Part shown: piece after piece, positions 1 to 64,000 of the stretch
Layout of the letters: each line of letters starts with the position of its first letter
Position numbering within the stretch: the stretch's first letter is position 1
Assembly (NCBI RefSeq): GCF_000022485.1
Contig: NC_012623.1
Span: 310,001 to 374,000, forward strand
DNA length: 64,000 bases
Reading direction: 5' to 3'
Source of the DNA: Sulfolobus islandicus Y.N.15.51
Lineage (GTDB): Archaea; Thermoproteota; Thermoprotei_A; Sulfolobales; Sulfolobaceae
The notes under the pieces: generated by a model
The model's database searches: none
Told to the model about the DNA's origin: nothing
Seen by the model: only the letters and a program-made list of their open reading frames with translations
Program-made: the position numbers and the translations under genes

Positions 1-887
1 GAGGAAAATGCAGATCTATAAATCCTCAACCTAAGTTGTTTATCCTTCACGTCCTTTATCATATGCTCCGGAGTTCTCCTAGGCAAGTCCTCTAAAACTA
101 TGACACTCCTACTTTCAAAAGCCTCTTTAACGATCAGCTTGGCTAATTTCCTCCTAATGTCTACTTTCTTATCCCTCTCCCTCAGCCTCTTTAACTTCCT
201 CCTCACTTCCCTATCCTTAGTTGACTTACCAGTGATTGTCAACTTCCTCCTATACTCATACCCCAGAGTAATTTTCTTAGTGTTAGTCTCTAAAAGCATC
301 GGTTTTCCATCAACTAATACAGAGACTGAATTCTCATTTAGATCAACTGGGATGAAACCCTTAGGTTCATAAGGTTTAACATCCTTCTTAAAAATGACGT
401 AGAACTCTACAACATTTCCCTTCATCAGCCTAAACCTGGCCTCACTCGCAATCAACCAACCCTTATTATAATATCTCCAGAAGATCTTAGGGAAGGTTGG
501 TGAAATGAGAATCCTACTCCTCTTTGTGGAAATTGAAATCCTATCAAGGTTGAACTTCCACAGATGATCGTCGAGGTGAATAGTAACTCTCCTCACAGAC
601 GGTTTCTCAGTGTAACTTTTACCTCTCTTCTTCAACTTCTCAAAACTGTCTAATCTCTCGCTTGCATCCTCACAAGCTGTGTAGATGTAGTGTGAGGGTA
701 AGTCCTTATGTTTCTCCCTCTCAGTCTTGTAAACTCCAGCTTTAATCCTGGTGAAGGAGGTAGTCTTGTTTGACAGCCCATAATTTATTGCCTCCTCTAG
801 AACCTCTCTGTACTCCTTCTCGACCTCCTTAAGTGCTGAGTATGTAGAATAGTCAACCCTAACCCTTAACTTCACTGTCCTCTCCAC
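1..887 (-). CDS. tnpB: TnpB RNA-guided nuclease of IS607-type element, 3' part outside window
   Basis: The frame stays open from a GTG at 887 to the window edge (about 295 residues), overlapping the recombinase gene by 29 nt. It has the TnpB order: a basic N-terminal half, then the first RuvC motif (VDLNENS, about residue 175) and the second RuvC motif (VLEDLP, about residue 265). The last RuvC Asp and the zinc finger would lie outside the window. TnpB proteins are omega-RNA-guided DNA endonucleases that promote retention of the element after excision. The guide RNA would come from the missing end. There is no in-frame stop in the visible part, so it may be active. Confidence 0.85.
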   Translation of the reverse strand, partial: MERTVKLRVRVDYSTYSALKEVEKEYREVLEEAINYGLSNKTTSFTRIKAGVYKTEREKHKDLPSHYIYTACEDASERLDSFEKLKKRGKSYTEKPSVRRVTIHLDDHLWKFNLDRISISTKRSRILISPTFPKIFWRYYNKGWLIASEARFRLMKGNVVEFYVIFKKDVKPYEPKGFIPVDLNENSVSVLVDGKPMLLETNTKKITLGYEYRRKLTITGKSTKDREVRRKLKRLRERDKKVDIRRKLAKLIVKEAFESRSVIVLEDLPRRTPEHMIKDVKDKQLRLRIYRSAFS

Positions 888-1500
888 TCAACTCACCTAT
901 TAACTTTTTTACGCCTTGAACTAGGAGTGTTTTCTTGTGACTCCTCATTCCGTAAATTTTCCCTGCGAATGAGGTAATGATGTAGATTAAGTCCTCAACT
1001 AGCTCTTGTGCGTCATCTTTGGGCTCCTCACCGAAAACTACTTCAATCTTAACTCCCATGGTTGAGAAGAACTCCTCAATGTACTCAAATCCAAATCTTG
1101 TTAACCTATCTTTGTAGGTTATTAATACGATGTCGACACTCCTTCCCTCAACAAGTTTGAATAACTTAAGCAATCCTTTCCTTTGTGTGTTCAACCCGCT
1201 TGCAATATCTTTCAGTACTTCAACTACCTTGTAACCTTTTGCCGTTGCGTAGTTCGTTAGGTAGTTTATTTGTCTTTCCAAGTCTTCTCTCTGATCGGTA
1301 GAGGAGACCCTTGCGTAAATTACAGCCCTCGTCTCTTCCCTCCTTTCTAAGTACTTCTTTATCTCGCTGTAAGGTATCCTATACTTCCCTCCTTCAGTCG
1401 TTACCACCTTTATTTTTCCTTCTCTAATCCACCGTAGGAGTGTTGAGTATGAAATGCTGAGTAGTTGGCAAGCCTCCTTAGGTCTCAGTAGTCTCTCCAC
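859..1500 (-). CDS. tnpA: IS607-type serine recombinase (transposase TnpA)
   Basis: The 213-residue protein has an N-terminal MerR-like helix-turn-helix (about residues 5-50, with the SYSTLLRWIREG recognition segment) and then a small serine-recombinase catalytic domain. YARVSSTDQ at about residues 62-70 carries the nucleophilic serine (S66 or S67), and the TYKDRLTRFG motif lies near residue 130. DNA-binding domain first is the IS607 order, opposite to resolvases. It catalyses excision and integration through a circular intermediate. Its end overlaps tnpB, indicating coupled expression. The length is normal and the frame intact. Confidence 0.92.
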   Translation of the reverse strand: MERLLRPKEACQLLSISYSTLLRWIREGKIKVVTTEGGKYRIPYSEIKKYLERREETRAVIYARVSSTDQREDLERQINYLTNYATAKGYKVVEVLKDIASGLNTQRKGLLKLFKLVEGRSVDIVLITYKDRLTRFGFEYIEEFFSTMGVKIEVVFGEEPKDDAQELVEDLIYIITSFAGKIYGMRSHKKTLLVQGVKKLIGELSGEDSEVKG

Positions 1501-1556
1501 AAGATTAGTTGATAATAAATAAATATAAAAAGATTTCTGTTAACGTGAGAAAGGAT

Positions 1557-1628
1557 TCACCCCTCACTGGATAGGACTATGAAATCAGTAAACGTCCCAC
1601 CAATATCTATTGCCACTTTACACTCCAT
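1557..1628 (-). pseudogene. N-terminal stub of a hydantoinase/oxoprolinase subunit A (HyuA-like) gene
   Basis: An ATG at 1628 opens a frame reading MECKVAIDIGGTFTDFIVLS, then meets a stop in sequence belonging to the IS607 element. IDIGGTFTDF is the diagnostic N-terminal phosphate-binding motif of the HyuA/acetone carboxylase beta family, whose proteins are about 650-700 residues. Only the first 23 codons remain. The start lies 5 nt after the stop of the Rieske-like gene, so the two formed an operon. The rest of the gene should lie beyond the other end of the element, outside this window. Confidence 0.75.
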
Positions 1629-1633
1629 ATTTA

Positions 1634-1940
1634 TCAACCCTTTGTTTTGGGTATAAATGGCTTATCAAACAATACCTCACCGTTTATTAATCTAGCTCTT
1701 ATAAGTTTGCAATTAGGTGAACAAGGTGTTTTGGATTCTGGCGGTTTTATGAGTTCACCGGTTATGAGTGAGAAGACTACTAGATGAAATGGACAAATTA
1801 TATTATCTCCCTCAATTTTGTATCCAATATCAGTTATTGGTTTTTGCTTATGAGGACGTCCAACAAAGTAAGTGGACTCTTTTCCATCTTTTTTCATAAA
1901 TCATTATCGGATAGCCGTTGATTTCAATTACCTTATGCAT
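1634..1940 (-). pseudogene. Rieske-type ferredoxin-like gene, frameshifted and lacking a cluster cysteine
   Basis: Reading from ATG 1940 gives MHKVIEINGYPIMIYEK, which matches the first strands of Rieske ferredoxins. The homology then continues in another frame after a run of six A (minus strand; 1889-1894): DGKESTYF, a degenerate box I (RPH where C-P-H is expected) and a clear box II (CPFH followed by F-x-x-x-TGE). Five A's would restore one frame of about 102 residues, normal for this family. From 1897 alone, an 87-residue frame is open. Replacement of the box I Cys by Arg (CGT for TGT) means a normal 2Fe-2S cluster is unlikely. It lies immediately upstream of the hyuA stub. Confidence 0.7.
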
Positions 1941-2417
1941 ATAAGGGAGAATTGTTAACAAGGAATAAGTTGTCCAATAAGGTTAGTATTTCAATTACAA
2001 TAGCGCTGTAAAAGCGTTAAATAACATTGGAAATAGAGATTTCTGATAAGTATAAGGAATTAACTAGAAGGATAATAGCTTTAAGAAGATTTGGAATAGA
2101 ACCATAAAGTATTAACTGAAATTGAACAGATACCTCCATTAACCTAATTTATACTTCGAAGTCATGAAAGAGGATTCCTAAAAATAATATAAACGTCGAT
2201 GAGGTGATATAGAAAGAAGTTCCAAAGTCTTTTTATTAAATATAATAGAAGAGCTTGAGTATACGGGACAGAATGTGAAGATCTGTCCCTCATTTATAGT
2301 TGATGACACTTGAAATCCTTAAATATAAGATGTACAACCTCTTAATCTGGATCAATTCATTATCATAATATAATATTTAAGATTTCCCTGAAAAATTAGG
2401 ATACTGAAATACTAATT
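1941..2417. other. Gene-poor AT-rich interval with possible coding debris
   Basis: No convincing gene. There are two short open stretches on the plus strand: about 28 codons ending near 2106 (basic, ISDKYKELTRRI-like) and about 34 codons ending near 2314. Neither has a promoter-start arrangement and neither resembles a family I can name. They may be remnants of a toxin-antitoxin or transposase gene. Confidence 0.35.
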
Positions 2418-3278
2418 TTATTGGTAAATTTTTATGGGATTCTCTAACCTACCTATCTTCTCGACTTCAGCTACCATTAATGCATATTCAATTGGCTTTA
2501 GGGTAAACTCGGAAGCGTCAGAAACGTTAGTATAACCAATACTTCCAGTCGATACAACACTAAACGGGGGAATTGTAACGATTTTAGAAAGCTCTACTAA
2601 TATTTCTTCTATAGAGAATATAAATTCACTTGAATATCCATCTTGTACTAATTCGCCATTGTAATAACTTCTCATCCTTAAGGAGTTAACATCGCCTATC
2701 TCCTCCTCGGTTACAATATATGGTCCCATTGGGGCAAAAGTATCTCTAACTTTATTCCTAAAATGAGTACCTCTCATTAATAACTTCTTAACATTACCAT
2801 CTGTAGGATCTCTTCGCATAGCATAATACGAATCCTCCTTTAGGCCTGGAGGATAAGTTATATCATTAAATACTGTATATCCTAAGATATATTTCTTAAC
2901 ATCACTTCTATTTATGTCTTTCATTTTTAATCTAGTAATAATACCAATTTCTACCTCAGGTCTTATAGCATCCGGGGGCGATATAATAGGTTGTCTATGA
3001 GCAATTGCCACAGTAGGGAGTTTAATGAAAAATTTCGGACTTTTCACCATTTCCCTAGCCTCATTTTTGTTATTAACTCCAACCATTTTTGGAGAATTTA
3101 CTAATGTGCATATTATTGCTAACGGTTGTATCGGAATATCTAAATTTATTTCATTTAATTTATAAGAATTTCCTCTTTCCTTATCCTCACCAATTTCAGA
3201 AACCTCATAGACGTAGTTTCCTTCAACTACGCCTATCTTCCTAAGGTTACCTACGTAAAATGAAACATATTTAGCCAT
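2418..3278 (-). CDS. Fumarylacetoacetate hydrolase (FAH) family protein
   Basis: The 286-residue protein has the FAH/2-hydroxyhepta-2,4-diene-1,7-dioate isomerase fold signature in its second half: [12 protein letters not shown] (metal-binding Glu pair, about residues 107-117), [12 protein letters not shown] (about 131-142), then APMGPYIV and [13 protein letters not shown], corresponding to the usual D/P-rich and TGTP motifs. Relatives hydrolyse or isomerise 2-oxo acids; in Sulfolobus several act on 2-keto-3-deoxy sugar acids or aromatic breakdown products, so the substrate is open. It diverges from the molybdopterin oxidoreductase gene 100 bp away, suggesting a shared catabolic role. Confidence 0.8.
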
Positions 3279-3381
3279 ATATTCTCATTACTAGTAGAGG
3301 TAGATATGTGTTTAATCAAACTAGTTTTATCGCACTAGTTTTAGGAAAAACTATTAAGCAGTAAACGATAATGTTCTAGCA

Positions 3382-5439
3382 ATGATAAAAGAAGATCTTC
3401 CGAAAATAAGTGGAAAAGGAATGTATATTGATGACCTTAACCCTATGAATACAGTTTACTTAGGTATAGTTAGATCACCCATAGCCAGAGGTATTATAAA
3501 GAGTATATCAAAACCAGAAAAAGCTCTGCTCACTCTAACATGGGAAGATGCGAAGATTTACATGCCAGTAAGAGCTGACCCAGAGACACTAAAGCAATCC
3601 AATATAGTGAAAATGCCTATACTTGCTGATGGTAAAGTAAATTTCGTTGGACAGCCAGTCTTAGCCTATGTAGTAGAAGACAGATACGAGATTGAGGACA
3701 TTACAGATGAGGTATCAATAGAATACGAGGAACTTAAACCAATTATTAACATAGAAAAGGCTATGAACAGTAATGATGAGATACATTCTGGGGCTAAAAG
3801 AAACATCTCTGTAGATAAACTGTTAGAAGGAGGGGAATTATCTGCTAAGAAAAGAGCAGAAATTATAGTGAGTAGAAAGATAAACCAAACTAGGATAATT
3901 TCAAATCCTATGGAGCCTAAAGGGATTATAGCATTCTGGGATGGAGAGCATTTAAACATATATGGCTCATTCCAATCCTCTTTTAGGGTAAAGAATGATT
4001 TAAGGGAAGCCCTAAACTTACCACCAGAAAAAATTAGAGTATATTCTCCGCAAAACGTTGGAGGAGGATTTGGAAATAAAGTACCAGCTCATCCTGAGTA
4101 TGTAATAGCTTCTATGGCGTCCATGAAATTAGGCAGACCAGTAAAGTGGATAGAGACTAGATATGAGCACTTAAAAAATCCTACTGTTGGAAGAGGAGTT
4201 CTCTCTGATATCAAAATGTATGCTACTAAACAAGGTGAAATACTAGGAATAGAAGGTTATATAGCTGTAGATTTAGGTGCGTATAATTATACATTAAATC
4301 CTACCACCCCAGCATTCATAGCTCAATTACTTACCGGACCCTATAAAATGAAGTTTGCGTCAATAAGAGCTTACGGAATATTCACAAACTTGCCTCCCAC
4401 TGGTCCCTACAGGGGTGCTGGTAGACCAGAGGCTGCGTTAATTCATGAGACCCTTGTTGAGGATTTGGCTAATGAATTAGGTATGGATCCTGTTGAGATT
4501 AGGAGGAAGAATTTGATCGGTGATAATGGTTATGTTACGCCTTTAGGCGTTAAGATTGATCCTGCTGGTTATAATCAAGTGTTGAATGAGGCTGAGAAGT
4601 ATTATAGGAAAGCTAGGGAGGTTTACAAGGGTAAGGGAGTATCAATAACAGTATTTACAGATATTGTAAGATTATCTCCGGGAGAAGGTGCAAGAGTGAG
4701 AATAGAGAATGGAAAAATTAAGATCTTTGTGGGGACAGGGCCACATGGTCAGGCTCATGGTTATACTTTTTCGAAATTAGCTTCAGAGATATTGGGAGTT
4801 CCTCAAGATTTGATTGAAGTAATTACTAACACAACTGATGGAGTAAAAGAAGGAATAGGGAGTTTCGGTTCTAGAAGTGCAACTGCAGGAGGTTCAGCAG
4901 TTATCGAAGCTTGCAAGCAATTATTGAGTAAAATTAATATGCCTATAGAGAAAGCGCTAAAGGAGATAAATGGTGTAGAGGCCGAGGTATTCTATAAGTC
5001 AGATGATATATTTTCTCCTGGTTCTCATGTGGCGGTTGTTGACGTAGATAAAGATACTGGGTTCGTTAAGGTCCTTGAATACTATGCTGTAGATGACGTA
5101 GGTAGAACATTGATAAAAGAAGAAGTTGAAGGTCAAATTATTGGTGGGGTATTACAAGGCATTTCACAAGTATTATGGGAGCACGCGCCGTATGATGAAA
5201 ATGGAAATCCACTATTCTCGTCAATTGCAGACTGTGGAGTTCCCACTGCTGTCGAAGCGAATTATAAGATTTATGTCAATGAGGTTGAATATCCATCTGT
5301 AACATCTGCTAAAAGCAGAGGAATAGGAGAAGCAGGTACTACTGGTGCTTTACCTGCTGTGTTTCTGGCCCTAGAGAAAATTACACATAAAAAGTTCAAT
5401 AAAACTCCAATATATCCTTGGGATATTATAGAACAATGA
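3382..5439 (+). CDS. Molybdopterin-binding subunit of a xanthine/aldehyde/CO dehydrogenase-family oxidoreductase
   Basis: The 685-residue protein contains the N-terminal hammerhead domain ([10 protein letters not shown] to about residue 120) and the molybdenum-cytosine-dinucleotide-binding domains: GGGFGNK near residue 230, [11 protein letters not shown] near 345, [11 protein letters not shown] near 495 and [10 protein letters not shown] near 650 with the catalytic Glu. These match CutA/CoxL-type large subunits, which oxidise aldehydes such as glyceraldehyde in Sulfolobus. It is somewhat shorter than the usual 740-800. No FAD or 2Fe-2S subunit gene lies nearby, so it must borrow partners or be an orphan. 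A U-rich run at 5444-5453 may end the transcript. Confidence 0.88.
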
Positions 5440-5443
5440 GATC

Positions 5444-5453
5444 TTGTTTTTTG
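5444..5453 (+). terminator. U-rich terminator after the molybdopterin subunit gene
   Basis: A TTGTTTTTT run begins 5 nt after the TGA. Archaeal termination commonly occurs at such T tracts without a hairpin. Assignment rests on position and composition only. Confidence 0.4.
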
Positions 5454-5497
5454 TCTTATTAAAATTTATATTTAAAAAATAAACTACTTTACAAAGT

Positions 5498-5598
5498 AAT
5501 GGTTAAGGAGTGGAAAACTTCACCCAAGGAGATGGATAGCCTCTTATATTTAAATAATCCTTTTTTCTGAAATTCTTTTAGTGATGTTAATGATGCTC
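5498..5598 (+). pseudogene. Possible small gene start interrupted by IS110 copy 1
   Basis: An ATG at 5498 sits 26-30 bp after a TATA-like TTTATATTTA (5463-5472), the leaderless arrangement common here. It reads MVKEWKTSPKEMDSLLYLNN and then a stop after a run of six T. With five T the frame continues as SEILLVMLMMLL, a membrane-helix-like segment, right up to the IS110 left boundary. This suggests a small membrane protein gene split by the insertion. The family is not recognised and the evidence is weak. Confidence 0.3.
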
Positions 5599-5627
5599 CT
5601 TATATAAAACATATTAGTCAGATCTGA

Positions 5628-5758
5628 GTAATACAGATCTGACTGGGGTGTAGGCCGTTGACTTCCTTGGGCTTAAAGCTCGACGGGGAGCTTGGCCTCC
5701 TCCAATTCGAACCGGAAGTTGGGCAAAAAGCCCGAATAAAACATAAGGGTGAGTATAA
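5628..5758 (+). ncRNA. Candidate bridge RNA in the left end of IS110 copy 1
   Basis: A TATA box (TTATATAA, 5600-5607) lies about 25 bp before this GC-rich segment, which contains no gene and precedes the transposase. It folds into several stems: the palindrome CAGATCTG repeated at 5620-5627 and 5634-5641, a GGGCT/AGCTC hairpin (about 5669-5681), a GGGC-AAAAA-GCCC hairpin (about 5722-5734) and a CCTCCAATT/AATTGGAGG pairing (5698-5706 with 5757-5765). IS110-group elements carry their bridge RNA in the left non-coding end. The segment most different between the two copies (about 5649-5667) is the candidate target-binding loop. The exact RNA ends are inferred. Confidence 0.55.
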
Positions 5759-6704
5759 TTGGAGGCCCCAGTCGCAGGAATAGATGTATCAAAAGATAAA
5801 TTAATCATGTATTTTCAAGGTAAACTCTACGAGTTTACTAATGATAAGCGAGGTTATGAGGAGATAAGGAAGATCTTACCTAAGGATTGCAAAGTGGGTA
5901 TTGAGAGTACTGGAGTTTACCACGTTAACCTAGCAAAGTACTTGATGGGTGAGTATGATGTTAGGATCATTAATCCCTTTATTCTCAAGAAGTTCAAGGG
6001 TTTTAGGGGTAAGAAGAGTGATAAGAATGATGCTAAAAAGCTTGCGGAATTAGTTGTAAGTATGGGTAGTGGGTTTACAACAAGTGATGCTAGGGAGTTG
6101 ACTAGCCAGTGGGATTTTGTTACTAGGAGTATTGCTAGGGTTAAGAATAGGTTGAGGAGGGATTTGGTACTTTTAGGCTATAGGGATAGTTTGTCTAAGA
6201 AAAACTTGGAGGAGGTTTTGAGGGGTGGGGATAGTATTGTCTTGGCTGAGGTTTCTTTTGGAGGAGCTTGAGAGGCTTAAAACTAGGAAGAGGGAGATTG
6301 AGAAGGAGCTTGAGAATGTTGTTTCCAAGGATAGTTTGATTTTCACTATTCCCGGTATTGGTAAAACCTTGGGTTGTATTATTTTGGCTAGGGTTGGTGA
6401 TGTTAGGCGCTTTAGTGATAAGAAGAGGTTTGTTGCTTATTGTGGTCTCGATCCTCTTGTTGAGTCTAGTGGTAAGAGTGTTGTCTCAAGGGGTATATCC
6501 AAGAGGGGTGATGCTGTTTTGAGGAGGGCTTTTTACTTGGCAGCTTTGACTGCCATCAAGGTTAATCCTGTTATCAAGCGTTTTTATGAGGAGCACAAGG
6601 GTAGGCTTAGGGGTAAGAAGTTGATTGTTGCGTGTGCTAGAAAGTTGGCTGTTATTACTTGGGCTGTGCTGTATTATAATAAGCCCTTTGATGCTAGTGA
6701 GTAA
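5759..6704 (+). pseudogene. IS110-family transposase, copy 1, with one internal frame shift
   Basis: The first frame (TTG start at 5759, no other start possible after upstream stops) gives the RuvC-like DEDD domain beginning VAGIDVSKDKL, with IESTGVYH near residue 50 and KSDKNDAKKLAELV near residue 85. At about 6250 the homology passes to the +1 frame (LLEELERLK), which continues with the Tnp_20 domain: TIPGIGKTLGC, then YCGLDPLVESSGK, to 6704. A T4 run at the junction would restore one frame of about 315 residues if one T were removed. The second copy has the same junction, so the shift is inherited or functional rather than a local error. Confidence 0.8.
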
Positions 6705-6724
6705 AGCAGGTTTCATCACTTGCG

Positions 6725-6779
6725 TAAGTAGTGTGGACTATGCTCGATTTTTCATGGAAAGGTTTTTATACCGGAAGCT
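6725..6779 (+). repeat. Direct repeat R1 (first copy) with promoter-like core
   Basis: This 55-nt segment recurs at 7852-7905 in the same orientation with about 80 percent identity. Both contain AAGTAGTGT, GCTCGATTTT and a purine-rich BRE plus GGTTTTTATA TATA-like core. It could be an insertion-element end or a mobile promoter. Confidence 0.7.
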
Positions 6780-6794
6780 CCCCAGCTCGATTGA

Positions 6795-6985
6795 GGGCTT
6801 AATGAGACTGAGGGAGGAGCAAAAAGTATCATTTTCCCTTTCACGGGATCCAGACAACGTGGATGATGGATCCCCTCAGTTATGGCTTTCTGTCTACCCC
6901 GACTACCCACCAAATGAGATCGTGAATCGATGTTGGGAACAATGAACCCCTCATGGAGGAACCTATATGAGGCGGTGAGGACTCA
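6795..6985 (+). ncRNA. Candidate structured RNA downstream of repeat R1
   Basis: This stretch is far richer in G+C than its surroundings and has no long frame of normal codon use. About 25 bp after the TATA-like core of repeat R1 it contains nested perfect complements: ACTGAGGG (about 6809-6816) pairs with CCCTCAGT (about 6874-6881), enclosing GGGATCCA (about 6845-6852) and TGGATCCC (about 6867-6874); the two stems share one base at the junction. Promoter, structure and composition suggest an RNA gene, possibly IS-linked. A 106-residue frame crossing it is not protein-like. No known RNA family is recognised. Confidence 0.4.
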
Positions 6986-7036
6986 GTTAAAAGCCTCTTA
7001 AGTTAGATTTAAATTATTATAAGAGTAATTTAATAT

Positions 7037-7849
7037 GTGAGTTTAGAAGAAGAAATTAAAAAAGTACTGCTTAATAATCCATCGATATTAGTGGACGTTC
7101 TAACTGCTAAACCAGAGATAGTTTATCAGGTTTTAGCTAGGATAACTCCATGGCAAAACCTGGCTACTAAGCAAGATATTGAAAGACTAGATAGGACTAT
7201 AAATGAAATTAAGAACACGATGGCTACTAAGCAAGATATTGAAAGACTAGACAAGGAGATTGAGGAAACCAAGAAAATAATGGCTACTAAGCAAGAGTTG
7301 GAGGAAATTAAGAACGTGATGGCCACAAAAGAAGACTTGAAGGGAATGGCCACTAAGGAGGATCTAAAGACCATGGCCACAAAAGAAGACTTGAAGGGAA
7401 TGGCCACTAAGGAGGATCTAAAGACCATGGCCACAAAAGAAGACTTGAAGAGATTAGAAACTATTATTACCGGTCTTGGGGCTAGATGGGGAATTATGAA
7501 TGAGGATTCCTTTAGGCAAGGAATTGGTGAGCTTTTGAGTAATAGTGGTTGGAAGGTTTCTAGGGAAGTGCTTTATGATAGGAGTGGATATGTTTATGAT
7601 GAGCCTTCTGATGTTGAATATGATATTGTAATTAAAGACGGTAGTGTTATATTGGTTGAAATCACTTCCTCTTTAAAAAGAGGGGACTTACCAACAATAA
7701 AGAGGAAGAAGGAGTTCTATGAAAAAGTTAAGAATATTAAGGTTAATTTAGTTTATGTTGTAACACCATTTATTCACGATAGGTATCCTGAAAGAGTTAA
7801 GGCAATGGCTAAGGATATGGGGATAGAAATAATATACCCCTCAAGCTGA
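7037..7849 (+). CDS. Coiled-coil protein with C-terminal PD-(D/E)XK nuclease-like domain (DUF3782-like)
   Basis: The 270-residue protein starts at GTG 7037. Residues 1-45 form a helical head, about 45-145 a coiled coil built of near-identical ATKQDIERLD and MATKEDLK units, and about 150-270 an alpha/beta domain. The latter shows DVEYDIVIKDGSVILVEITSS: an Asp, a strand, then E-x-T, as in restriction-like PD-(D/E)XK folds. Such genes are multicopy in Sulfolobus and their function is unproven; a nuclease or DNA-tethering role is an inference. It lies alone between IS elements, flanked by the two R1 repeats. Confidence 0.7.
   Translation: MSLEEEIKKVLLNNPSILVDVLTAKPEIVYQVLARITPWQNLATKQDIERLDRTINEIKNTMATKQDIERLDKEIEETKKIMATKQELEEIKNVMATKEDLKGMATKEDLKTMATKEDLKGMATKEDLKTMATKEDLKRLETIITGLGARWGIMNEDSFRQGIGELLSNSGWKVSREVLYDRSGYVYDEPSDVEYDIVIKDGSVILVEITSSLKRGDLPTIKRKKEFYEKVKNIKVNLVYVVTPFIHDRYPERVKAMAKDMGIEIIYPSS
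7319..7450 (+). repeat. In-frame 54-bp tandem repeat (about 2.5 units)
   Basis: The unit encodes two 9-residue heptad-like blocks (MATKEDLKG then MATKEDLKT). Successive units are identical at DNA level, including third codon positions, so the array is recently expanded or kept uniform. It lengthens the coiled coil. Confidence 0.85.
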
Positions 7850-7851
7850 TC

Positions 7852-7905
7852 AAGTAGTGTAGACTAGGCTCGATTTTCTTTAGAATGGTTTTTATATCGG
7901 ATGCT
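7852..7905 (+). repeat. Direct repeat R1 (second copy)
   Basis: This copy is about 80 percent identical to 6725-6779, including the GGTTTTTATA TATA-like core. It begins 3 bp after the stop of the coiled-coil gene and ends 5 bp before inverted repeat R2. The two R1 copies bracket that gene. Confidence 0.7.
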
Positions 7906-7909
7906 TTGT

Positions 7910-7992
7910 GGCGTTCAGTGATAAATCTTTCGGTTGAACTTCAAGCATAGTGTCAACTAACATTGCCACGTGGGTCCTTTCAACCCACGTGG
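7910..7992 (-). repeat. Inverted repeat R2, copy A, with a perfect 10-bp hairpin
   Basis: The reverse complement of this 83-nt segment matches 12302-12384 at roughly 85 percent. One end is a perfect hairpin (7966-7992, arms CCACGTGGGT and ACCCACGTGG with a 7-nt loop). The other end contains a TATA-like AAGATTTAT and the shared CTGAACGCC. Hairpin-tipped, IR-less ends resemble those of IS200/IS605 elements, so a relic end is possible. Confidence 0.75.
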
Positions 7993-7995
7993 TTT

Positions 7996-9193
7996 ACGGT
8001 AGACCCAAAATCACCTCCTTAAAAATAAATCTATAGTGTAAATAAGTGTTTCAATTACATTAAATGTAAAATTCTCTGGATTGAATAAATCAGGAAATAA
8101 AAGAATTAATAATAATCTAAACTCCTCTCTCCCCACCTCCCCCTTGAATATGGTATATAAGGAGTAGAGTACAAGGGCCAGCACGAAGATCAACGTGCGA
8201 AAAACAAACTTAGTAGAACCAGTAAATGGAAGAAAAGCCTTAATGTTCCTATAAGAGGTCTCTATGGGACCCCTTACCTTATTATACAAATCCAACACTT
8301 CCCTCTTGGATAGGTCTAGATTAGTAGCCCTAGCAAAATAAACAAGACTCTTTCTCCTCACTTTTTCCTTGCTGTACACGAGAAACCTGAACTTGACCTG
8401 CTCATCCCTCCTATGCCTCTTACTATTAGTTGTGTAATCCCCGTCAAACTCCTCATACACCTTAACATCCCCAGCCGGGACAGCAACTATATACTTAAAC
8501 TGTGAAATGAAATTGAGCACATCAACAGTGTAGAAACCAGCGTCAAGAGTTATCAACCTTATCTTGAATCCCATTGCCATTACTTGCTCCACAAGAACCT
8601 TCACTATCTCGTCCTTAGTCATACCGTTCACTTGTAGGCAAGTAAAAGTACTTTCCCCTTATACTTGGTTGTTGCGTAGTTCCACGAGTTTCCTTTTTCA
8701 GAGCTCCCTTTCACTGGTTTCCCATGCCACGTCTTGGTTGTCCAGTCTATTGAAAGATCTATCTCCTTTACCCCCTTTAATATCTCCAAGGATATTTTCC
8801 TAGCTCTTTCCAATAGCTTTTCAATCACTTCCATCCCTTGTTTCTCTACGTAATTCCTCACGTTCTGTGGGGATACGTCATACGCTCTGGACTTGTTCTC
8901 TACAGAGTCGTTCCACAAACACGCGGAGATGAGAGTTTTCGCTACCTTCTCTACCTTTTCCCCTTGGAAGTTCAGCATGGAAAGTAATTTATATCCTATT
9001 TGTTGAATGTTATTTTGGTGAGGGAGGCTTGGTGTTACCATCTTCCTATCTCACGTGGTAATACTCCATCTCCCTCACCTTAAACCCTTTCTTCAATTGA
9101 ATTCTTTATACTCTTATAAATTTCTTTATCTTTTATAAATTCGATATTATCCTACCAGAAATATTTTTTCTAATATAATTTTAGGTCTACCGC
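7996..9193 (-). mobile_element. IS4-like insertion sequence (ISC1225-like), decayed
   Basis: Imperfect terminal repeats bound the element: CGGTAGACCCAAAAT at the left and its counterpart ATTTTAGGTCTACCG at the right, with one mismatch. The length of about 1.2 kb is normal for this group. No clear target duplication flanks it: the left side is the R2 hairpin and the right side is unrelated. The transposase is split by one frameshift. The ISC1225 name is a guess from length and protein type. Confidence 0.65.
8011..9041 (-). pseudogene. DDE transposase of IS4-like element, frameshifted
   Basis: The first part (9041 to 8628, 137 residues) contains SIDWTTKTWHGKP with the first catalytic Asp. The second part (GTG 8631 to 8011) contains LITLDAGFYT with the second Asp and YNKVRGPIETSYRNIKAF with the Y-R-E-K signature Glu. 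They overlap in different frames at AAGTGAACGG, where one expects a continuous LLLAY-VNGMTKDE. Together they make a normal length of about 340 residues. The gene is probably inactive unless it is frameshifted. Confidence 0.8.
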
Positions 9194-9311
9194 TCTACAC
9201 TTTAAATAATTATCCTAAACCATTTAAACCATACTGTTATGCCTCTTAAGGTACGTATTCCTCTCTATTAGTGAGGCTTTACCCTTTTATTACTTCTATT
9301 GTATGAAAGGG

Positions 9312-9331
9312 GTTAAACTTATTAGTTTAAC
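9312..9331. promoter_or_regulatory. Palindromic operator candidate upstream of vapBC
   Basis: GTTAAAC and GTTTAAC form a perfect 7-bp inverted repeat with a 6-nt spacer, ending 16 bp before the vapB start at 9347. AbrB-type VapB antitoxins usually bind such palindromes to repress their own operon, so this is the likely autoregulatory site. Confidence 0.55.
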
Positions 9332-9346
9332 TTATGAGTTAAAATT

Positions 9347-9580
9347 ATGGAAGTTAGGGTAAAGGTTAATAAGAAGGGTATTATAGTAGTTCCTAAGGCG
9401 ATAAGAGAAGAGGTCAGAATTAATGAGGGCGATATTGTTAAGATGAGAGTAGAGGGAGGTAAGATAATTATTGAGAAAATAGATCTATGGGATAAGGTGT
9501 GGAAATGTTGTAAGGGGTCTACCGAAGATGCTGAAAGGGAATTAGATGAGGAGGAAGAGGAATTTTGGAAAAGAGCATAA
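9347..9580 (+). CDS. vapB: VapB-type antitoxin, AbrB/SpoVT family
   Basis: The 77-residue protein starts with a swapped-hairpin AbrB domain (VKVNKKGIIVVPKAIREE, then INEGDIVKMRVEGGKIII, residues 4-45). An acidic C-terminal tail follows (about 55-77, rich in Glu), the part that normally blocks the toxin. The next gene overlaps it by 16 nt, the usual vapBC coupling. It is likely to bind the palindrome 16 bp upstream as autorepressor. Confidence 0.88.
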   Translation: MEVRVKVNKKGIIVVPKAIREEVRINEGDIVKMRVEGGKIIIEKIDLWDKVWKCCKGSTEDAERELDEEEEEFWKRA

Positions 9581-10002
9581 TAGTTGATACTTATGCTATC
9601 TTGGCAATGGCATATGGTGAGTTAACGAAGAGGGGAGAGGAGGTTATGGCTGGTATAAGGAGCGGTTTATATGAGGGGGTAATTCCTTCTACCGTAGTTT
9701 TTGAATTTATTGTGTATTGGCTTAGGAGTAGAATTCCCTCCCTTAAGTCCATAGATGAAGCCAGAACATTTCTTTTCACTTATTTCAAGGTTAATGAGTT
9801 GACTTCTGACGATTTTATTGACAGTGCTAAAATTAAGAAGGAGGGTGATGACATCTTGGCAAAGGAAATAAATGGAAGAAGGTTAAGCATAGTTGACTCT
9901 ACAATAATTCATTTAGCTAAGAAATTAGGTGTAGGAATAATAACTGGAGATAAAGATCTCACTCTAGTTGCGAGGAAGTTAGGGATAGAAATTATTTGGT
10001 AA
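9565..10002 (+). CDS. vapC: VapC-type PIN-domain ribonuclease toxin
   Basis: The 145-residue PIN-domain protein starts at TTG 9565 inside vapB. The acidic catalytic set is complete: D8 (IIVDTYA), E47 (VVFEF), D111 (SIVDST) and D129 (TGDKD). VapC toxins cleave tRNA or rRNA in a metal-dependent way when released from VapB; the target here is unknown. The pair sits in an IS-rich stretch, as is common for mobile toxin-antitoxin modules. Confidence 0.9.
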   Translation: MEKSIIVDTYAILAMAYGELTKRGEEVMAGIRSGLYEGVIPSTVVFEFIVYWLRSRIPSLKSIDEARTFLFTYFKVNELTSDDFIDSAKIKKEGDDILAKEINGRRLSIVDSTIIHLAKKLGVGIITGDKDLTLVARKLGIEIIW

Positions 10003-10300
10003 TTTTTTGTACTTTGTCAGATTTTAAAGGGCAAGATTTATATTCTATAAGTAATACTAACTTATTCCAAAATCCCACATGCTAAGATGTTACGCAAAAT
10101 GCTATCCTATAATTGCACTCATTAACGCTTTCAGTGCTTTATGGATTTCTTCAATTTTCATCAATTCTAACGTTAAACATTCCTTTAATCTAACACTTGA
10201 TTTTGAATTTAAGCAAAATTTATGAGTTTAAGTTCTGAGAAAATTGAGGGGATCTAATAAAGCTCTGATCTTTAATTTCTTTATCCGCTTGTAACTTACG
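10003..10300. other. AT-rich spacer between vapC and a truncated transporter gene
   Basis: No supported gene. On the minus strand a stretch of about 40 open codons (LKECLTLELMKIEEIHKAL, ending near 10107) looks like protein but has no start signal. It may be the tail of a lost gene. Confidence 0.3.
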
Positions 10301-11182
10301 TTAATCTTTTGCCTTTATATCTTTTATGGTATTGGAGAATATTGTAAATAGCACTATTAGTAGCATTATTGTCGCATTACCTATATAAGTATATGTGATC
10401 CCCACGACAGTAGCTATTATCGATACTAAAGTGCTCACTATAAATATTGAGACTTGTGTTAAAACTGCTTGTGTGACTGTGACATTTACATAAACATCTT
10501 TATTAATAATATATTGATAAATAGAATTAATATGGATGAAAACATAAGCCACAAGCACTGACTGTAAGAAAGTTAAAACTGAAATAGTTATTAAATCGCC
10601 ACGGATGAAGGGGAATACATATTCAATTGATATGGCAGGGAGTGATAAGAGCAAGAATTTTCTCGTGGTCTCCGACTTCCACTTTAGGGCAATAATGGCA
10701 CCAATTGCTTGAGCTAATATACTCACTACTAAGACTACAGTAATGTATTCTGGGAATGTCTCCTTGTTTACGTAAACAAGTTTGAGAAACAAAACGGTCG
10801 ATGCATTAGCTAAGGCCATAACTGGATATACCCGTGTTTCTAAGAACATGAATATGCGGTTACTCTTTATATAGTTTACCCATACCTTAAAGGAATTGGT
10901 GGAAGAGAGGGTTATCTTAACGTCATTTAATCTCATGGATAAAAGGACTACTATCAATAGAGGGAATCCTATAATCGGTAGATAAGTTCTGGGCAAGTAT
11001 GTATTAAATAGCCCCGCTATTATTAACGCGATGATAGAAGCACCTAAAAAGAAAATTTGCTGAATAGAATTATAATCTATGAATTCACCGTATTTGTCTA
11101 GTAAAGTTCTTGCATAATATCCTAATGATCTGATTACTGTTAAAATTAGGAAATCGAATAAAGCTATTAGAAGGCACCACAT
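10301..11182 (-). pseudogene. MFS-like membrane transporter, N-terminus removed by IS110 copy 2
   Basis: The 293 codons encode at least eight hydrophobic helices. The cytoplasmic loop (VNYIKSNRIFM, about residue 100) corresponds to the loop near residue 200 of the 384-residue MFS protein at 13561-14715, so about 100 N-terminal residues are missing. The frame's first ATG (11182) lies just 10 bp from the IS110 copy 2 boundary, which explains the loss. The original start is not found beyond the element. Even if expressed it is unlikely to transport. Substrate unknown. Confidence 0.6.
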
Positions 11183-11220
11183 GCTTCGCCTCTTATATAA
11201 AACATATTACTCAGATCTGA

Positions 11221-11351
11221 GTAATACAGATCTGACTGGGGTTCAGGCCGTAACGCCTCTTGGGCTCAAAGCCCGATGGGGAGCTTGGCCGCCTCCAATT
11301 CGAACCGGAAGTTGGGCAAAAAGCCCGAATAAAACATAAGGGTGAGTACAA
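11221..11351 (+). ncRNA. Candidate bridge RNA in the left end of IS110 copy 2
   Basis: Same architecture as the leader of copy 1: a TATA box 5' of it, the CAGATCTG palindrome pair, a GGGCT-CAA-AGCCC hairpin (fully paired here, G-U containing in copy 1), a GGGC-AAAAA-GCCC hairpin and a GCCTCCAATT/AATTGGAGGC pairing reaching the transposase start. Its variable segment contains CGCCTCTT (about 11254-11261), identical to the 8 bases at the left junction of this insertion (about 11187-11194). That is expected if this segment is the target guide of a bridge RNA. Confidence 0.55.
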
Positions 11352-12281
11352 TTGGAGGCACCCAGTTGCAGGAATAGATGTATCAAAAGATAAATTAATT
11401 ATGTATTTTCAAGGTAAACTCTACGAGTTTACTAATGATAAGCGAGGTTATGAGGAGATAAGGAAGATCTTGCCTAAGGGTTGCAAGATAGGTATTGAAA
11501 GTACTGGAGTTTACCACATTAACCTAGCAAAGTACTTGATGGGCGAGTATGATGTTAGGATTATTAATCCCTTTATACTCAAGAAGTTCAAGGATTTTAG
11601 GGGTAAGAAGAGTGATAAGAATGATGCTAGCAGAAATAGTTGTAAGCATGGGTAGTGGGTTTACAACAAGTGAGGCTAGGGAGTTAACTAGCCAATGGGA
11701 TTTTGTTACTAGGAGTATTGCTAGGGTTAAGAATAGGTTGAGGAGGGATTTGATACTTTTAGGCTATAAGGATAGTTTATCCAAGAAGAACTTGGAGGAG
11801 GTTTTGAGGGGTGGGGATAGTATAGTGTTGTCTGAGGTTTCTTTTGGAGGAGTTGGAGAGGCTTGAGGCTAGGAAGATTGAGGATAGGCTTAGAGAGTTA
11901 GTCCCCAAGGATAGTTTGATTTTTACTATTCCGGGTATTGGTAGGACGCTGGGTTGTATTATCTTGGCTAGGGTTGGTGATGTTAAGCGTTTTCCTAAAC
12001 CAGAGTCCTTTGTGGTTTATTGCGGTTTAGATCCCGTAGTTGAGAGGAGTGGAAAGGCTGTAATAAGTAGGGGGATTTCCAAGAGGGGTAATAAGTACTT
12101 GCGTAGCTTGTTCTACTTTTTGGCAGTGAGGAATTATTCTAGGAACCCAACCTTATTGAAGTTTTATGAGACACACAAGGATAGGTTGAAAGGTAGGAAG
12201 TTGTATGTTGCTTTGGCTAGGAAGTTGGCAAGGGTTGTTTGGAGTGTATGGTATAATAATAGGCCTTATGAGCCTAAATAA
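11352..12281 (+). pseudogene. IS110-family transposase, copy 2, with several lesions
   Basis: Three reading-frame breaks: one extra base next to the TTG start compared with copy 1, an 8-base deletion near 11630 (after KSDKNDA) and the same +1 junction as copy 1 near 11845. The N-terminal DEDD domain is nearly identical to copy 1. The C-terminal half (YCGLDPVVERSGKAV to KPYEPK-like tail) shares only about half its residues with copy 1. The copy is inactive itself but may be mobilised in trans. Confidence 0.8.
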
Positions 12282-12301
12282 GTAAGCCCTCCCCCGAATC
12301 G

Positions 12302-12384
12302 CCACGTGGGTTGAAAGGACCCACGTGGCAATGTTAGCTAGTACTATGCTTGAAGTTTGACCAAAAGGTTTATTACTGAACGCC
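12302..12384 (+). repeat. Inverted repeat R2, copy B, with a perfect 10-bp hairpin
   Basis: Matches the reverse complement of 7910-7992. The hairpin is at 12302-12328, and a TATA-like AAAAGGTTTATTA (about 12363-12375) lies near the other end. It begins about 20 bp after the transposase stop of IS110 copy 2. Its promoter-like end points towards the gene at 12435. Confidence 0.75.
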
Positions 12385-12405
12385 CGTAGGAGCCTCCTCA
12401 GAAAC

Positions 12406-12425
12406 GGGGTTGATCCCCTCTTTTC
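12406..12425 (+). terminator. GC hairpin followed by T-rich tract
   Basis: GGGG-TTGAT-CCCC followed by TCTTTT, enclosed by GTAGG (about 12386) and CCTAC (about 12428). It resembles a terminator or the end of a short structured RNA started from the TATA-like motif in repeat R2 copy B. It lies just before the next gene, which therefore may need its own start signal. Confidence 0.35.
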
Positions 12426-12434
12426 CCTACAATA

Positions 12435-13040
12435 ATGAAAACGTTAGATTTTTTAATTACATATATCCATATCATAAGAGAAATGTTAGCATATGTCTTT
12501 TGGCATCAAAGAGCTAGAGATTTTCCAGCTAATGAATATGAAAGTTCGCTGTTGAACTTTCATGACTACTTTAATAAAAAAGCCAAGATTGAGGGCTATT
12601 TAGGATCCCTTGTAGTAAAGGTAGATCATGTCCCTTGGATTGAAGGAGAAGTTTATGAAGACTGGTATTTCATAGAAACCTCAAAGACATTGGATTTACT
12701 TAATGATATAATATTGGAATCAAATGATATAAAAGCAGTTCATGATTCTATAGCAAAGATTGCTAGAAACGGTAAGGGTGGGTTATATAAGCTCCTAAAC
12801 GGAGAGCAATTATCCCCATCTTATAGATTTGGTTATTGGATATCTAAACCAGTTGGTATGAGGTATGAAGACTTCTATACTGAGATTAAACCTTTTTCAC
12901 AAAATTTATGGAGAAAGCAATTAGCTATGGGCCCCCTTAGCGAGTTCTGTATATTTTCAAATGAATATTTTAAAGTTCCAGAAAAATATTTTCCGGTTTA
13001 TCAGCAAAGAATTTTATTATACTCTTCCGTTCTCAGCTAG
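12435..13040 (+). CDS. Uncharacterised protein, 201 residues
   Basis: Family not recognised. A soluble protein rich in aromatic residues, with no membrane segment after the first hydrophobic helix ([18 protein letters not shown]) and no catalytic motif I can name. Ordinary Sulfolobus codon use supports a real gene. It converges with the dCTP-deaminase-like gene and overlaps its end by 4 nt. The sequence upstream consists of IS and repeat debris, so its promoter may derive from repeat R2 copy B. Confidence 0.6.
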
Positions 13041-13519
13041 ATTGGTATACCTCCTTGATATTTGCCACTATAAATCCTTTCAGTTTTCTGATCTAATTCT
13101 AAAAATATTAAATGATGAGTGCTAATTCCCTTAGCTAATGAAGAACCATAGACGGAAGTTATAGCTAAGTAAATCTTTCCCTTGTACCCAGCATCAATAA
13201 CAGTAGGAGGAGCTAGAAAACCGTTCCTAGCCATAGTACTTTTTAAGGTTATCAACACCGCTAAGTTATCTGGCATGTTAAACTCCTCACACGACTCGAA
13301 TAAGTAAGTATTAAGGGGTGATAGATTAGCAACCTCTTTAAAAGGTATTTCCCTAATTTTAGCCTTTATACTTGGTAATTTAGCACCCTCTTCAACTTCG
13401 TAGTATTTTTCACCACATATTCTTAAATCGTAGCCGTTCTCCCTTACGTTCTCCTCAACGTAATTCATTATCACTTTGCCTAACAGCTTTTTAATTGACT
13501 GGTGAGAAAGTATCATCAA
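13037..13519 (-). CDS. dCTP deaminase/dUTPase-family protein
   Basis: The 160-residue protein has the trimeric dUTPase/Dcd fold signatures: [12 protein letters not shown] at the start, [12 protein letters not shown] (about residues 23-34), LKSTMARNG (substrate-binding Ser-Arg motif, about 91-99) and [16 protein letters not shown] (about 104-119). In dCTP deaminases the last motif normally carries a catalytic Glu in a T-L-E strand; here the position is occupied by Ala. It is either dUTPase-like or inactive. Enzymes of this family keep uracil out of DNA. Confidence 0.75.
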
Positions 13520-13560
13520 TGAATTAATTCGCGTGAAAAGCTAAAAAGGGATTCTGCTTA

Positions 13561-14715
13561 TTATAACTTTACCTCCCTAAGCTTAGGATGTAATAACCAC
13601 GAAGCTAAGACAAATACCATTCCCGCAATGCCTAAAATGATGTAGTATATTACGTTAATGGTTATCAAGTATTGGGCTAAGAGTATAATGAGTATCTCAA
13701 GTGAGCTTGTAACTAAGACGTCCAATCCTAATACACTTCCCAAAAACTCATCACCAACGCTTTGCTTTATTGTAGCCATTACGTAATTCTCGATAAAGCC
13801 ACTCCCAAATCCGTAAAGCAATAATGAAATTAGCAAAACGTAGGGTGAAGGATATACTAATACCATGTAAAACAAGAAACCACTCAGTATGTAAGTAACT
13901 GCTATTTTAACTGGGTCTTTCATCTTAGTCATTATAAAGCTAGCAATAACTAATACGCCGTACAGTACAGTTTGTGATAGACTATATATTTCCTCAGTAC
14001 CGTAATATACTAGAATTAATAAAGGTAACAAGTAATTTATAGAATAAGTTAGCCCGTCCGTTACAGAATATAACAATATTATGCCCCTAATCCTCTCATC
14101 CTTTCTGAAGAAATCTATTCCAGTAGTTAATTTAACCCTCTCGCTACCACCACCTATGTTAAACCCCTTTAGCATTGCCAATCCAATAAGGCCTAATATG
14201 GCAGTTAGTAACAAGTCATAAGCACCAATTGATTGATATATTAAAAACCAAATAGCACCAGACACCACTCTTGAAGCCATTGAGAATATTCTTATATAGA
14301 ATATTGCCTTAGCCCTAACTTGTTCTGGAACTACAGCATAATAAGCAACGTAACCAACGTTATTTGACAATTCAACAATTATTGTCCTAATGTAGTAAAC
14401 TCCAAATATCCAAGGTATAGAATGGTAAATAAAGGCTAAGGTTAAGGGTAAGAGTAATATGGCAGCCACACCCCTAGTTATGTAAAATAGTTTAGCCCTA
14501 TTGTATTTATCAGATATATAACCCATGAAGTAAGAGACGAAAACTCTCACTAAAGGTCTAGCTATTACTCCTAATCCAAACAATGTTATCTCTTGACGGA
14601 ATAGGAGAATGAAAAGCCAATAAGTGGTTAACTCGTTTTGTATAAAAGAGAATCCTGCAAATACACTAAAGATAGTAAACTTGGTGAATTGTGAATAGTG
14701 AAAAGGGGATGACAT
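13561..14715 (-). CDS. MFS-family membrane transporter
   Basis: The 384-residue protein has about twelve hydrophobic helices in two blocks of six, separated by a charged loop near residues 190-210 (DFFRKDERIRG). The signature between helices 2 and 3 is visible as GYISDKYNRAK (about residues 60-70), the G-x3-D-R-x-x-R type. Substrate unknown. It is related in plan to the truncated protein at 10301-11182. The gene stands alone, with a TATA-rich region before the ATG at 14715. Confidence 0.8.
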   Translation of the reverse strand: MSSPFHYSQFTKFTIFSVFAGFSFIQNELTTYWLFILLFRQEITLFGLGVIARPLVRVFVSYFMGYISDKYNRAKLFYITRGVAAILLLPLTLAFIYHSIPWIFGVYYIRTIIVELSNNVGYVAYYAVVPEQVRAKAIFYIRIFSMASRVVSGAIWFLIYQSIGAYDLLLTAILGLIGLAMLKGFNIGGGSERVKLTTGIDFFRKDERIRGIILLYSVTDGLTYSINYLLPLLILVYYGTEEIYSLSQTVLYGVLVIASFIMTKMKDPVKIAVTYILSGFLFYMVLVYPSPYVLLISLLLYGFGSGFIENYVMATIKQSVGDEFLGSVLGLDVLVTSSLEILIILLAQYLITINVIYYIILGIAGMVFVLASWLLHPKLREVKL

Positions 14716-15198
14716 AGGTTTATACAGAAAAAGAAATTAATAAATATTAATGTGAGGGTGGGAGTAATATTATTTTCTCCAGATTCAAATACTGATTTCA
14801 TAATATCCTTAACGTTGTTCCGTTAGTATTTTCACTAAATTATTAAGCATTTTCTGCTCAAAATCGCCATCATCAGAAAGCTAGAGACTTATTGAATTTA
14901 CTTGTATATCTTTGTCCTAAATGTTAATTCTATCTTTACAGTCCCAACGCTGAATAAAATTAATCCCCATAGTTGTAAGAATAGCAATTATAGTACTCTT
15001 TTCTTATTGAGTGCAATACCATTTGATTAAACCAGTGTTAAGATCTTTAGCAAACCTTATGTGAGAGGATGGATTATAACTATTATGAAAAAGACTCTAG
15101 GACATTCTTTTTCTTTTTAGGAATTACCAACTTTATCAATATATTTTTCCTAAAAATTAGGTTTTGATGGTATGCCATACTCCTAGATATCGAATAAG
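14716..15198. other. Intergenic region with possible gene debris
   Basis: No supported gene in about 480 bp. On the minus strand, codons reading SDDGDFEQKMLNNLVKILTE end at a stop near 14817 and look like the C-terminus of a small helical protein, perhaps a regulator, but upstream stops break it. The rest is AT-rich without pattern. Confidence 0.3.
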
Positions 15199-15371
15199 AT
15201 GACTGCAAGTGCTTTGCGGGTTGCTTCAGAATTGTACAAAAAGTTTATAGATTATTCCGTTAAGTATTACCCATGGGAAAGAGTAAGTACACTAGGGATT
15301 GATACAAGTACGACGAGAACGTTATAACGAGATATACCCTAATATTCCCCTTCTACGTCTTTGAACACTAG
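15199..15371 (+). pseudogene. Fragment of an unrecognised gene with one frameshift
   Basis: ATG 15199 reads MTASALRVASELYKKFIDYS then KYYPWERVSTLGID, and the sense passes to another frame, YDENVITRYTLIFPFYVF, ending at TAG 15369-15371. Both parts look like real protein and join if about one base is changed near 15303. It abuts the end of the ABC transporter operon. The parent family is not recognised; a transposase fragment is possible. Confidence 0.4.
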
Positions 15372-16322
15372 TCAAGTGTATAAATGACAAGCTACCATAT
15401 GATCGTTATCAATAGTTATTAACTGTGGCTCTTTTACTTTACATATGTCTTTCGCAAATGGACATCTGGAAAAGTAACTACATCCTTTTGATTGGTTCTT
15501 CGAATCATCTATCTCTGAGATTTCAAATTCCCTTATGTTGGCTTTATATCCGTTTAATGGTACTGCTTCAATAAGCTTTGTGGTGTATGGGTGGAGTGGT
15601 TTCATAATCACGTTTTTGCTTTTCCCTATTTCAACTAATTTTCCGTGATATAGTATTGCTATTCTATCAGCCATATATTTAGCTACGGATATGTTGTGTG
15701 TGATAAATAGATAAGTTAGATTTTTCTGTATTTGTAAATCTAGTAATAGGTTTAAGATTTGTGCTTGTATTGATACATCTAAGTTGGACGTCGGTTCATC
15801 TAATACTATAAATTCTGGATTGCTAATTAACGCCCTAGCTATTAGTACTCTTTGTCTTTGTCCTCCAGATAACTCATATGGATATCTCTCCGTAATTGAT
15901 GGATCTAATCCTACTTGCTCTAGGCTATTGCGGATTTTATCTATTACATGATCCGGATTAGCCAGTAAGGGTTCCCCAACTATATCCTTTATTCTCAATT
16001 TTGGGTTCATGCTAGAGTAAGGATCTTGGGGTACCAATTGCATTAGCTTCCTTATTTCCCTCATTTCCTTTTCCTTTAAGTTGGTTATGTCATTTCCCTT
16101 AAAGTAAATCTTTCCCTCATCAACTTTAACTAATTTAAGTATGGCTAATCCTAGTGTGGTTTTCCCACTTCCGGACTCACCTAATACTGCTAGAGTCTCT
16201 CCTTTAGTAATACTCAATGTTACGTTATCTATGGCAATCTTCTTCCCTTCTCTTACCTTGTAACTGACTCTTAGGTTTTCTATTTCAACTATAGAGGTGG
16301 CATGCGACACTGTGAGACTCAC
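15372..16322 (-). CDS. Opp/Dpp-type ABC transporter ATP-binding protein (OppF-like)
   Basis: The 316-residue ATPase has Walker A GESGSGKTTLG (about residues 50-60), a Q-loop, the ABC signature LSGGQRQRV (about 150) and Walker B EFIVLDEPTSNLD (about 170). The C-terminal oligopeptide-transporter extension has Cys residues (CSYFSRCPFA, then C and ACHLY) that may bind an iron-sulfur cluster, as in other OppD/F proteins. It is the last gene of a five-gene minus-strand operon and overlaps the preceding ATPase gene by 38 nt. It forms a heterodimer with that protein on the inner membrane face. Confidence 0.92.
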   Translation of the reverse strand: MSLTVSHATSIVEIENLRVSYKVREGKKIAIDNVTLSITKGETLAVLGESGSGKTTLGLAILKLVKVDEGKIYFKGNDITNLKEKEMREIRKLMQLVPQDPYSSMNPKLRIKDIVGEPLLANPDHVIDKIRNSLEQVGLDPSITERYPYELSGGQRQRVLIARALISNPEFIVLDEPTSNLDVSIQAQILNLLLDLQIQKNLTYLFITHNISVAKYMADRIAILYHGKLVEIGKSKNVIMKPLHPYTTKLIEAVPLNGYKANIREFEISEIDDSKNQSKGCSYFSRCPFAKDICKVKEPQLITIDNDHMVACHLYT

Positions 16323-17316
16323 CTATGCTTTTCAATTTAGGTAATTGAGATTTACAAACTGACATTGCCAAATTACACCTCGGGTTAAATGGACAACCTT
16401 GAGGTAGTTCAAATATATTTGGAGGAAATCCTGGTATTGAAGATATTTTACCCTTCCCTTTGAAGTAATTGGGTATTGATGCGACTAGTCCCTTAGTATA
16501 TGGATTAAGGGGGTTCTTAAGTATTTCCTCGGAACTAGCTTCCTCCATGACAATTCCTCCATACATAACAATTACCTTATCACTGATTTGGCTCACTAAT
16601 GTAATGTCATGACTTATGAAGATAATCGACGATTTATATTCTTCCTTTAGTTCTAATAACATTTTCAATACTTGTGCTTGAGTTATTACATCTAAGGCTG
16701 TTGTAGGTTCATCAGCTATGAGTAGTTTAGGTTTTAATAGATAAGCCATCGCTATCATTATTCTCTGTCTTTCCCCTCCAGAAAGTTGATGCGGATATTT
16801 ATCTAGAATCTCATCAGGGTTTCTGAAACCAACTTTCTTTAGGGATTCTATTAGTTGCTTCTCATCTCTAACTATCTCACTTTTATTTACTTTACCGATA
16901 AACCAGTGGCTTAAGGTATTAACACTATTTTCATTGGGTCTGTTCTTTATTATTTCTACCAATTGCTCCTTAACTTTTATTGTAGGATTTAAGCTTGTCA
17001 TGGGGTCTTGAAATATCATAAAGATCCCCCTTTTGCCTCTGAACCTATAGAAATCACTTTTGTTTATCTTAGCTAGATCCGTCTCTTCGAAAATGATTTT
17101 ACCCTTTTCAACCTTTGCATTATTAGGCAGTAAACCTATTATGGAGTGACCTAAGGTTGATTTTCCAGAACCGCTTTCACCAACGATACCTACGACCTGA
17201 TTGTAATTGACCTCTAAACTCACTCCTCTCACTGCATACGCAGATTTATTCCCCTTGTAGTAAGTTATCCACAAATTCTCCAATGATAGTAATTTATTAG
17301 ACATTTGTCCTTTCAC
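16285..17316 (-). CDS. Opp/Dpp-type ABC transporter ATP-binding protein (OppD-like)
   Basis: The 343-residue ATPase has Walker A GESGSGKSTLG (about residues 42-52), signature LSGGERQRI (about 175) and Walker B LLIADEPTTALD (about 197). The oligopeptide-transporter C-terminal domain has the Cys set CPFNPRCNLA and ACHLY. A lysine/asparagine-rich insert of about 35 residues precedes the signature. It overlaps the permease gene before it by 20 nt and the OppF-like gene after it by 38 nt, indicating translational coupling. Confidence 0.92.
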   Translation of the reverse strand: MKGQMSNKLLSLENLWITYYKGNKSAYAVRGVSLEVNYNQVVGIVGESGSGKSTLGHSIIGLLPNNAKVEKGKIIFEETDLAKINKSDFYRFRGKRGIFMIFQDPMTSLNPTIKVKEQLVEIIKNRPNENSVNTLSHWFIGKVNKSEIVRDEKQLIESLKKVGFRNPDEILDKYPHQLSGGERQRIMIAMAYLLKPKLLIADEPTTALDVITQAQVLKMLLELKEEYKSSIIFISHDITLVSQISDKVIVMYGGIVMEEASSEEILKNPLNPYTKGLVASIPNYFKGKGKISSIPGFPPNIFELPQGCPFNPRCNLAMSVCKSQLPKLKSIGESHSVACHLYS

Positions 17317-18160
17317 CTAATCTTGGATCTAATATATCTCTTAACCCATCTCCTGCTAATGAGTAGCCTAAGGCCATTAGCGTTATGATTATTGCGGGAA
17401 ATATTGATGACCACCAGTTTTGTGGAAGTGCCGAGAGGCCATCATAGACCATTCTCCCCAGTTCCGGAGTGGGCGGTGGAGCTCCTAATCCGAAGAACGC
17501 TAAAATGGAGTAATTTAATATTATTGTGCCCATATCCAACGTAGTATAGACTAATAATAGGGAGACTAGGTGTGGGATTATATGCTTTTTTATTATCTGA
17601 AAATTATTTAGCCCAGCTACCTTAGCTAAGGTTATATATTGCATGTTCTTTACTTGCAAGATTTGTGCTCTTACTAACCTAGCGTAAATCGGCCAATTTA
17701 CAATAGCCAAGGCCAACGCACTTAAGTAAAGTCTTAGTGATAGATGGGTACTCCCTAAGATCTCACTTATGGCCAAGGCTAATAATATTCCTGGAAATGC
17801 TAAGAATATATCTGTAATTCTCATTAGAGCCTCATCCAATAGTCCACCGAAGTATCCGCTTAAAATCCCTATGATTGTACCTATGAGCATCGAGATACCT
17901 ACGATTAGGAAAGGTATTGAGAAGTCTATACGTAAAGCCGTCAAAGATCTAGTAAAAACATCTCTACCTTCTTGGTCCGTACCGAAGACGTGATTGGAAG
18001 AGGGAGGTAAGTTAGCTTGGCTGAAATTGAGTTGATTTGGATTATAGGGTGTTAATATGTGTAAATCAGCTGTAGAAATTATTGTTAAGACTAAGAAGGA
18101 GAGAATAATAATCAGTCCTACGGTTAGGTTCATATTTTTGGTTATATCCTTTAGGTTCAT
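17297..18160 (-). CDS. Opp/Dpp-type ABC transporter permease (DppC-like)
   Basis: The 287-residue permease has six predicted helices. An extracellular loop contains the family-typical FGTDQEGRDVFTR (about residues 58-70), and the EAA-type cytoplasmic loop is seen as ALAIVNWPIYARLVRAQ and AKVAGLNNFQII (about 155-190). It pairs with the DppB-like permease, whose gene end overlaps its start by 4 nt. Typical length, no defects. Confidence 0.92.
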   Translation of the reverse strand: MNLKDITKNMNLTVGLIIILSFLVLTIISTADLHILTPYNPNQLNFSQANLPPSSNHVFGTDQEGRDVFTRSLTALRIDFSIPFLIVGISMLIGTIIGILSGYFGGLLDEALMRITDIFLAFPGILLALAISEILGSTHLSLRLYLSALALAIVNWPIYARLVRAQILQVKNMQYITLAKVAGLNNFQIIKKHIIPHLVSLLLVYTTLDMGTIILNYSILAFFGLGAPPPTPELGRMVYDGLSALPQNWWSSIFPAIIITLMALGYSLAGDGLRDILDPRLGERTNV

Positions 18161-19218
18161 AGTGCTTCCCTTATCCTAGGATCTAATAATGCATAGGAAA
18201 TGTCTGCGACGAGATTCGATATTACAACTACAATTGTTATCACAACTGTAGCTGCTATTAACGTTGGTGTATCTAAGTTTAGTAAGCTTTCAGCTACTAA
18301 ATAACCAATTCCGTAGTAGTTGAAAATGGTCTCCACTACTAAGCTTCCCTGCATTAGACCAGCAAAAATTACACTTATAAGCGTTATAGAGGATAGTAGC
18401 GCATTCCTTAACGCATGCCTCGTTATTACTATTCTCTCTTTTAGACCTTTAGCTCTAGCAGTCTTTATATAGTCAGTATTTAAGACTTCAAGCATTGAGT
18501 TTCTAGTGAGCCTAACTATTCCTCCAAAGCCGAATAGTGTGAGGGCTAAAGCTGGTAATATGGAATGATCTAAAGCAGATACGAAAGCCGGAATATCACC
18601 CACAAGTAATGAATTCAAAATTGGCATGTTATCTATGAACCAGAAATAATATTTATGCCCTCCTATTTGAATGTAAAACTTGCTCTCATGTAAGGCTAGG
18701 ATTGGATTCATATAATATGAAGAAGGGAATACGTGAAAGTAATAGGAAAGGATTAGGAGTAATAATAATGCTACTATAAATGGGGGTGCACTTCTTGTTA
18801 TAGTATATACTACTCTTATTGAGTTATCTAATAGACCATTGGGTTTCAAAGCGGATAAGATTCCTAGTGATATTTCGAGAATTATCTTTAGGATTAAGGC
18901 GATAATTGCTAATTCTATTGTAACTGGTAAGTATTCCTCTATCAATGATATAACTGGGGTTTGATATAATGGTGATATTCCCCATTTTCCAGTAAAGAAA
19001 TTGCCTAAATAATAGTAAAGCTGGATATACCAAGGTTGATTTAAATGATAAAGCTCGGTTACGATTTGGATTTGTTCTGGTGAGGCTTCTGGGCCCGCCC
19101 AAACTGATGCTGGATTAGGAGCTGCGATATTGGCTAAATAAAAAACTATAATAAGTTCAGCCATTATTACTAAGAAAGCCTCAATAGCTCTCTTAATCAA
19201 GAATTTATAAGAAATCAT
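18157..19218 (-). CDS. Opp/Dpp-type ABC transporter permease (DppB-like)
   Basis: The 353-residue permease has an N-terminal helix, a periplasmic-type loop with LYHLNQPWYIQLYYYLGNF, and the EAA loop RLTRNSMLEVLNTDYIKTARAKGL (split: RLTRNSMLEVL about residue 245, then TARAKGLKE), characteristic of DppB. It forms the translocation pore with the DppC-like partner. It follows the binding-protein gene by 26 nt and overlaps the next gene by 4 nt. Confidence 0.92.
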   Translation of the reverse strand: MISYKFLIKRAIEAFLVIMAELIIVFYLANIAAPNPASVWAGPEASPEQIQIVTELYHLNQPWYIQLYYYLGNFFTGKWGISPLYQTPVISLIEEYLPVTIELAIIALILKIILEISLGILSALKPNGLLDNSIRVVYTITRSAPPFIVALLLLLILSYYFHVFPSSYYMNPILALHESKFYIQIGGHKYYFWFIDNMPILNSLLVGDIPAFVSALDHSILPALALTLFGFGGIVRLTRNSMLEVLNTDYIKTARAKGLKERIVITRHALRNALLSSITLISVIFAGLMQGSLVVETIFNYYGIGYLVAESLLNLDTPTLIAATVVITIVVVISNLVADISYALLDPRIREAL

Positions 19219-19244
19219 ATTGAAATTTACACCCCACTATCTTT

Positions 19245-21302
19245 TCAGTATAAGTCAGCATAGAATAACCCATCTAATCCGGGGCTATACCAGAATCCAT
19301 GAATACTTGACGATGCTACCGTATAGGCTAAAAAGTCATCTAACCATACATACTGTGCTTGTGCTAAGGTTAGTAAAGTTATTTCATTATATATATGCTG
19401 TAATTGCTGGGGGTTATTGGTTCTTACAGCCTCTACGATTAACTGATTAATCGTACTATTATCTACGAAAGCTGGATTTCCGTGGTGTAATCTAGCTTGA
19501 GACAGTAAGTATATTGCTGGGTCTATGGGGCTGAGCACTGGAGGGAAGTTACCGGCTAATTGGAAGGCAGGATATGCTGATGAATTGGGTGGATTTATAT
19601 ACGATTCTACTATTGTTACCGCGGATTCAGGATTTAGCTGAACTGTTATTCCTATTTGAGCTAGCTGTTGTTGAACCAGTAATGCCTCATCTTGTAGAGC
19701 TGTACTACCAGTTTGATATGTTAAGGTAATTGTTGGGAAAGGTTTTCCATTTGGATTTACTGTAGTTCCATTAGGTAGTGTTAATTTGAATCCTGCTTCT
19801 TCTAGTAGTTGTATTGAAAGGGAGGGATTATACGTATAACCTATTATTGATGAGTTATAGTATGGTAATGATGGATCTAAAGGTCCAACATAGTTTATTG
19901 CAAAACCCTTATAGACTTGTTGTTGAATTTGTACAGGGTTTATTGCATGTGATATGGCCAATCTTACTGCTGTTATGTTAAATGGGTATTGATATGCATC
20001 TATTGCCAAGAAGTCTATTTGTGCTGAAGGCCCCCAAATATAAATTGTCACATTACCACTGGTATAGGTTGTTGGGAACGTCTTTCCATTAACCAGATTC
20101 TGAAGTTGTTGCACACCAGAGCTACCTATTAGCTCCTGTAAGTTTATCACGTCAATCTGCGAAATTTGTGCCTTCTCTTGCTGTAAGTCTAATATTCTTA
20201 CTGCCTCGTTAGTTTGATAATCTATAATTATCGTCTTAATCTTAGGTGTCTCCAACATCGGATTTAGATCTTTTGTAGGGACTTTACTTGCCCAATAGTT
20301 AGGACTAGCATTTAGCACTACGTAAGACCCTCCTATTGGAGTTTCCAGAATATAGGGTCCAGAGCCTAAAGCATGAGTGGAAAGATAAGTATTAGAAGTA
20401 TCAATTTGAACTCCGCCATTCTCATCAACAAAAACTGGATTTACTATAGCCCCAGTACTTGTGGAAAGCGCAGCTAGAAATGCTGAATATGGGTAATCTA
20501 AATTAAACTCTACGGTATATGGATCGATAACTACTACTGCCTGATGAGGATATGACATTACCTTCTGAATTGTGGTATTGCTTACATTAAAATGGGATAA
20601 AATATATGCCAAATCATATGCAGCTTGTTCCATCGCAATAGTTTTATTTGACGAAAAATTATATCCAGCATACTCTAATGCTTGTAGTATGCCATTAGGT
20701 AGCATTATTGTACCGTATTTCCCGTTGGGTAATTTTCCTACAAAACCAAGACCATTATTAACAGCTAAAGCTTGACTAGTATAAATTGATATACCTAAAT
20801 TAATAAGCATCGTCCTGTATATTGAAAACCATACATCTGTAGCGTTAAGAGGATTACCATTACTGAAAGTAATAAAGGGCCATAGATGGAAGATATAAGT
20901 AGTACCATTGTTCTCTACAGTCCAATTTTCTGCCAAAACTCCAATAAAGGAAGATGTATTAGTCCCATTATAAAATACTAAAGTTTGATAAACATTCTGA
21001 ATAATTTCTCCACCTGCTATATCATAGCTACTTGCCGGATCTACACTTACTGGTGTTGCAGCTTCTTCCACGGTAATACTAGAAGGTATTGAAACGCTAT
21101 TAGGAGGAGATGTTGAGGAAGATGTTGATGGTAGGGTAGTTGTAGAGATAATACTAGAAGAAGTTGTAGTAGTGCTTATATTATTACTAGATGGGTGATT
21201 ACCTAATAATACTCCAACAGCTATTCCAATTACAACAATTACAACAACAATTATTGCTATAAAGGTTCTACTTAAGCCCTTAAATGCCTTACGAGACTTC
21301 AT
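19245..21302 (-). CDS. Extracellular solute-binding protein, family 5 (OppA-like)
   Basis: The 685-residue binding protein is the first gene of the transporter operon. The N-terminus has a basic stretch, then FKG followed by LSRTFIAIIVVVIVVIG (about residues 9-27). That looks like a class III (prepilin-type) signal cut by PibD after the glycine, rather than a classical signal. A Ser/Thr-rich linker (about 38-72) follows, then the SBP_bac_5 domain (VEEAATPVSVDPASSYD onwards). Related Sulfolobus systems import oligosaccharides or peptides; the ligand is not readable from sequence. Confidence 0.88.
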   Translation of the reverse strand: MKSRKAFKGLSRTFIAIIVVVIVVIGIAVGVLLGNHPSSNNISTTTTSSSIISTTTLPSTSSSTSPPNSVSIPSSITVEEAATPVSVDPASSYDIAGGEIIQNVYQTLVFYNGTNTSSFIGVLAENWTVENNGTTYIFHLWPFITFSNGNPLNATDVWFSIYRTMLINLGISIYTSQALAVNNGLGFVGKLPNGKYGTIMLPNGILQALEYAGYNFSSNKTIAMEQAAYDLAYILSHFNVSNTTIQKVMSYPHQAVVVIDPYTVEFNLDYPYSAFLAALSTSTGAIVNPVFVDENGGVQIDTSNTYLSTHALGSGPYILETPIGGSYVVLNASPNYWASKVPTKDLNPMLETPKIKTIIIDYQTNEAVRILDLQQEKAQISQIDVINLQELIGSSGVQQLQNLVNGKTFPTTYTSGNVTIYIWGPSAQIDFLAIDAYQYPFNITAVRLAISHAINPVQIQQQVYKGFAINYVGPLDPSLPYYNSSIIGYTYNPSLSIQLLEEAGFKLTLPNGTTVNPNGKPFPTITLTYQTGSTALQDEALLVQQQLAQIGITVQLNPESAVTIVESYINPPNSSAYPAFQLAGNFPPVLSPIDPAIYLLSQARLHHGNPAFVDNSTINQLIVEAVRTNNPQQLQHIYNEITLLTLAQAQYVWLDDFLAYTVASSSIHGFWYSPGLDGLFYADLY

Positions 21303-21797
21303 AAGAGATTTATCTCCAAAAGTAATAAAAAAGCCTTATTTAGTTCATCTTAAAAAACTTTTTAATTTTAAAGGATCTTAGTTAAATTATTTAAAATACT
21401 ATTGTAGGAAACTTTCTATGTTCTTTCGTTAGTGTTTATCATGAATTTATATAGAGAAAGGTAAAACTCCTATAATAAACATAAGAAAGCCCGATTAGAG
21501 ATAAAAACTCTTTAATTACTTTTAAATGGGACTACCAATAGCTAAACAAACTTCTTAACGCAATATTCAATGAAGTTAAATGGATAGAATTGCCTAGTAG
21601 ATTGATACTATAGGATTAAATTTAAAATATTTTACCGTTATGTTATCTCGTTAGAGAAAACAGTAGTACTAAATTTTAGGTATATAAAGATATCTATTTC
21701 TAATATCACTACTCCTATATTGATGAATGTCATCGCAATATTTAGTCCGATGATAGTGGTTTACCATACCTTTATGAGACGAATTCAAACTTATTCG
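21303..21797. other. AT-rich intergenic region upstream of the ABC transporter operon
   Basis: It holds the promoter for the binding-protein gene (AT-rich with several T-A tracts just before 21302). Otherwise I see no gene, repeat or RNA structure in about 500 bp. Confidence 0.4.
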
Positions 21798-22379
21798 TTA
21801 TTTGCTCCAAACAAAGAATGAAAATCCGTTCTCCTCTCCATACCAATCTAATTTGAATTTATGTTCCAAATCCTTCTTTATTTTGCCTCTAAATACTAAA
21901 GTATCGATAACTACAAACTTTCCTTTCTCTTTTAACACTCTATAAACCTCATCACTTATCTTAACTCTACCGTCTTTACCAATATTTGATAGAAACATTA
22001 CACTATATACAGAGTCGAAATAAGTATCTTGATATGATAAAGTGAATTGATCTTTAAACTCTCCTAACATTATCCTAGCTTTATCAATCTCAATATTCCT
22101 AATTAAATCATCTCTAGAGACCTTTTTCCAATCATCGACTGCGTGAAATTCCGCATCACTCATCAATCTTGATAAGATCACTGTAATTAGGCCATTTCCA
22201 CAAGCTAAATCTAAAATCTTTTTTCCATCTCTTATTAATGGATACAGTCTCCTAGCAAGGTAAATCATCTCGTCAATGGATATCCCCATTCTCATTAGTG
22301 GCTTATATCTAGTGTCAACATTTTCTATTGTAATTCCAATTCTCATGAATTCTGGATGGGTATTGTTAAACATGCTCAT
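21798..22379 (-). CDS. Class I SAM-dependent methyltransferase
   Basis: The 193-residue protein has the Rossmann-type motif I ILDLACGNGLITVI (about residues 53-66), an acidic motif II (HAVDD, about 79-83), SYQDTYFDSVYSVMFLS (motif IV, about 115-130) and a post-motif strand GKFVVIDTLVF. The substrate cannot be inferred. It diverges from the DUF929 gene 30 bp away, so they share a promoter region. Confidence 0.78.
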   Translation of the reverse strand: MSMFNNTHPEFMRIGITIENVDTRYKPLMRMGISIDEMIYLARRLYPLIRDGKKILDLACGNGLITVILSRLMSDAEFHAVDDWKKVSRDDLIRNIEIDKARIMLGEFKDQFTLSYQDTYFDSVYSVMFLSNIGKDGRVKISDEVYRVLKEKGKFVVIDTLVFRGKIKKDLEHKFKLDWYGEENGFSFFVWSK

Positions 22380-22410
22380 TGGATAACTTCTCTCTACGTA
22401 TAAAATAAAG

Positions 22411-23173
22411 ATGACTACTAATGATTTAGGAAAAATTTTTAGACGTATGTTAGTATTATTATTAATGAATAGAAGAAATTTAATTACAGCAATAATAGGA
22501 ATTATTGTAATAATAACTGGAGTTATTGCATATGTTACTCATTTTGTAGTGTCTGCTCAACATATTCCTGCGGGGAAATTCATTAAGATAAGTAATGTTG
22601 ACTTAGCCCCAAAGGGTAAGGTGATAATAGTGGAGCAGTCTTGGTATGGCTGTCCAGTAGGTGCTGCGGCATCTTGGGCAATATATGATTTTTTGCAACA
22701 TTATGGCAATTTAAGCTATAAACTATGGTACTCTGACCCATACCGTACCCCAGCTAATATTCCAGGGTTATTATTCACTAATTTTACGAGTAATTCTATA
22801 GTAGATTTTTATATAGCATACGTTTATAATGAGTATTTAAATGCCTCATACAATGGAACGCCTATACCTCAAAACGAGTTAGTTCCGGTTGGTGAACAGA
22901 TAATTAAAGAGGAATATACGCAAATGGGTGCCCTCTCAAGTAGTCCATTACATTATCCAATACGAAACGCAAGTACCAATACAGCAGTATGGAGAGCCTT
23001 CAGCGTTTTATGGCAAACTATCGCACTTAAATTTTGCAATACTAATCTCTGGTCCGAATGGTACTTACATTGTGACTACACCGATAGTTAATCCTATAGT
23101 TCTTGAAGGGTATACGCCAAGTTACGTTCTCAATAATTTAGACCAGTTTCCACAAATAGTTCAAGCATCTTAA
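22411..23173 (+). pseudogene. DUF929-family membrane-anchored protein, frameshifted
   Basis: The first frame (ATG 22411) has one membrane helix (residues about 20-50) and then EQSWYGCPVGAAASWAIYDF, the signature Cys region of Sulfolobales DUF929 proteins, a thioredoxin-like group of unknown role. Near 22925 (CAAATGGGTGCCC) the family sequence moves to the +1 frame and continues as PSQVVHYIIQYETQV to the stop at 23173. The combined length of about 253 residues is normal. It is either a recent pseudogene or a sequencing error of one base. Confidence 0.7.
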
Positions 23174-23300
23174 ATGATACAAAATACCATATTAGAAGCT
23201 GCGGGACCATTGGCTGGAGAGTGCCCAACAATTTTTTAAAAAATAACTTTTTTATATTTAAATAGAAAAATTATTTTTAGTTGCTCACTAGCTTTTCCCC

Positions 23301-23510
23301 TTAAATTTCCTTTCTAAGTTCAATTATACTATTTAATATTCTTCTGGTCTCTGTTTGCCCTTCGATTGACATTTTATCTATGTTTTCAACTACGTAATCT
23401 ATTAATTCTTCCACTCTATCACAAGCTTCACAGTCTATACATCTTTTACATTCCTCTGAAAGAGATAAAATTTGAGAATATATTTTCTTCAAGTCAACAA
23501 CATTCATCAA
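23301..23510 (-). CDS. Small cysteine-cluster protein, 69 residues
   Basis: Family not recognised. A four-Cys cluster CKRCIDCEAC (about residues 17-26) sits between two helices and could bind zinc or an iron-sulfur cluster. The rest is charged and helical. It diverges from the antiporter gene across a 60-bp promoter region with TATA-like elements. Confidence 0.55.
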   Translation of the reverse strand: MMNVVDLKKIYSQILSLSEECKRCIDCEACDRVEELIDYVVENIDKMSIEGQTETRRILNSIIELRKEI

Positions 23511-23572
23511 ATATATAATATTCTCTCGGTAGTAAATAAACTTTTAATTTCTCCTAAGGAGTTTGTTGTTTG

Positions 23573-25351
23573 ATGGATTATGCATTACTGAGCTTAATGC
23601 TACTTTTTACCTTACTACTTGCATTCATCTTAACTAGGTTAAAGGTCTCACCAGTTATTGCCTACCTCTTAGGTGGGTTAATTGCTTTCAATTATTTTCA
23701 TTTTGATTTTAACTCCTCATATTTTGAAATACTGAACTTCCTAGCCTTAAACTTGTTGGCATTTGAGATTGGTACGTCCTTCGATATTTCAAGAGCTAAG
23801 GAGTTATTTAGAAGGGCTATAGGAATTGCATTAACCGAGTTAATACTCATCTTGTTAATCTCTTATTTCATTGGCCTTTATTTACTCCATCTAGATCCCT
23901 TTGATTCACTATTTCTCGTAATGGCCTCCATAGATACTAGTACTTCCATTCTATACAAGATAGCTGGGAATAAACTTGCCAAGAATGATAGGGATTTGTT
24001 AATAGCAGTTGCCTCAGTAGAGGATGTTGAAGTTTTCTTCTTATATTCTGTTGCGATAGCCATTAACGGTTACTTTAACTTTTTTAGAACATTTTTCGTA
24101 GTCCTAGAAGTTTTTATAGCTTCCCTAATAATTTACGCGTTTGCAAAGTATTTTCTAACCGGATTATCAATATTTAGGCTCACTAGTTTGGAAGATGAGA
24201 GCATTTTGATATTATTGCCAATAGTTCTAGTATTTGTATTTGAGTACATTTCTCAAGTTACTCAAGTTCCAACTACCTTAACCATGATCCTTGCTGGTAT
24301 AGCTTTTTCATCAATAAGTGGTAGTGATAAGATAATAAAATATACTGCACCCATAAGGGAGTTTGCTTTGATCTTCTTTTTCTTGTCAGTAGGGAGTTAT
24401 CTGAAAATTACCACGGCCATAACTACGTTTATTCTAATATCCTTCATAATTCTTGTAATAAAGTATTTTTCATTCAGTACGGCATCTTGGGTTACTGGGA
24501 CTACTTTCGTTAAGGCGTTTACTAATGGCTTGTACATGTTGCCATTAAGCGAATTTGGAATAATAGTATCGTTAGAGGCAATGCAACAAGGTGTGAATAT
24601 TGCCATAGTCTACTACATCTCGGTAGTAGTAGTATTAGTGTCCTCAATCATTGCATCAATTTTAGCTGTAAGAGTAAACGTTCTTCAAAGAATTATTGGA
24701 ATAGTTTATTCCCAATCATACTTTTTGAGACAGCTTGACTCCACGATGGTATGGCTTAACAAGACGCTTAACGCAAATCTCTCACCAATATTGAGATCAG
24801 TGGTGTTTAGGGGATTTGTGAAGATGTTTCTATATTTAATTCTACCTTATGTACTATTTCCTATTATAAACAGTCTAGTAACGAGTATAATAGATCCCAT
24901 AAATAATTTAATTCTACAATATGTGCTTTACGCAGGAGAAATATCCATTGCCCTTTTCCTCCTATATTTATTTCTGTCACAAGGATCACGATTATATTCT
25001 ACAATCAATAATCAAATTTTAGTTAAGATAACCAAGGTAAGGAGTAGACTATTTAGGGAGTTCTGGTTTGGACTAACTTCATTCTCTTCAACCTTCTATA
25101 GTGTAATACTTACTGTCGTCTATATTACTTTCGAAATAATTCCTCTACTATACAACTTCCCCATAAGACTTATATTCATCCCTCTCCTAGTAAGCTTATA
25201 CTTTATATATAGATATAGGGTTCCTCCCATAACCTTTACGCGTATAAGTAATAAAAATGGAGAGGAATTAGTAAAGCTTACTGTAAAAGTTATCAAAAGA
25301 ATGAGAAAAAAGAGGAGGCCCAAGGGAATATCAAGAATAATACATAGTTAA
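23573..25351 (+). CDS. Kef-type cation/proton antiporter (CPA2 family)
   Basis: The 592-residue membrane protein starts at ATG 23573 rather than the adjacent TTG at 23570, because AAGGAG lies at about 23556-23561. About 13 helices are visible. LTRLKVSPVIAYLLGGLIA (about residues 20-40) and FEIGTSFDIS (about 65-75) match the Na+/H+ exchanger domain. The ion-binding helix 5 equivalent shows ASVEDVEVFFLYSVA (about 143-157), where other members have a conserved Asp. It lacks RCK/TrkA regulatory domains. A role in K+ or pH homeostasis is inferred. Confidence 0.82.
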   Translation: MDYALLSLMLLFTLLLAFILTRLKVSPVIAYLLGGLIAFNYFHFDFNSSYFEILNFLALNLLAFEIGTSFDISRAKELFRRAIGIALTELILILLISYFIGLYLLHLDPFDSLFLVMASIDTSTSILYKIAGNKLAKNDRDLLIAVASVEDVEVFFLYSVAIAINGYFNFFRTFFVVLEVFIASLIIYAFAKYFLTGLSIFRLTSLEDESILILLPIVLVFVFEYISQVTQVPTTLTMILAGIAFSSISGSDKIIKYTAPIREFALIFFFLSVGSYLKITTAITTFILISFIILVIKYFSFSTASWVTGTTFVKAFTNGLYMLPLSEFGIIVSLEAMQQGVNIAIVYYISVVVVLVSSIIASILAVRVNVLQRIIGIVYSQSYFLRQLDSTMVWLNKTLNANLSPILRSVVFRGFVKMFLYLILPYVLFPIINSLVTSIIDPINNLILQYVLYAGEISIALFLLYLFLSQGSRLYSTINNQILVKITKVRSRLFREFWFGLTSFSSTFYSVILTVVYITFEIIPLLYNFPIRLIFIPLLVSLYFIYRYRVPPITFTRISNKNGEELVKLTVKVIKRMRKKRRPKGISRIIHS

Positions 25352-25441
25352 TCTGACATAGGAGATTTTCACGACATTATTACAATTATAATAGATTAAT
25401 GATTAATTACTATCAAGTAATCTCACACTATAACTTTCTTA

Positions 25442-26200
25442 TTATTTAGTCATTCTCCCTGAAATGTTAAATTGTTTTAAACCGCCATTGAGTTTATGGA
25501 GTGAGCTTGATAGATGTTTTAGGAATATTACTGTTATAATTGGAAGGGATACGTAAGCTATAAACACTGCTTGCCATAGCGACGTTGTTAAGAATACCAG
25601 ATTGCTTACTTCTATAGACTCAGCTAGCAAGACTGGTATTGAAACGCAACAGGATGCTCCAGCTATAATACCTATTAGTGGAATGAAGGCAAGATACCCC
25701 AATTTTTTATTTAAGGAGATAAGTGTAACTAAACTAGATGTTACTAAAATAGCTATATAGAGACCCATTGATATACTATATAGAGAAAGGTCAATAACTA
25801 TGTTAGGCGGTATGAAGGCGGTTATGGTTGGGTTAAAAATCAATGATAAACCTAAGTTGGTTAAACTAGGTGAACTGCCAAAGGGAGTACTAAATAGGGA
25901 GACAAAGGCTGTTTGGGGATAGGATAGTGCGGGTTTGTAAATATAAGTTAGCAACTCGACTATAGCTATACTGTAAACTATGTAATGAGTTATTAGATAA
26001 GAGAAGAAAAGACCCCATTTTGTACGTTTCCTTTTATATAATCTCATAACTTGAAGTTCTCCTCTTAATATTGTATTAAAGAGCAAATATGTTAAAAATA
26101 TCCAGAAAGTAACTATTGGGATTAGTTCATTAAATGGGAACATATAAGTTAATACTAGGCTTATGACTATTGGGATTATTGAAAGAAAATATAACTTCAT
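25442..26200 (-). CDS. Uncharacterised polytopic membrane protein
   Basis: 252 residues with about seven hydrophobic helices. A conserved-looking GASCCVSIPVLLAES motif with adjacent cysteines (about residues 190-205) lies in a membrane segment. I do not recognise the family. It follows the small secreted-protein gene (26230-26670) in the same direction, next to the respiratory sox genes; a role in metal or haem delivery to them would be a guess. Confidence 0.55.
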   Translation of the reverse strand: MKLYFLSIIPIVISLVLTYMFPFNELIPIVTFWIFLTYLLFNTILRGELQVMRLYKRKRTKWGLFFSYLITHYIVYSIAIVELLTYIYKPALSYPQTAFVSLFSTPFGSSPSLTNLGLSLIFNPTITAFIPPNIVIDLSLYSISMGLYIAILVTSSLVTLISLNKKLGYLAFIPLIGIIAGASCCVSIPVLLAESIEVSNLVFLTTSLWQAVFIAYVSLPIITVIFLKHLSSSLHKLNGGLKQFNISGRMTK

Positions 26201-26229
26201 AAATAAAAATAAGTGAGAAGGGATTAAAA

Positions 26230-26670
26230 TTATTTTATCAAACTCAACAATTGACTTATGGATGGCATTGAAGTAGAGGCAGTTGCTACATAGCTGATAT
26301 AGTATACCTTACCTCCATTAAGGACATAAAGAGATTCTGAAAGTCCGTGAGAGTAATATGATATTATATTGCTCCCATATTGTTCAATATTTCCTAGAGA
26401 GTTAGCGTAAAAGAAGTTCTGTGCTAGAGAAGAGGATGGGAAGGAGTATTGGGTGATAACCAATACATCTCCTTGAGAATCTATTAAAATTTCGGTCATT
26501 GTATTATTCCCAGTATAATAATTCTGAACACTCCAATTTCCACCTAGAGCCTTACTTACTGCACTAGTTGATATGAAGGGATTCCTTCCAGCGAGAACGC
26601 CAGATGAGAATACTAATAACACTATCACTACTATTACTGTTATTGGTACTATAATTTTACCTTTTTTCAT
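26230..26670 (-). CDS. Small membrane-anchored extracellular protein, unknown function
   Basis: 146 residues with a lysine-rich start and one strong helix (IVPITVIVVIVLLVFSSGVLA, about 5-25; signal or anchor). A Ser/Thr/Asn/Tyr-rich extracellular domain follows, with beta-strand character and possible N-glycosylation sites. No family recognised. It is probably co-transcribed with the membrane protein 29 bp downstream. Confidence 0.55.
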   Translation of the reverse strand: MKKGKIIVPITVIVVIVLLVFSSGVLAGRNPFISTSAVSKALGGNWSVQNYYTGNNTMTEILIDSQGDVLVITQYSFPSSSLAQNFFYANSLGNIEQYGSNIISYYSHGLSESLYVLNGGKVYYISYVATASTSMPSISQLLSLIK

Positions 26671-26866
26671 TACTCTCTCCTAATACTATACTATCTAAAA
26701 GCTATTTAATAAACTTTTCTCCTTAATCATAAAAATTAGTATAACTTCCCTAATTATTAATATTTATCGATTTTGAGAGAACATAAATGGAGTGGATGTA
26801 ACTTGATAATTCATATTTATTAAAATAATTATATTAAATAGAAATAAAAAAGTGATTAACTTTAGT

Positions 26867-27313
26867 TTATTCTGGATAATACAACTTATAAACAAGGTAG
26901 ATAATTGACGCGAAAAGTAGCAAATCTGCTGAAGCTAGTATACCAGTAATAAATTGATAGGTTGACATGATAAACATTTCATATGTTACTATAATTGCAA
27001 ATAATAAATCCAAAATTAATGCGACGTAATAATAACTCATTATGTTTATTGCTCTTCTGGTAGTTTGAACTTCAGATGGGGCTCTAAATTTAACTGATAA
27101 GAACACTATACTCCCCATGAAAACTGCGAAAACACCACCTGCTGCTATATAAGTTACACTCCATAATGTTTGCACATATGTTGTTATTGGACTTTGAGTA
27201 AGATATACCAAATTTCCGAAATCCCCTATCCATAAAAAGAAGAAGAAAAATGCCAATATCGTGACTATCCACAACACATAATCTTTTGGAGTCATTCTCT
27301 TATTGGTACTCAT
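26867..27313 (-). CDS. soxI: SoxI, small membrane subunit of the SoxM terminal oxidase supercomplex
   Basis: 148 residues with four predicted helices (about 12-30, 45-70, 90-112 and 118-140) and no metal-binding motif. Its position directly after soxH (1-nt gap) and the presence of all other soxEFGHM genes identify it as the soxI product described for the S. acidocaldarius SoxM complex. It is probably structural. Last gene of the soxFGHI operon. Confidence 0.8.
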   Translation of the reverse strand: MSTNKRMTPKDYVLWIVTILAFFFFFLWIGDFGNLVYLTQSPITTYVQTLWSVTYIAAGGVFAVFMGSIVFLSVKFRAPSEVQTTRRAINIMSYYYVALILDLLFAIIVTYEMFIMSTYQFITGILASADLLLFASIIYLVYKLYYPE

Positions 27314-27314
27314 G

Positions 27315-27755
27315 CTAACTCACCACTATCAAGGTTCCTTTCATTAAGTAATGGCCAGGGCCACAGAATTCAGCACACCATATATCATATACTCCAGGTT
27401 TATTAACGATTATATAGAAATCGTACACATATCCCGGTATCGCTTCAAACTTGAACCCTAACTGCGGTATATAAAAGGCGTGAATAACGTCTTTTGATTG
27501 GATTTCAAGTACATAGGTCTGATTGGCCTTCAATACCAATTCATTGGTTGTGGTAGTCCCATTAGGATATACGAATTCCCAAGCGTATTGCATAGCTATT
27601 ACCTTAATAGGAATAGCGTCTTGCCTTTGAGTAGTTGATAGATAGGCTCCAGTGTTTATTGAATTCAGATAAATATCTGAAAAAATGCCCAGAACTGTTA
27701 AGATTACAATTGCAAATACTATAGTTGACAGTTCAAATATCCTGGCTTTTTCCAA
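27315..27755 (-). CDS. soxH: SoxH, CuA-containing subunit II of the SoxM oxidase
   Basis: 146 residues with one N-terminal helix (about 8-28) and then a cupredoxin domain. All six CuA ligands can be read: H92 (DVIHAFYIP), C127, E129, C131 (WCAEFC), H135 and M138 (GPGHYLM). It receives electrons from sulfocyanin or the cytochrome b-Rieske part and passes them to subunit I. The gene overlaps soxG by 23 nt and is followed at once by soxI. Confidence 0.93.
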   Translation of the reverse strand: MEKARIFELSTIVFAIVILTVLGIFSDIYLNSINTGAYLSTTQRQDAIPIKVIAMQYAWEFVYPNGTTTTNELVLKANQTYVLEIQSKDVIHAFYIPQLGFKFEAIPGYVYDFYIIVNKPGVYDIWCAEFCGPGHYLMKGTLIVVS

Positions 27756-29265
27756 TCCCCATCACCACGTTTATGAAAATTGAGATCGAAAACAAAATTA
27801 GGGAAGTACCTAAAAATTGACCTATTAAAAATTGGTTAATCATGGGATTGCTTGAAAGTGAAAACACCTCATATAGAGAATATATTAGCCCACCTAGTAT
27901 AGACACGTTAATCAGTAGTACTGCTAGCCCACTTAATATCCTCCTTTCCTTATACTCAATTACCACACCTCCATCAGTTAATGGAGAACTCTGCCATTTA
28001 GCTAAAACTCTAGGTTGCACAACATATCTTAATAATGGCCAAATCACTGCAAAACAAACTAGGAAAATAATACCGTCAACCTCAGCTCCTATCGGTCCAA
28101 TATCTCTTCCAGGTGTTAAAGCTGCCCAAACACTGTTAACTATAAAGCTGACAATGAAACCACTACCTATTGCAATAGACGCTGGCCTTAATGCTGGATG
28201 TGGAGCCTTATGCCTAAATATATATTCCTCTATAAATGGAAATAGCACAGTAACTACAACCCAGCCTAGGAATATCAGAGAGGCATTAGTTGGACTTACT
28301 GCCTTGTAGAAGAAGTAAATGAATAAGAAGTACCAGTCAGGGACTGGTGGAGTTTGCGCAGCTTCCACTGGGTTAAATGCAGGCATTATATATTTAGGAG
28401 TACCACCGGTAATAGCAATGTTAAATGGTATCGCTCCTGCTATCAGAAATATCGCACCAAAGGTTAGTAGGAATATCATTATCACCATCCCTATAGACCT
28501 CATTAACGGTTGAAGTTCCCATTTGAGATCAGACCTTATCTTATCTTGGTATTCGTCTATTAGCTCGGGGTAGCCTGGCCTAACTTGAGATACTGGTGGA
28601 GTTATGCCATGTTTTTCAAATATGTAAAGATGTAGACCTATAAGCGCTAGTATTAATCCACCTACTATCCAGTGAAACACGAAGAATCTTTGTACTAGAG
28701 GATCCACACCAGACATTATACCGGGTTGATCGGGATTTACTACAGTAAATAGTGAAATTAGATAACCCAAGTTAAATGGCATGTATGAGAATAAGTTTAG
28801 CCCAGTAGTTGTTGCAACCCATGAGATCAAGTTGTAAGGTAGTGAATATCCTAAATAAGCCTCAGTTAATGTTAAGCCAGCTAATCCAGCTCCAACTACC
28901 CACATTATTTCTCTTGGTTGTCTATAAGCTCCTACAAAGAAGTTTCTGGTCATGTGAACTAACAATAAGAAGACCATGGCGTAAGCTCCCCAGCTATGAA
29001 GACTAAATAATAAGGCACCGTACGGTATTTTACTTATTAAATAAGTGGTTGATGTGTATGGATCGCTTGGCGTATAGTAAAGTGCAACTAAAGCACCAGT
29101 TATTACTTCGAGTATGAACGCTGATAATACCAGCCCTCCTAGCCAATAATCTATCGAGTAAGCATATCTAGGCGCAGGTCTTAAAGTATGGCCGTAAATT
29201 CCTAACCTATCATCTAACCATTTCATAAATCTATCGAATAAACCAGCCTTTTGCTCATCTACCAT
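27733..29265 (-). CDS. soxG: SoxG, cytochrome b-type subunit
   Basis: 510 residues from the ATG at 29265, which lies 1 nt after the soxF stop; the frame extends further upstream but that would overlap soxF. Both haem pairs are present with 13-residue spacing: SLHSWGAYAMVFLLLVH and FHWIVGGLILALIGLH. The Qo-site motif is PDWY instead of the common PEWY. About ten helices. It oxidises caldariella quinol together with the Rieske subunit SoxF. Confidence 0.92.
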   Translation of the reverse strand: MVDEQKAGLFDRFMKWLDDRLGIYGHTLRPAPRYAYSIDYWLGGLVLSAFILEVITGALVALYYTPSDPYTSTTYLISKIPYGALLFSLHSWGAYAMVFLLLVHMTRNFFVGAYRQPREIMWVVGAGLAGLTLTEAYLGYSLPYNLISWVATTTGLNLFSYMPFNLGYLISLFTVVNPDQPGIMSGVDPLVQRFFVFHWIVGGLILALIGLHLYIFEKHGITPPVSQVRPGYPELIDEYQDKIRSDLKWELQPLMRSIGMVIMIFLLTFGAIFLIAGAIPFNIAITGGTPKYIMPAFNPVEAAQTPPVPDWYFLFIYFFYKAVSPTNASLIFLGWVVVTVLFPFIEEYIFRHKAPHPALRPASIAIGSGFIVSFIVNSVWAALTPGRDIGPIGAEVDGIIFLVCFAVIWPLLRYVVQPRVLAKWQSSPLTDGGVVIEYKERRILSGLAVLLINVSILGGLIYSLYEVFSLSSNPMINQFLIGQFLGTSLILFSISIFINVVMGIGKSQDI

Positions 29266-29266
29266 G

Positions 29267-30022
29267 CTAACCACCCTTGCTGCAAGACGGATTAGAAGGT
29301 ACGCTATAGTCATATCTAGGATCGTAAAGCAGGTTATCAGATGGGGTAGTTCTGGGTATTGATGCACTGAAATAGGGAGCATTAGTGCCTACTGCGTATA
29401 TGTCACCAGAACTCTGATCATATTCTAATAGTATTATAGGGAGAGGTCTTGGAGCTGGTCCCCCAATAACTACACCACCCTTGGCTAGCAAGTACAAGGA
29501 ACCATGGCATGGACAATGGAGGACTGAATTTTGAGTATCTAAACCTGGATTATTTTCAGAAGTTACTAAAACTTGTGCAGGGAGTTGGCAACCCAGATGT
29601 ACACAAACATCAGAGAACGCGTAAATGGAGTTATTTGGACCTACACCACTTATGGTCTTCATTTGTCCTAGTGGACCCGCATATTGCCCATAGTATGGAT
29701 TTGGTATTTCTGGAACAGGTTGACCTAAAAGCACTTGCAAGTCAACTAGGAAACAAGGTTCATTGGTTAATGGATAAGCGAAGAAGTAGACTGGACAGCC
29801 AGAACTTAACTGTTGCTGTATATCTTTAATATTAGCTATCTTATATTTTGGAAATCCAGCTAATCCATCAGTATTATTTACTACTAAGTATTGCTTTGAC
29901 ATGGTACCTAATTCATTGTAGAAATATGCTACGTAATCCGCTAATGGCTTTATTAAAGGGGCTATTGCAACTGCAGCTCCTACTATTAAATACAGTCTTA
30001 AGAATGTCCTTCTGTTCATCAT
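29267..30022 (-). CDS. soxF: SoxF, Rieske iron-sulfur protein
   Basis: 251 residues. The N-terminus has a twin-arginine-like NRRTFLRL motif before a hydrophobic helix (about 10-25), suiting Tat export as a membrane anchor. The Rieske domain is complete: C140-x-H142-LG-C145 and C170-P-C172-H173-GS, giving two Cys and two His ligands plus the disulfide pair. It transfers electrons from quinol at SoxG to the oxidase. First gene of the minus-strand sox operon, divergent from soxE. Confidence 0.93.
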   Translation of the reverse strand: MMNRRTFLRLYLIVGAAVAIAPLIKPLADYVAYFYNELGTMSKQYLVVNNTDGLAGFPKYKIANIKDIQQQLSSGCPVYFFAYPLTNEPCFLVDLQVLLGQPVPEIPNPYYGQYAGPLGQMKTISGVGPNNSIYAFSDVCVHLGCQLPAQVLVTSENNPGLDTQNSVLHCPCHGSLYLLAKGGVVIGGPAPRPLPIILLEYDQSSGDIYAVGTNAPYFSASIPRTTPSDNLLYDPRYDYSVPSNPSCSKGG

Positions 30023-30131
30023 TCTAATATACCTTGATAAGATATTTAAGTTTTATCATATAACATTATTAACTTATGTTTACATTCTTTAATATAGAAT
30101 ATGATTATGATACTCTACATAAGGTAATAAA

Positions 30132-30139
30132 TTTATAAA
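30132..30139 (+). promoter_or_regulatory. TATA box of soxE-soxM
   Basis: TTTATAAA is centred 27 bp before the soxE ATG at 30163, so the transcript would be leaderless. The 140-bp region also contains the soxF promoter on the other strand, allowing joint control of both sox operons. Confidence 0.6.
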
Positions 30140-30162
30140 TCTTAGTTACAAGAATTTAGCAT

Positions 30163-30756
30163 ATGAAAGCACAGTCCTCTATGCTACCCGTAATCGTTGG
30201 AATCCTAGTTGCAATAATAGCAGTAGGAGTTTCAGTATACGCTTACTATGAATACCAAGTACTCTCAGCACCTACTCCAACAGTTACAAGCACTTCCACT
30301 TCAACCTCAAGCCAAATTCCATTGAATAATAATTCTGCAAATAAAACAGTATTTTTAACAATTGCCGTTTTAACGAGTGGACCAACTTTTAATTTTAATG
30401 GTACTAGCAATGGACAACTGAAAATTTATATCCCTGCAGGATGGTCAGTTTACGTGAAATTCGTAAATGAACAATCCTTGCCCCATAACTTAATCCTTTT
30501 ACAAAACACTACCGCAACTCCTAGTAATCCAGATGTTGGGCAGTTTGGAAAAATATTATATGTAGTAGGCGCTAGCACCAGCAATTATCAAACCAGCGGA
30601 ATTTCAAGCGGTCAACTAGATAGTGGATTATGGGGGCCATTAAACGCTGGAACTTACATGTTAGTATGTGGCATCTTAGGACACGCACAAAGTGGAATGT
30701 GGGCAGTGGTAATTGTTTCATCAAATGTGACTACTCCTTATGCTACAACAAGTTAA
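30163..30756 (+). CDS. soxE: Sulfocyanin (SoxE), blue copper electron carrier
   Basis: 197 residues with one N-terminal membrane helix (about 8-30), a Ser/Thr-rich linker (about 38-52) and a cupredoxin domain. The type 1 copper ligands are visible: H108 (LPHNLILL) and C169, H174, M179 (VCGILGHAQSGMW). It shuttles electrons from the cytochrome b-Rieske module to the CuA/haem-copper module. Followed by soxM after 109 bp, with a T-rich tract in between. Confidence 0.94.
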   Translation: MKAQSSMLPVIVGILVAIIAVGVSVYAYYEYQVLSAPTPTVTSTSTSTSSQIPLNNNSANKTVFLTIAVLTSGPTFNFNGTSNGQLKIYIPAGWSVYVKFVNEQSLPHNLILLQNTTATPSNPDVGQFGKILYVVGASTSNYQTSGISSGQLDSGLWGPLNAGTYMLVCGILGHAQSGMWAVVIVSSNVTTPYATTS

Positions 30757-30770
30757 GTAGATAAGATACA

Positions 30771-30784
30771 TGTGTTTTTTATTT
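30771..30784 (+). terminator. T-rich tract after soxE
   Basis: GTGTTTTTTATTT lies shortly after the soxE stop and well before the soxM promoter-like TTTAAAAAA (about 30838), so soxE may partly terminate here. Composition-based call. Confidence 0.35.
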
Positions 30785-30865
30785 AATAATCTAAGTAACT
30801 CTAAATTGATTAGGTTAGTTGGCTTTTAATAGAAAGATTTAAAAAATAAAATTTTAACACTTATT

Positions 30866-33238
30866 ATGATGAACATAAAAAGAGTTTTAAAAGTAGCATT
30901 ATACACGACAAGTGCAAGTGATATTGGACAAATGTATATAACACTGGGTATAATTGCACTATTAGCAGGTGCAGTAAACGCAGCCTTAATAAGATACCAG
31001 CTAACTTATCAAAGCTTAAGTGCCGTAGATTATTACAACGCTGTGTCATTACACGGTATCTTCATGATATTCTTCATGGTAATGCCTATTTCAGTGGGTT
31101 TCGCAAATTATCTTATTCCCAGAATGATAGGAGCCCATGATTTGTACTGGCCTAGAATTAATGCGTTATCCTTTTGGATTTTAGTTCCAGCAGTTTTCTT
31201 AGGACTAATAGCCCCATGGTTCGGCCCCATAAATACAGGTTGGTATATGTATGCGCCTCTCTCCATCGAGACATCAGTGAATTATGGGTTAGGTGTAACG
31301 TTAGTCGAGATTGCCCTTATATTATCAGGTATTTCATCAACACTAACAGGAGTTAATTTCCTTATGACTATTATAAAACTGAAGAAAATACCGTATTTTA
31401 AGATGTCATTATTTACGTGGTCATTCTTCGCCACTGCGATATTACTAGTGGTCGCAATGCCTCCATTAACTGCAGGACTAGTTTTCGCCTATCTGGAAAG
31501 ATTGTGGAACTTACCGTTCTTTGATCAGGCTTTAGGTGGAAGTCCAGTATTATGGCAAAACTTGTTCTGGTTCTTTGGACATCCCGAGGTGTACATATTA
31601 ATGTTACCTGCAATGGGGCTAGTTGGTGAGATCTTGCCTAGAATGGTCGGTAGGCAAATTTACGGTTACAAAGCATTGGCACTATCGTCAATGGCCATAG
31701 CATTTCTAAGCGTACTAGGAGTATGGATGCACCACATGTTCACAGCTATTGATAATACAGTAGCACAGATAGTGTCATCTGCAACAACAATGGCAATTGC
31801 AGTGCCTTCTGGAGTAAAGGTATTCAACTGGACTGCGACTTTATATGGTGGAGAGATTAGATACAAGGCACCTGCAATTTTAGTGATATCGTTTATAGCC
31901 ATATTCTTGGTTGGAGGAATAACCGGAGTGTTCTTCCCATTAGTACCTCTAGACTATGCTTTTAATGGTACCTATTTAGTGGTTGGACACTTCCATTATA
32001 TGGTGTTCGCAATACTATTTGCACTACTAGCTGGTTTGATTTACTATTTCCCATACTTTACTGGTAAGTGGTATCACGAGGATCTAGTGAAAAGTGGAAC
32101 TATAATGATAGTAGCTGGTGCATTTCTAATAGCCACTGGTATGATTATTGATGGAGTTCTAGGAATGCCTAGAAGATATGCCGCAGTCCCCTCAGTAATT
32201 TACATACCATTTCAGCAAATGACTGATGTTGGAGGAGTATTAATGGGGATAGGATTAATAATGGCATTTGGTGATTTGTTATACTCATGGATAAAGGGTA
32301 AGGTAGTGGAAACAATAGATCCATGGAACGCCATACAGATAGGCTTACCAGATTTCTACATCAAACCAGTAAAATTACCATTAAGTTTTGGTAAGTCATT
32401 GGATGGCGCTCATTATGAAGAATATCACGGAGTAAGCTTCCCCTATTACAGCATACTTGGAATTGTAATGTCGTTTATACCTTTAGGTTTCATGTTCATG
32501 TTCATCAATTTAATACCAATTGGGATTATATTATTACTAGCTTTCATAGGAACTGGATTATATTGGGCATATGATCAATGGTTCAAACAAATACCTCCGC
32601 CTATGCAACTAGACGGTGGTTCACCAGTCTCAGCTGGTAGCGTGAATAATGGTATGGCTTTAACGCCTTCATTAGGAACTATTGTAATGAGGGATGCGAG
32701 GTCTGCAGTATTATGGTTCATATTAGCTGAGATATGTTTGTTCGGATCTTTTATAGGAGGATACATGTTTGTAGCAAGCCCAATTACTAATCCTATAGCG
32801 TATGCAAATGTACCGCCATTAAGAGTTGAGTACTTCCCGTTGCCAGTAATAATGACAGTTATACTGCTTTCAAGTTCCATACCAGCACATTTAGCATATG
32901 AAGAGTTTAAGAAAGGAGATATGAAGATGTTTAAGGCTCTAGGGATACTAACTGCGGTAATGGGATTCACGTTCTTAATGGGACAAGTTTACGAGTTTAC
33001 GCACGTAATACACTTTACCCCACAACAATCAGCGTTTACAGCGTTCTTCTTTAGTACAGTAAGTTTACACGGATTCCACGTAATCATGGGATTGGTAGTG
33101 TGGGCATTTGTACTATTAAGGGCTTATAAGGGAGTAACACCATATGGGGGATCGGTTGCGGCAACGTACTATTGGCACTTTGTAGATGCCATATGGGTCG
33201 TAGTATTCAGTACATTCTACCTTCATCTTTTCGTATAA
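30866..33238 (+). CDS. soxM: SoxM, fused subunits I and III of the terminal haem-copper oxidase
   Basis: 790 residues. The first 560 form subunit I: haem ligand His in [11 protein letters not shown]-channel motif [11 protein letters not shown], CuB His and cross-linked Tyr in [12 protein letters not shown] (type A1 with the Glu), CuB His pair in WMHHMFT and haem ligands in [10 protein letters not shown]. The last 230 residues are subunit III ([20 protein letters not shown] to the [11 protein letters not shown] end). This fusion is typical of SoxM. It reduces O2 to water and pumps protons. Confidence 0.95.
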
Positions 33239-33249
33239 AAGGTGAAAAA

Positions 33250-33819
33250 GTGAATAATTATTTTTTTATAGCAGTTCTTATTTTCTGTATCTTTCTTATC
33301 GCGGTTTCTGTTAATCCATTTACAGAGGAGTATATGTTCATTAGCCCAATACCCTATATGTTAGCTCATTATTCACTTTTTGGGGCTGGTATTCTTCTTT
33401 CATATTATATCATAAGGAGGAAAATCGTAGACAAAAGTATAGCTGTAATAGTTGGTGCTTCAATTGCTTTCCTATGGCATTATTCATATTTTTTTAACTT
33501 AGGAGCTGAGATCTTATCTGTACGACTAATTGAGGAGGTTTCTTTAGTAATTGGAGGTTTAATGATAGGTTCTTCTCTAAAGGAACTTAGCAGAAACTTT
33601 AAGGTTCTTCTTTTAGCCCTATGGATGATAGGAGATAGTATACTTTCCTTAATATTAATGATAAGTCCATCACTCTATACTACTGTATATGCTCCCCAAG
33701 GGTTAGAGTATTTAGGTATAATCATGTTCTTAATGATGAACCTAATTGCGGTCTATTTACTGCTGAAATACGTAAATAATTTATTAAGAGATGAGAAAGA
33801 CGTTGTTAATGAAAACTAA
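33250..33819 (+). CDS. DUF1404-type membrane protein
   Basis: 189 residues from GTG 33250, chosen because a GGTGA ribosome site lies 6-9 nt upstream, just after the soxM stop; the longer frame would overlap soxM. Six or seven helices, with a His-rich pattern across them (MLAHYSLF, FLWHYSYFF) seen in DUF1404 proteins, which may bind haem or metal. Probably the last gene of the soxE-soxM transcript. Function unknown. Confidence 0.7.
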   Translation: MNNYFFIAVLIFCIFLIAVSVNPFTEEYMFISPIPYMLAHYSLFGAGILLSYYIIRRKIVDKSIAVIVGASIAFLWHYSYFFNLGAEILSVRLIEEVSLVIGGLMIGSSLKELSRNFKVLLLALWMIGDSILSLILMISPSLYTTVYAPQGLEYLGIIMFLMMNLIAVYLLLKYVNNLLRDEKDVVNEN

Positions 33820-34065
33820 CAGAGAAATACCTATCCCAAGAATGAGCACTAAATCGAGTTTAGTATATTTATAAAGAACATATATTAAACCTAACACGCC
33901 AACCTTTATTAGAAGGAATACCACAACGAAAATCGGAAATGGTAGTGATGAATATAACGCGTTAATTATTGGATTGCTTTCCATAAGTCCCTTAGATAAT
34001 CCCAGTGCTGTAGTTATAACGTCAAGCATCATAAAAGTTGTTAGCGGTACTAAAAGGGTTTTCAC
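33784..34065 (-). CDS. DUF5658-like small membrane protein
   Basis: 93 residues, three helices, with the pattern MMLDVITTALGLSKGLMESNPIINAL (read in two parts: LDVITTALGL, then MESNPIINAL) that marks DUF5658 proteins. The gene overlaps the end of the DUF1404 gene tail to tail by 36 nt. Function unknown. Confidence 0.6.
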   Translation of the reverse strand: MKTLLVPLTTFMMLDVITTALGLSKGLMESNPIINALYSSLPFPIFVVVFLLIKVGVLGLIYVLYKYTKLDLVLILGIGISLLVFINNVFLIS

Positions 34066-34187
34066 AAGATAATATTTTAATTTTTACTTAAAAAGACTAT
34101 ATGTATTTTTATGTACTGTTATGTGCAGCTGTGTGCAATTGTATTTTGAGAAATTATTTTTAATAAGGGGGAGTATGATATTATAGT

Positions 34188-34595
34188 ATGAGCTTAGAAG
34201 ATCAAGTACTAAAATTCCTCACTGATATTTCAAGAAAGGAGGAAGAGATTGAATATTTAATAGTTAATATGTTTAAACCGCAATTGGAGAGCAAGGGAGT
34301 TAAATTAGCTAAAATAAAGAGGGAGTTTTTGATAGACGATGAGGGCATTTTAAGAATAGGATTCTCGTTACCAATCATGTATTATGAGGAGGGAGATGAG
34401 ATTTACTTATTTTTAGCCAAAAACTACGCAGACTACTCCACTATAGAGCAGTTGTTAATTAGAGAAAAAATCCTAAAAAATAAATTTTCTAAAAAAGTGA
34501 GAAGTTTCTTGATAGTGTTTGCTATCCCTAAAAAATACTATGATCTAGCCTTAAAGTTGGGAATAGAGGTGATAAGTGAAAAAATTATTAGTTAG
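34188..34595 (+). CDS. Uncharacterised soluble protein, 135 residues
   Basis: No family recognised. The N-terminus is helical and acidic (SLEDQVLKFLTDISRKEEEIEYL). It then alternates strands and helices, ending in VRSFLIVFAIPKKYYDLALKLGIEVI, which resembles the last strands of restriction-endonuclease-like folds, though a catalytic E-x-K is not obvious. A TATA-like stretch lies about 30 bp upstream. It converges with the SpoIIM-like gene, overlapping by 4 nt. Confidence 0.55.
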   Translation: MSLEDQVLKFLTDISRKEEEIEYLIVNMFKPQLESKGVKLAKIKREFLIDDEGILRIGFSLPIMYYEEGDEIYLFLAKNYADYSTIEQLLIREKILKNKFSKKVRSFLIVFAIPKKYYDLALKLGIEVISEKIIS

Positions 34596-35557
34596 ATAGA
34601 ATTCAAATACCTTGCTAACTGAGATAAATACTCCTTAAATATTTGGAAATCACTTAGCCTATTTTCAATCCTAATTTTGAATGCTTCGTTATAGATATCG
34701 TATAGTTGAGGGTTTCCAACCTTGTACGCAACTGATTTTATCACATTATCTTGATCCTCCTTTGTCAACGTAGGCATTCCCAATTTGTTCCCAACTGCCG
34801 TAATTAAGTAGAAAATAGCCTCCCAATAATATCTCATAGCCTCAGCTAAGTTACCTTGAGTTTCGTAATAGCTTGCAGTGTTCCAACTCTGGTTGTATCT
34901 AGTTATATAATCGGCGTATGTTGGTTGTTGAATTTGAATTACATTCTGTTGTTGAGTTACTGGTGTCTTTACTTTAATGTATTTGTCAGCTCTTTTTTGT
35001 AAGAATTCGTAAAGGAAGTACAAGAATACAAAGGCTGGTATTGAATAAAGCCATAATATATACGGATTGCTTACGTAAAACTCACTTGATTCAACCAACG
35101 CAGCTAAGAATAACTCTATTGGGACAATTATGAGGGTTAGTAGACCTCTCACCCACTCCCTTGGTCTAATTACAATGTATAACCCACTGGATGCAGCTAC
35201 GGCATAAGAGGGTAGTTCAAGCCATGAGTGTGGTAATGTCATTAAGCCTAAGGCGGACAAAATTCCAGGAACATTAAGACTAGATGAAAACGCACTTAAA
35301 ACTGCCCCAGTTGAGTATATACTTACAGCCAATATGATCATTCCAACAGCAGGTATGAAATCCAAGAACGCGACCCTTACGTTGTTACCAAAGATCATTA
35401 ATACCTTACCGAAATAAGATTGGTTTAATACTTGATTTTCCGTACTGTTAAACGCTGATACTAATGAGGGATTATTCTGAGGTATGCTTGAGGCTATTAA
35501 GAATAACACTACCTCAAATACGAAAACTATCAAGATAATCTTTGTTAAAACTCTCAT
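34592..35557 (-). CDS. Stage II sporulation protein M-like (DUF95) membrane protein
   Basis: 321 residues. The N-terminal part has about five helices and the SpoIIM hallmark TLPHSWLELPSYAVAASSGL (about residues 106-126). A cytoplasmic C-terminal helical domain (about 215-321) resembles TPR-like repeats with many Tyr. Archaeal members have no known function and do not imply sporulation. Adjacent to the MtnA-type gene on the same strand, 40 bp apart. Confidence 0.7.
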   Translation of the reverse strand: MRVLTKIILIVFVFEVVLFLIASSIPQNNPSLVSAFNSTENQVLNQSYFGKVLMIFGNNVRVAFLDFIPAVGMIILAVSIYSTGAVLSAFSSSLNVPGILSALGLMTLPHSWLELPSYAVAASSGLYIVIRPREWVRGLLTLIIVPIELFLAALVESSEFYVSNPYILWLYSIPAFVFLYFLYEFLQKRADKYIKVKTPVTQQQNVIQIQQPTYADYITRYNQSWNTASYYETQGNLAEAMRYYWEAIFYLITAVGNKLGMPTLTKEDQDNVIKSVAYKVGNPQLYDIYNEAFKIRIENRLSDFQIFKEYLSQLARYLNSI

Positions 35558-35599
35558 TAAGGTTAATTCTGACTTGATATTTAAATTACTTTTCCTAAG

Positions 35600-36700
35600 T
35601 TACCTTTCAACGATTTTTCTAATATTCTCATGGAATGGAGGATATATTATTCCCTTTTCAGTTATAATACCAGTAATATATTTAGGCGGAGTAACATCAA
35701 ATACTGGATTATATACATTTACGTCCTCTGGAGCTATTGGTATCCCTCTAATTGTCCTTACTTCATTGGGATCCCTCTCCTCAATCTTAATGTCGTTAAC
35801 GTCACTCTTTAAGTCGAAACTGGAAGTTGGTGCTAGTGCGTAAAATGGTATACCCAATTCATGGGCTATAACCGCTTCCTTAAATGTCCCTATTTTATTG
35901 AAGACGTGCCCATCTCTCAATATCCTGTCAGCACCAACCATTACGTTATTCACCATATCTCGATACATTACTAAACCAACTGCAGTATCTGTTATTAACG
36001 TGACCTTTATTCCTTCCTCCATTAATTCGTAAACGGTTAACCTACTTCCTTGCAACCAAGGCCTTGTCTCTGGAGCAATTACTGAAACGCTCATCCCTAA
36101 GGCCTTAGCTAATTTCACTGAAGCCAATGCAGTTCCTAACCCAGTACCAGTAGCCAAACCACCTGCATTGCACTGCGTTAGTACTGTGTCACCATCGTTT
36201 AATTTCTCTAAACCGTAAAGCCCCATTTGTATTTCAGCATCATACTCCTCATCGAAAATCTTCTTAGCCTCAACTTTCATTAGTTCTATTAGTTCATTTA
36301 CAGCCTTGGCGTTACCACTTTCCACTGTATTTTTAGCTAAAGTTAACATTCTTGAGGTCGCCCAAACTAAATTAACAGCTGTAGGTCTAGCTGAATCTAA
36401 TATGGTCTTAGCCCTAGTTAATTCCCTAATAGCGTCATCTAATGTCTTTACATTCTTGTTGTTGATCAACGCTAGTACCATTCCGTATCCGGCAGTGATT
36501 CCTATGGCTGGAGCACCTCTAACTTGCATATTCTTTATGGCTAACGCTGTGTTTTCAACATCCTTTAAATCCACGTAAACCTTTTGAAAAGGCAATAAGG
36601 ATTGATCCAGGATTGTCAGGGTATTACTTTCATCTTTCCAAATTATTGGTAATAATTTTGGCTTAAAAAGCTCCTTAACTTCCTTTACTGTAAGCTTCAT
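35600..36700 (-). CDS. mtnA: MtnA-type sugar-phosphate isomerase (methylthioribose-1-phosphate isomerase)
   Basis: 366 residues of the eIF2B-alpha/MtnA family. Motifs: [16 protein letters not shown] (about residues 58-73), [18 protein letters not shown] with the catalytic Cys (about 175-192), [13 protein letters not shown] (about 208-220), VGADRIL with the catalytic Asp and NKIGTF (about 253-270) and [11 protein letters not shown]. These favour methylthioribose-1-phosphate isomerase in methionine salvage; ribose-1,5-bisphosphate isomerase activity is the alternative. It diverges from the esterase gene. Confidence 0.85.
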
Positions 36701-36752
36701 ATGATATAATGGGTAAAGGAAGATTTAAAGCTTAGGGAAGGAAAAGGAATAC

Positions 36753-37715
36753 GTGAACTTAACTATTATTGAATTTGAAAGTAATGTCTTGAGAGATAAT
36801 CCCTTGAAAGACCCAAATAGGAGAAGAGTGGGAATAATTTACCCTGAAGAATATGAGGGAAGACCAATATTGATCTACCTTAGTGGCTACCTCTCTTCTT
36901 CTCTAACCCAAATCAATTACAATCCATTGGGAGAGGATATGAAGAGAAAGGTTGAGAGATTGATTAATGAGGGGAAAATGAAAGGTTCAGTAATAGTCCT
37001 TCCAGATATGTTCACTAAGGTTGGTGGAAATCAGTATATAAATTCTTCAGCGGTGGGAATGTATGAGGACTTTCTCATAAAGGAATTAATACCTTTCTTA
37101 AAGGACAAGTTCAAGAGCGATAAGATAGGAATATTTGGGCACTCGTCTGGAGGATACGGTGCACTGGCATTGGGAATGAAATATTCTAATGTCATCAAAG
37201 CCATAGCTGACCACGCGGGCGATTCCTATTTCGAATACGTCTACTTACCTACATTTCCCAAAGCGATTGAGCAGTTAAGGAGATTTAAGACTCCCGAGGA
37301 ATGGTTAGAAAATTATTGGAAGAAGGAGAATAAACAACATAGGGAAGATTTGAATACATTGAACGTAATTGGTATGGCAGCATTTTATTCTCCTAAGGAC
37401 GAAAAAATCGAGTTACCATTCGATTTGGAGACTGGTGAAATACTGGAGGAGGTTTGGAGAAAATGGCTAGACAAAGACCCGGTCAGGATGGTTGATAAAT
37501 ATGCTGATAATTTGAAAATGCTTAAGTTTATATTTATAGATGTGGGCAAAAAGGATGAGTTCAACATACAGTATGGGAGTAGGACTTTACACAAGAAGTT
37601 GCAAAAATATGGAATAAATCACTATTACGAGGAGTTTAATGATGGCCATCTTCACACAACCTATAGATATGATATATCCCTAAGCCTTCTTGAAAAGGCA
37701 CTAATGTCCGAATAA
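36753..37715 (+). CDS. Alpha/beta-hydrolase, esterase D-like
   Basis: 320 residues from GTG 36753. The nucleophile elbow is [12 protein letters not shown] (about residues 131-142), an Asp lies in [11 protein letters not shown] (about 265-275), and the final His is in [12 protein letters not shown] (about 295-306), completing a Ser-Asp-His triad. Proteins of this type hydrolyse small esters, thioesters or S-formylglutathione-like substrates; none can be assigned. Promoter shared with the divergent mtnA region. Confidence 0.78.
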
Positions 37716-38087
37716 TCTTTCCTTAATTGCTAGGAAGCTAGAGTAGGTAACTTCCCACTTACTTACTGCGCGAAGGTTTTCTGTGTATATGCTATCTCCA
37801 ATATTTCCTACCAACATTTTGATATTAGCTTTCCTTAAAATTGAATAGGATGGATAGCAAAGAGAACCATGCGCAGCAATTACCATTTCGGCTCTTAACC
37901 TTACACACTCCTTAGCAACTAATGGCCTTTTCGTTGAGGAGTTTAGGGCTGGATTCTCCTCTTTAAATAGAATCTCCCTATTTTTACTGTCAAATAATAC
38001 TACGAATTTCCCTCTGGAGAATAAGTCCAATCTATTTGAATCATCTACAACAGTGCACATTATCATAAGAATTTTAATAACTTGCAT
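37701..38087 (-). CDS. NifX/NifB-associated (dinitrogenase iron-molybdenum cofactor) family-like protein
   Basis: 128 residues; a start at one of the internal Met ([15 protein letters not shown]) is more likely than the first, giving about 119-121. The fold pattern (short strand with C/T/D residues, F-S-R-G strand, E-E-N-P-A-L, helix with [19 protein letters not shown]) is that of small ATP-independent cofactor-carrier proteins of the NifX group. No nitrogenase genes are present, so a role in metal cofactor handling is only suggested. Convergent with the esterase gene. Confidence 0.5.
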
Positions 38088-38111
38088 AGTAAAAAGGTTA
38101 ATCCTAAACGT

Positions 38112-39023
38112 TCATATAATCTTATAGTATCTTGCCATTTCCTTAAACGTCTCAACCCTTACGTCCTCTGGAATGTAACCCAATTCCCTTTCGGCCTTCT
38201 TATAGGAATACACTAACTCCCTAGAAAGAACGTCATAGGCCATTTTTAACATCTCATGTGAAGACTTGAAAGGCTCTATGAGTTTTACGCTAAATGGGAA
38301 CCAAGACTTTATTTCTCTATTTATGGCTTTTGCTGCATCGGAGAAAAGACTTGTTAAGTTAACGGGTTCCTTATCGGTTATGTAAAAATAATCGTTACTC
38401 TTATATTTACAAGCTAATTCTATTGCCTTAGACGCATTTCTAGTTGAGACTACGCTAAACATATTATCATTTTTTATGCCAATACCATGAGAAGTCAACC
38501 ACATGAAAATCCTCCACATAAGGATTCTACTATATGGACCGTAGATTATTGGAAACCGAAGTATTACATAATTGGGGAATTTCGATATACTCTTTTCCCC
38601 TTCAAGCTTCGTAATTCCATGAAGTGTATTTGGCTTTAAACCTTCTCCATGGGGACTCTCCTCAAGGATAGGTCTTTCTTTACTGTCGATATTTTCAGAC
38701 ACTCCTATACTGCTTATATATACGAACTTACCTGAATTAACTTGAAAGAACTTCCTTCCTATTTCAGTAGGAAATTTTACTTGTAAGTATTGAAATTCTT
38801 TAGGATCTTTAGTCCACATCGCGCCTATAAAATAGACTAAACAATCAACGTCTTTCGAATGATCGTCATAAGAGAAAATTATATTTGCACCAGCGTTTTG
38901 TAAGGCTTTTGCGTAATCGTTCATATTCCTAGCGTAAACTAGTACATCATGCCCCTTACTCAATGCGTATCTTACGAAATTGCTACCTACGAATCCAGTA
39001 CCGCCAAATGTTAAGATTTTCAT
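38112..39023 (-). CDS. NAD(P)-dependent epimerase/dehydratase (extended SDR)
   Basis: 303 residues from ATG 39023, chosen so that the protein begins MKILTFGGTGFVGSN with the Rossmann motif at the usual distance; 8 further codons are open upstream. The catalytic region reads FVYISSIGV then LHGITKLEGE, with His where SDR enzymes have Tyr (Y-x3-K). Its length and C-terminal part (EPVNLTSLF, ERELGYIPED) match archaeal nucleoside-diphosphate-sugar epimerase homologues and NDUFA9-like atypical SDRs, which can lack the Tyr. Confidence 0.75.
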   Translation of the reverse strand: MKILTFGGTGFVGSNFVRYALSKGHDVLVYARNMNDYAKALQNAGANIIFSYDDHSKDVDCLVYFIGAMWTKDPKEFQYLQVKFPTEIGRKFFQVNSGKFVYISSIGVSENIDSKERPILEESPHGEGLKPNTLHGITKLEGEKSISKFPNYVILRFPIIYGPYSRILMWRIFMWLTSHGIGIKNDNMFSVVSTRNASKAIELACKYKSNDYFYITDKEPVNLTSLFSDAAKAINREIKSWFPFSVKLIEPFKSSHEMLKMAYDVLSRELVYSYKKAERELGYIPEDVRVETFKEMARYYKII

Positions 39024-39103
39024 ATTAACATTTTTGCAAAAAAGCATAAAAAGATGTCATTAGGCACTTTTGCTTAAAAAGTATCCTAATAAACTAACAT
39101 GTT

Positions 39104-39316
39104 GTGAACTATTCAAAATTTTGGACAAGGTTTAAGGAATGGGCTTTAACAACAAATGATGAAGATATCTTACCTTATAAGTTAAGAAAAATAATTGAAA
39201 TAATCAGACAAAATCCAGACATAACCTTGGTCAGACTAGCTGGTTATTTAGATACTGACGCCCTATACTTGGCTAGGTATTTGCTTAATAGTTATAAGAG
39301 TCTCGTTGAAACCTAA
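39104..39316 (+). CDS. Small uncharacterised protein, 70 residues
   Basis: Starts at GTG 39104 (the ATG four bases upstream is in a frame stopped at once). Mostly helical, basic. The segment PDITLVRLAGYLDTDALYLARYLLN (read as DITLVRLAGYLDTDALYLAR) looks like a winged-helix recognition part, so a small DNA-binding regulator is possible. It is followed by a membrane-protein gene 45 bp downstream. Confidence 0.5.
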   Translation: MNYSKFWTRFKEWALTTNDEDILPYKLRKIIEIIRQNPDITLVRLAGYLDTDALYLARYLLNSYKSLVET

Positions 39317-39361
39317 TCTATAAGCTTTAGGTTTTTTAATTCAGTTCTCGATTTTAGCTAT

Positions 39362-40330
39362 ATGAAGAAGAGTGAAATTAAGGAGATTGAACCATGGGGC
39401 GTTAACATTCCTTTTATATTCTTGGCAATAGCATATTGGGCTTTGGGTTCGTTATCACTTCCCCTCAATTGGTCATATCATCCCTATTTCATGATGTTGG
39501 GAGCTTACGCGTTGTACTTTGGTATGATACAGAGACTATTCTTTCCTGCCAAAAATTACCTAGCATTACATATAGCCTCTCTAATCTTTTTAGCAATTCC
39601 GATATATTATTTTCAAATTATTGCATCAGTTGCACTAGCAATTACTGAAGTCAAAGCTTTACTGGATCTGAGAAATTATGGTTATAATGCTAAAAAATTG
39701 CCAATTAACGCTTTGGTGCTTTCATCGCCATTTGCATCTATAATTACATGGCTACTCTATCCAAATTACTGGCTTCTCATAACTCCTTTACTCTTATATA
39801 TATTAGGAGTTAACGTGGGAGTGTTCTCCGTTAATTTAAGAACGAGGCCAGTATTCGGATTATATCAGTTACCAATATTTCTAATTATAATATCGTCATA
39901 CTTCTTCCCCATTCTATTTCCATTTATCGGAGTGGTGTATTTTCTAACAATATACAGAAAAACATTTACGTTTAAGAACACTAGTGCAATCTCATCTTTA
40001 CTATCTCTCATAGTGATCCCCCTTTTATCACTCTATTTTGGAGATTTCGTCCACGCATTCACCTTAGGTATTATGTCGACCTTATTCTTCTCCTGCATTA
40101 CGTACTCAACTAGTAGATATAATTATGATAAGATAGTAATTTCAATAATTCTCTCAGATTTGGCTTATATATTGCGATTCTTTTACTTTAAAATCTCTGG
40201 AATTTTCTGGGTCATTGCAGTGCTCTATTTCCTCTATTTAATTAGAGATAATTTCTATTTAACTTCCATAAAATTAGGACTATCAATGAGGTTTATAAGA
40301 ATGCAGAAAGAAAGTCATGAGTCTCCTTAG
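39362..40330 (+). CDS. Uncharacterised polytopic membrane protein, 322 residues
   Basis: About ten hydrophobic helices from residue 15 to 300, with short loops. No conserved charged pair or transporter motif I can name. Proline/tryptophan-rich first helices (EPWGVNIPFIFLAIAYWALG) resemble NnrS- or haem-protein-like membrane families, but without the His pattern to prove it. It converges on the glycosyltransferase gene with a 38-bp overlap. Confidence 0.55.
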   Translation: MKKSEIKEIEPWGVNIPFIFLAIAYWALGSLSLPLNWSYHPYFMMLGAYALYFGMIQRLFFPAKNYLALHIASLIFLAIPIYYFQIIASVALAITEVKALLDLRNYGYNAKKLPINALVLSSPFASIITWLLYPNYWLLITPLLLYILGVNVGVFSVNLRTRPVFGLYQLPIFLIIISSYFFPILFPFIGVVYFLTIYRKTFTFKNTSAISSLLSLIVIPLLSLYFGDFVHAFTLGIMSTLFFSCITYSTSRYNYDKIVISIILSDLAYILRFFYFKISGIFWVIAVLYFLYLIRDNFYLTSIKLGLSMRFIRMQKESHESP

Positions 40331-41522
40331 CTACGTTTGCCCATGACGAGTGTAATTCTAAAAACTTCTTCACGTTCTCATCTTCATGCTCGCTCTCATA
40401 TTCCTCATCTTTCATACTCAATATATTGTTTGCAATCTTCGCCATTTCCTTCACATCATACTCTCTCACTGCTCTAACTGGTTTTAAATTGGAAAAAACG
40501 AACCTAATTGCTGGTATGTCATATGCTACGACCGAAGTACCTAAAGCTAAGGTATCTAAAACAACTAGGGAAAAACCATCTTGATGGGAAGGATATATTA
40601 AAACTTTGGCCTTAGCTACTGTACTATACACCTCCTCTATTGGCCTATAACCCATATATTCAATTTTAGGATGCGACATTAGAATCGCCCTATCCCTCTC
40701 GTTGAAAATTTTTCCAAATACAACTATTTTACTATTTAGTAAATCAGCAATTCTAGGCAATTCCCTAATGCCTTTCTGTGGTACTAATCTAGCAAAGAAC
40801 ACTGCATAGTCTTCTTTACCCTTAGTCTTCCTATACTTATAAATAATATCCCTATTGAAAGCGTTGCCGACCTCGTAAACCTTTAATCTCACGTCACGTG
40901 CAATCTCTTCAATCCCAGATAAATAAAACGATGCCTTAGATACACCAGCTATTCCCCTTAGTACTCCATCATTTATTGAACGCAAAAACGCCCTCTTATC
41001 AAATTTGTAGAACATCCACATTAAGATATCATAGGCTAAACCCTTGATTCCTAGAAATCTCTTGTATCCCCTTCCGAAGGAATTCCTGAATGGTTCATCA
41101 TGTAGAAGTTTAACTAATGGCTTATCCAATTTTTTTGAAATATGATAAGATAATCGCAACGTTATTGAGTCCTCGTGCATATCGTATATCACGTCAGGTT
41201 TAATTTCCTTTAGTTCATCAATGTATTTTCTATCCTGTCCCAAATCATTCCATCTCAAATAGACGGTATGAGATTTTATGAAATAGGGTAATGTACCAAC
41301 TTCTTCAGCTTCTTTAACTTCATACACGGAATGATGAACGTTAACATGCGCGTTCTCTAAATCCTTTAGCACCTCATAGTTTCTTCTAACTAGAAATGAT
41401 GGAACGTATAACGTTACTTCGTCTCCCATCTTTACTAGTTCTTTTAACACGTTTTTTATGTGAACTGATACTCCAGAAGGGTTAAACACGTTACCAATTG
41501 CTAGCACTCTCATTTCTCTCAC
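40293..41522 (-). CDS. GT4-family glycosyltransferase
   Basis: 409 residues with two Rossmann-like halves. The N-terminal half begins VLAIGNVFNPSGVSVHIKNVLKEL (glycine loop, about residues 6-20). The C-terminal half shows FFARLVPQKGIRELP (about 250) and LIYPSHQDGFSLVVLDTLALGTSVVAYD (about 318-345) with the E-x7-E-like region, here D-G-F-S-L-V-V-L-D rather than E-G-F-x5-E. It probably transfers a nucleotide-activated sugar during protein N-glycosylation or exopolysaccharide synthesis. Confidence 0.82.
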   Translation of the reverse strand: MREMRVLAIGNVFNPSGVSVHIKNVLKELVKMGDEVTLYVPSFLVRRNYEVLKDLENAHVNVHHSVYEVKEAEEVGTLPYFIKSHTVYLRWNDLGQDRKYIDELKEIKPDVIYDMHEDSITLRLSYHISKKLDKPLVKLLHDEPFRNSFGRGYKRFLGIKGLAYDILMWMFYKFDKRAFLRSINDGVLRGIAGVSKASFYLSGIEEIARDVRLKVYEVGNAFNRDIIYKYRKTKGKEDYAVFFARLVPQKGIRELPRIADLLNSKIVVFGKIFNERDRAILMSHPKIEYMGYRPIEEVYSTVAKAKVLIYPSHQDGFSLVVLDTLALGTSVVAYDIPAIRFVFSNLKPVRAVREYDVKEMAKIANNILSMKDEEYESEHEDENVKKFLELHSSWANVAKETHDFLSAFL

Positions 41523-41777
41523 TTTAGTTTAACACTATGAGTATGATAGTTTGAAGAAAGAAATTAATGGTTTTTCCCATCTGGAAGTTATGAAAGGTGA
41601 TATAATCTCTACCTTAACAGCTTTCTGCTTTTAGTCTTACCTTAAAAATTCTCGATATAGTCTTGAATATGTTAGTAATTTATAATCCTCTTCATTAATT
41701 ATCTTGCAAGGAATTACCACTATTTTTTGTCGCGAGTAGCAATAAGTTATATTACTGTAGTTATTTAAGATGTAAAC

Positions 41778-42296
41778 GTGGATCCTATAATCCTATCATT
41801 ATTACTAGGTCTTTCCCACGGAATTGAGCCCGATCACGTAGCTACCGCCAGACTCTTAAGGAGTAGATGGAAAATTATCCAATTCGCTTTAGCTCATTCA
41901 GCAGGATTCATTATAATAGCAATACCACTTGTAATTCTTATAGGTGATAATAAATTTCTGGAAATGATCTCAGATATAGTAGGTATTATATTTTCAATTC
42001 TACTGTTGGTCCAAGCAATATTCAATAAGGAAATAGATATAGGGGCAAATAAGGCAGGATTACTACAAGGAGCTTTCGTTATAACTCCAACTAAAGTATT
42101 AGTTATAGTTATTGCTTCAACTGGTTATACTCTTCTCTATTCCATAGAGATAGTTTCGTCGTTTATAATAGCCTCTGCAGCTTCAATAATATCCCTTTCG
42201 TTGTTCAATCTTATACCTAAGAGGATATATAAAATAGTAGATATAGGAATAGGTCTTCTAACTATGGCTTACTTGATCTTCCTTCTTGTTAGCTGA
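41778..42296 (+). CDS. NicO/HoxN-like membrane protein, possible nickel/cobalt transporter
   Basis: 172 residues from GTG 41778, six helices. The first helix holds LSHGIEPDHVATA (about residues 10-22), matching the H-x4-D-H metal-binding signature of nickel/cobalt transporters (usually HAFDADH). A second His lies in ALAHSAGF (about 40), as in that family. It is shorter than NiCoT proteins (about 300), closer to NicO/UreH-like forms. Its end overlaps the winged-helix gene by 39 nt on the other strand. Confidence 0.65.
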   Translation: MDPIILSLLLGLSHGIEPDHVATARLLRSRWKIIQFALAHSAGFIIIAIPLVILIGDNKFLEMISDIVGIIFSILLLVQAIFNKEIDIGANKAGLLQGAFVITPTKVLVIVIASTGYTLLYSIEIVSSFIIASAASIISLSLFNLIPKRIYKIVDIGIGLLTMAYLIFLLVS

Positions 42297-42569
42297 TAGT
42301 TCTTTTCTTACCTCATATATTATAGTAGCTAATTCTAACTCAATCTTTCTCATATTTCTAAAATGTTCTAGAACTTTTCTCCCTTTTTCAGTTAATTTGT
42401 ATTCACCATCAACCTCTTGAATAAGCCCGTCATCAGTTAGCATTGACAGATACTTTTTTGCTAGTGATGCGCTAAGATTAACATTTTTCATAATACTAGA
42501 TATCCTATTAATGTTACTATCAATCGCCTCTAAGATATCACCTATTATATCATCTCTAGTCCTTCTCAT
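42258..42569 (-). CDS. Small winged-helix DNA-binding protein with C-terminal helix
   Basis: 103 residues. Residues 4-75 form a winged helix (IIGDILEAIDSN, ISSIMKNVNLSASLAKKYLSML, DGLIQEVDGEYKLTEKGRKVLEH), like HTH_45/Sso10a-type archaeal proteins. The rest is a helix suited to dimerisation. It may regulate the overlapping transporter gene or act as a chromatin-type protein. A TATA-rich stretch lies just before the start. Confidence 0.68.
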   Translation of the reverse strand: MRRTRDDIIGDILEAIDSNINRISSIMKNVNLSASLAKKYLSMLTDDGLIQEVDGEYKLTEKGRKVLEHFRNMRKIELELATIIYEVRKELSANKKEDQVSHS

Positions 42570-42758
42570 ACATTTACTACTACTCTTTAATCATTTATAT
42601 TTTTTATCATGGAGTTCCTCAGTAGCGAATGGGACGAAAAGCCTAAAAGTGAGAACGACAAATTTCAAACTAAACACAAGTTAAAATTATTTTCTTACAT
42701 CTTCTCGAACATCAGATGTAGTTCTAAGTTTATGAGAAACCTTCAAGATGGAAAAACT

Positions 42759-43367
42759 CTAACGTTGATTCTCAGTTCCTCCCTTTATCTTCTGTAATGT
42801 ATTTTTAATTTCCTCAGCGTCTTTTTCTCCCCTATATTTACCTACCAAAGAGATGAACGTATTTATTTCATCCTCAGTCATGGATTCTTGTATCAGCGGA
42901 GATAGTTTTGACAAAAACTCCTTGTATAGATTTTCCAGAACCTCCATGTATTCTGGCAATGTTAGAGCTGGTAACTCATCTAGCAATGATACTATTGAAG
43001 ATGAAATGGAGGAAAGCAGATCTTTTAGTATACCCTTGAAAGCTATAGCTTGTTGTTGTTTCTCCATTTTGCTAATATCCTCTACTTTTTTCTTCAATTC
43101 GGTTAGATTTTTAGCTAGTCTATACTTATGAAATTCCAAATTAATAATAGCATTTCTCACATTTTTTGACGCAATGTATCTTATCTCGTCTCCATCTTTC
43201 AGAACGTTAATATAACCTTGCAAGTAAAGATTCTCAATGGTTTCTTGTATCGTATTTTTGGACAAGATGTAACCTAATGCTGAAAGTTGCGAATAAGTGG
43301 TCCCACTAGGTCCCGATTGGGCTATAGCAACTAATACTAGCCTTTCCCTTTTACTTAGGAATTCCAT
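42759..43367 (-). CDS. Winged-helix protein with long C-terminal coiled-coil region
   Basis: 202 residues. The N-terminal 75 residues form a winged helix (LSKRERLVLVAIAQSG, YSQLSALGYILSKNTIQETIENLYLQGYI, DGDEIRYIASKN), followed by about 120 residues of helices with heptad character (KNLTELKKKVEDISKMEKQQQ). It looks like a dimeric transcription factor or a chromosome-organising protein. It diverges from the phosphomevalonate kinase gene 51 bp away and could act on that promoter. Confidence 0.65.
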   Translation of the reverse strand: MEFLSKRERLVLVAIAQSGPSGTTYSQLSALGYILSKNTIQETIENLYLQGYINVLKDGDEIRYIASKNVRNAIINLEFHKYRLAKNLTELKKKVEDISKMEKQQQAIAFKGILKDLLSSISSSIVSLLDELPALTLPEYMEVLENLYKEFLSKLSPLIQESMTEDEINTFISLVGKYRGEKDAEEIKNTLQKIKGGTENQR

Positions 43368-43418
43368 TTGCCAAAGAATTGTAGTTAAAGATTAAAAAGC
43401 TAATAAGGAATATGGAAT

Positions 43419-44387
43419 GTGATAAGGATTAGCGCTCCTGGAAAAATACTTTGGATAGGAAGTTATAGCGTAGTATTTGGAGGTATATCACACGTAATTG
43501 CAGTTAATAAGAGAGTGAGTTGCAGGTTAAGAGAAATTCAAGAGAGGAGTTTGATTTTCCACACTAGTTATGGCGATTTTAAAAATTCAGGTAATGAGTT
43601 AATTAATTCAGTCCTAGATACTTTTAGAGAAAGATTTACCCAACTTCCTCAAGGCTATGAAATTGAACTTTATAACGATAAGGAATTCATATTAGATGGT
43701 AAAAAAACGGGATTAGGCAGTTCTTCAGCTGCTACAGTTTCCCTTACCGCCTGCCTATATTACGCTATCAATGGTAAACTGGATTTATTTGAAATACATA
43801 AATTGGCGCAAATTGCCAATTTCAAGAGACAAAAGGGAATTGGAAGTGGGTTTGATATAGCTTCAGCTGTTTTTGGAAGTATAGTTTACAAGAGATTTAC
43901 TGATTTGGAGAAAATGGACTTCTATTACGAGAAGTTAAAGCTGGGTAATTATGATATGGTACTTGGCTTTACGGGAAAGAGTTCTGAAACTGTGGGTTTA
44001 GTCAAGAAATTTGTAGAGAAGAGTAATTTAGAGGATTTTCGGGAAATTATGAGGCTTATAGATGAGGAGAATAATATGGCAATTAGACTCGTAAAATTAA
44101 ATAAAATCGACGAAGCTGTAGAGCATGTAAGGTTAGGGAGGAAGTATCTAAACTATATAGCTGAACGTATAGTCGGTGTTAAACTAGTAAGTAAAGAAGA
44201 GGAGGAGTTGATAAAGATAGCTGAGGACGAAGGCGCATTAATAGCCTTGTCCCCTGGAGCTGGTGGTGGGGATTCAATTTTCGCTTTGGGTAATGATTTG
44301 AGTAAGGTAAGGGAGGCATGGAAAAGAAGAGGTATTATAACTATTGACGTGAAGGAGAATGAGGGCTTAAAGCTAGATTCTAATTAA
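43419..44387 (+). CDS. Phosphomevalonate kinase (GHMP kinase)
   Basis: 322 residues from GTG 43419. GHMP kinase motifs: [19 protein letters not shown] at the start, the ATP loop [14 protein letters not shown] (about residues 96-109) and motif [17 protein letters not shown] (about 277-290). Together with the adjacent convergent diphosphomevalonate decarboxylase this fits the classical mevalonate route known for Sulfolobus, where it phosphorylates mevalonate-5-phosphate for isoprenoid lipid synthesis. It is distinct from mevalonate kinase in its N-terminal SYSVVFGG pattern. Confidence 0.88.
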
Positions 44388-44396
44388 AAAATTTTG

Positions 44397-45374
44397 TCAT
44401 TCTCTATTCAATATCTTAGGTCCATCTCCAACTTTAGATACTATAATTCTCTTTATTTCTAGAGATTTTAAGAATTCTAAGATGTCTTGTACATATCTTT
44501 CTGTAGTGAAAATGTGGGGATTTGGTCCAGCATCGAATGTGTAACCAGCCTTACCGTACTCTTGTATCCATTCCATTATCCTTATTGAAGTATCGTTTAA
44601 GTAGAAGAATGACGGCCAACTATCTAATATTATTGCATGCATACTGTTGCTATGTCTCATGACGAGATAGTAGAATTTCCTCTCATCCCTATTCCTTATA
44701 GCCTCGATGACTTCATTAAAGGTCTTCTCAACGAATTTTAGCCTACACTCCATTAATTCTGAAGTCTCAGCTGATCTTATCATACCCTTTCTAGAAGATA
44801 TCTTCTTTTCTTTCTCGCTTAATATCGGAATTATATCGACTAGTTCACTCCAATGTCCATGTTGGAAGATTTGATAGCAATAGGAATCCTCACCATCTTC
44901 TCTTAGACCCTTATTCCATACAACAAATCCTCCAAACATACTCCTACAAGCACTCCCAGATCCTAGTCTGGCTATTTTGGAAAGTTCTTCAGGTTTAAGT
45001 TCCAATTCCAATAGTTCATTCAGGCCAAAGGTTAATGCGGCAATTCCTGCCGCAGATGACGCTAATCCAGCGTTAACGGGGAATTTTGCCTTTGACTCGA
45101 CCTTAACGTGAAACTCCTTGCCAACGATTTTCTTAAAGGCTTCCAAGACTCTTCCAGCATATTCTTTCATTTCATCCTCTGGTAAGATCCTTTCATTAAC
45201 TATTACAATGTTCTTATCGCTCAAGGTAACTTTGGTAATTACTGATAACTGGTCATCTAATGTAATCGACAATGAGTTATTAAGTGGTAAATTTAACCTT
45301 TCATCTCCTCTTTTTCCCCAATACTTCACTACGGCTATATTTGAAGGTGCTGAAACTGTTACAGACTTTAGCAC
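44397..45374 (-). CDS. mvaD: Diphosphomevalonate decarboxylase
   Basis: 325 residues. The signature [26 protein letters not shown] (read in two parts: [14 protein letters not shown] and [10 protein letters not shown], about residues 16-42), the GHMP loop [14 protein letters not shown] (about 101-114) and the catalytic Asp in [11 protein letters not shown] (about 283-293) define the enzyme. It makes isopentenyl diphosphate by ATP-driven decarboxylation for archaeal ether lipids. It converges with phosphomevalonate kinase, 9 bp apart, and follows an unknown gene that is probably in the same operon. Confidence 0.93.
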
Positions 45375-45392
45375 GATTCTAAGAATACGTTA

Positions 45393-46073
45393 TTACTTAT
45401 TAACTTTAACTAACTCATATAATTCCTTTTTAGATACTTCCTCCTCCTTTTTTAATATCCCCTTCTCTCCAATTGTAATATCCCCGATTATAATCTCATT
45501 ATCCTCAATTCTTAAATCTAAATCAATTAATTTCTCAATCAATTCTAAATCCCTTACTCCATAGTATTTAAGGAGAAGCAAGGCTCTCATATCCTTAACC
45601 TTTTTAATTCTACCCACATTGAAGGGTTTTAAATTAACCTTATCGAAAATTAGGCTTAAATAATATGTTGCCTCTAAATTCGTTTCATCAATGAACGTGA
45701 ACCCATTTACTGTCCTTATCTTAACCTTATCCTTAAATACGTCAACCTTAGAGTAAGGAAGCTCAGTGGATTCTAGCCTATCTAGAATCTCTCTCTTAGA
45801 GGGTATATTGTGAAATTCTATGCCAAATCTGGTAGTGTATAATTCCTTTGATTCTTTTAGAATATCTTCCAATTCCTTTATATATAGATTTGATAAGTTT
45901 AAAACAGCATTTCCTCTTATTACTCTAACACTAACCTTGTCACGTAGAAATTCAACCTTGTAATTATACGCTTTTACGTTGTATTTTCTTAGTGTCTGTA
46001 CTAGATCATTTAGGATATTATCATCATTACAATCAGTACGAATGACGTATTTGTTAACGATAACCTTATTCAC
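45393..46073 (-). CDS. Uncharacterised protein upstream of mvaD, 226 residues
   Basis: No family recognised. Lysine/glutamate-rich, alternating strands and helices, with two similar halves (DKVSVRVIRGNAVLNLSNLYIKEL and DKVKIRTVNGFTFIDETNLEATYYL; each read as strand-NG-strand-N-L-helix). That suggests an internal duplication. It ends 18 bp before mvaD on the same strand, so co-transcription is likely. The upstream neighbour is a decayed IS inserted 38 bp before its start. Confidence 0.6.
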   Translation of the reverse strand: MNKVIVNKYVIRTDCNDDNILNDLVQTLRKYNVKAYNYKVEFLRDKVSVRVIRGNAVLNLSNLYIKELEDILKESKELYTTRFGIEFHNIPSKREILDRLESTELPYSKVDVFKDKVKIRTVNGFTFIDETNLEATYYLSLIFDKVNLKPFNVGRIKKVKDMRALLLLKYYGVRDLELIEKLIDLDLRIEDNEIIIGDITIGEKGILKKEEEVSKKELYELVKVNK

Positions 46074-46110
46074 AATTGTTCTTAGACGATATTAATATAT
46101 ATTATTATAA

Positions 46111-46116
46111 GGCCAC
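46111..46116. repeat. Target-site duplication, left copy
   Basis: GGCCAC here and again at 47315-47320 directly flank the terminal inverted repeats of the decayed IS, giving a clean 6-bp target duplication. Confidence 0.7.
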
Positions 46117-47314
46117 TGGGCCATTCAGGTTTCCATTGCGAATTCACTTTATTTCTATAAAATGAGATTAGAATAATTGATTGTACACTAAGAGGAAGTA
46201 ATACTAATAGGGGACGAGAAGGATATTATACTATGCAAGAAGCACAATTCATGAACGATCGTGGAGTCCTCCACTCCACGGTCCTCCTCGCCCCAAATAT
46301 ACTTCAACAAAACGCATTATTAAACAAAACGGTTGACGAGATCGAGAAGATAGCCCTTGAAGAAGCAGAAAAATAAGCCCAAAATACGCAAGAGGAAAGA
46401 AAATACAAAGAAGAGGCTACTCACACTACAAGTTCATCAAAGGATTCAACATCACAAAGACAGGAAGAAGAATAACTTACAAATTACACTGGATAACTAT
46501 AACCTCCCAATCCTTTATAAGGACGTGAAGAGAGTAAAAACGAGAACTGAAGAAGAACTCCAAAGAGAAAGCAAACTAATCCTAAAAGAATATTATCCTT
46601 CTACTCTGTGCTCGGAGGGAAACTTAACGTTAAGTTATTATTGCCTAAACTTGGGGTTCAAGGAAATTTCAAGTACGTTATAGTTGATGGTAAGTACGTT
46701 AAACTCGTTGACGGTGAAAGGGGTGTTTTGCTTGTGGCCTTGAGCGTTACTGAGGAAGGTAAACGGGCAGTGCTTGCTGAAGAGGAGGATTATAGGAGAC
46801 TTCTTGTGGATTTGTGGGGGAAGTTTAACCCGGTTCTTGTCGTTGCTGATGGTGTTAAGGCTCTCGATAGGGCTATATCTTTCTGTATTAATGTTAGGAG
46901 GTTAGTATTGTGTTGTTTATTTGAAGCGTTCCATGAAGAGGAGTGAAAGGGAGGAGTTGAACGAGATTCTTTTCTTGGCTGTTAAACTTTTTGATAATCT
47001 GGGTGTTCTTAATTATCTTCTTGCTCCTAAGGAAGTTTGGTGTTGGTTAAAGGTCGAACAACTTGGTTGAGTCTTTTAATTCCTTACTTGAGCGTAGGCG
47101 TTTTGGTAAGTTCCACTCGCCTTGGCGCATTCTACAGATAGCCAAGGCGATTGCCTTAGAGTACAATTCATTAACTTGTTTTCTCATCTTAGTAATAATA
47201 TTACACTAACCCTCATTACTCTCAATAACATAATATATAATCAATTATTTCTTCATAGAATTATTCTTATTGAGCGAAATAAAGTGAATTCGCAAAGGAA
47301 ATCTGAATCGTCCA
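46117..47314 (+). mobile_element. Decayed DDE-type insertion sequence with about 40-bp terminal inverted repeats
   Basis: The ends are long imperfect inverted repeats: TGGGCCATTCAGGTTTCC at the left and TGGACGATTCAGATTTCC read inward from the right, both continuing into GCGAATTCACTTTATTTC. They are flanked by a 6-bp duplication. The element is 1198 bp. An internal hairpin CGTGGAGT-CCTCC-ACTCCACG lies near 46259-46279. The transposase has several frameshifts, so the element is dead by itself. The family is unclear; the protein recalls Mutator-like/ISC1217-type transposases. Confidence 0.75.
46233..47209 (+). pseudogene. DDE transposase remnant with multiple frameshifts
   Basis: Protein-like pieces follow in order but in different frames: an N-terminal MQEAQFMNDRGVLHST segment (46233 on), YARGKKIQRRGYSHYKFIKG (about 46391), VDGKYVKLVDGERGVLLVALS with a likely first catalytic Asp (about 46688), VLVVADGVKALDRAI with a second (about 46835), and NNLVESFNSLLERRRFGKFH with a possible Glu (about 47058) to a stop at 47209. 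At least three shifts separate them. The total of about 320 codons fits a full transposase. Confidence 0.7.
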
Positions 47315-47320
47315 GGCCAC
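47315..47320. repeat. Target-site duplication, right copy
   Basis: GGCCAC immediately after the right terminal repeat, identical to 46111-46116. Confidence 0.7.
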
Positions 47321-47410
47321 TTAATATATATATAATTACCTAGAACATAATATTTATTTACTCTATAGCATATTATAGTACAAGAATAATGAAAGAATAG
47401 GTGAAAATTT

Positions 47411-47983
47411 ATGATTCTTAACATATTGTTTTTAGAGATTATATTAACTTCAGCATTCTTATTGATTATTTCGACTGGATTGCAGTTTTACCTCGAATCT
47501 AGATTACCGAGTTTATCTAAAGACTTGGATAAAATAACATTTTTAGCTAAACTGGAAGCATTACTATCCCTTGTTCAGCTTCTATCATCGGATAAGGTTT
47601 CAGATATGCTCGAAGGTACGATAATTGCTAGTCCACTTAACGTCAAAATTGAAGAATTGAAAAAATATGTCTCAGCCAACTGGGATAGCCTTAAGGGTTC
47701 TATAAATATACTGAACGAGAAGATTAAGAATGTAGATAGAATAATTTTCTTATCCGAGGAAGTAAGTGTAGCAGTGTCTCACATAGTTAATGAGAACAAA
47801 ATTTCACTAGTTCTCCTTATTTTCTCGTCGTTATTCTTATTGTTAAATCTTGTGAGTATTGCCTTCATATTTTCTGGTTTAGCCTTTGGGATCTTAGTCA
47901 TAGCAATTACATCTAGTTTAAATTGTGTAAAATACGCTAACGAGTTGAAGTCCTTTTACTCTAAATACACATTGCATCGTTGA
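47411..47983 (+). CDS. Uncharacterised membrane protein with central coiled coil, 190 residues
   Basis: One helix at the N-terminus (about 5-25), a soluble heptad-rich middle (about 35-130: KLEALLSLVQLLSSDKVSDML, ISILNEKIKNVDRI-like) and two closely spaced helices near the C-terminus (about 135-172). The family is not recognised. Co-directional with the next gene, 41 bp apart, suggesting an operon. Confidence 0.55.
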   Translation: MILNILFLEIILTSAFLLIISTGLQFYLESRLPSLSKDLDKITFLAKLEALLSLVQLLSSDKVSDMLEGTIIASPLNVKIEELKKYVSANWDSLKGSINILNEKIKNVDRIIFLSEEVSVAVSHIVNENKISLVLLIFSSLFLLLNLVSIAFIFSGLAFGILVIAITSSLNCVKYANELKSFYSKYTLHR

Positions 47984-48023
47984 TAATTAGTATTTTAATA
48001 TTTGGTTATACCTTACTTTAAAT

Positions 48024-48896
48024 GTGGTATATAGACAGTGTATAAGATGGAAAAAAGGGCTAGTGAATACACAGTGTGAGATAGAGGTTCAAATTAGCGA
48101 TGATGATGAAGTTTACATTATAAAAAATGGCATAGTTAAAAGAGTTAAGGGTGAAAACGATATCATACCATATATAAACGCAATATCTCCCGCATTTAGA
48201 GCATTAGTACTAAGTAAATTGCCCAATACGATGTCAGAGAACCTTTACAGATTAGTATACAAGACACAGCCATTTAACGAAATAAGGAAAATCTCGGAGA
48301 GAACATTCTCCATATGGAATGGCTCCTATCCCAGCTTTATCACTTTCCTCAATTTACCTTCAGAAGTTATAAAATATTTACCACCTTCTAGAATGATTGA
48401 GATAGATCCACAATATTATGTTCACATAGAACCTCTGTATAAATCTATTGAAAAACACTCTGAGTGGGCAAACGATACAGTATACTTCTATGGTCAACAA
48501 GTCTGTATAGCATTGAGAGGTTGTACTTACTTCGGAGACGAAGCTTATAGCGTAAAGGACATAGATCAAAGTTTAAACGTTATAAAATTATGGTTATTTC
48601 ACATTATACTAGGTTCTGGTACTGTTGTGGTTGATGGTAACGTAAAAAATCTAGAAAAGTTCTTAATGCTAAGATATGACAAAGGCTTTGAATTTTTGGA
48701 AAGTAAAGAGGAAGCTGGAAAATTGGAAATAGAGGTTAATGATAGGAAAATAAGGATGACATTGAACGATAATGAATTATTAAGTCTAGATTACACTTCC
48801 CCTCGCTATATTAAGTTTAGTTATCCATTAAGCTGGAAGAGTAGATATTCAATTTCAGATTTCATATCCTCCTTAAAAATGTGGAAAGGAACCTAA
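48024..48896 (+). CDS. Uncharacterised soluble protein, 290 residues
   Basis: Starts at GTG 48024. No recognised domain. Alternating strands and helices, several Cys in the first 20 residues and in QQVCIALRGCTYFG (about residue 160). A last part of short strands (LEIEVNDRKIRMTLNDNELLSLDY) looks like a beta-sandwich. Its end overlaps the convergent NRAMP-like gene by 4 nt. Confidence 0.55.
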   Translation: MVYRQCIRWKKGLVNTQCEIEVQISDDDEVYIIKNGIVKRVKGENDIIPYINAISPAFRALVLSKLPNTMSENLYRLVYKTQPFNEIRKISERTFSIWNGSYPSFITFLNLPSEVIKYLPPSRMIEIDPQYYVHIEPLYKSIEKHSEWANDTVYFYGQQVCIALRGCTYFGDEAYSVKDIDQSLNVIKLWLFHIILGSGTVVVDGNVKNLEKFLMLRYDKGFEFLESKEEAGKLEIEVNDRKIRMTLNDNELLSLDYTSPRYIKFSYPLSWKSRYSISDFISSLKMWKGT

Positions 48897-50077
48897 ATTA
48901 TTGCAAGTATTCCCCCAGTGAGTATAATTATAACGGTAATCCAATAAATGATCATTCTAGTTCTTCCATATTTGTAGTTCATCATTAAGTTCTTATCCTT
49001 TATTAAAATTCCAATCAATACCGAGGGGATTATAACTATAAATGGTGCTATTGACATTAAAGTTAGGGCAAAGTTTATCACATTATCGTAATTGTTGGTG
49101 AAAAGTAGCGTAATTGCGAGTGAAGGAATCGATTCGGAAATATATAATAGTAGAAAGTTGCTAAAACTGTTTTTACCTAAAGCTTCTAAAGTTCCCCACG
49201 CACTTCCTAAAGACTCCACTATTAATGCTAGAAAAGCTGCACTAATTAAGCCAATTCCAAATATATATGGGGAAATTGGACCTGAAATTAAGGATAGTGA
49301 ATAAGACATTTCCTTGTAATTTAAAGGATCTACTGATGGTGAAATTCCAGTAGTTGCCATTTCTATAGCCACCATTATAAGCTCTGATACTATGGCCCCG
49401 ATAAACGTCTCTATGGAGGACCACTTCACCTTAGTTTCTATTGGCGAAGCTACATCTTGGTATTTATAAGCAGTTGCCGAGGTTTGGTAAAATATCATAA
49501 AGGGCATGACTACTGCGCCTATATTTGCAGCAACAAGAAACGTAAAGGATTTGGAAAGTGAGAAGTAAAATACGTTTTCTCCAGGTATGATGCCCCTTAA
49601 TATAGCTTCAAGCATAAATGCAACTATCAAAATTAAAGATATCGGTATTAGGAATTTCTCTATTTTATCATATTTTTTAGTTGATATTATAATTAGATGA
49701 AATATAAAGAAAATTGGAAGAGTTATATAAGGTGGAACTCCTAGCACTAATCCCCCGACTGCTATTCCAACGTATTCAACTATGTACGTGAACACGTCAA
49801 CCATGAACATAGAAAGAGAGGCTAGTAGCGATATTTTAACTGAGTATCTCTCCCTAATAATCTCCCCAAGACCTTTACCATTATTTACTGCACCTAATCT
49901 TCCGGCAGCTTCTTGGATAACATATAAGGGAAAGGCTAAGAGTAGCAACAGCCAGATCAGTCTATATCCGTACTCTTGCCCATTGGCTACGCCAGTTAAT
50001 ACGCTTGCTGCGTCAACATCCGCCATCATTACTATCCATGCTGGACCGAAAAGTCTTACTATCTCTCTAATGCTCAT
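48893..50077 (-). CDS. NRAMP-related metal ion transporter with altered metal-site motifs
   Basis: About 394 residues when started at the ATG for MSIREIVRLFGPAW (50077); four more codons are open upstream. Eleven helices and the NRAMP layout (FGPAWIVMMADVDAASVLTG in helix 1; AVVMPFMIFYQTSATAYK in helix 6). The usual DPGN of helix 1 is DVDA here, and helix 6 has MPF instead of MPH. The Asp is kept, and a Met is kept, but the Asn and His are lost. The substrate may be Mn2+, Mg2+ or another ion. Confidence 0.78.
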   Translation of the reverse strand: MSIREIVRLFGPAWIVMMADVDAASVLTGVANGQEYGYRLIWLLLLLAFPLYVIQEAAGRLGAVNNGKGLGEIIRERYSVKISLLASLSMFMVDVFTYIVEYVGIAVGGLVLGVPPYITLPIFFIFHLIIISTKKYDKIEKFLIPISLILIVAFMLEAILRGIIPGENVFYFSLSKSFTFLVAANIGAVVMPFMIFYQTSATAYKYQDVASPIETKVKWSSIETFIGAIVSELIMVAIEMATTGISPSVDPLNYKEMSYSLSLISGPISPYIFGIGLISAAFLALIVESLGSAWGTLEALGKNSFSNFLLLYISESIPSLAITLLFTNNYDNVINFALTLMSIAPFIVIIPSVLIGILIKDKNLMMNYKYGRTRMIIYWITVIIILTGGILAII

Positions 50078-50193
50078 ATTATGATACACAATGTTCAGTA
50101 TATATATGCTTTACGCCTAATCGTAAATGTATATATTTATTAATGATGGAATAAAGCTTCACTTTAAATTCTTAAAATTATTATATATCACTC

Positions 50194-51348
50194 ATGACTA
50201 TAAAAAAGATAGGCGTGGTTGGAGCGGGTACCATGGGTCATGGAATTGCTGAGGTTTCTGCACTTGCCAACTACAAGGTCAGCGTAGTGGATATATCGTG
50301 GGATTTCCTAAATAGGGCAAAGGAGAGGATAATGGAGTCATTAAACAGATTTTATGAAAAGGGGCAAATAAAGGAAAGACCAGAGGACGTAATGAAAAGA
50401 ATAGAATTCTCGACGTCTTATGATATAATGCGAGATGCTGATTTCATTATAGAGGCAGTGCCAGAGATTATAGAGCTTAAAAGAAAGGTGTTTGAGACTT
50501 TAGATAATATAACCCCTTCCCACGCGTTTCTAGCCTCGAATACTTCATCAATCCCGATATCGACTATAGCTGAAGTCACTAAGAGGAAGGAGAAAGTTAT
50601 CGGAATGCACTTCTTTAATCCTCCACCAATTATGAAGCTCGTAGAGGTAGTTCCTAGTAAGTACACCTCAGATGAGACCATTAACGTTACAATAGATTTG
50701 GTGAAGAAAATGAACAAAATCCCAGTTAGACTTAAGGTTGAAGTTCCCGGTTTTGTTAGCAATAGGATATTTTTGAGGCTAATGCAAGAGGCTTGCAGGG
50801 AAGTTGAGAGTGGTGAAGCGAGTATTGAGGAAGTTGATAGTACTGCTAGGAATAAGCTTAAATTACCAATGGGCATTTTCGAGCTATCGGATTATGTGGG
50901 ATTGGATGTTGCAGTTGATTTATGGAATGTGATAGTAAATAGCGGAACTGCTGAAGATGTTAAGTGTGAGATGTATAAGAGGAAGTATGAGGCTAAAGAA
51001 TTGGGCGTTAAGACTGGAAGAGGATTCTATAATTATCCTGCAGCTGGTAAGTATAAAAAAGTTGATTTACCAATTAGTAGTAAGGTTGATCCGGCTAGAT
51101 TAATATCTTTAGCAGTAAATGAGGGGGCACGGCTCATACAAAATGGTATAGTAAGTGCTAAGGATATTGATACTGTAATGATTTATGGCTTTAATTTCCC
51201 CAAGGGTTTAATGCAAATGGCTGATGAACTAGGTATAAAGAACATTTACAATCATCTAGTCGATATCTATTCGAAAGGATATAGGGCGTATAGGCCAAAT
51301 AGTTTAATAGAGGAATTAGCTAAAAGTAGCAAGGGTTTCTACGACTAA
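50194..51348 (+). CDS. 3-hydroxyacyl-CoA dehydrogenase
   Basis: 384 residues. The NAD-binding domain opens with [16 protein letters not shown] (about residues 8-23). Catalytic residues appear as SNTSSI (Ser), [16 protein letters not shown] (His and Glu) and FVSNRIF (Asn). Two C-terminal HCDH helical domains follow (about 185-280 and 300-384). It lacks the enoyl-CoA hydratase domain that is often fused in archaeal relatives. It oxidises 3-hydroxyacyl-CoA in fatty-acid breakdown or acts in the hydroxypropionate/hydroxybutyrate cycle. Confidence 0.9.
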
Positions 51349-51461
51349 AAAACCCTTTATTCTTTCTTTATATAAAACTTTATCAGTAATTTATAATTAC
51401 ATTTTCAAAAAATAACTTGAAGTTATATCTAGGTTTATGAGTTAGGAAGTTCATACATATT

Positions 51462-52721
51462 TTATAAATTATAATCTGGCCAGTATTTCCTCATAACCTC
51501 ATCATCTAAATCAACACCTAATCCTGGATCCTCGGTAAGCTTAATTACACCATCCCCTATAATCCTTCTCTTAGGTTTAACTATCTCATTCCAGAAAGGC
51601 ACATCATGACCGTGAAATTCCACGAAACCGAAAGTGTTTGCAATCGACCCTACATGAGCGTGAGCCATAGTACCTATTGGTGAAGCAATATTATGAGGAG
51701 AATATTCTATATCGTACATCGCAGCTAATTCAGCTATTCTTCTTCCCTCAGTTATCCCGCCAGCCTTAACTATATCTGGAGCCCATACTCTTGTTCCAGT
51801 ATTCAGTAAGTCCTTGAACTGGTATACTGTATAAAGATTCTCACCAGTTTCTATTGGAACTGAGCACTGAGATGTCAACAACTTCAATTCGTCGTAATTG
51901 GGAACAGCCATTATTGCAGGTGTTGGATCCTCTAGCCATCTTAGCCTATATGGTTCTAATGACTTACAAATCCTAATAGCAGTGTTTAAATTATATCTCC
52001 AATGCAAATCGAACATTATTTCGACTTCATTGCCAACGGATTCCCTAACAGCCTTAACTATTTCTGCCATGTAGTCGATGTCTTTAAGGGATAAATCCCC
52101 ATTTCTCACTCTCCTTAAATCTATATAAGGTGTAGGAACGTCTAGGTCAAATTTCATGGCTTTATAACCCTCGTTCTTCATCTTCAAAGCTCTCTTAGCG
52201 TAAGCCTCAGGGGAGTAGTCCTCATTCCACTTTTCCATTGACAACCTACCATGAACTGGATTATTGGTTGTGAGCAACCTACTTGTCTCCACTTCAGCTT
52301 CCTTTATCCAAGGTAAGTTAACTGGTAAGTGTAAAGCGTTAATCGCTTCTAATCCTTTCCCTCCATGAGCGTCAACATATACTGGTATTTCCGTCTTATC
52401 CCCTCCTAACAATTTGTATATTGGTACATTTAGGAATTTTCCAATAATATCGTATAATGCTATATTAATGGCTGAGATCAGATGATACACAGTAGTCCCG
52501 GAGTATAGTGCGGCATATCTCAGTTTCTCAACTATCCTATTAATTTTAAACGCATCTTCGCCAATTAGTAATTGTCTAAACTCGCTTTCCATTCCTTTTA
52601 AACCCGGTGCTGGACCAGCCTCACCAGTACCATACAAGTCCTTGGAGTAGATTCTCACGAAAGCCCATTCGAAATTGGCCTGAGCTACGAAAACTTTGAA
52701 ATCAGTGATTTTTAGTTCCAT
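51462..52721 (-). CDS. Enolase-superfamily (mandelate racemase-type) sugar-acid dehydratase
   Basis: 419 residues. The N-terminal capping domain is followed by a TIM barrel with metal ligands in IMFDLHWRYN (Asp), WLEDPTP (Glu) and ETGENLY (Glu), a Lys in YKAMKFDLD and a His in YSPHNIASPIGT. The His after the first metal Asp (DLHWR) resembles mannonate/galactonate-type dehydratases more than gluconate dehydratase GnaD of this genus. Context (glucose dehydrogenase and glycosidases within 10 kb) supports a role in sugar-acid dehydration. Confidence 0.82.
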   Translation of the reverse strand: MELKITDFKVFVAQANFEWAFVRIYSKDLYGTGEAGPAPGLKGMESEFRQLLIGEDAFKINRIVEKLRYAALYSGTTVYHLISAINIALYDIIGKFLNVPIYKLLGGDKTEIPVYVDAHGGKGLEAINALHLPVNLPWIKEAEVETSRLLTTNNPVHGRLSMEKWNEDYSPEAYAKRALKMKNEGYKAMKFDLDVPTPYIDLRRVRNGDLSLKDIDYMAEIVKAVRESVGNEVEIMFDLHWRYNLNTAIRICKSLEPYRLRWLEDPTPAIMAVPNYDELKLLTSQCSVPIETGENLYTVYQFKDLLNTGTRVWAPDIVKAGGITEGRRIAELAAMYDIEYSPHNIASPIGTMAHAHVGSIANTFGFVEFHGHDVPFWNEIVKPKRRIIGDGVIKLTEDPGLGVDLDDEVMRKYWPDYNL

Positions 52722-52766
52722 AAAGTAATAAAGAAAACCTAAATAAAATAATCATATCTTAACCTT

Positions 52767-54374
52767 TTAACCTAAGTATGGATTTGGTTGTTGTGGTTGG
52801 GGTTGTTGCTTTGCAGGTGCTGCAGCTATCATATCATCGATCTTTAAAATCGCAGTAGCAGCTTCCGTGGCGCTCTTTAAAACTTGCTCCTTAACCTTTA
52901 GGGAATCAATTACTTTAAGCTCGAACATGTTATCGTAAATTCTGGCCTTAACTATGTCAATCCCAGCATTCTTTAATCCGTTTGCGTGTTTATGCCTTAT
53001 TTCGGTTAACGCACTTATGGGATCCATGCCAGCAGTTTCTGATAGTATTGAAACGTACTCCTCCAAAGCATCTGCAAATGCATTAAATGCCAATTGCTCT
53101 TTCCCGGGAACCTTTCTAGCGTTCTCCCTTAACCTCTTAGCCAACTCCTCCTCTACAGCACCGCCGCCAGCCACAATATAGGGTTCTAGTAACAAGTTTC
53201 TTATGGAGTTAAAAGCGTCATTTAAACTCCTTTCTGCTTCATCAGTTACCATGTTATTCGAGCCCTTTATGATTACAGTCACCGCTTTAGCTTTATCAGA
53301 TTGAATGAAGAGGTATTTGTTCTTTCCTAAATTTCTAACCTCCACTAATTTAGCTTCTCCTAAATCACTCTCATTAGCGTCTTTCATGCTACTTGCAATT
53401 TTCGCACCAGTAGCTCTACTCAGTAACTCTATGTCGCTCCTCTTTACGTTCTTTAACGCTATTATCCCACTTTTTCCCATTAAATATGAAGCGACTTCAT
53501 CAATGTCCTTCTGTGTAATAAACAATTTAACGCCCATAGCCTTTATCTTATCCACCATTTGCTTAACATATGCTGTTTGTTCATCCAAGTATCCCTTTAT
53601 CTGAGTGGGGTCACTTATTCCCAGCTTCATACTAATTTCTGTTTTTTCAAGTTTTAATGGAAAGTCAGCTAACATTACCTTAACGTTTTCCAATCTTCTC
53701 GGCATATTCTCATTAGTTGGTTCCTTATCTACAACGATTCCATTTACAAGCTCACTATCGTCAAATTCCCCACCATTAACTTTTACAATCTTTATATTCT
53801 TAATATCCAGATCATAGGTTCCATCTCTTTTATCCAATACCGCCAATGAAGCTTCAATAACTAGATTTATTATCTTCTCTAGAGTGTGTTCCGTCGAGAA
53901 GAACTTACTTGATAGAGTAGTATATACTAGATCATGAATTATCTTCCTATCCTCTGGACTAATCTTATCTGCAATATTTTTTAGCAAGTCTAATGACGAA
54001 TTTAGAGCCTTCCTATAACCTTCTATTATGGCAGTTGGATGGATCTTCTGATTCAGTAAATCCTCAGCTTTTTCTAATAGTAACCCGGCAAGAACAACTA
54101 CTGAAGTTGTCCCATCTCCTACCTCGGTATCAACAGTTTTAGCGGTTTCAATAAGTAATTTTGCAGTAGGATGCTGCACTTCCATGTTTTTGACTATTGT
54201 TGCACCGTCATTAGTTATTGTAACGTCTTGTCCTTCCACCAACATTTTGTCTAAACCCTTAGGACCTAGGCTTGACTTTAGCATTTCCAGTAATATTTTG
54301 GCTACAGTTATGTTGTTTAGTATTACCTCGTTTCCAGTAGATCTTTGCGTTCCTTCTCTTAATAAATAGGCCAT
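52767..54374 (-). CDS. thsC: Thermosome subunit (group II chaperonin, gamma type)
   Basis: 535 residues from ATG 54374; the frame extends 4 codons to a GTG, but GGAGTGA ends about 8 nt before the ATG and decides the start. Chaperonin motifs: SSLGPKGLDKML (about residues 34-45), NDGATIV (about 55), VGDGTTSVVVLAG with the catalytic Asp (about 84-96) and VAGGGAVEEELAKRL (about 395). The C-terminus ends PQQPNPYLG without a Gly-Gly-Met tail, typical of the Sulfolobus gamma subunit. A TATA box CTTTATAC lies at 54411-54418. Confidence 0.96.
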   Translation of the reverse strand: MAYLLREGTQRSTGNEVILNNITVAKILLEMLKSSLGPKGLDKMLVEGQDVTITNDGATIVKNMEVQHPTAKLLIETAKTVDTEVGDGTTSVVVLAGLLLEKAEDLLNQKIHPTAIIEGYRKALNSSLDLLKNIADKISPEDRKIIHDLVYTTLSSKFFSTEHTLEKIINLVIEASLAVLDKRDGTYDLDIKNIKIVKVNGGEFDDSELVNGIVVDKEPTNENMPRRLENVKVMLADFPLKLEKTEISMKLGISDPTQIKGYLDEQTAYVKQMVDKIKAMGVKLFITQKDIDEVASYLMGKSGIIALKNVKRSDIELLSRATGAKIASSMKDANESDLGEAKLVEVRNLGKNKYLFIQSDKAKAVTVIIKGSNNMVTDEAERSLNDAFNSIRNLLLEPYIVAGGGAVEEELAKRLRENARKVPGKEQLAFNAFADALEEYVSILSETAGMDPISALTEIRHKHANGLKNAGIDIVKARIYDNMFELKVIDSLKVKEQVLKSATEAATAILKIDDMIAAAPAKQQPQPQQPNPYLG

Positions 54375-54475
54375 GTTTTCTTTCACTCCGACTCTACTAT
54401 GTTTAGAAAAGTATAAAGTTTGTGTTTTATCTAAGGATCTGAACAGTAGAATAAAAATAGTGTCAAGTTAAAATC

Positions 54476-55915
54476 TCAGCTACGACCAGACCACTTCTTT
54501 TGCCTCCATATTGTCATGAGAGCAAATATATCAGCGAAGAACATTAATGGAAATGCCAATAAACCTAAAGCAAATCCCCTTATTCTTCTTGTGTATAGCA
54601 GGATAGACACAATCATTACAATGCTAACTATTGTTGACACTTCACCCACAAATGTATGAAAAACATAGAAGTAGTGAAATAGAACCATTTCTGTACTCAG
54701 TTTATTACCATAAATCAACATAATCCCACTTGGATTGAAGTGATGCGGAAAAAAATGGCTAAATTTATGGAAAATTGGCGTGGGATCTATATCAAATAAA
54801 TTATCAATTCTGTATACTATTACATTCTCTATGAACTTAGTAGGGTTTGTGATTATTGCTCTTACAATGAAATCCCAATGCTTAGCTACATGTGATAAAA
54901 TTATTTCAGTATATAAGCTATAACTTAGTAACGTAAGTAAAGGTAATGCGTACCAGTATAATACTGTAAACATGTAAAAGAAACCCTTTTTAAAGATAGT
55001 ACCATCACCTATTTCCTTAATCAAGAAGAAATTATTTGATCTATACCATCTAACCATTTGCTTTAGTAAACCGCTAATCGTATCTGGAGCTTTAGTCTTG
55101 ACTACTACATCCTTAGTTACAGTTGCCTTATATCCATTTGAATAGATATAATTGGTTATCTGCCTGTCATCCCCTAAAATTGTGGAGAACCTCCATAATT
55201 TAACACTATTAAATTCCTCAGATTCGATCAGCGGCCTTATTACGTCAGTTCTTACTAGTATACATTGGCCGTTGAGTGATACTATACTGCCGAATCTACC
55301 TAACGCCCTATAACTTATTTCCCTCAACCTTTGCATCATCTCGGAGACATGATAAGCTATTATATTTTTACCTGGCAATACCGAAATCTCTGGGCTAACA
55401 GCAACTATATCCCCTATTAATTTAGAGGATAAGAGATCAACTGAATCATCTGGAAGTATTGTATCACTATCTAAAAGTAAAACATATGGGGTTTTAACGT
55501 ATTTGAATCCTTCTCTTATTGCCCTCCTCTTACCCATATTCTTATCTAGTTTAATGAACAAACCTCCCTTCGTCCTTACTATACTTTTATATGGTTCATC
55601 ACAGCCATCCCCTACAACAATAAATTTCAAATCTTGCTTTTTAACAGAATCTATAACTTCTTTAAACACATCCACGTCTTCCTTATAAACGGGAATCAAT
55701 ACGGTAATTTCACTTCTTTTTATACTGGCTTGAGATGACTTAGGCCTATACGTAAATGCTAGAGGTAAGGTAAAGGAAATGTACAGAATAGTAAGAATAG
55801 ATATCAAGGTAGAGACTAAAAGATAAAATGTAATGTCAAGTCTCATATAAGTCCGAGTATAAACTATTAACCCATCAATATAAAAGATTTTCACTAATTT
55901 TTCATTTATACTCAC
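54476..55915 (-). CDS. Membrane-bound GT2 glycosyltransferase (hyaluronan/cellulose synthase-like)
   Basis: 479 residues; a start at the internal Met (MRLDITFYLL, about residue 25) is equally possible. An N-terminal helix, then the GT2 domain: TVLIPVYKE (about 71-79), LLLDSDTILP with the D-x-D (about 145-154), LGDDRQITN with the catalytic Asp (about 245-253) and QMVRWYRSN (Q-x2-R-W, about 285-293). Three or four C-terminal helices follow. It processively polymerises and exports a polysaccharide from a nucleotide sugar. The gene stands alone. Confidence 0.87.
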   Translation of the reverse strand: MSINEKLVKIFYIDGLIVYTRTYMRLDITFYLLVSTLISILTILYISFTLPLAFTYRPKSSQASIKRSEITVLIPVYKEDVDVFKEVIDSVKKQDLKFIVVGDGCDEPYKSIVRTKGGLFIKLDKNMGKRRAIREGFKYVKTPYVLLLDSDTILPDDSVDLLSSKLIGDIVAVSPEISVLPGKNIIAYHVSEMMQRLREISYRALGRFGSIVSLNGQCILVRTDVIRPLIESEEFNSVKLWRFSTILGDDRQITNYIYSNGYKATVTKDVVVKTKAPDTISGLLKQMVRWYRSNNFFLIKEIGDGTIFKKGFFYMFTVLYWYALPLLTLLSYSLYTEIILSHVAKHWDFIVRAIITNPTKFIENVIVYRIDNLFDIDPTPIFHKFSHFFPHHFNPSGIMLIYGNKLSTEMVLFHYFYVFHTFVGEVSTIVSIVMIVSILLYTRRIRGFALGLLAFPLMFFADIFALMTIWRQKKWSGRS

Positions 55916-56089
55916 TATAACTCTCCCTTATGTTATATCTTGCTTGAATATAAATACTGAATTTATATCGAACCAAAAACACCATAAAACCTCAAAATCT
56001 AATTCAAGTACTGTCATATTAGATATACCATAAGTGGAACCTATCTACACTCAAAAGTTCTGATATAAAAAACTTAGACTTTTATTGTA

Positions 56090-57462
<1,373 letters not shown>

Positions 57463-58362
57463 TCACAATAGCTTTAAGAACTCATCTAATTTACTTTTTA
57501 TATTTTCCTTATTATCTGCTTTTCTAATTTTTTCAATTAATTTTCTAATCTGATATGAGAACTCTACGTCATTAAATAGCATAGTTAAGGAGTCTTGAAT
57601 AACGTTCTCATCAATATATATCATTTTAACTGTCATCCCTCCATCTATTGTGAAATTCACACCGCTAATCCATGAAGCATCGTCAGACACTAAAAATGCA
57701 ACTAATGAGGCTACATCTTCAGGCTTTCCAACTCTTTTAGTCAGATGTTGTCCATGATCCAAACTAGATAGATATGACTCTCTAGGAGGGACTTGCCAAC
57801 TACTAGTATCAATCCACCCTGGACTTATGGAAACCACCCTTATATTGTACTTACTTAGACTAACAGCCAAGGAGTGGGTTAATGCAATTATACCACCCTT
57901 AGAGGCTGAATAAGGCTCAGTGTTCGGTTCCGATTGGAAAGCCCTAGTTGATGCTACGTTTACGATAACCCCACCAGTATTCTTCATATACTTCACTACG
58001 TATTTGGAACAAAGCCAGACTCCGGTCAAATTTGTCTCAATCACTCTCCTCCATTCATGCAAAGTTTGTTCTTCTATACTCTTTCCACTAAATCCTATAC
58101 CAGCGTTATTAACAAGGGCATCAATCCTCCCATATCTATCATAGACCCTTTCAACCATATTTGAGACGTCCATTTCCGACGAAACATCAGTCTTAATGAA
58201 AAAGGAATCTATTCCCTCACTCCTAAAATGGTTCTCCCTATACTTGCCAGCGTTTTCGTCTATGTCAGCAATAACTACTGCATACCCTTGCTTCCCCAAC
58301 CTATAACCTATTGCTGCACCTATTCCCTTAGCCCCTCCAGTAACTATACTTACCTTTTTCAT
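57463..58362 (-). CDS. Short-chain dehydrogenase/reductase
   Basis: 299 residues. SDR motifs: TGGAKGIGAAIG (about 8-19), VNNAGIGFSG (about 86-95), active-site YSASKGG (about 152-158) with Ser at about 139, and a PG-W-x-D motif. A C-terminal extension of about 50 helical residues (SLTMLFNDVEFSYQIRKLIEK) exceeds the normal 250. The start is directly next to the stop of the alpha-mannosidase gene, so both are one operon; a sugar or sugar-acid oxidoreductase is likely. Confidence 0.85.
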   Translation of the reverse strand: MKKVSIVTGGAKGIGAAIGYRLGKQGYAVVIADIDENAGKYRENHFRSEGIDSFFIKTDVSSEMDVSNMVERVYDRYGRIDALVNNAGIGFSGKSIEEQTLHEWRRVIETNLTGVWLCSKYVVKYMKNTGGVIVNVASTRAFQSEPNTEPYSASKGGIIALTHSLAVSLSKYNIRVVSISPGWIDTSSWQVPPRESYLSSLDHGQHLTKRVGKPEDVASLVAFLVSDDASWISGVNFTIDGGMTVKMIYIDENVIQDSLTMLFNDVEFSYQIRKLIEKIRKADNKENIKSKLDEFLKLL

Positions 58363-61266
58363 TTAACCCCTCACACTTATTGTGAGGATATCCCTATTCT
58401 TATATTTTACCTTAATCCTATTACCATCTGTTCTAATGTCCCTCGAAATCTCATTCAGCTCTAGCAAGTCAAGACTCCTAGCTTCAATCACATTAAAAGG
58501 TAGTTCAACAACAGCTTCTCCTCTGGTATTCTCGTATTCGTAAAGCCTTAATATAATGCTATTACTATCGCCCTCAGCAACTTTCACAGCCTCTAAAATC
58601 AACTTATCGCTAACCCTAATGAAGCTCTCACTTTTAACCTCACTAATTCCCCCAACTACTCTCAATGGTACGTTTAGCTCATAAGCCCTCTTAACCACCT
58701 CAGCCCTCTTCCAATCACCAACGTGGGGATATAACGAATAAACGAAAGTGATTTCCTCTAGATCAGTAGAGGGATCTGGATATATTGGAGTTTTAGTCAA
58801 ACTCAAACCGACTGAAGAACCTCTCAACGTTGCCCCATACTTTCCGTTATTAAGCAATGCAACGCCATAATCGCTCTCAGAGAAGTCAACAAATTTTTGG
58901 ATTGGAACTTCAAACCTAGCCTTATCCCAGCTAGTATTAGTCCATGTGAACCTCTCAACAACTCCAAAGGGAATATCGGAAACTGCCCTCTCCACGTTTA
59001 GGTCAAATTTAAACCAACTCTTTATTAATACTTCCCTATCCTTCATCTTCAATGTAGTTATGAAGTCAATCCTTCTACTATCAGCGTAAACACGGATGAT
59101 TTGAATAATTTCTGATCTCCTAAATTTATAGGAAAATTTAATTGAAGCTACAATACCATCATTATTGACTATCTCTGATGAAGAGGCCTTAATTTCAAAA
59201 TGAGTCTCCTCAAATCCCTTCTCAATATCCCACGCATCTGCCCACCCTGGAATATTCTCATACGCGACTAGTAGGTTACCCCTATCCTTTAAAACCTCCC
59301 TATTAGCTTCCTTATCGAATATTGACAGAAGCTGTCCAATTTTACTTACCCTTATCCTATAGTATTTGTTCTCAATAAGATACTCATCTTTGTTTTCACT
59401 AACTGTGACTTTATCCCTAACTTCAAGAGGTTCCAACAACGAGAAGCCTACTGATGGAACCTTAACCTTAACTAATTTGCCATTAACCTCCACGAACTCC
59501 TCCCTATCCCATGATAGTGAATTAAACACAAATGTCTTATCGCCATTACCGCCAACTAGCTTCTGCATTGCCTCATATGCAATATTATTAGCCCTATTTA
59601 TCACATCTTCTAATTCTTGATAAGCTACCTTGTAAACGTCTTTTATAGCTGATCCCGGCAAAACGTCATGAAATTGATCCTTTAATACTACCTTCCATAA
59701 TTTGATAAATACTTCTTTATCATAAGTCCTAGCCAAAGTGCTCCATAGCTCAGCTTCCCTTAACGCGATTTCTGCCATCCTATTAAGCAATTTCATTTTT
59801 GAATGTGATGTTAATACACCCCTGTGGGTTTCTAAATATAATTCCCCTCTCCATTCTTCCACTGGAACTATCCTTTGTATATAATCATTTACACCACTTA
59901 ATTCAACCTTAGGTAATATAGGTAAAAGGTTAATTGCCTCGGCTCTAATTAACATATCCTCGTTTGGTCCTCCTCCTCCATCACCGTATCCATAAGAATA
60001 TAGGATTGGTTGATCCTTTTGAGCCCAGTTATTGTACTGTTCTAATACGCTTGAAGCTGAAAAGTCAGAATTATATCCTCCCTTTCCGTGGCCAAAGGTA
60101 ACTGCAGGTAATCGATCACCATTTGGCCCTACCCATTGGAAAACATTGAATGGAAATGCGTTGGTATCGTTCCAAAAGACTTTATGAGTTGCGAAAGCCT
60201 TTACTCCACCCAATTTGGCTATCTGAGGCAATGATGCTGAAAATCCAAAGGTATCTGGCAACCATAAAATATTGGCAATTCTTCCGAAGTTCTCTAGATA
60301 GAACCTCTGAGAGTACAAGAACTGCCTAGCCAACGATTCGCCTGAGACCATATTTGCATCCGATTCAACGTATAGTGCTGCTAACTCCCACTTCCCTTCC
60401 TTAACCTTTTCCTTTATCCTTTCAAATAGTTCTGGAGAATCTGCCTTTATCCACTCATAATATATTGCAGCGCTTTGAATGAAGTGAAAGTCGTACTTAT
60501 CTAAGAGTGTTAAAATAGTTGAAAACGTTCTTAAAACTTTCCTTCTAGTCTCATCAAATGGCCACAGCCATGCAGTGTCGATATGGGCATGACCAGTACC
60601 CACTAACTCCCCTCTTTTGCCGTACTTGCCAACTAATCTCGATAATTCACTCTTCAAAACGTTCAAAGCCCTTTCGTATTTACCCCTATTCTCATCTTCC
60701 TTGTATATGTCAAGGGGATCATCAATCTCTTGAATCATTCTACTTACATCCAATGTCGTTCTTATCAGCTTTGATAGAACGAATAGTTGCTCTTTTGAGA
60801 TTGACTCAAAATATGCCTCACGCAAAGCCTTACTTAAGGAATTACTCAAATCGTCCTTAACTTCATTGTCATTTATACTTCTTATCAGGTCTAGAATCTG
60901 AGATCCGTATATGTAAAGCCTATAGGCGTTAGAGTCTATCTCAGTATAAAACGGAATTCCAGGTGAAATGTCGACTTTTTCACCAAAGTCCATGTAGTTT
61001 GAAAGTTCTAAGCTAATCTTATGACTACCAAAGGGAATAGGTATTAACGTGTGATATCTATCTAACTCGAAATACGGTTTTCCATTTAGTCTAATAAGTC
61101 CACTTCCCTTGTGGTCAACGATTACCAAATATGAATTTCCCTTGCCCTCAACCTCTAGGTAAGCCTTATTGTGATTTTCAAGATTCCATCTTAATTGCCT
61201 TAAATTTCTAAAGGAGTTACCGAGTATTAAGATCAGTCTCGCTTCAAGCTCGTTAACGCTTCTCAT
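58363..61266 (-). CDS. Alpha-mannosidase, glycoside hydrolase family 38
   Basis: 967 residues from ATG 61266 (the frame runs 26 codons further up but through the operator and TATA region). GH38 motifs: GTGHAHIDTAWLWPFDETRR with zinc ligands (about residues 235), LWLPDTFGFSASLPQI with the nucleophile Asp (about 340), THKVFWNDTNAFPF and ETHRGVLTSHSKMK (about 495). Known relatives in Sulfolobus trim mannose from glycoproteins and mannosides in a metal-dependent way. In one operon with the SDR and divergent from the clan GH-A glycosidase. Confidence 0.94.
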   Translation of the reverse strand: MRSVNELEARLILILGNSFRNLRQLRWNLENHNKAYLEVEGKGNSYLVIVDHKGSGLIRLNGKPYFELDRYHTLIPIPFGSHKISLELSNYMDFGEKVDISPGIPFYTEIDSNAYRLYIYGSQILDLIRSINDNEVKDDLSNSLSKALREAYFESISKEQLFVLSKLIRTTLDVSRMIQEIDDPLDIYKEDENRGKYERALNVLKSELSRLVGKYGKRGELVGTGHAHIDTAWLWPFDETRRKVLRTFSTILTLLDKYDFHFIQSAAIYYEWIKADSPELFERIKEKVKEGKWELAALYVESDANMVSGESLARQFLYSQRFYLENFGRIANILWLPDTFGFSASLPQIAKLGGVKAFATHKVFWNDTNAFPFNVFQWVGPNGDRLPAVTFGHGKGGYNSDFSASSVLEQYNNWAQKDQPILYSYGYGDGGGGPNEDMLIRAEAINLLPILPKVELSGVNDYIQRIVPVEEWRGELYLETHRGVLTSHSKMKLLNRMAEIALREAELWSTLARTYDKEVFIKLWKVVLKDQFHDVLPGSAIKDVYKVAYQELEDVINRANNIAYEAMQKLVGGNGDKTFVFNSLSWDREEFVEVNGKLVKVKVPSVGFSLLEPLEVRDKVTVSENKDEYLIENKYYRIRVSKIGQLLSIFDKEANREVLKDRGNLLVAYENIPGWADAWDIEKGFEETHFEIKASSSEIVNNDGIVASIKFSYKFRRSEIIQIIRVYADSRRIDFITTLKMKDREVLIKSWFKFDLNVERAVSDIPFGVVERFTWTNTSWDKARFEVPIQKFVDFSESDYGVALLNNGKYGATLRGSSVGLSLTKTPIYPDPSTDLEEITFVYSLYPHVGDWKRAEVVKRAYELNVPLRVVGGISEVKSESFIRVSDKLILEAVKVAEGDSNSIILRLYEYENTRGEAVVELPFNVIEARSLDLLELNEISRDIRTDGNRIKVKYKNRDILTISVRG

Positions 61267-61270
61267 AAAT

Positions 61271-61299
61271 ATACTTCTTGCATAGAAGTATATAAATAT
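61271..61299. promoter_or_regulatory. Shared divergent promoter with a palindromic operator
   Basis: ATACTTCT and AGAAGTAT form a perfect 8-bp inverted repeat with a 5-nt spacer (61271-61291). It overlaps TATATAAATA (61290-61299). That box is about 24 bp before the glycosidase ATG (61319) and about 28 bp before the mannosidase ATG (61266) on the other strand. A regulator bound here would shut both genes at once. Confidence 0.55.
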
Positions 61300-61318
61300 G
61301 AAATTATGATTCTTAAAT

Positions 61319-63103
61319 ATGAAAAAGTTCATCTTAGGCTTCAACTATTGGCCTAGGATATCAAATATAAAGATGTGGAGTAGGTTTGAAATTGAAGAAA
61401 TTAAAAGAGATTTCGAATTAATGAGTGAACTAGGGATAAACACTATTAGGGCATTCGTATTGGATGAGGATTGCGCAGATCAACTAGGTAATCTGAAACA
61501 TGAATGTAAAGGTAAAATTGGGAGATTTCTTGAAGAGGCGGAAAGGCATTCCATAAAAGTTCTATTAACCTTAATTGTAGGTCATATGAGTGGAAAGAAC
61601 TGGGGTATCCCATGGGATATTGATAATACAATTTACGACAAGATTGAACAAACGAAGAGGTTTGTAGGAGATGTTGTGAATAGTTTTAAGCAAAGTAAGG
61701 CAATAATGGGATGGATACTAACAAACGAGATATCATTAGTGAGAGTACCACAAAATGACGATGTGTTCTTGAGATGGCTTAAGGAATTGTATAGTTACAT
61801 TAAGGGAATTGATGACCAACACGTAGTCTCGGTTGGAGATAACGTTTCTCCATTTTCCCACAATTTCTTAAGACCAGAAAACGTTAAGGGAATTGTCGAT
61901 TATGCCTCTCCACATATTTATTTGTACGATCAAGATCCAGTTAGACATTCATTTCAATACTTCATGACCTTGGAATACGATCAAAGTTCCAGATTGCCGG
62001 TAATTCTAGAGGAGTTTGGATTTCCTACTTCATTGTACTCTGAGGAAAGTCACGCTAAGTTTATAGGATTAATACTGAGGGGAGCGTTAGTTTACGGTGC
62101 TGATGGTGCATTGATATGGTGTTTTTCTGACTTCCCGAGGGAGGGTGATGAACCATATCTATGGGAACCTCACGAATTAACCTTTGGAGTGATAAGACAA
62201 GATGGAAGTGAGAAGATTGCTGCAAAAGTGGTAAAGGATTTCAGTAGCAAAATAAAGGATATTGAGCTATCATCTTATAAAGTGCCTAAAAGGGATTCAG
62301 CAATACTAGTACCCTCGTGGTTTTATAGGAACTTCCAATTCGTTTACGAGCAAAACAAGAGATGGGATTTCGCTAGGGTATTGAATCAAGCGTTTACGTT
62401 CGCTAGACTATCCAACATTCAAGTTACATTTGCAAGAGAGGAGGATGAAAATTTATCAAGTTATAAATTATTAATAATACCCTCCGTTACTAGACTACTT
62501 ACAACGACGTGGAGGAAATTATTAAAGGTAGTTGAAAATGGTAGTACTATCTACTTCTCAACCTATACTCTAACGCATCTGTCTGCAACACACTTATGGG
62601 AGGAACTTTTTGGAGTAATCCCCAGCAATTACGCAGGGAGTAAGGGAGTTAAGGTCCCAGAAAGAATAAGATTAGATAATAATATATACGAGTTGGGACA
62701 ATCTAATTTATACACCTATTCATTTAAAGAAAAAGATGCTAAAGTAATAGGAGTAGATGATAACAACAATGGTGTAATTTTCATTGCTAAAAGAGGAAAG
62801 GGCAACGCTATCCTCTCCACAATACCTCTAGAGTTAATATCCTCAAACAACGAGATAATGGATAAACGCCACTTATCACTTTATAATTATATTGGGAGAG
62901 TAGCCAATATAGAACAGAGCTTTCCAAAACAAGACTTTGGTGTTGAAATACAGTACCTTGAAGGAAAAGGAGAGAGCTTAATAGCGGTTTTAAACCACAC
63001 ATGGGAGGATAAGGAATATGAACTTAACGTGAAAGTTAAAGAGGATATGGACTCATGCCAAGGAGTAGTTAGAGCTAAGTCGGGCTGTCTAATGAGAGTT
63101 TAA
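61319..63103 (+). CDS. Clan GH-A glycosidase (GH5-like, mannanase/mannosidase type)
   Basis: 594 residues. The N-terminal TIM barrel (about 1-315) has the acid/base E137 in GWILTNEISL and the nucleophile E232 in VILEEFGFP, as in GH5/GH2-type clan A enzymes. A second part (about 320-470) resembles a beta-galactosidase-type trimerisation (class I glutamine amidotransferase-like) domain (LLIIPSVTRLLTTTWRKLLKVV), and a small beta domain ends it. No signal peptide, so it acts in the cytoplasm, probably on mannosides with the divergent alpha-mannosidase. Confidence 0.8.
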   Translation: MKKFILGFNYWPRISNIKMWSRFEIEEIKRDFELMSELGINTIRAFVLDEDCADQLGNLKHECKGKIGRFLEEAERHSIKVLLTLIVGHMSGKNWGIPWDIDNTIYDKIEQTKRFVGDVVNSFKQSKAIMGWILTNEISLVRVPQNDDVFLRWLKELYSYIKGIDDQHVVSVGDNVSPFSHNFLRPENVKGIVDYASPHIYLYDQDPVRHSFQYFMTLEYDQSSRLPVILEEFGFPTSLYSEESHAKFIGLILRGALVYGADGALIWCFSDFPREGDEPYLWEPHELTFGVIRQDGSEKIAAKVVKDFSSKIKDIELSSYKVPKRDSAILVPSWFYRNFQFVYEQNKRWDFARVLNQAFTFARLSNIQVTFAREEDENLSSYKLLIIPSVTRLLTTTWRKLLKVVENGSTIYFSTYTLTHLSATHLWEELFGVIPSNYAGSKGVKVPERIRLDNNIYELGQSNLYTYSFKEKDAKVIGVDDNNNGVIFIAKRGKGNAILSTIPLELISSNNEIMDKRHLSLYNYIGRVANIEQSFPKQDFGVEIQYLEGKGESLIAVLNHTWEDKEYELNVKVKEDMDSCQGVVRAKSGCLMRV

Positions 63104-63140
63104 CCTATATATTTTTTAATTATTGTTACAAACTTATTTT

Positions 63141-64000
63141 ATGGCTTTAGGTATCGCGTTTTTAGGAAGCGGGTTTTCAGCTAGGTTTCATCTAAGGGGA
63201 TTAGTGGGAGTTAGAAATGTAGAAGTTAAGGGAGTTTATTCTAGAAATCTAAACTCTTCTAAAGAATTTGCTGGATTATCCGAACAACTGGGATTAGGGA
63301 AACCTAAAGTGTATGACGATATTAGTAAAATGCTATCAGATAAGGAGATTAATGCAGTATGGCTAACTGTCCCCAATGATGCACATTTAGAATACACGAA
63401 ATTAATTAGCGAAGAGGTCTCACAAGGGAGATCTAACGTAAATGGAATAGCCGTAGAAAAACCCTTAGCTAGAAATGTGAAGGAAGCTAAGGAGATGATC
63501 AGATTGGTGGAGAAGGCTGGTCTACTGCACGGATACTTGGAGAATCAGATCTTCATGCCTTCTGTGGTAAGGGCTAAGGAGGCTATCTGGGAGATGGGGG
63601 CGAGGAATTCCGGAAGACCATACTTGGCAAGAGCAGCTGAAGAGCACTCTGGCCCTCATAATAGCTGGTTTTGGAAACCAACTATTTCTGGTGGAGGGGC
63701 ATTAATAGATATGACTTGTCACAGTTTGGAGGCAACTAGATTTTTACTAACTGACCCTTCAAAGGATAAATCCTCACTTAAGCCGAAACACGTGTACGCT
63801 GTGATAGAAACGTTAAAGTGGAATAAGGAAGAGTATGCTAGGCATTTAAAAGAAAGGCATAACGTGGACTTCGTGAAGGAACCAGCTGAGGATTACGCAT
63901 TAACTGTTATAACTTATGAGGACGATATAGGGAATTTAATAATGGCTGAGACCAGGACTTCGTGGAACTTCGTTGGAGCTGGGCTTAGATTATCGGTTGA
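63141..64000 (+). CDS. Gfo/Idh/MocA-family oxidoreductase, 3' end outside window
   Basis: Open from ATG 63141 to the window edge (286 codons). N-terminal Rossmann domain IAFLGSGFSARFHLRGL (about residues 5-21), EKPLARNVKEAKE (Lys of the E-K-P motif, about 110) and GGGALIDMTCHSLEATRFLL (about 190-209) with the D/H pair of the family. Such enzymes use NAD(P) to oxidise sugars or sugar derivatives, some as glycosidases. It lies 37 bp behind the clan GH-A glycosidase gene and probably belongs to the same transcript. Confidence 0.88.
   Translation, partial: MALGIAFLGSGFSARFHLRGLVGVRNVEVKGVYSRNLNSSKEFAGLSEQLGLGKPKVYDDISKMLSDKEINAVWLTVPNDAHLEYTKLISEEVSQGRSNVNGIAVEKPLARNVKEAKEMIRLVEKAGLLHGYLENQIFMPSVVRAKEAIWEMGARNSGRPYLARAAEEHSGPHNSWFWKPTISGGGALIDMTCHSLEATRFLLTDPSKDKSSLKPKHVYAVIETLKWNKEEYARHLKERHNVDFVKEPAEDYALTVITYEDDIGNLIMAETRTSWNFVGAGLRLSV

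What the first reader, a model, noticed from the sequence alone, without database searches (positions are those of the whole stretch)
6725..6985. Structured RNA candidate behind a duplicated promoter-like repeat
A 55-nt repeat with a BRE/TATA-like core occurs twice (6725 and 7852). Behind the first copy lies a GC-rich, non-protein-like stretch with nested perfect stems (ACTGAGGG/CCCTCAGT around GGGATCCA/TGGATCCC). Behind the second copy lies the R2 hairpin unit. Two different structured segments behind the same promoter suggest a mobile or IS-related RNA gene family.
Basis: partly seen in the sequence, partly recalled or inferred. Interest (0 to 1): 0.55.

Follow-up and report, generated by a model that had tools for sequence, protein, structure and literature searches.

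The report
Guide-RNA-like mobile element, split by IS110
The stretch is the decayed right half of a small jumping DNA whose intact copies carry a conserved RNA shape like the guide RNA of TnpB nucleases, and the promoter-like repeat in front of it is simply the end of another jumping gene that landed inside it.

Summary
The repeat and stems exist, but the pairing of "promoter" and "RNA" is an accident of insertion. The 54-nt repeat is the right end of an IS110 element (5599-6777), with a remnant at 7852-7905. The GC-rich stretch (6780-6986) is the right half of a ~315-330-bp IS200/IS605-type non-autonomous element (5493-6986) that the IS110 split. One locus shows all stages: empty in two relatives, element intact in this genome, element plus IS110 in a third relative. 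Intact copies share both ends with TnpB elements. In place of tnpB they carry a ~115-nt two-helix domain followed by the TnpB guide-RNA (omega/reRNA) end; 41 copies show strong covariation (18 of 38 pairs with double changes). The inner stem (GGATCC) is real; the outer stem is private to this copy. The window copy is degenerate and folds no better than chance. Most likely the intact elements express a stand-alone TnpB guide RNA. The IS110 left end contains a bridge-RNA-like loop matching its insertion sites across copies; two programs aim at the element's first helix and at IS200/605 right-end termini. No expression data. New variant of a known kind (PATE/TnpB-derived element).

The parts
5489..5492 (+). 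TTAC, the sequence 5' of the left end of the non-autonomous IS200/605-type element (target motif, not duplicated)
   Evidence: conserved TTAC/TTACA before the left end in most of 60 aligned copies; precise empty sites TTTAC|flank in two relatives at another copy's locus
5493..5598 (+). left half of the non-autonomous element: left end (GC-rich), TATA-like TTATATTTAAATA, start of the structured domain (AGTGATGTTAATGATGCTC, 5' arm of helix P1)
   Evidence: 5501-5600 joins directly to 6778 on in six sites without IS110, L022 and L024-L028; left end shared with full TnpB elements
5599..6777 (+). IS110-family element (CT core at 5599-5600 and 6778-6779) inserted in P1 of the element; transposase in two overlapping frames 5759-6271 and 6225-6704
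   Evidence: Pfam DEDD_Tnp_IS110 and Transposase_20; near-full copies elsewhere in the genome end at the same point; orthologous with/without pair L107/L053, 2-bp overlap
5659..5691 (+). candidate target-binding loop of an IS110 bridge RNA: left guide TGACTTCC 5659-5666, right guide CGGGGAGC 5684-5691
   Evidence: loop matches own insertion-site flanks across copies better than shuffled pairings; the window copy itself fits its site poorly
6726..6777 (+). first copy of the 'promoter-like' repeat = IS110 right end, TATA-like TTTTTATA about 10 nt from the end
6780..6986 (+). right half of the split element, ends in TCAG (6983-6986): rest of P1, P2, remnant of the TnpB guide-RNA-like right end
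   Evidence: covariance models: 5' domain 6758-6875 78 bits; right-end domain 6878-6987 53 bits against 138-148 bits for four intact copies (L050-L053) in this genome
   Evidence: GGGACT/AGTCCC in most other copies, double changes in 5 of 6 pairs
6906..6937 (+). helix P4, CCCACCA / TGTTGGG (one pair broken in this copy); P3 lost here
   Evidence: P4 conserved and covarying in other copies and TnpB elements; window row
7852..7905 (+). second repeat copy = right-end remnant of an IS110 of the same group, no transposase attached
   Evidence: 83% to 6726-6779
   Evidence: about 23 copies; in 19 of 19 loci examined (L031-L049) an IS110 transposase C-terminus ends 17-42 nt before it

Best explanation
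Shown: 6780-6986 is the right half of a non-autonomous IS200/IS605-type element (a PATE-like element of 315-330 bp, TTAC|...GTCAG|) cut in two at helix P1 by an IS110-family insertion; the promoter-like repeat is the IS110 right end. Intact relatives keep the left end with a TATA-like box and the right end of TnpB elements, but replace tnpB by a conserved two-helix domain (P1, P2) joined to the TnpB guide-RNA end (P3-P5). Inferred: the intact element is transcribed from its left-end promoter as a ~245-nt RNA ending at the right end and running into the flank; TnpB made by full elements in the same cell uses it as a stand-alone guide RNA and cuts the empty TTAC+flank site left after excision, which keeps the element in the population, while a Y1 TnpA supplied in trans moves it. 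Also inferred: the IS110 reaches these elements by bridge RNA, with one program aimed at P1 and another at the IS200/605 right-end terminus. The window copy is decayed and probably no longer works.
For: Empty sites join 5501-5600 to 6778 on. Natural series at one locus: G006 and G001 empty at TTTAC|, G000 with a 329-bp element and no duplication, G002 with the same element plus an ~1.18-kb IS110. Ends shared with TnpB-coding elements. Covariation: 41 copies, 38 pairs, 92.7% of cells paired against 87.5% shuffled; 18 pairs with a change on both sides (10.6 shuffled); 77 such cells (26.3 shuffled), 0 of 500 shuffles. Right-end helices shared by 25 non-autonomous copies and 6 TnpB elements: 94.9% paired, covariation score 0.272 against 0.149, 0 of 500. 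The structure persists although the reading frame is broken by stops or frameshifts in many copies. 43 of 57 matches of the 5'-domain model are directly followed by the right-end domain, 35 of 40 above 60 bits. In this genome 22 right-end matches: 8 behind the 5' domain, 8 directly behind the TnpB zinc-ribbon domain, 6 neither (my count). IS110 loop against site: 157 of 264 matches, 125.3 shuffled, 1 of 20000 (left arm); 91 against 77.2, 13 of 20000 (right arm).
Against: No expression, binding or cleavage data. The window copy folds no better than shuffles, has lost P3, and its IS110 loop (TGACTTCC) does not fit its own left flank (GATGCTCC, 3 of 8). In the right-end alignment two of five measures do not clearly exceed shuffles (8 pairs with double changes, reached by 56 of 500; further pair types, 246 of 500). 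Related sequences can beat shuffles without structure; the slid-partner control helps, but the structure was drawn from the same copies. This genome has no intact Y1 transposase, so current mobility is doubtful. Some copies keep an open frame, so a small peptide is not fully excluded. 6 of 22 right-end matches fit neither class.
Confidence: 0.72

Rival explanations
1. The element is only a passive deletion derivative moved by TnpA; helices are kept because TnpA needs hairpins at the ends, and internal structure is leftover.
For: PATEs of this sort are known in Haloquadratum (PMC3119063, passages); ends are shared with IS605/TnpB elements.
Against: P1 and P2 lie far from the ends and have no significant match in TnpB elements, and P2 shows double changes in 5 of 6 pairs; the TATA-like box and P3-P4 are kept too. 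A leftover would hardly keep compensatory changes across genera of the family.
Confidence: 0.3
2. The element encodes a small protein (frame SSIEGLMGLWEE...).
For: An open frame runs through several copies; small putative ORFs were reported in SMN2 elements (PMC3839810, passages).
Against: Early stops or frameshifts in many copies, for example a stop after 3 codons in 5 of 9 G013 copies; an ATG is often missing; changes follow base pairing.
Confidence: 0.05
3. One reading: one promoter module duplicated in front of a family of RNA genes.
For: The repeat carries a TATA-like core and would point into both segments.
Against: The repeat is the IS110 end; IS-free copies of the element lack it and carry their own left-end TATA-like box; the two downstream segments are unrelated.
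Confidence: 0.03
4. IS110 insertions in these elements are chance hits in abundant repeats, not guided.
For: The window copy's loop does not match its site; 22 of 42 classified copies lie in neither target class.
Against: Loop and flank covary across copies; 20 of 42 copies lie at the element's P1 (4) or at IS200/605 right-end termini (16).
Confidence: 0.1

Closest known systems
PATEs (palindrome-associated transposable elements) of Haloquadratum, for example HqIRS71
   Same: IS605-derived, no transposase, no target duplication; HqIRS71 keeps a non-coding TnpB C-terminal segment; attacked by other mobile elements (PMC3119063, passages)
   Different: different lineage; here a conserved extra 5' domain with covariation and a kept promoter-like box; the attacker is IS110
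TnpB guide RNA (reRNA/omega RNA), for example S. islandicus TnpB7 and ISDra2
   Same: same position relative to the transposon end; reRNA overlaps the tnpB 3' end and right end (PMC11043419 and PMC8612924, passages); TnpB7 worked with an RNA made from another plasmid (PMC11043419, passages)
   Different: no tnpB in cis; a separate P1-P2 domain replaces the coding part
SMN1 / SMN2 elements of Sulfolobus
   Same: SMN1 about 320 bp; non-autonomous, thought to be moved by an IS200/605 transposase (PMC3718332, PMC3839810, passages)
   Different: the SMN2 candidate repeat in pMGB1 has no blastn match to this element; SMN1 sequence not available, identity untested
IS110/IS621 with bridge RNA
   Same: DEDD plus Transposase_20 enzyme, long non-coding left end, loop matching the site (PMC11208160, passages); CT core as in IS621 (recalled)
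   Different: archaeal; targets are IS200/605 ends and the non-autonomous element, much as IS621 targets REP sequences in E. coli

Membership tests
PATE / IS200-IS605 non-autonomous element | shares both ends with an autonomous IS200/605 or TnpB element | tested here: met
PATE / IS200-IS605 non-autonomous element | insertion 3' of a fixed short motif without target duplication | tested here: met
   one locus with empty orthologues, TTTAC|; TTAC in the alignment
PATE / IS200-IS605 non-autonomous element | no transposase gene inside | tested here: met
   329 bp at the locus; no Pfam match to the window frame 6625-6945
PATE / IS200-IS605 non-autonomous element | moved in trans by a Y1 TnpA | not testable with these tools
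   own genome has only a 23.5-bit partial Y1 match; 14 of 25 family genomes have a match
TnpB guide RNA (omega/reRNA) | homologous in sequence and helices to the tnpB 3' end plus right end | tested here: met
TnpB guide RNA (omega/reRNA) | 3' end at the transposon boundary so that the flank is the guide | tested here: met
   by position only, GTCAG| end in intact copies
TnpB guide RNA (omega/reRNA) | transcribed, bound by TnpB, guides cutting | not testable with these tools
   no RNA or protein data
IS110 with bridge RNA | DEDD and Transposase_20 domains | tested here: met
IS110 with bridge RNA | non-coding end with a loop complementary to target | tested here: met
   permutation over copies; the window copy itself fits poorly
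IS110 with bridge RNA | promoter rebuilt at the circle junction | tested here: inconclusive
   TATA-like sequence near the right end; no transcript data
SMN2 | sequence similarity to SMN2 of pMGB1 | tested here: not met
   no blastn match at the pMGB1 repeat; that this repeat is SMN2 is my inference
SMN1 | sequence identity to SMN1 | not tested
   no SMN1 sequence at hand; the primary paper is not held

The most novel reading that the evidence does not exclude
A family of tnpB-less elements across Sulfolobaceae that live as stand-alone, trans-acting TnpB guide RNAs with an added lineage-specific 5' RNA domain, and that are in turn hunted by IS110 elements whose bridge RNAs are programmed against the guide-RNA helix and against IS200/605 right-end termini: one RNA-guided transposon preying on another.
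Probability: 0.4. Interest if true: 0.75.

Novelty: new variant of a known kind. Interest (0 to 1): 0.52.

Why it matters
If intact copies act as stand-alone guide RNAs, TnpB systems have non-autonomous parasites or partners of their own, and the added P1-P2 domain would show how a guide RNA evolves once freed from the coding sequence. The IS110 loops give a natural series of bridge-RNA programs with their sites in archaea, aimed at other mobile elements, and one locus preserves every stage of the nesting.

Tried and rejected
Rfam over the window: nothing. C/D-box RNA reading of GTGATG...CTGA: considered by eye and dropped, no conserved boxes in the alignment. RNAalifold alone gave a poor mixed structure of 17 pairs with a long-range helix, so I named helices from a column scan plus P3 drawn by eye and tested them. 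Small-protein reading: rejected for most copies. IS110 register: the fixed-register loop test misplaces a few copies by one base (for example L263, L268, L287, L289); I left them in, which lowers the score. Only 40 of the roughly 150 listed left-end match rows were fetched, chosen because they cover the loop. Alignment A1 used 41 of 69 located copies; broken or near-identical ones were left out by hand; A2 and A3 used 32 and 25 of these 41. PF07282 rows were cut short, so TnpB adjacency was counted for this genome only. Papers: Berkner and Lipps 2007 (PMC1855697) and the archaeal IS review PMC1847376 are not held. A pattern scan of genome contigs found only two MAG contigs, probably because near relatives are left out there.

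Full report
1. Observation. The 54-nt repeat at 6726-6779 and 7852-7905 is real (83%) and its core occurs nowhere else in the window. Both stems can be read, but they compete for C6873-C6874, and the strand 6784-6986 folds no better than its shuffles (z -0.81).

2. The repeat. 5759-6704 encodes an IS110-family transposase in two overlapping frames. A search of the own genome gave 48 matches; five near-full copies stop at window position 6781-6783, and a sixth (L004) runs on because it sits in the same kind of element. The repeat is therefore the right end of this IS. Reading the junctions, the IS is 5599-6777 with CT at both edges. The copy at 7852-7905 is a remnant of such an end without a transposase. 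In 19 of 19 loci looked at it lies just behind the end of another IS110 transposase; it is reversed here.

3. The stretch. In six places of the own genome (L022, L024-L028) the sequence 5501-5600 runs straight into 6778 on, without IS110. The stretch is thus the right half of an element that starts after TTAC at 5493 and ends in TCAG at 6986. In a search with one copy, 25 of 41 genomes (own and relatives) had some match; those include matches to the shared ends of TnpB elements. Full-length elements with the same ends encode TnpB: left end with a TATA-like box, tnpB, right end overlapping the tnpB stop. In the non-autonomous element the gene is replaced by about 115 nt that have no significant match in the six TnpB elements compared (best E 0.21).

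4. One locus shows the order of events. G006 (95%) and G001 (84%) are continuous across the site, TTTAC|flank. G000 carries the 329-bp element there (L053). G002 has the same element with flanks of 99.7% and 98% and an extra ~1.18 kb at P1, the IS110. Two further genomes of the seven searched had no match and one a partial one.

5. RNA structure. In 41 aligned copies from own, related, viral and MAG sequences, five helices P1-P5 (38 pairs) are 92.7% paired; 18 pairs have changes on both sides, 77 cells against 26.3 in shuffles (0 of 500), and partners slid by 1-3 columns give 43-58%. P1 is paired but varies mostly on one side. P3-P5 are shared with six TnpB elements, including ATV and plasmids pHVE14 and pMGB1; there two of the five measures do not clearly beat shuffles. 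Two intact copies fold better than most shuffles (z -3.45 and -1.91). The frame through the element is interrupted in many copies.

6. Distribution. The 5'-domain model R1 matched 8 of 117 genomes of the order, all in the window's own family (stricter filters for over 40 genomes). 43 of 57 R1 matches are followed within 40 nt by the right-end model R2; of those above 60 bits, 35 of 40. In this genome R2 has 22 matches: 8 behind R1, 8 directly behind the TnpB domain PF07282, 6 neither. Copies also occur in the virus STSV4 of S. tengchongensis, one IMG/VR contig and two contigs of a MAG labelled Marsarchaeota.

7. Mechanism. Published work shows that TnpB uses RNA from the tnpB 3' end and right end, with the flank as guide, and is thought to cut the empty donor site (PMC8612924, passages), and that a S. 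islandicus TnpB worked with guide RNA made from another plasmid (PMC11043419, passages). An element that keeps a promoter-like box, the guide-RNA end and its helices without tnpB fits a guide RNA acting in trans. This is inference. Shown are homology, position and covariation; not shown are transcript, binding and cutting. I put the guide-RNA step itself at about 0.5 and the anatomy at about 0.95; 0.72 is for the whole.

8. IS110 guiding. In 40 fetched copies plus the window, the left end holds a loop whose two arms match the flanks of the copy's own site (157 of 264 positions in 33 distinct pairs, 125.3 shuffled, 1 of 20000; right arm 91 against 77.2 in 26 pairs, 13 of 20000). Of 42 copies classified, 4 lie at the element's P1 and 16 at the terminus of IS200/605 right ends in reverse, 22 elsewhere. 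The window copy carries the second program although it sits at P1; an exchange between copies or an off-target insertion would explain this. Bridge RNAs of IS110 and the promoter rebuilt at the circle junction are known (PMC11208160, passages); IS621 inserting in REP sequences is in its reference list.

9. Known or new. PATEs derived from IS605 and attacked by other mobile elements are known in Haloquadratum (PMC3119063, passages). SMN1 (320 bp) and SMN2 are known in Sulfolobus (passages); SMN2 as I find it in pMGB1 does not match, SMN1 could not be compared. Searches for TnpB with MITE, PATE or non-autonomous wording and for IS110 with IS605 in Sulfolobales listed no paper, judged by title and abstract start, on such an RNA or such IS110 programs; the library is open-access only and I did not read every listed paper. 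I file it as a new variant of a known kind.

10. Organism.

Noticed in passing
window 7908-7993: The R2 hairpin (CCACGTGGGTTGAAAGGACCCACGTGG in its IS110 sense) lies in the 3' flank of an IS110 subfamily; Cbp1 is reported to bind the 3' flank of ISC1229, an IS110 element (PMC10883916, passages). Whether this is that site is untested.
   Followed up: no
window 7997-9192: A DDE-type insertion sequence (DUF4322 and DDE_Tnp_1 frames, 36-nt imperfect inverted ends beginning CGGTAGACC) sits directly behind the R2 unit.
   Followed up: partly
window 5759-6704: The IS110 transposase is split in two overlapping frames; another copy (L110) has the same split, so it may be a shared frameshift or a programmed one.
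   Followed up: no
window 7037-7849: A DUF3782 / PDDEXK_10 gene with in-frame 27-nt tandem repeats lies between two IS110 right ends of the same orientation.
   Followed up: no
window 859-1500 (-): Serine recombinase with an HTH_17/MerR domain, as in IS607-type elements (IS607 label recalled).
   Followed up: no
L165, L166: Intact-looking copies of the element in two contigs labelled Candidatus Marsarchaeota G1 (MAG): transfer or misbinning.
   Followed up: no
G008 genome: About a dozen very similar intact elements but only broken Y1 transposase matches; the mover may be lost or lie on a plasmid or virus.
   Followed up: no
L029 1371-1600 (G000:C1:222694-222953): A strongly decayed copy of the element in another intergenic region, still seen by both models.
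   Followed up: partly
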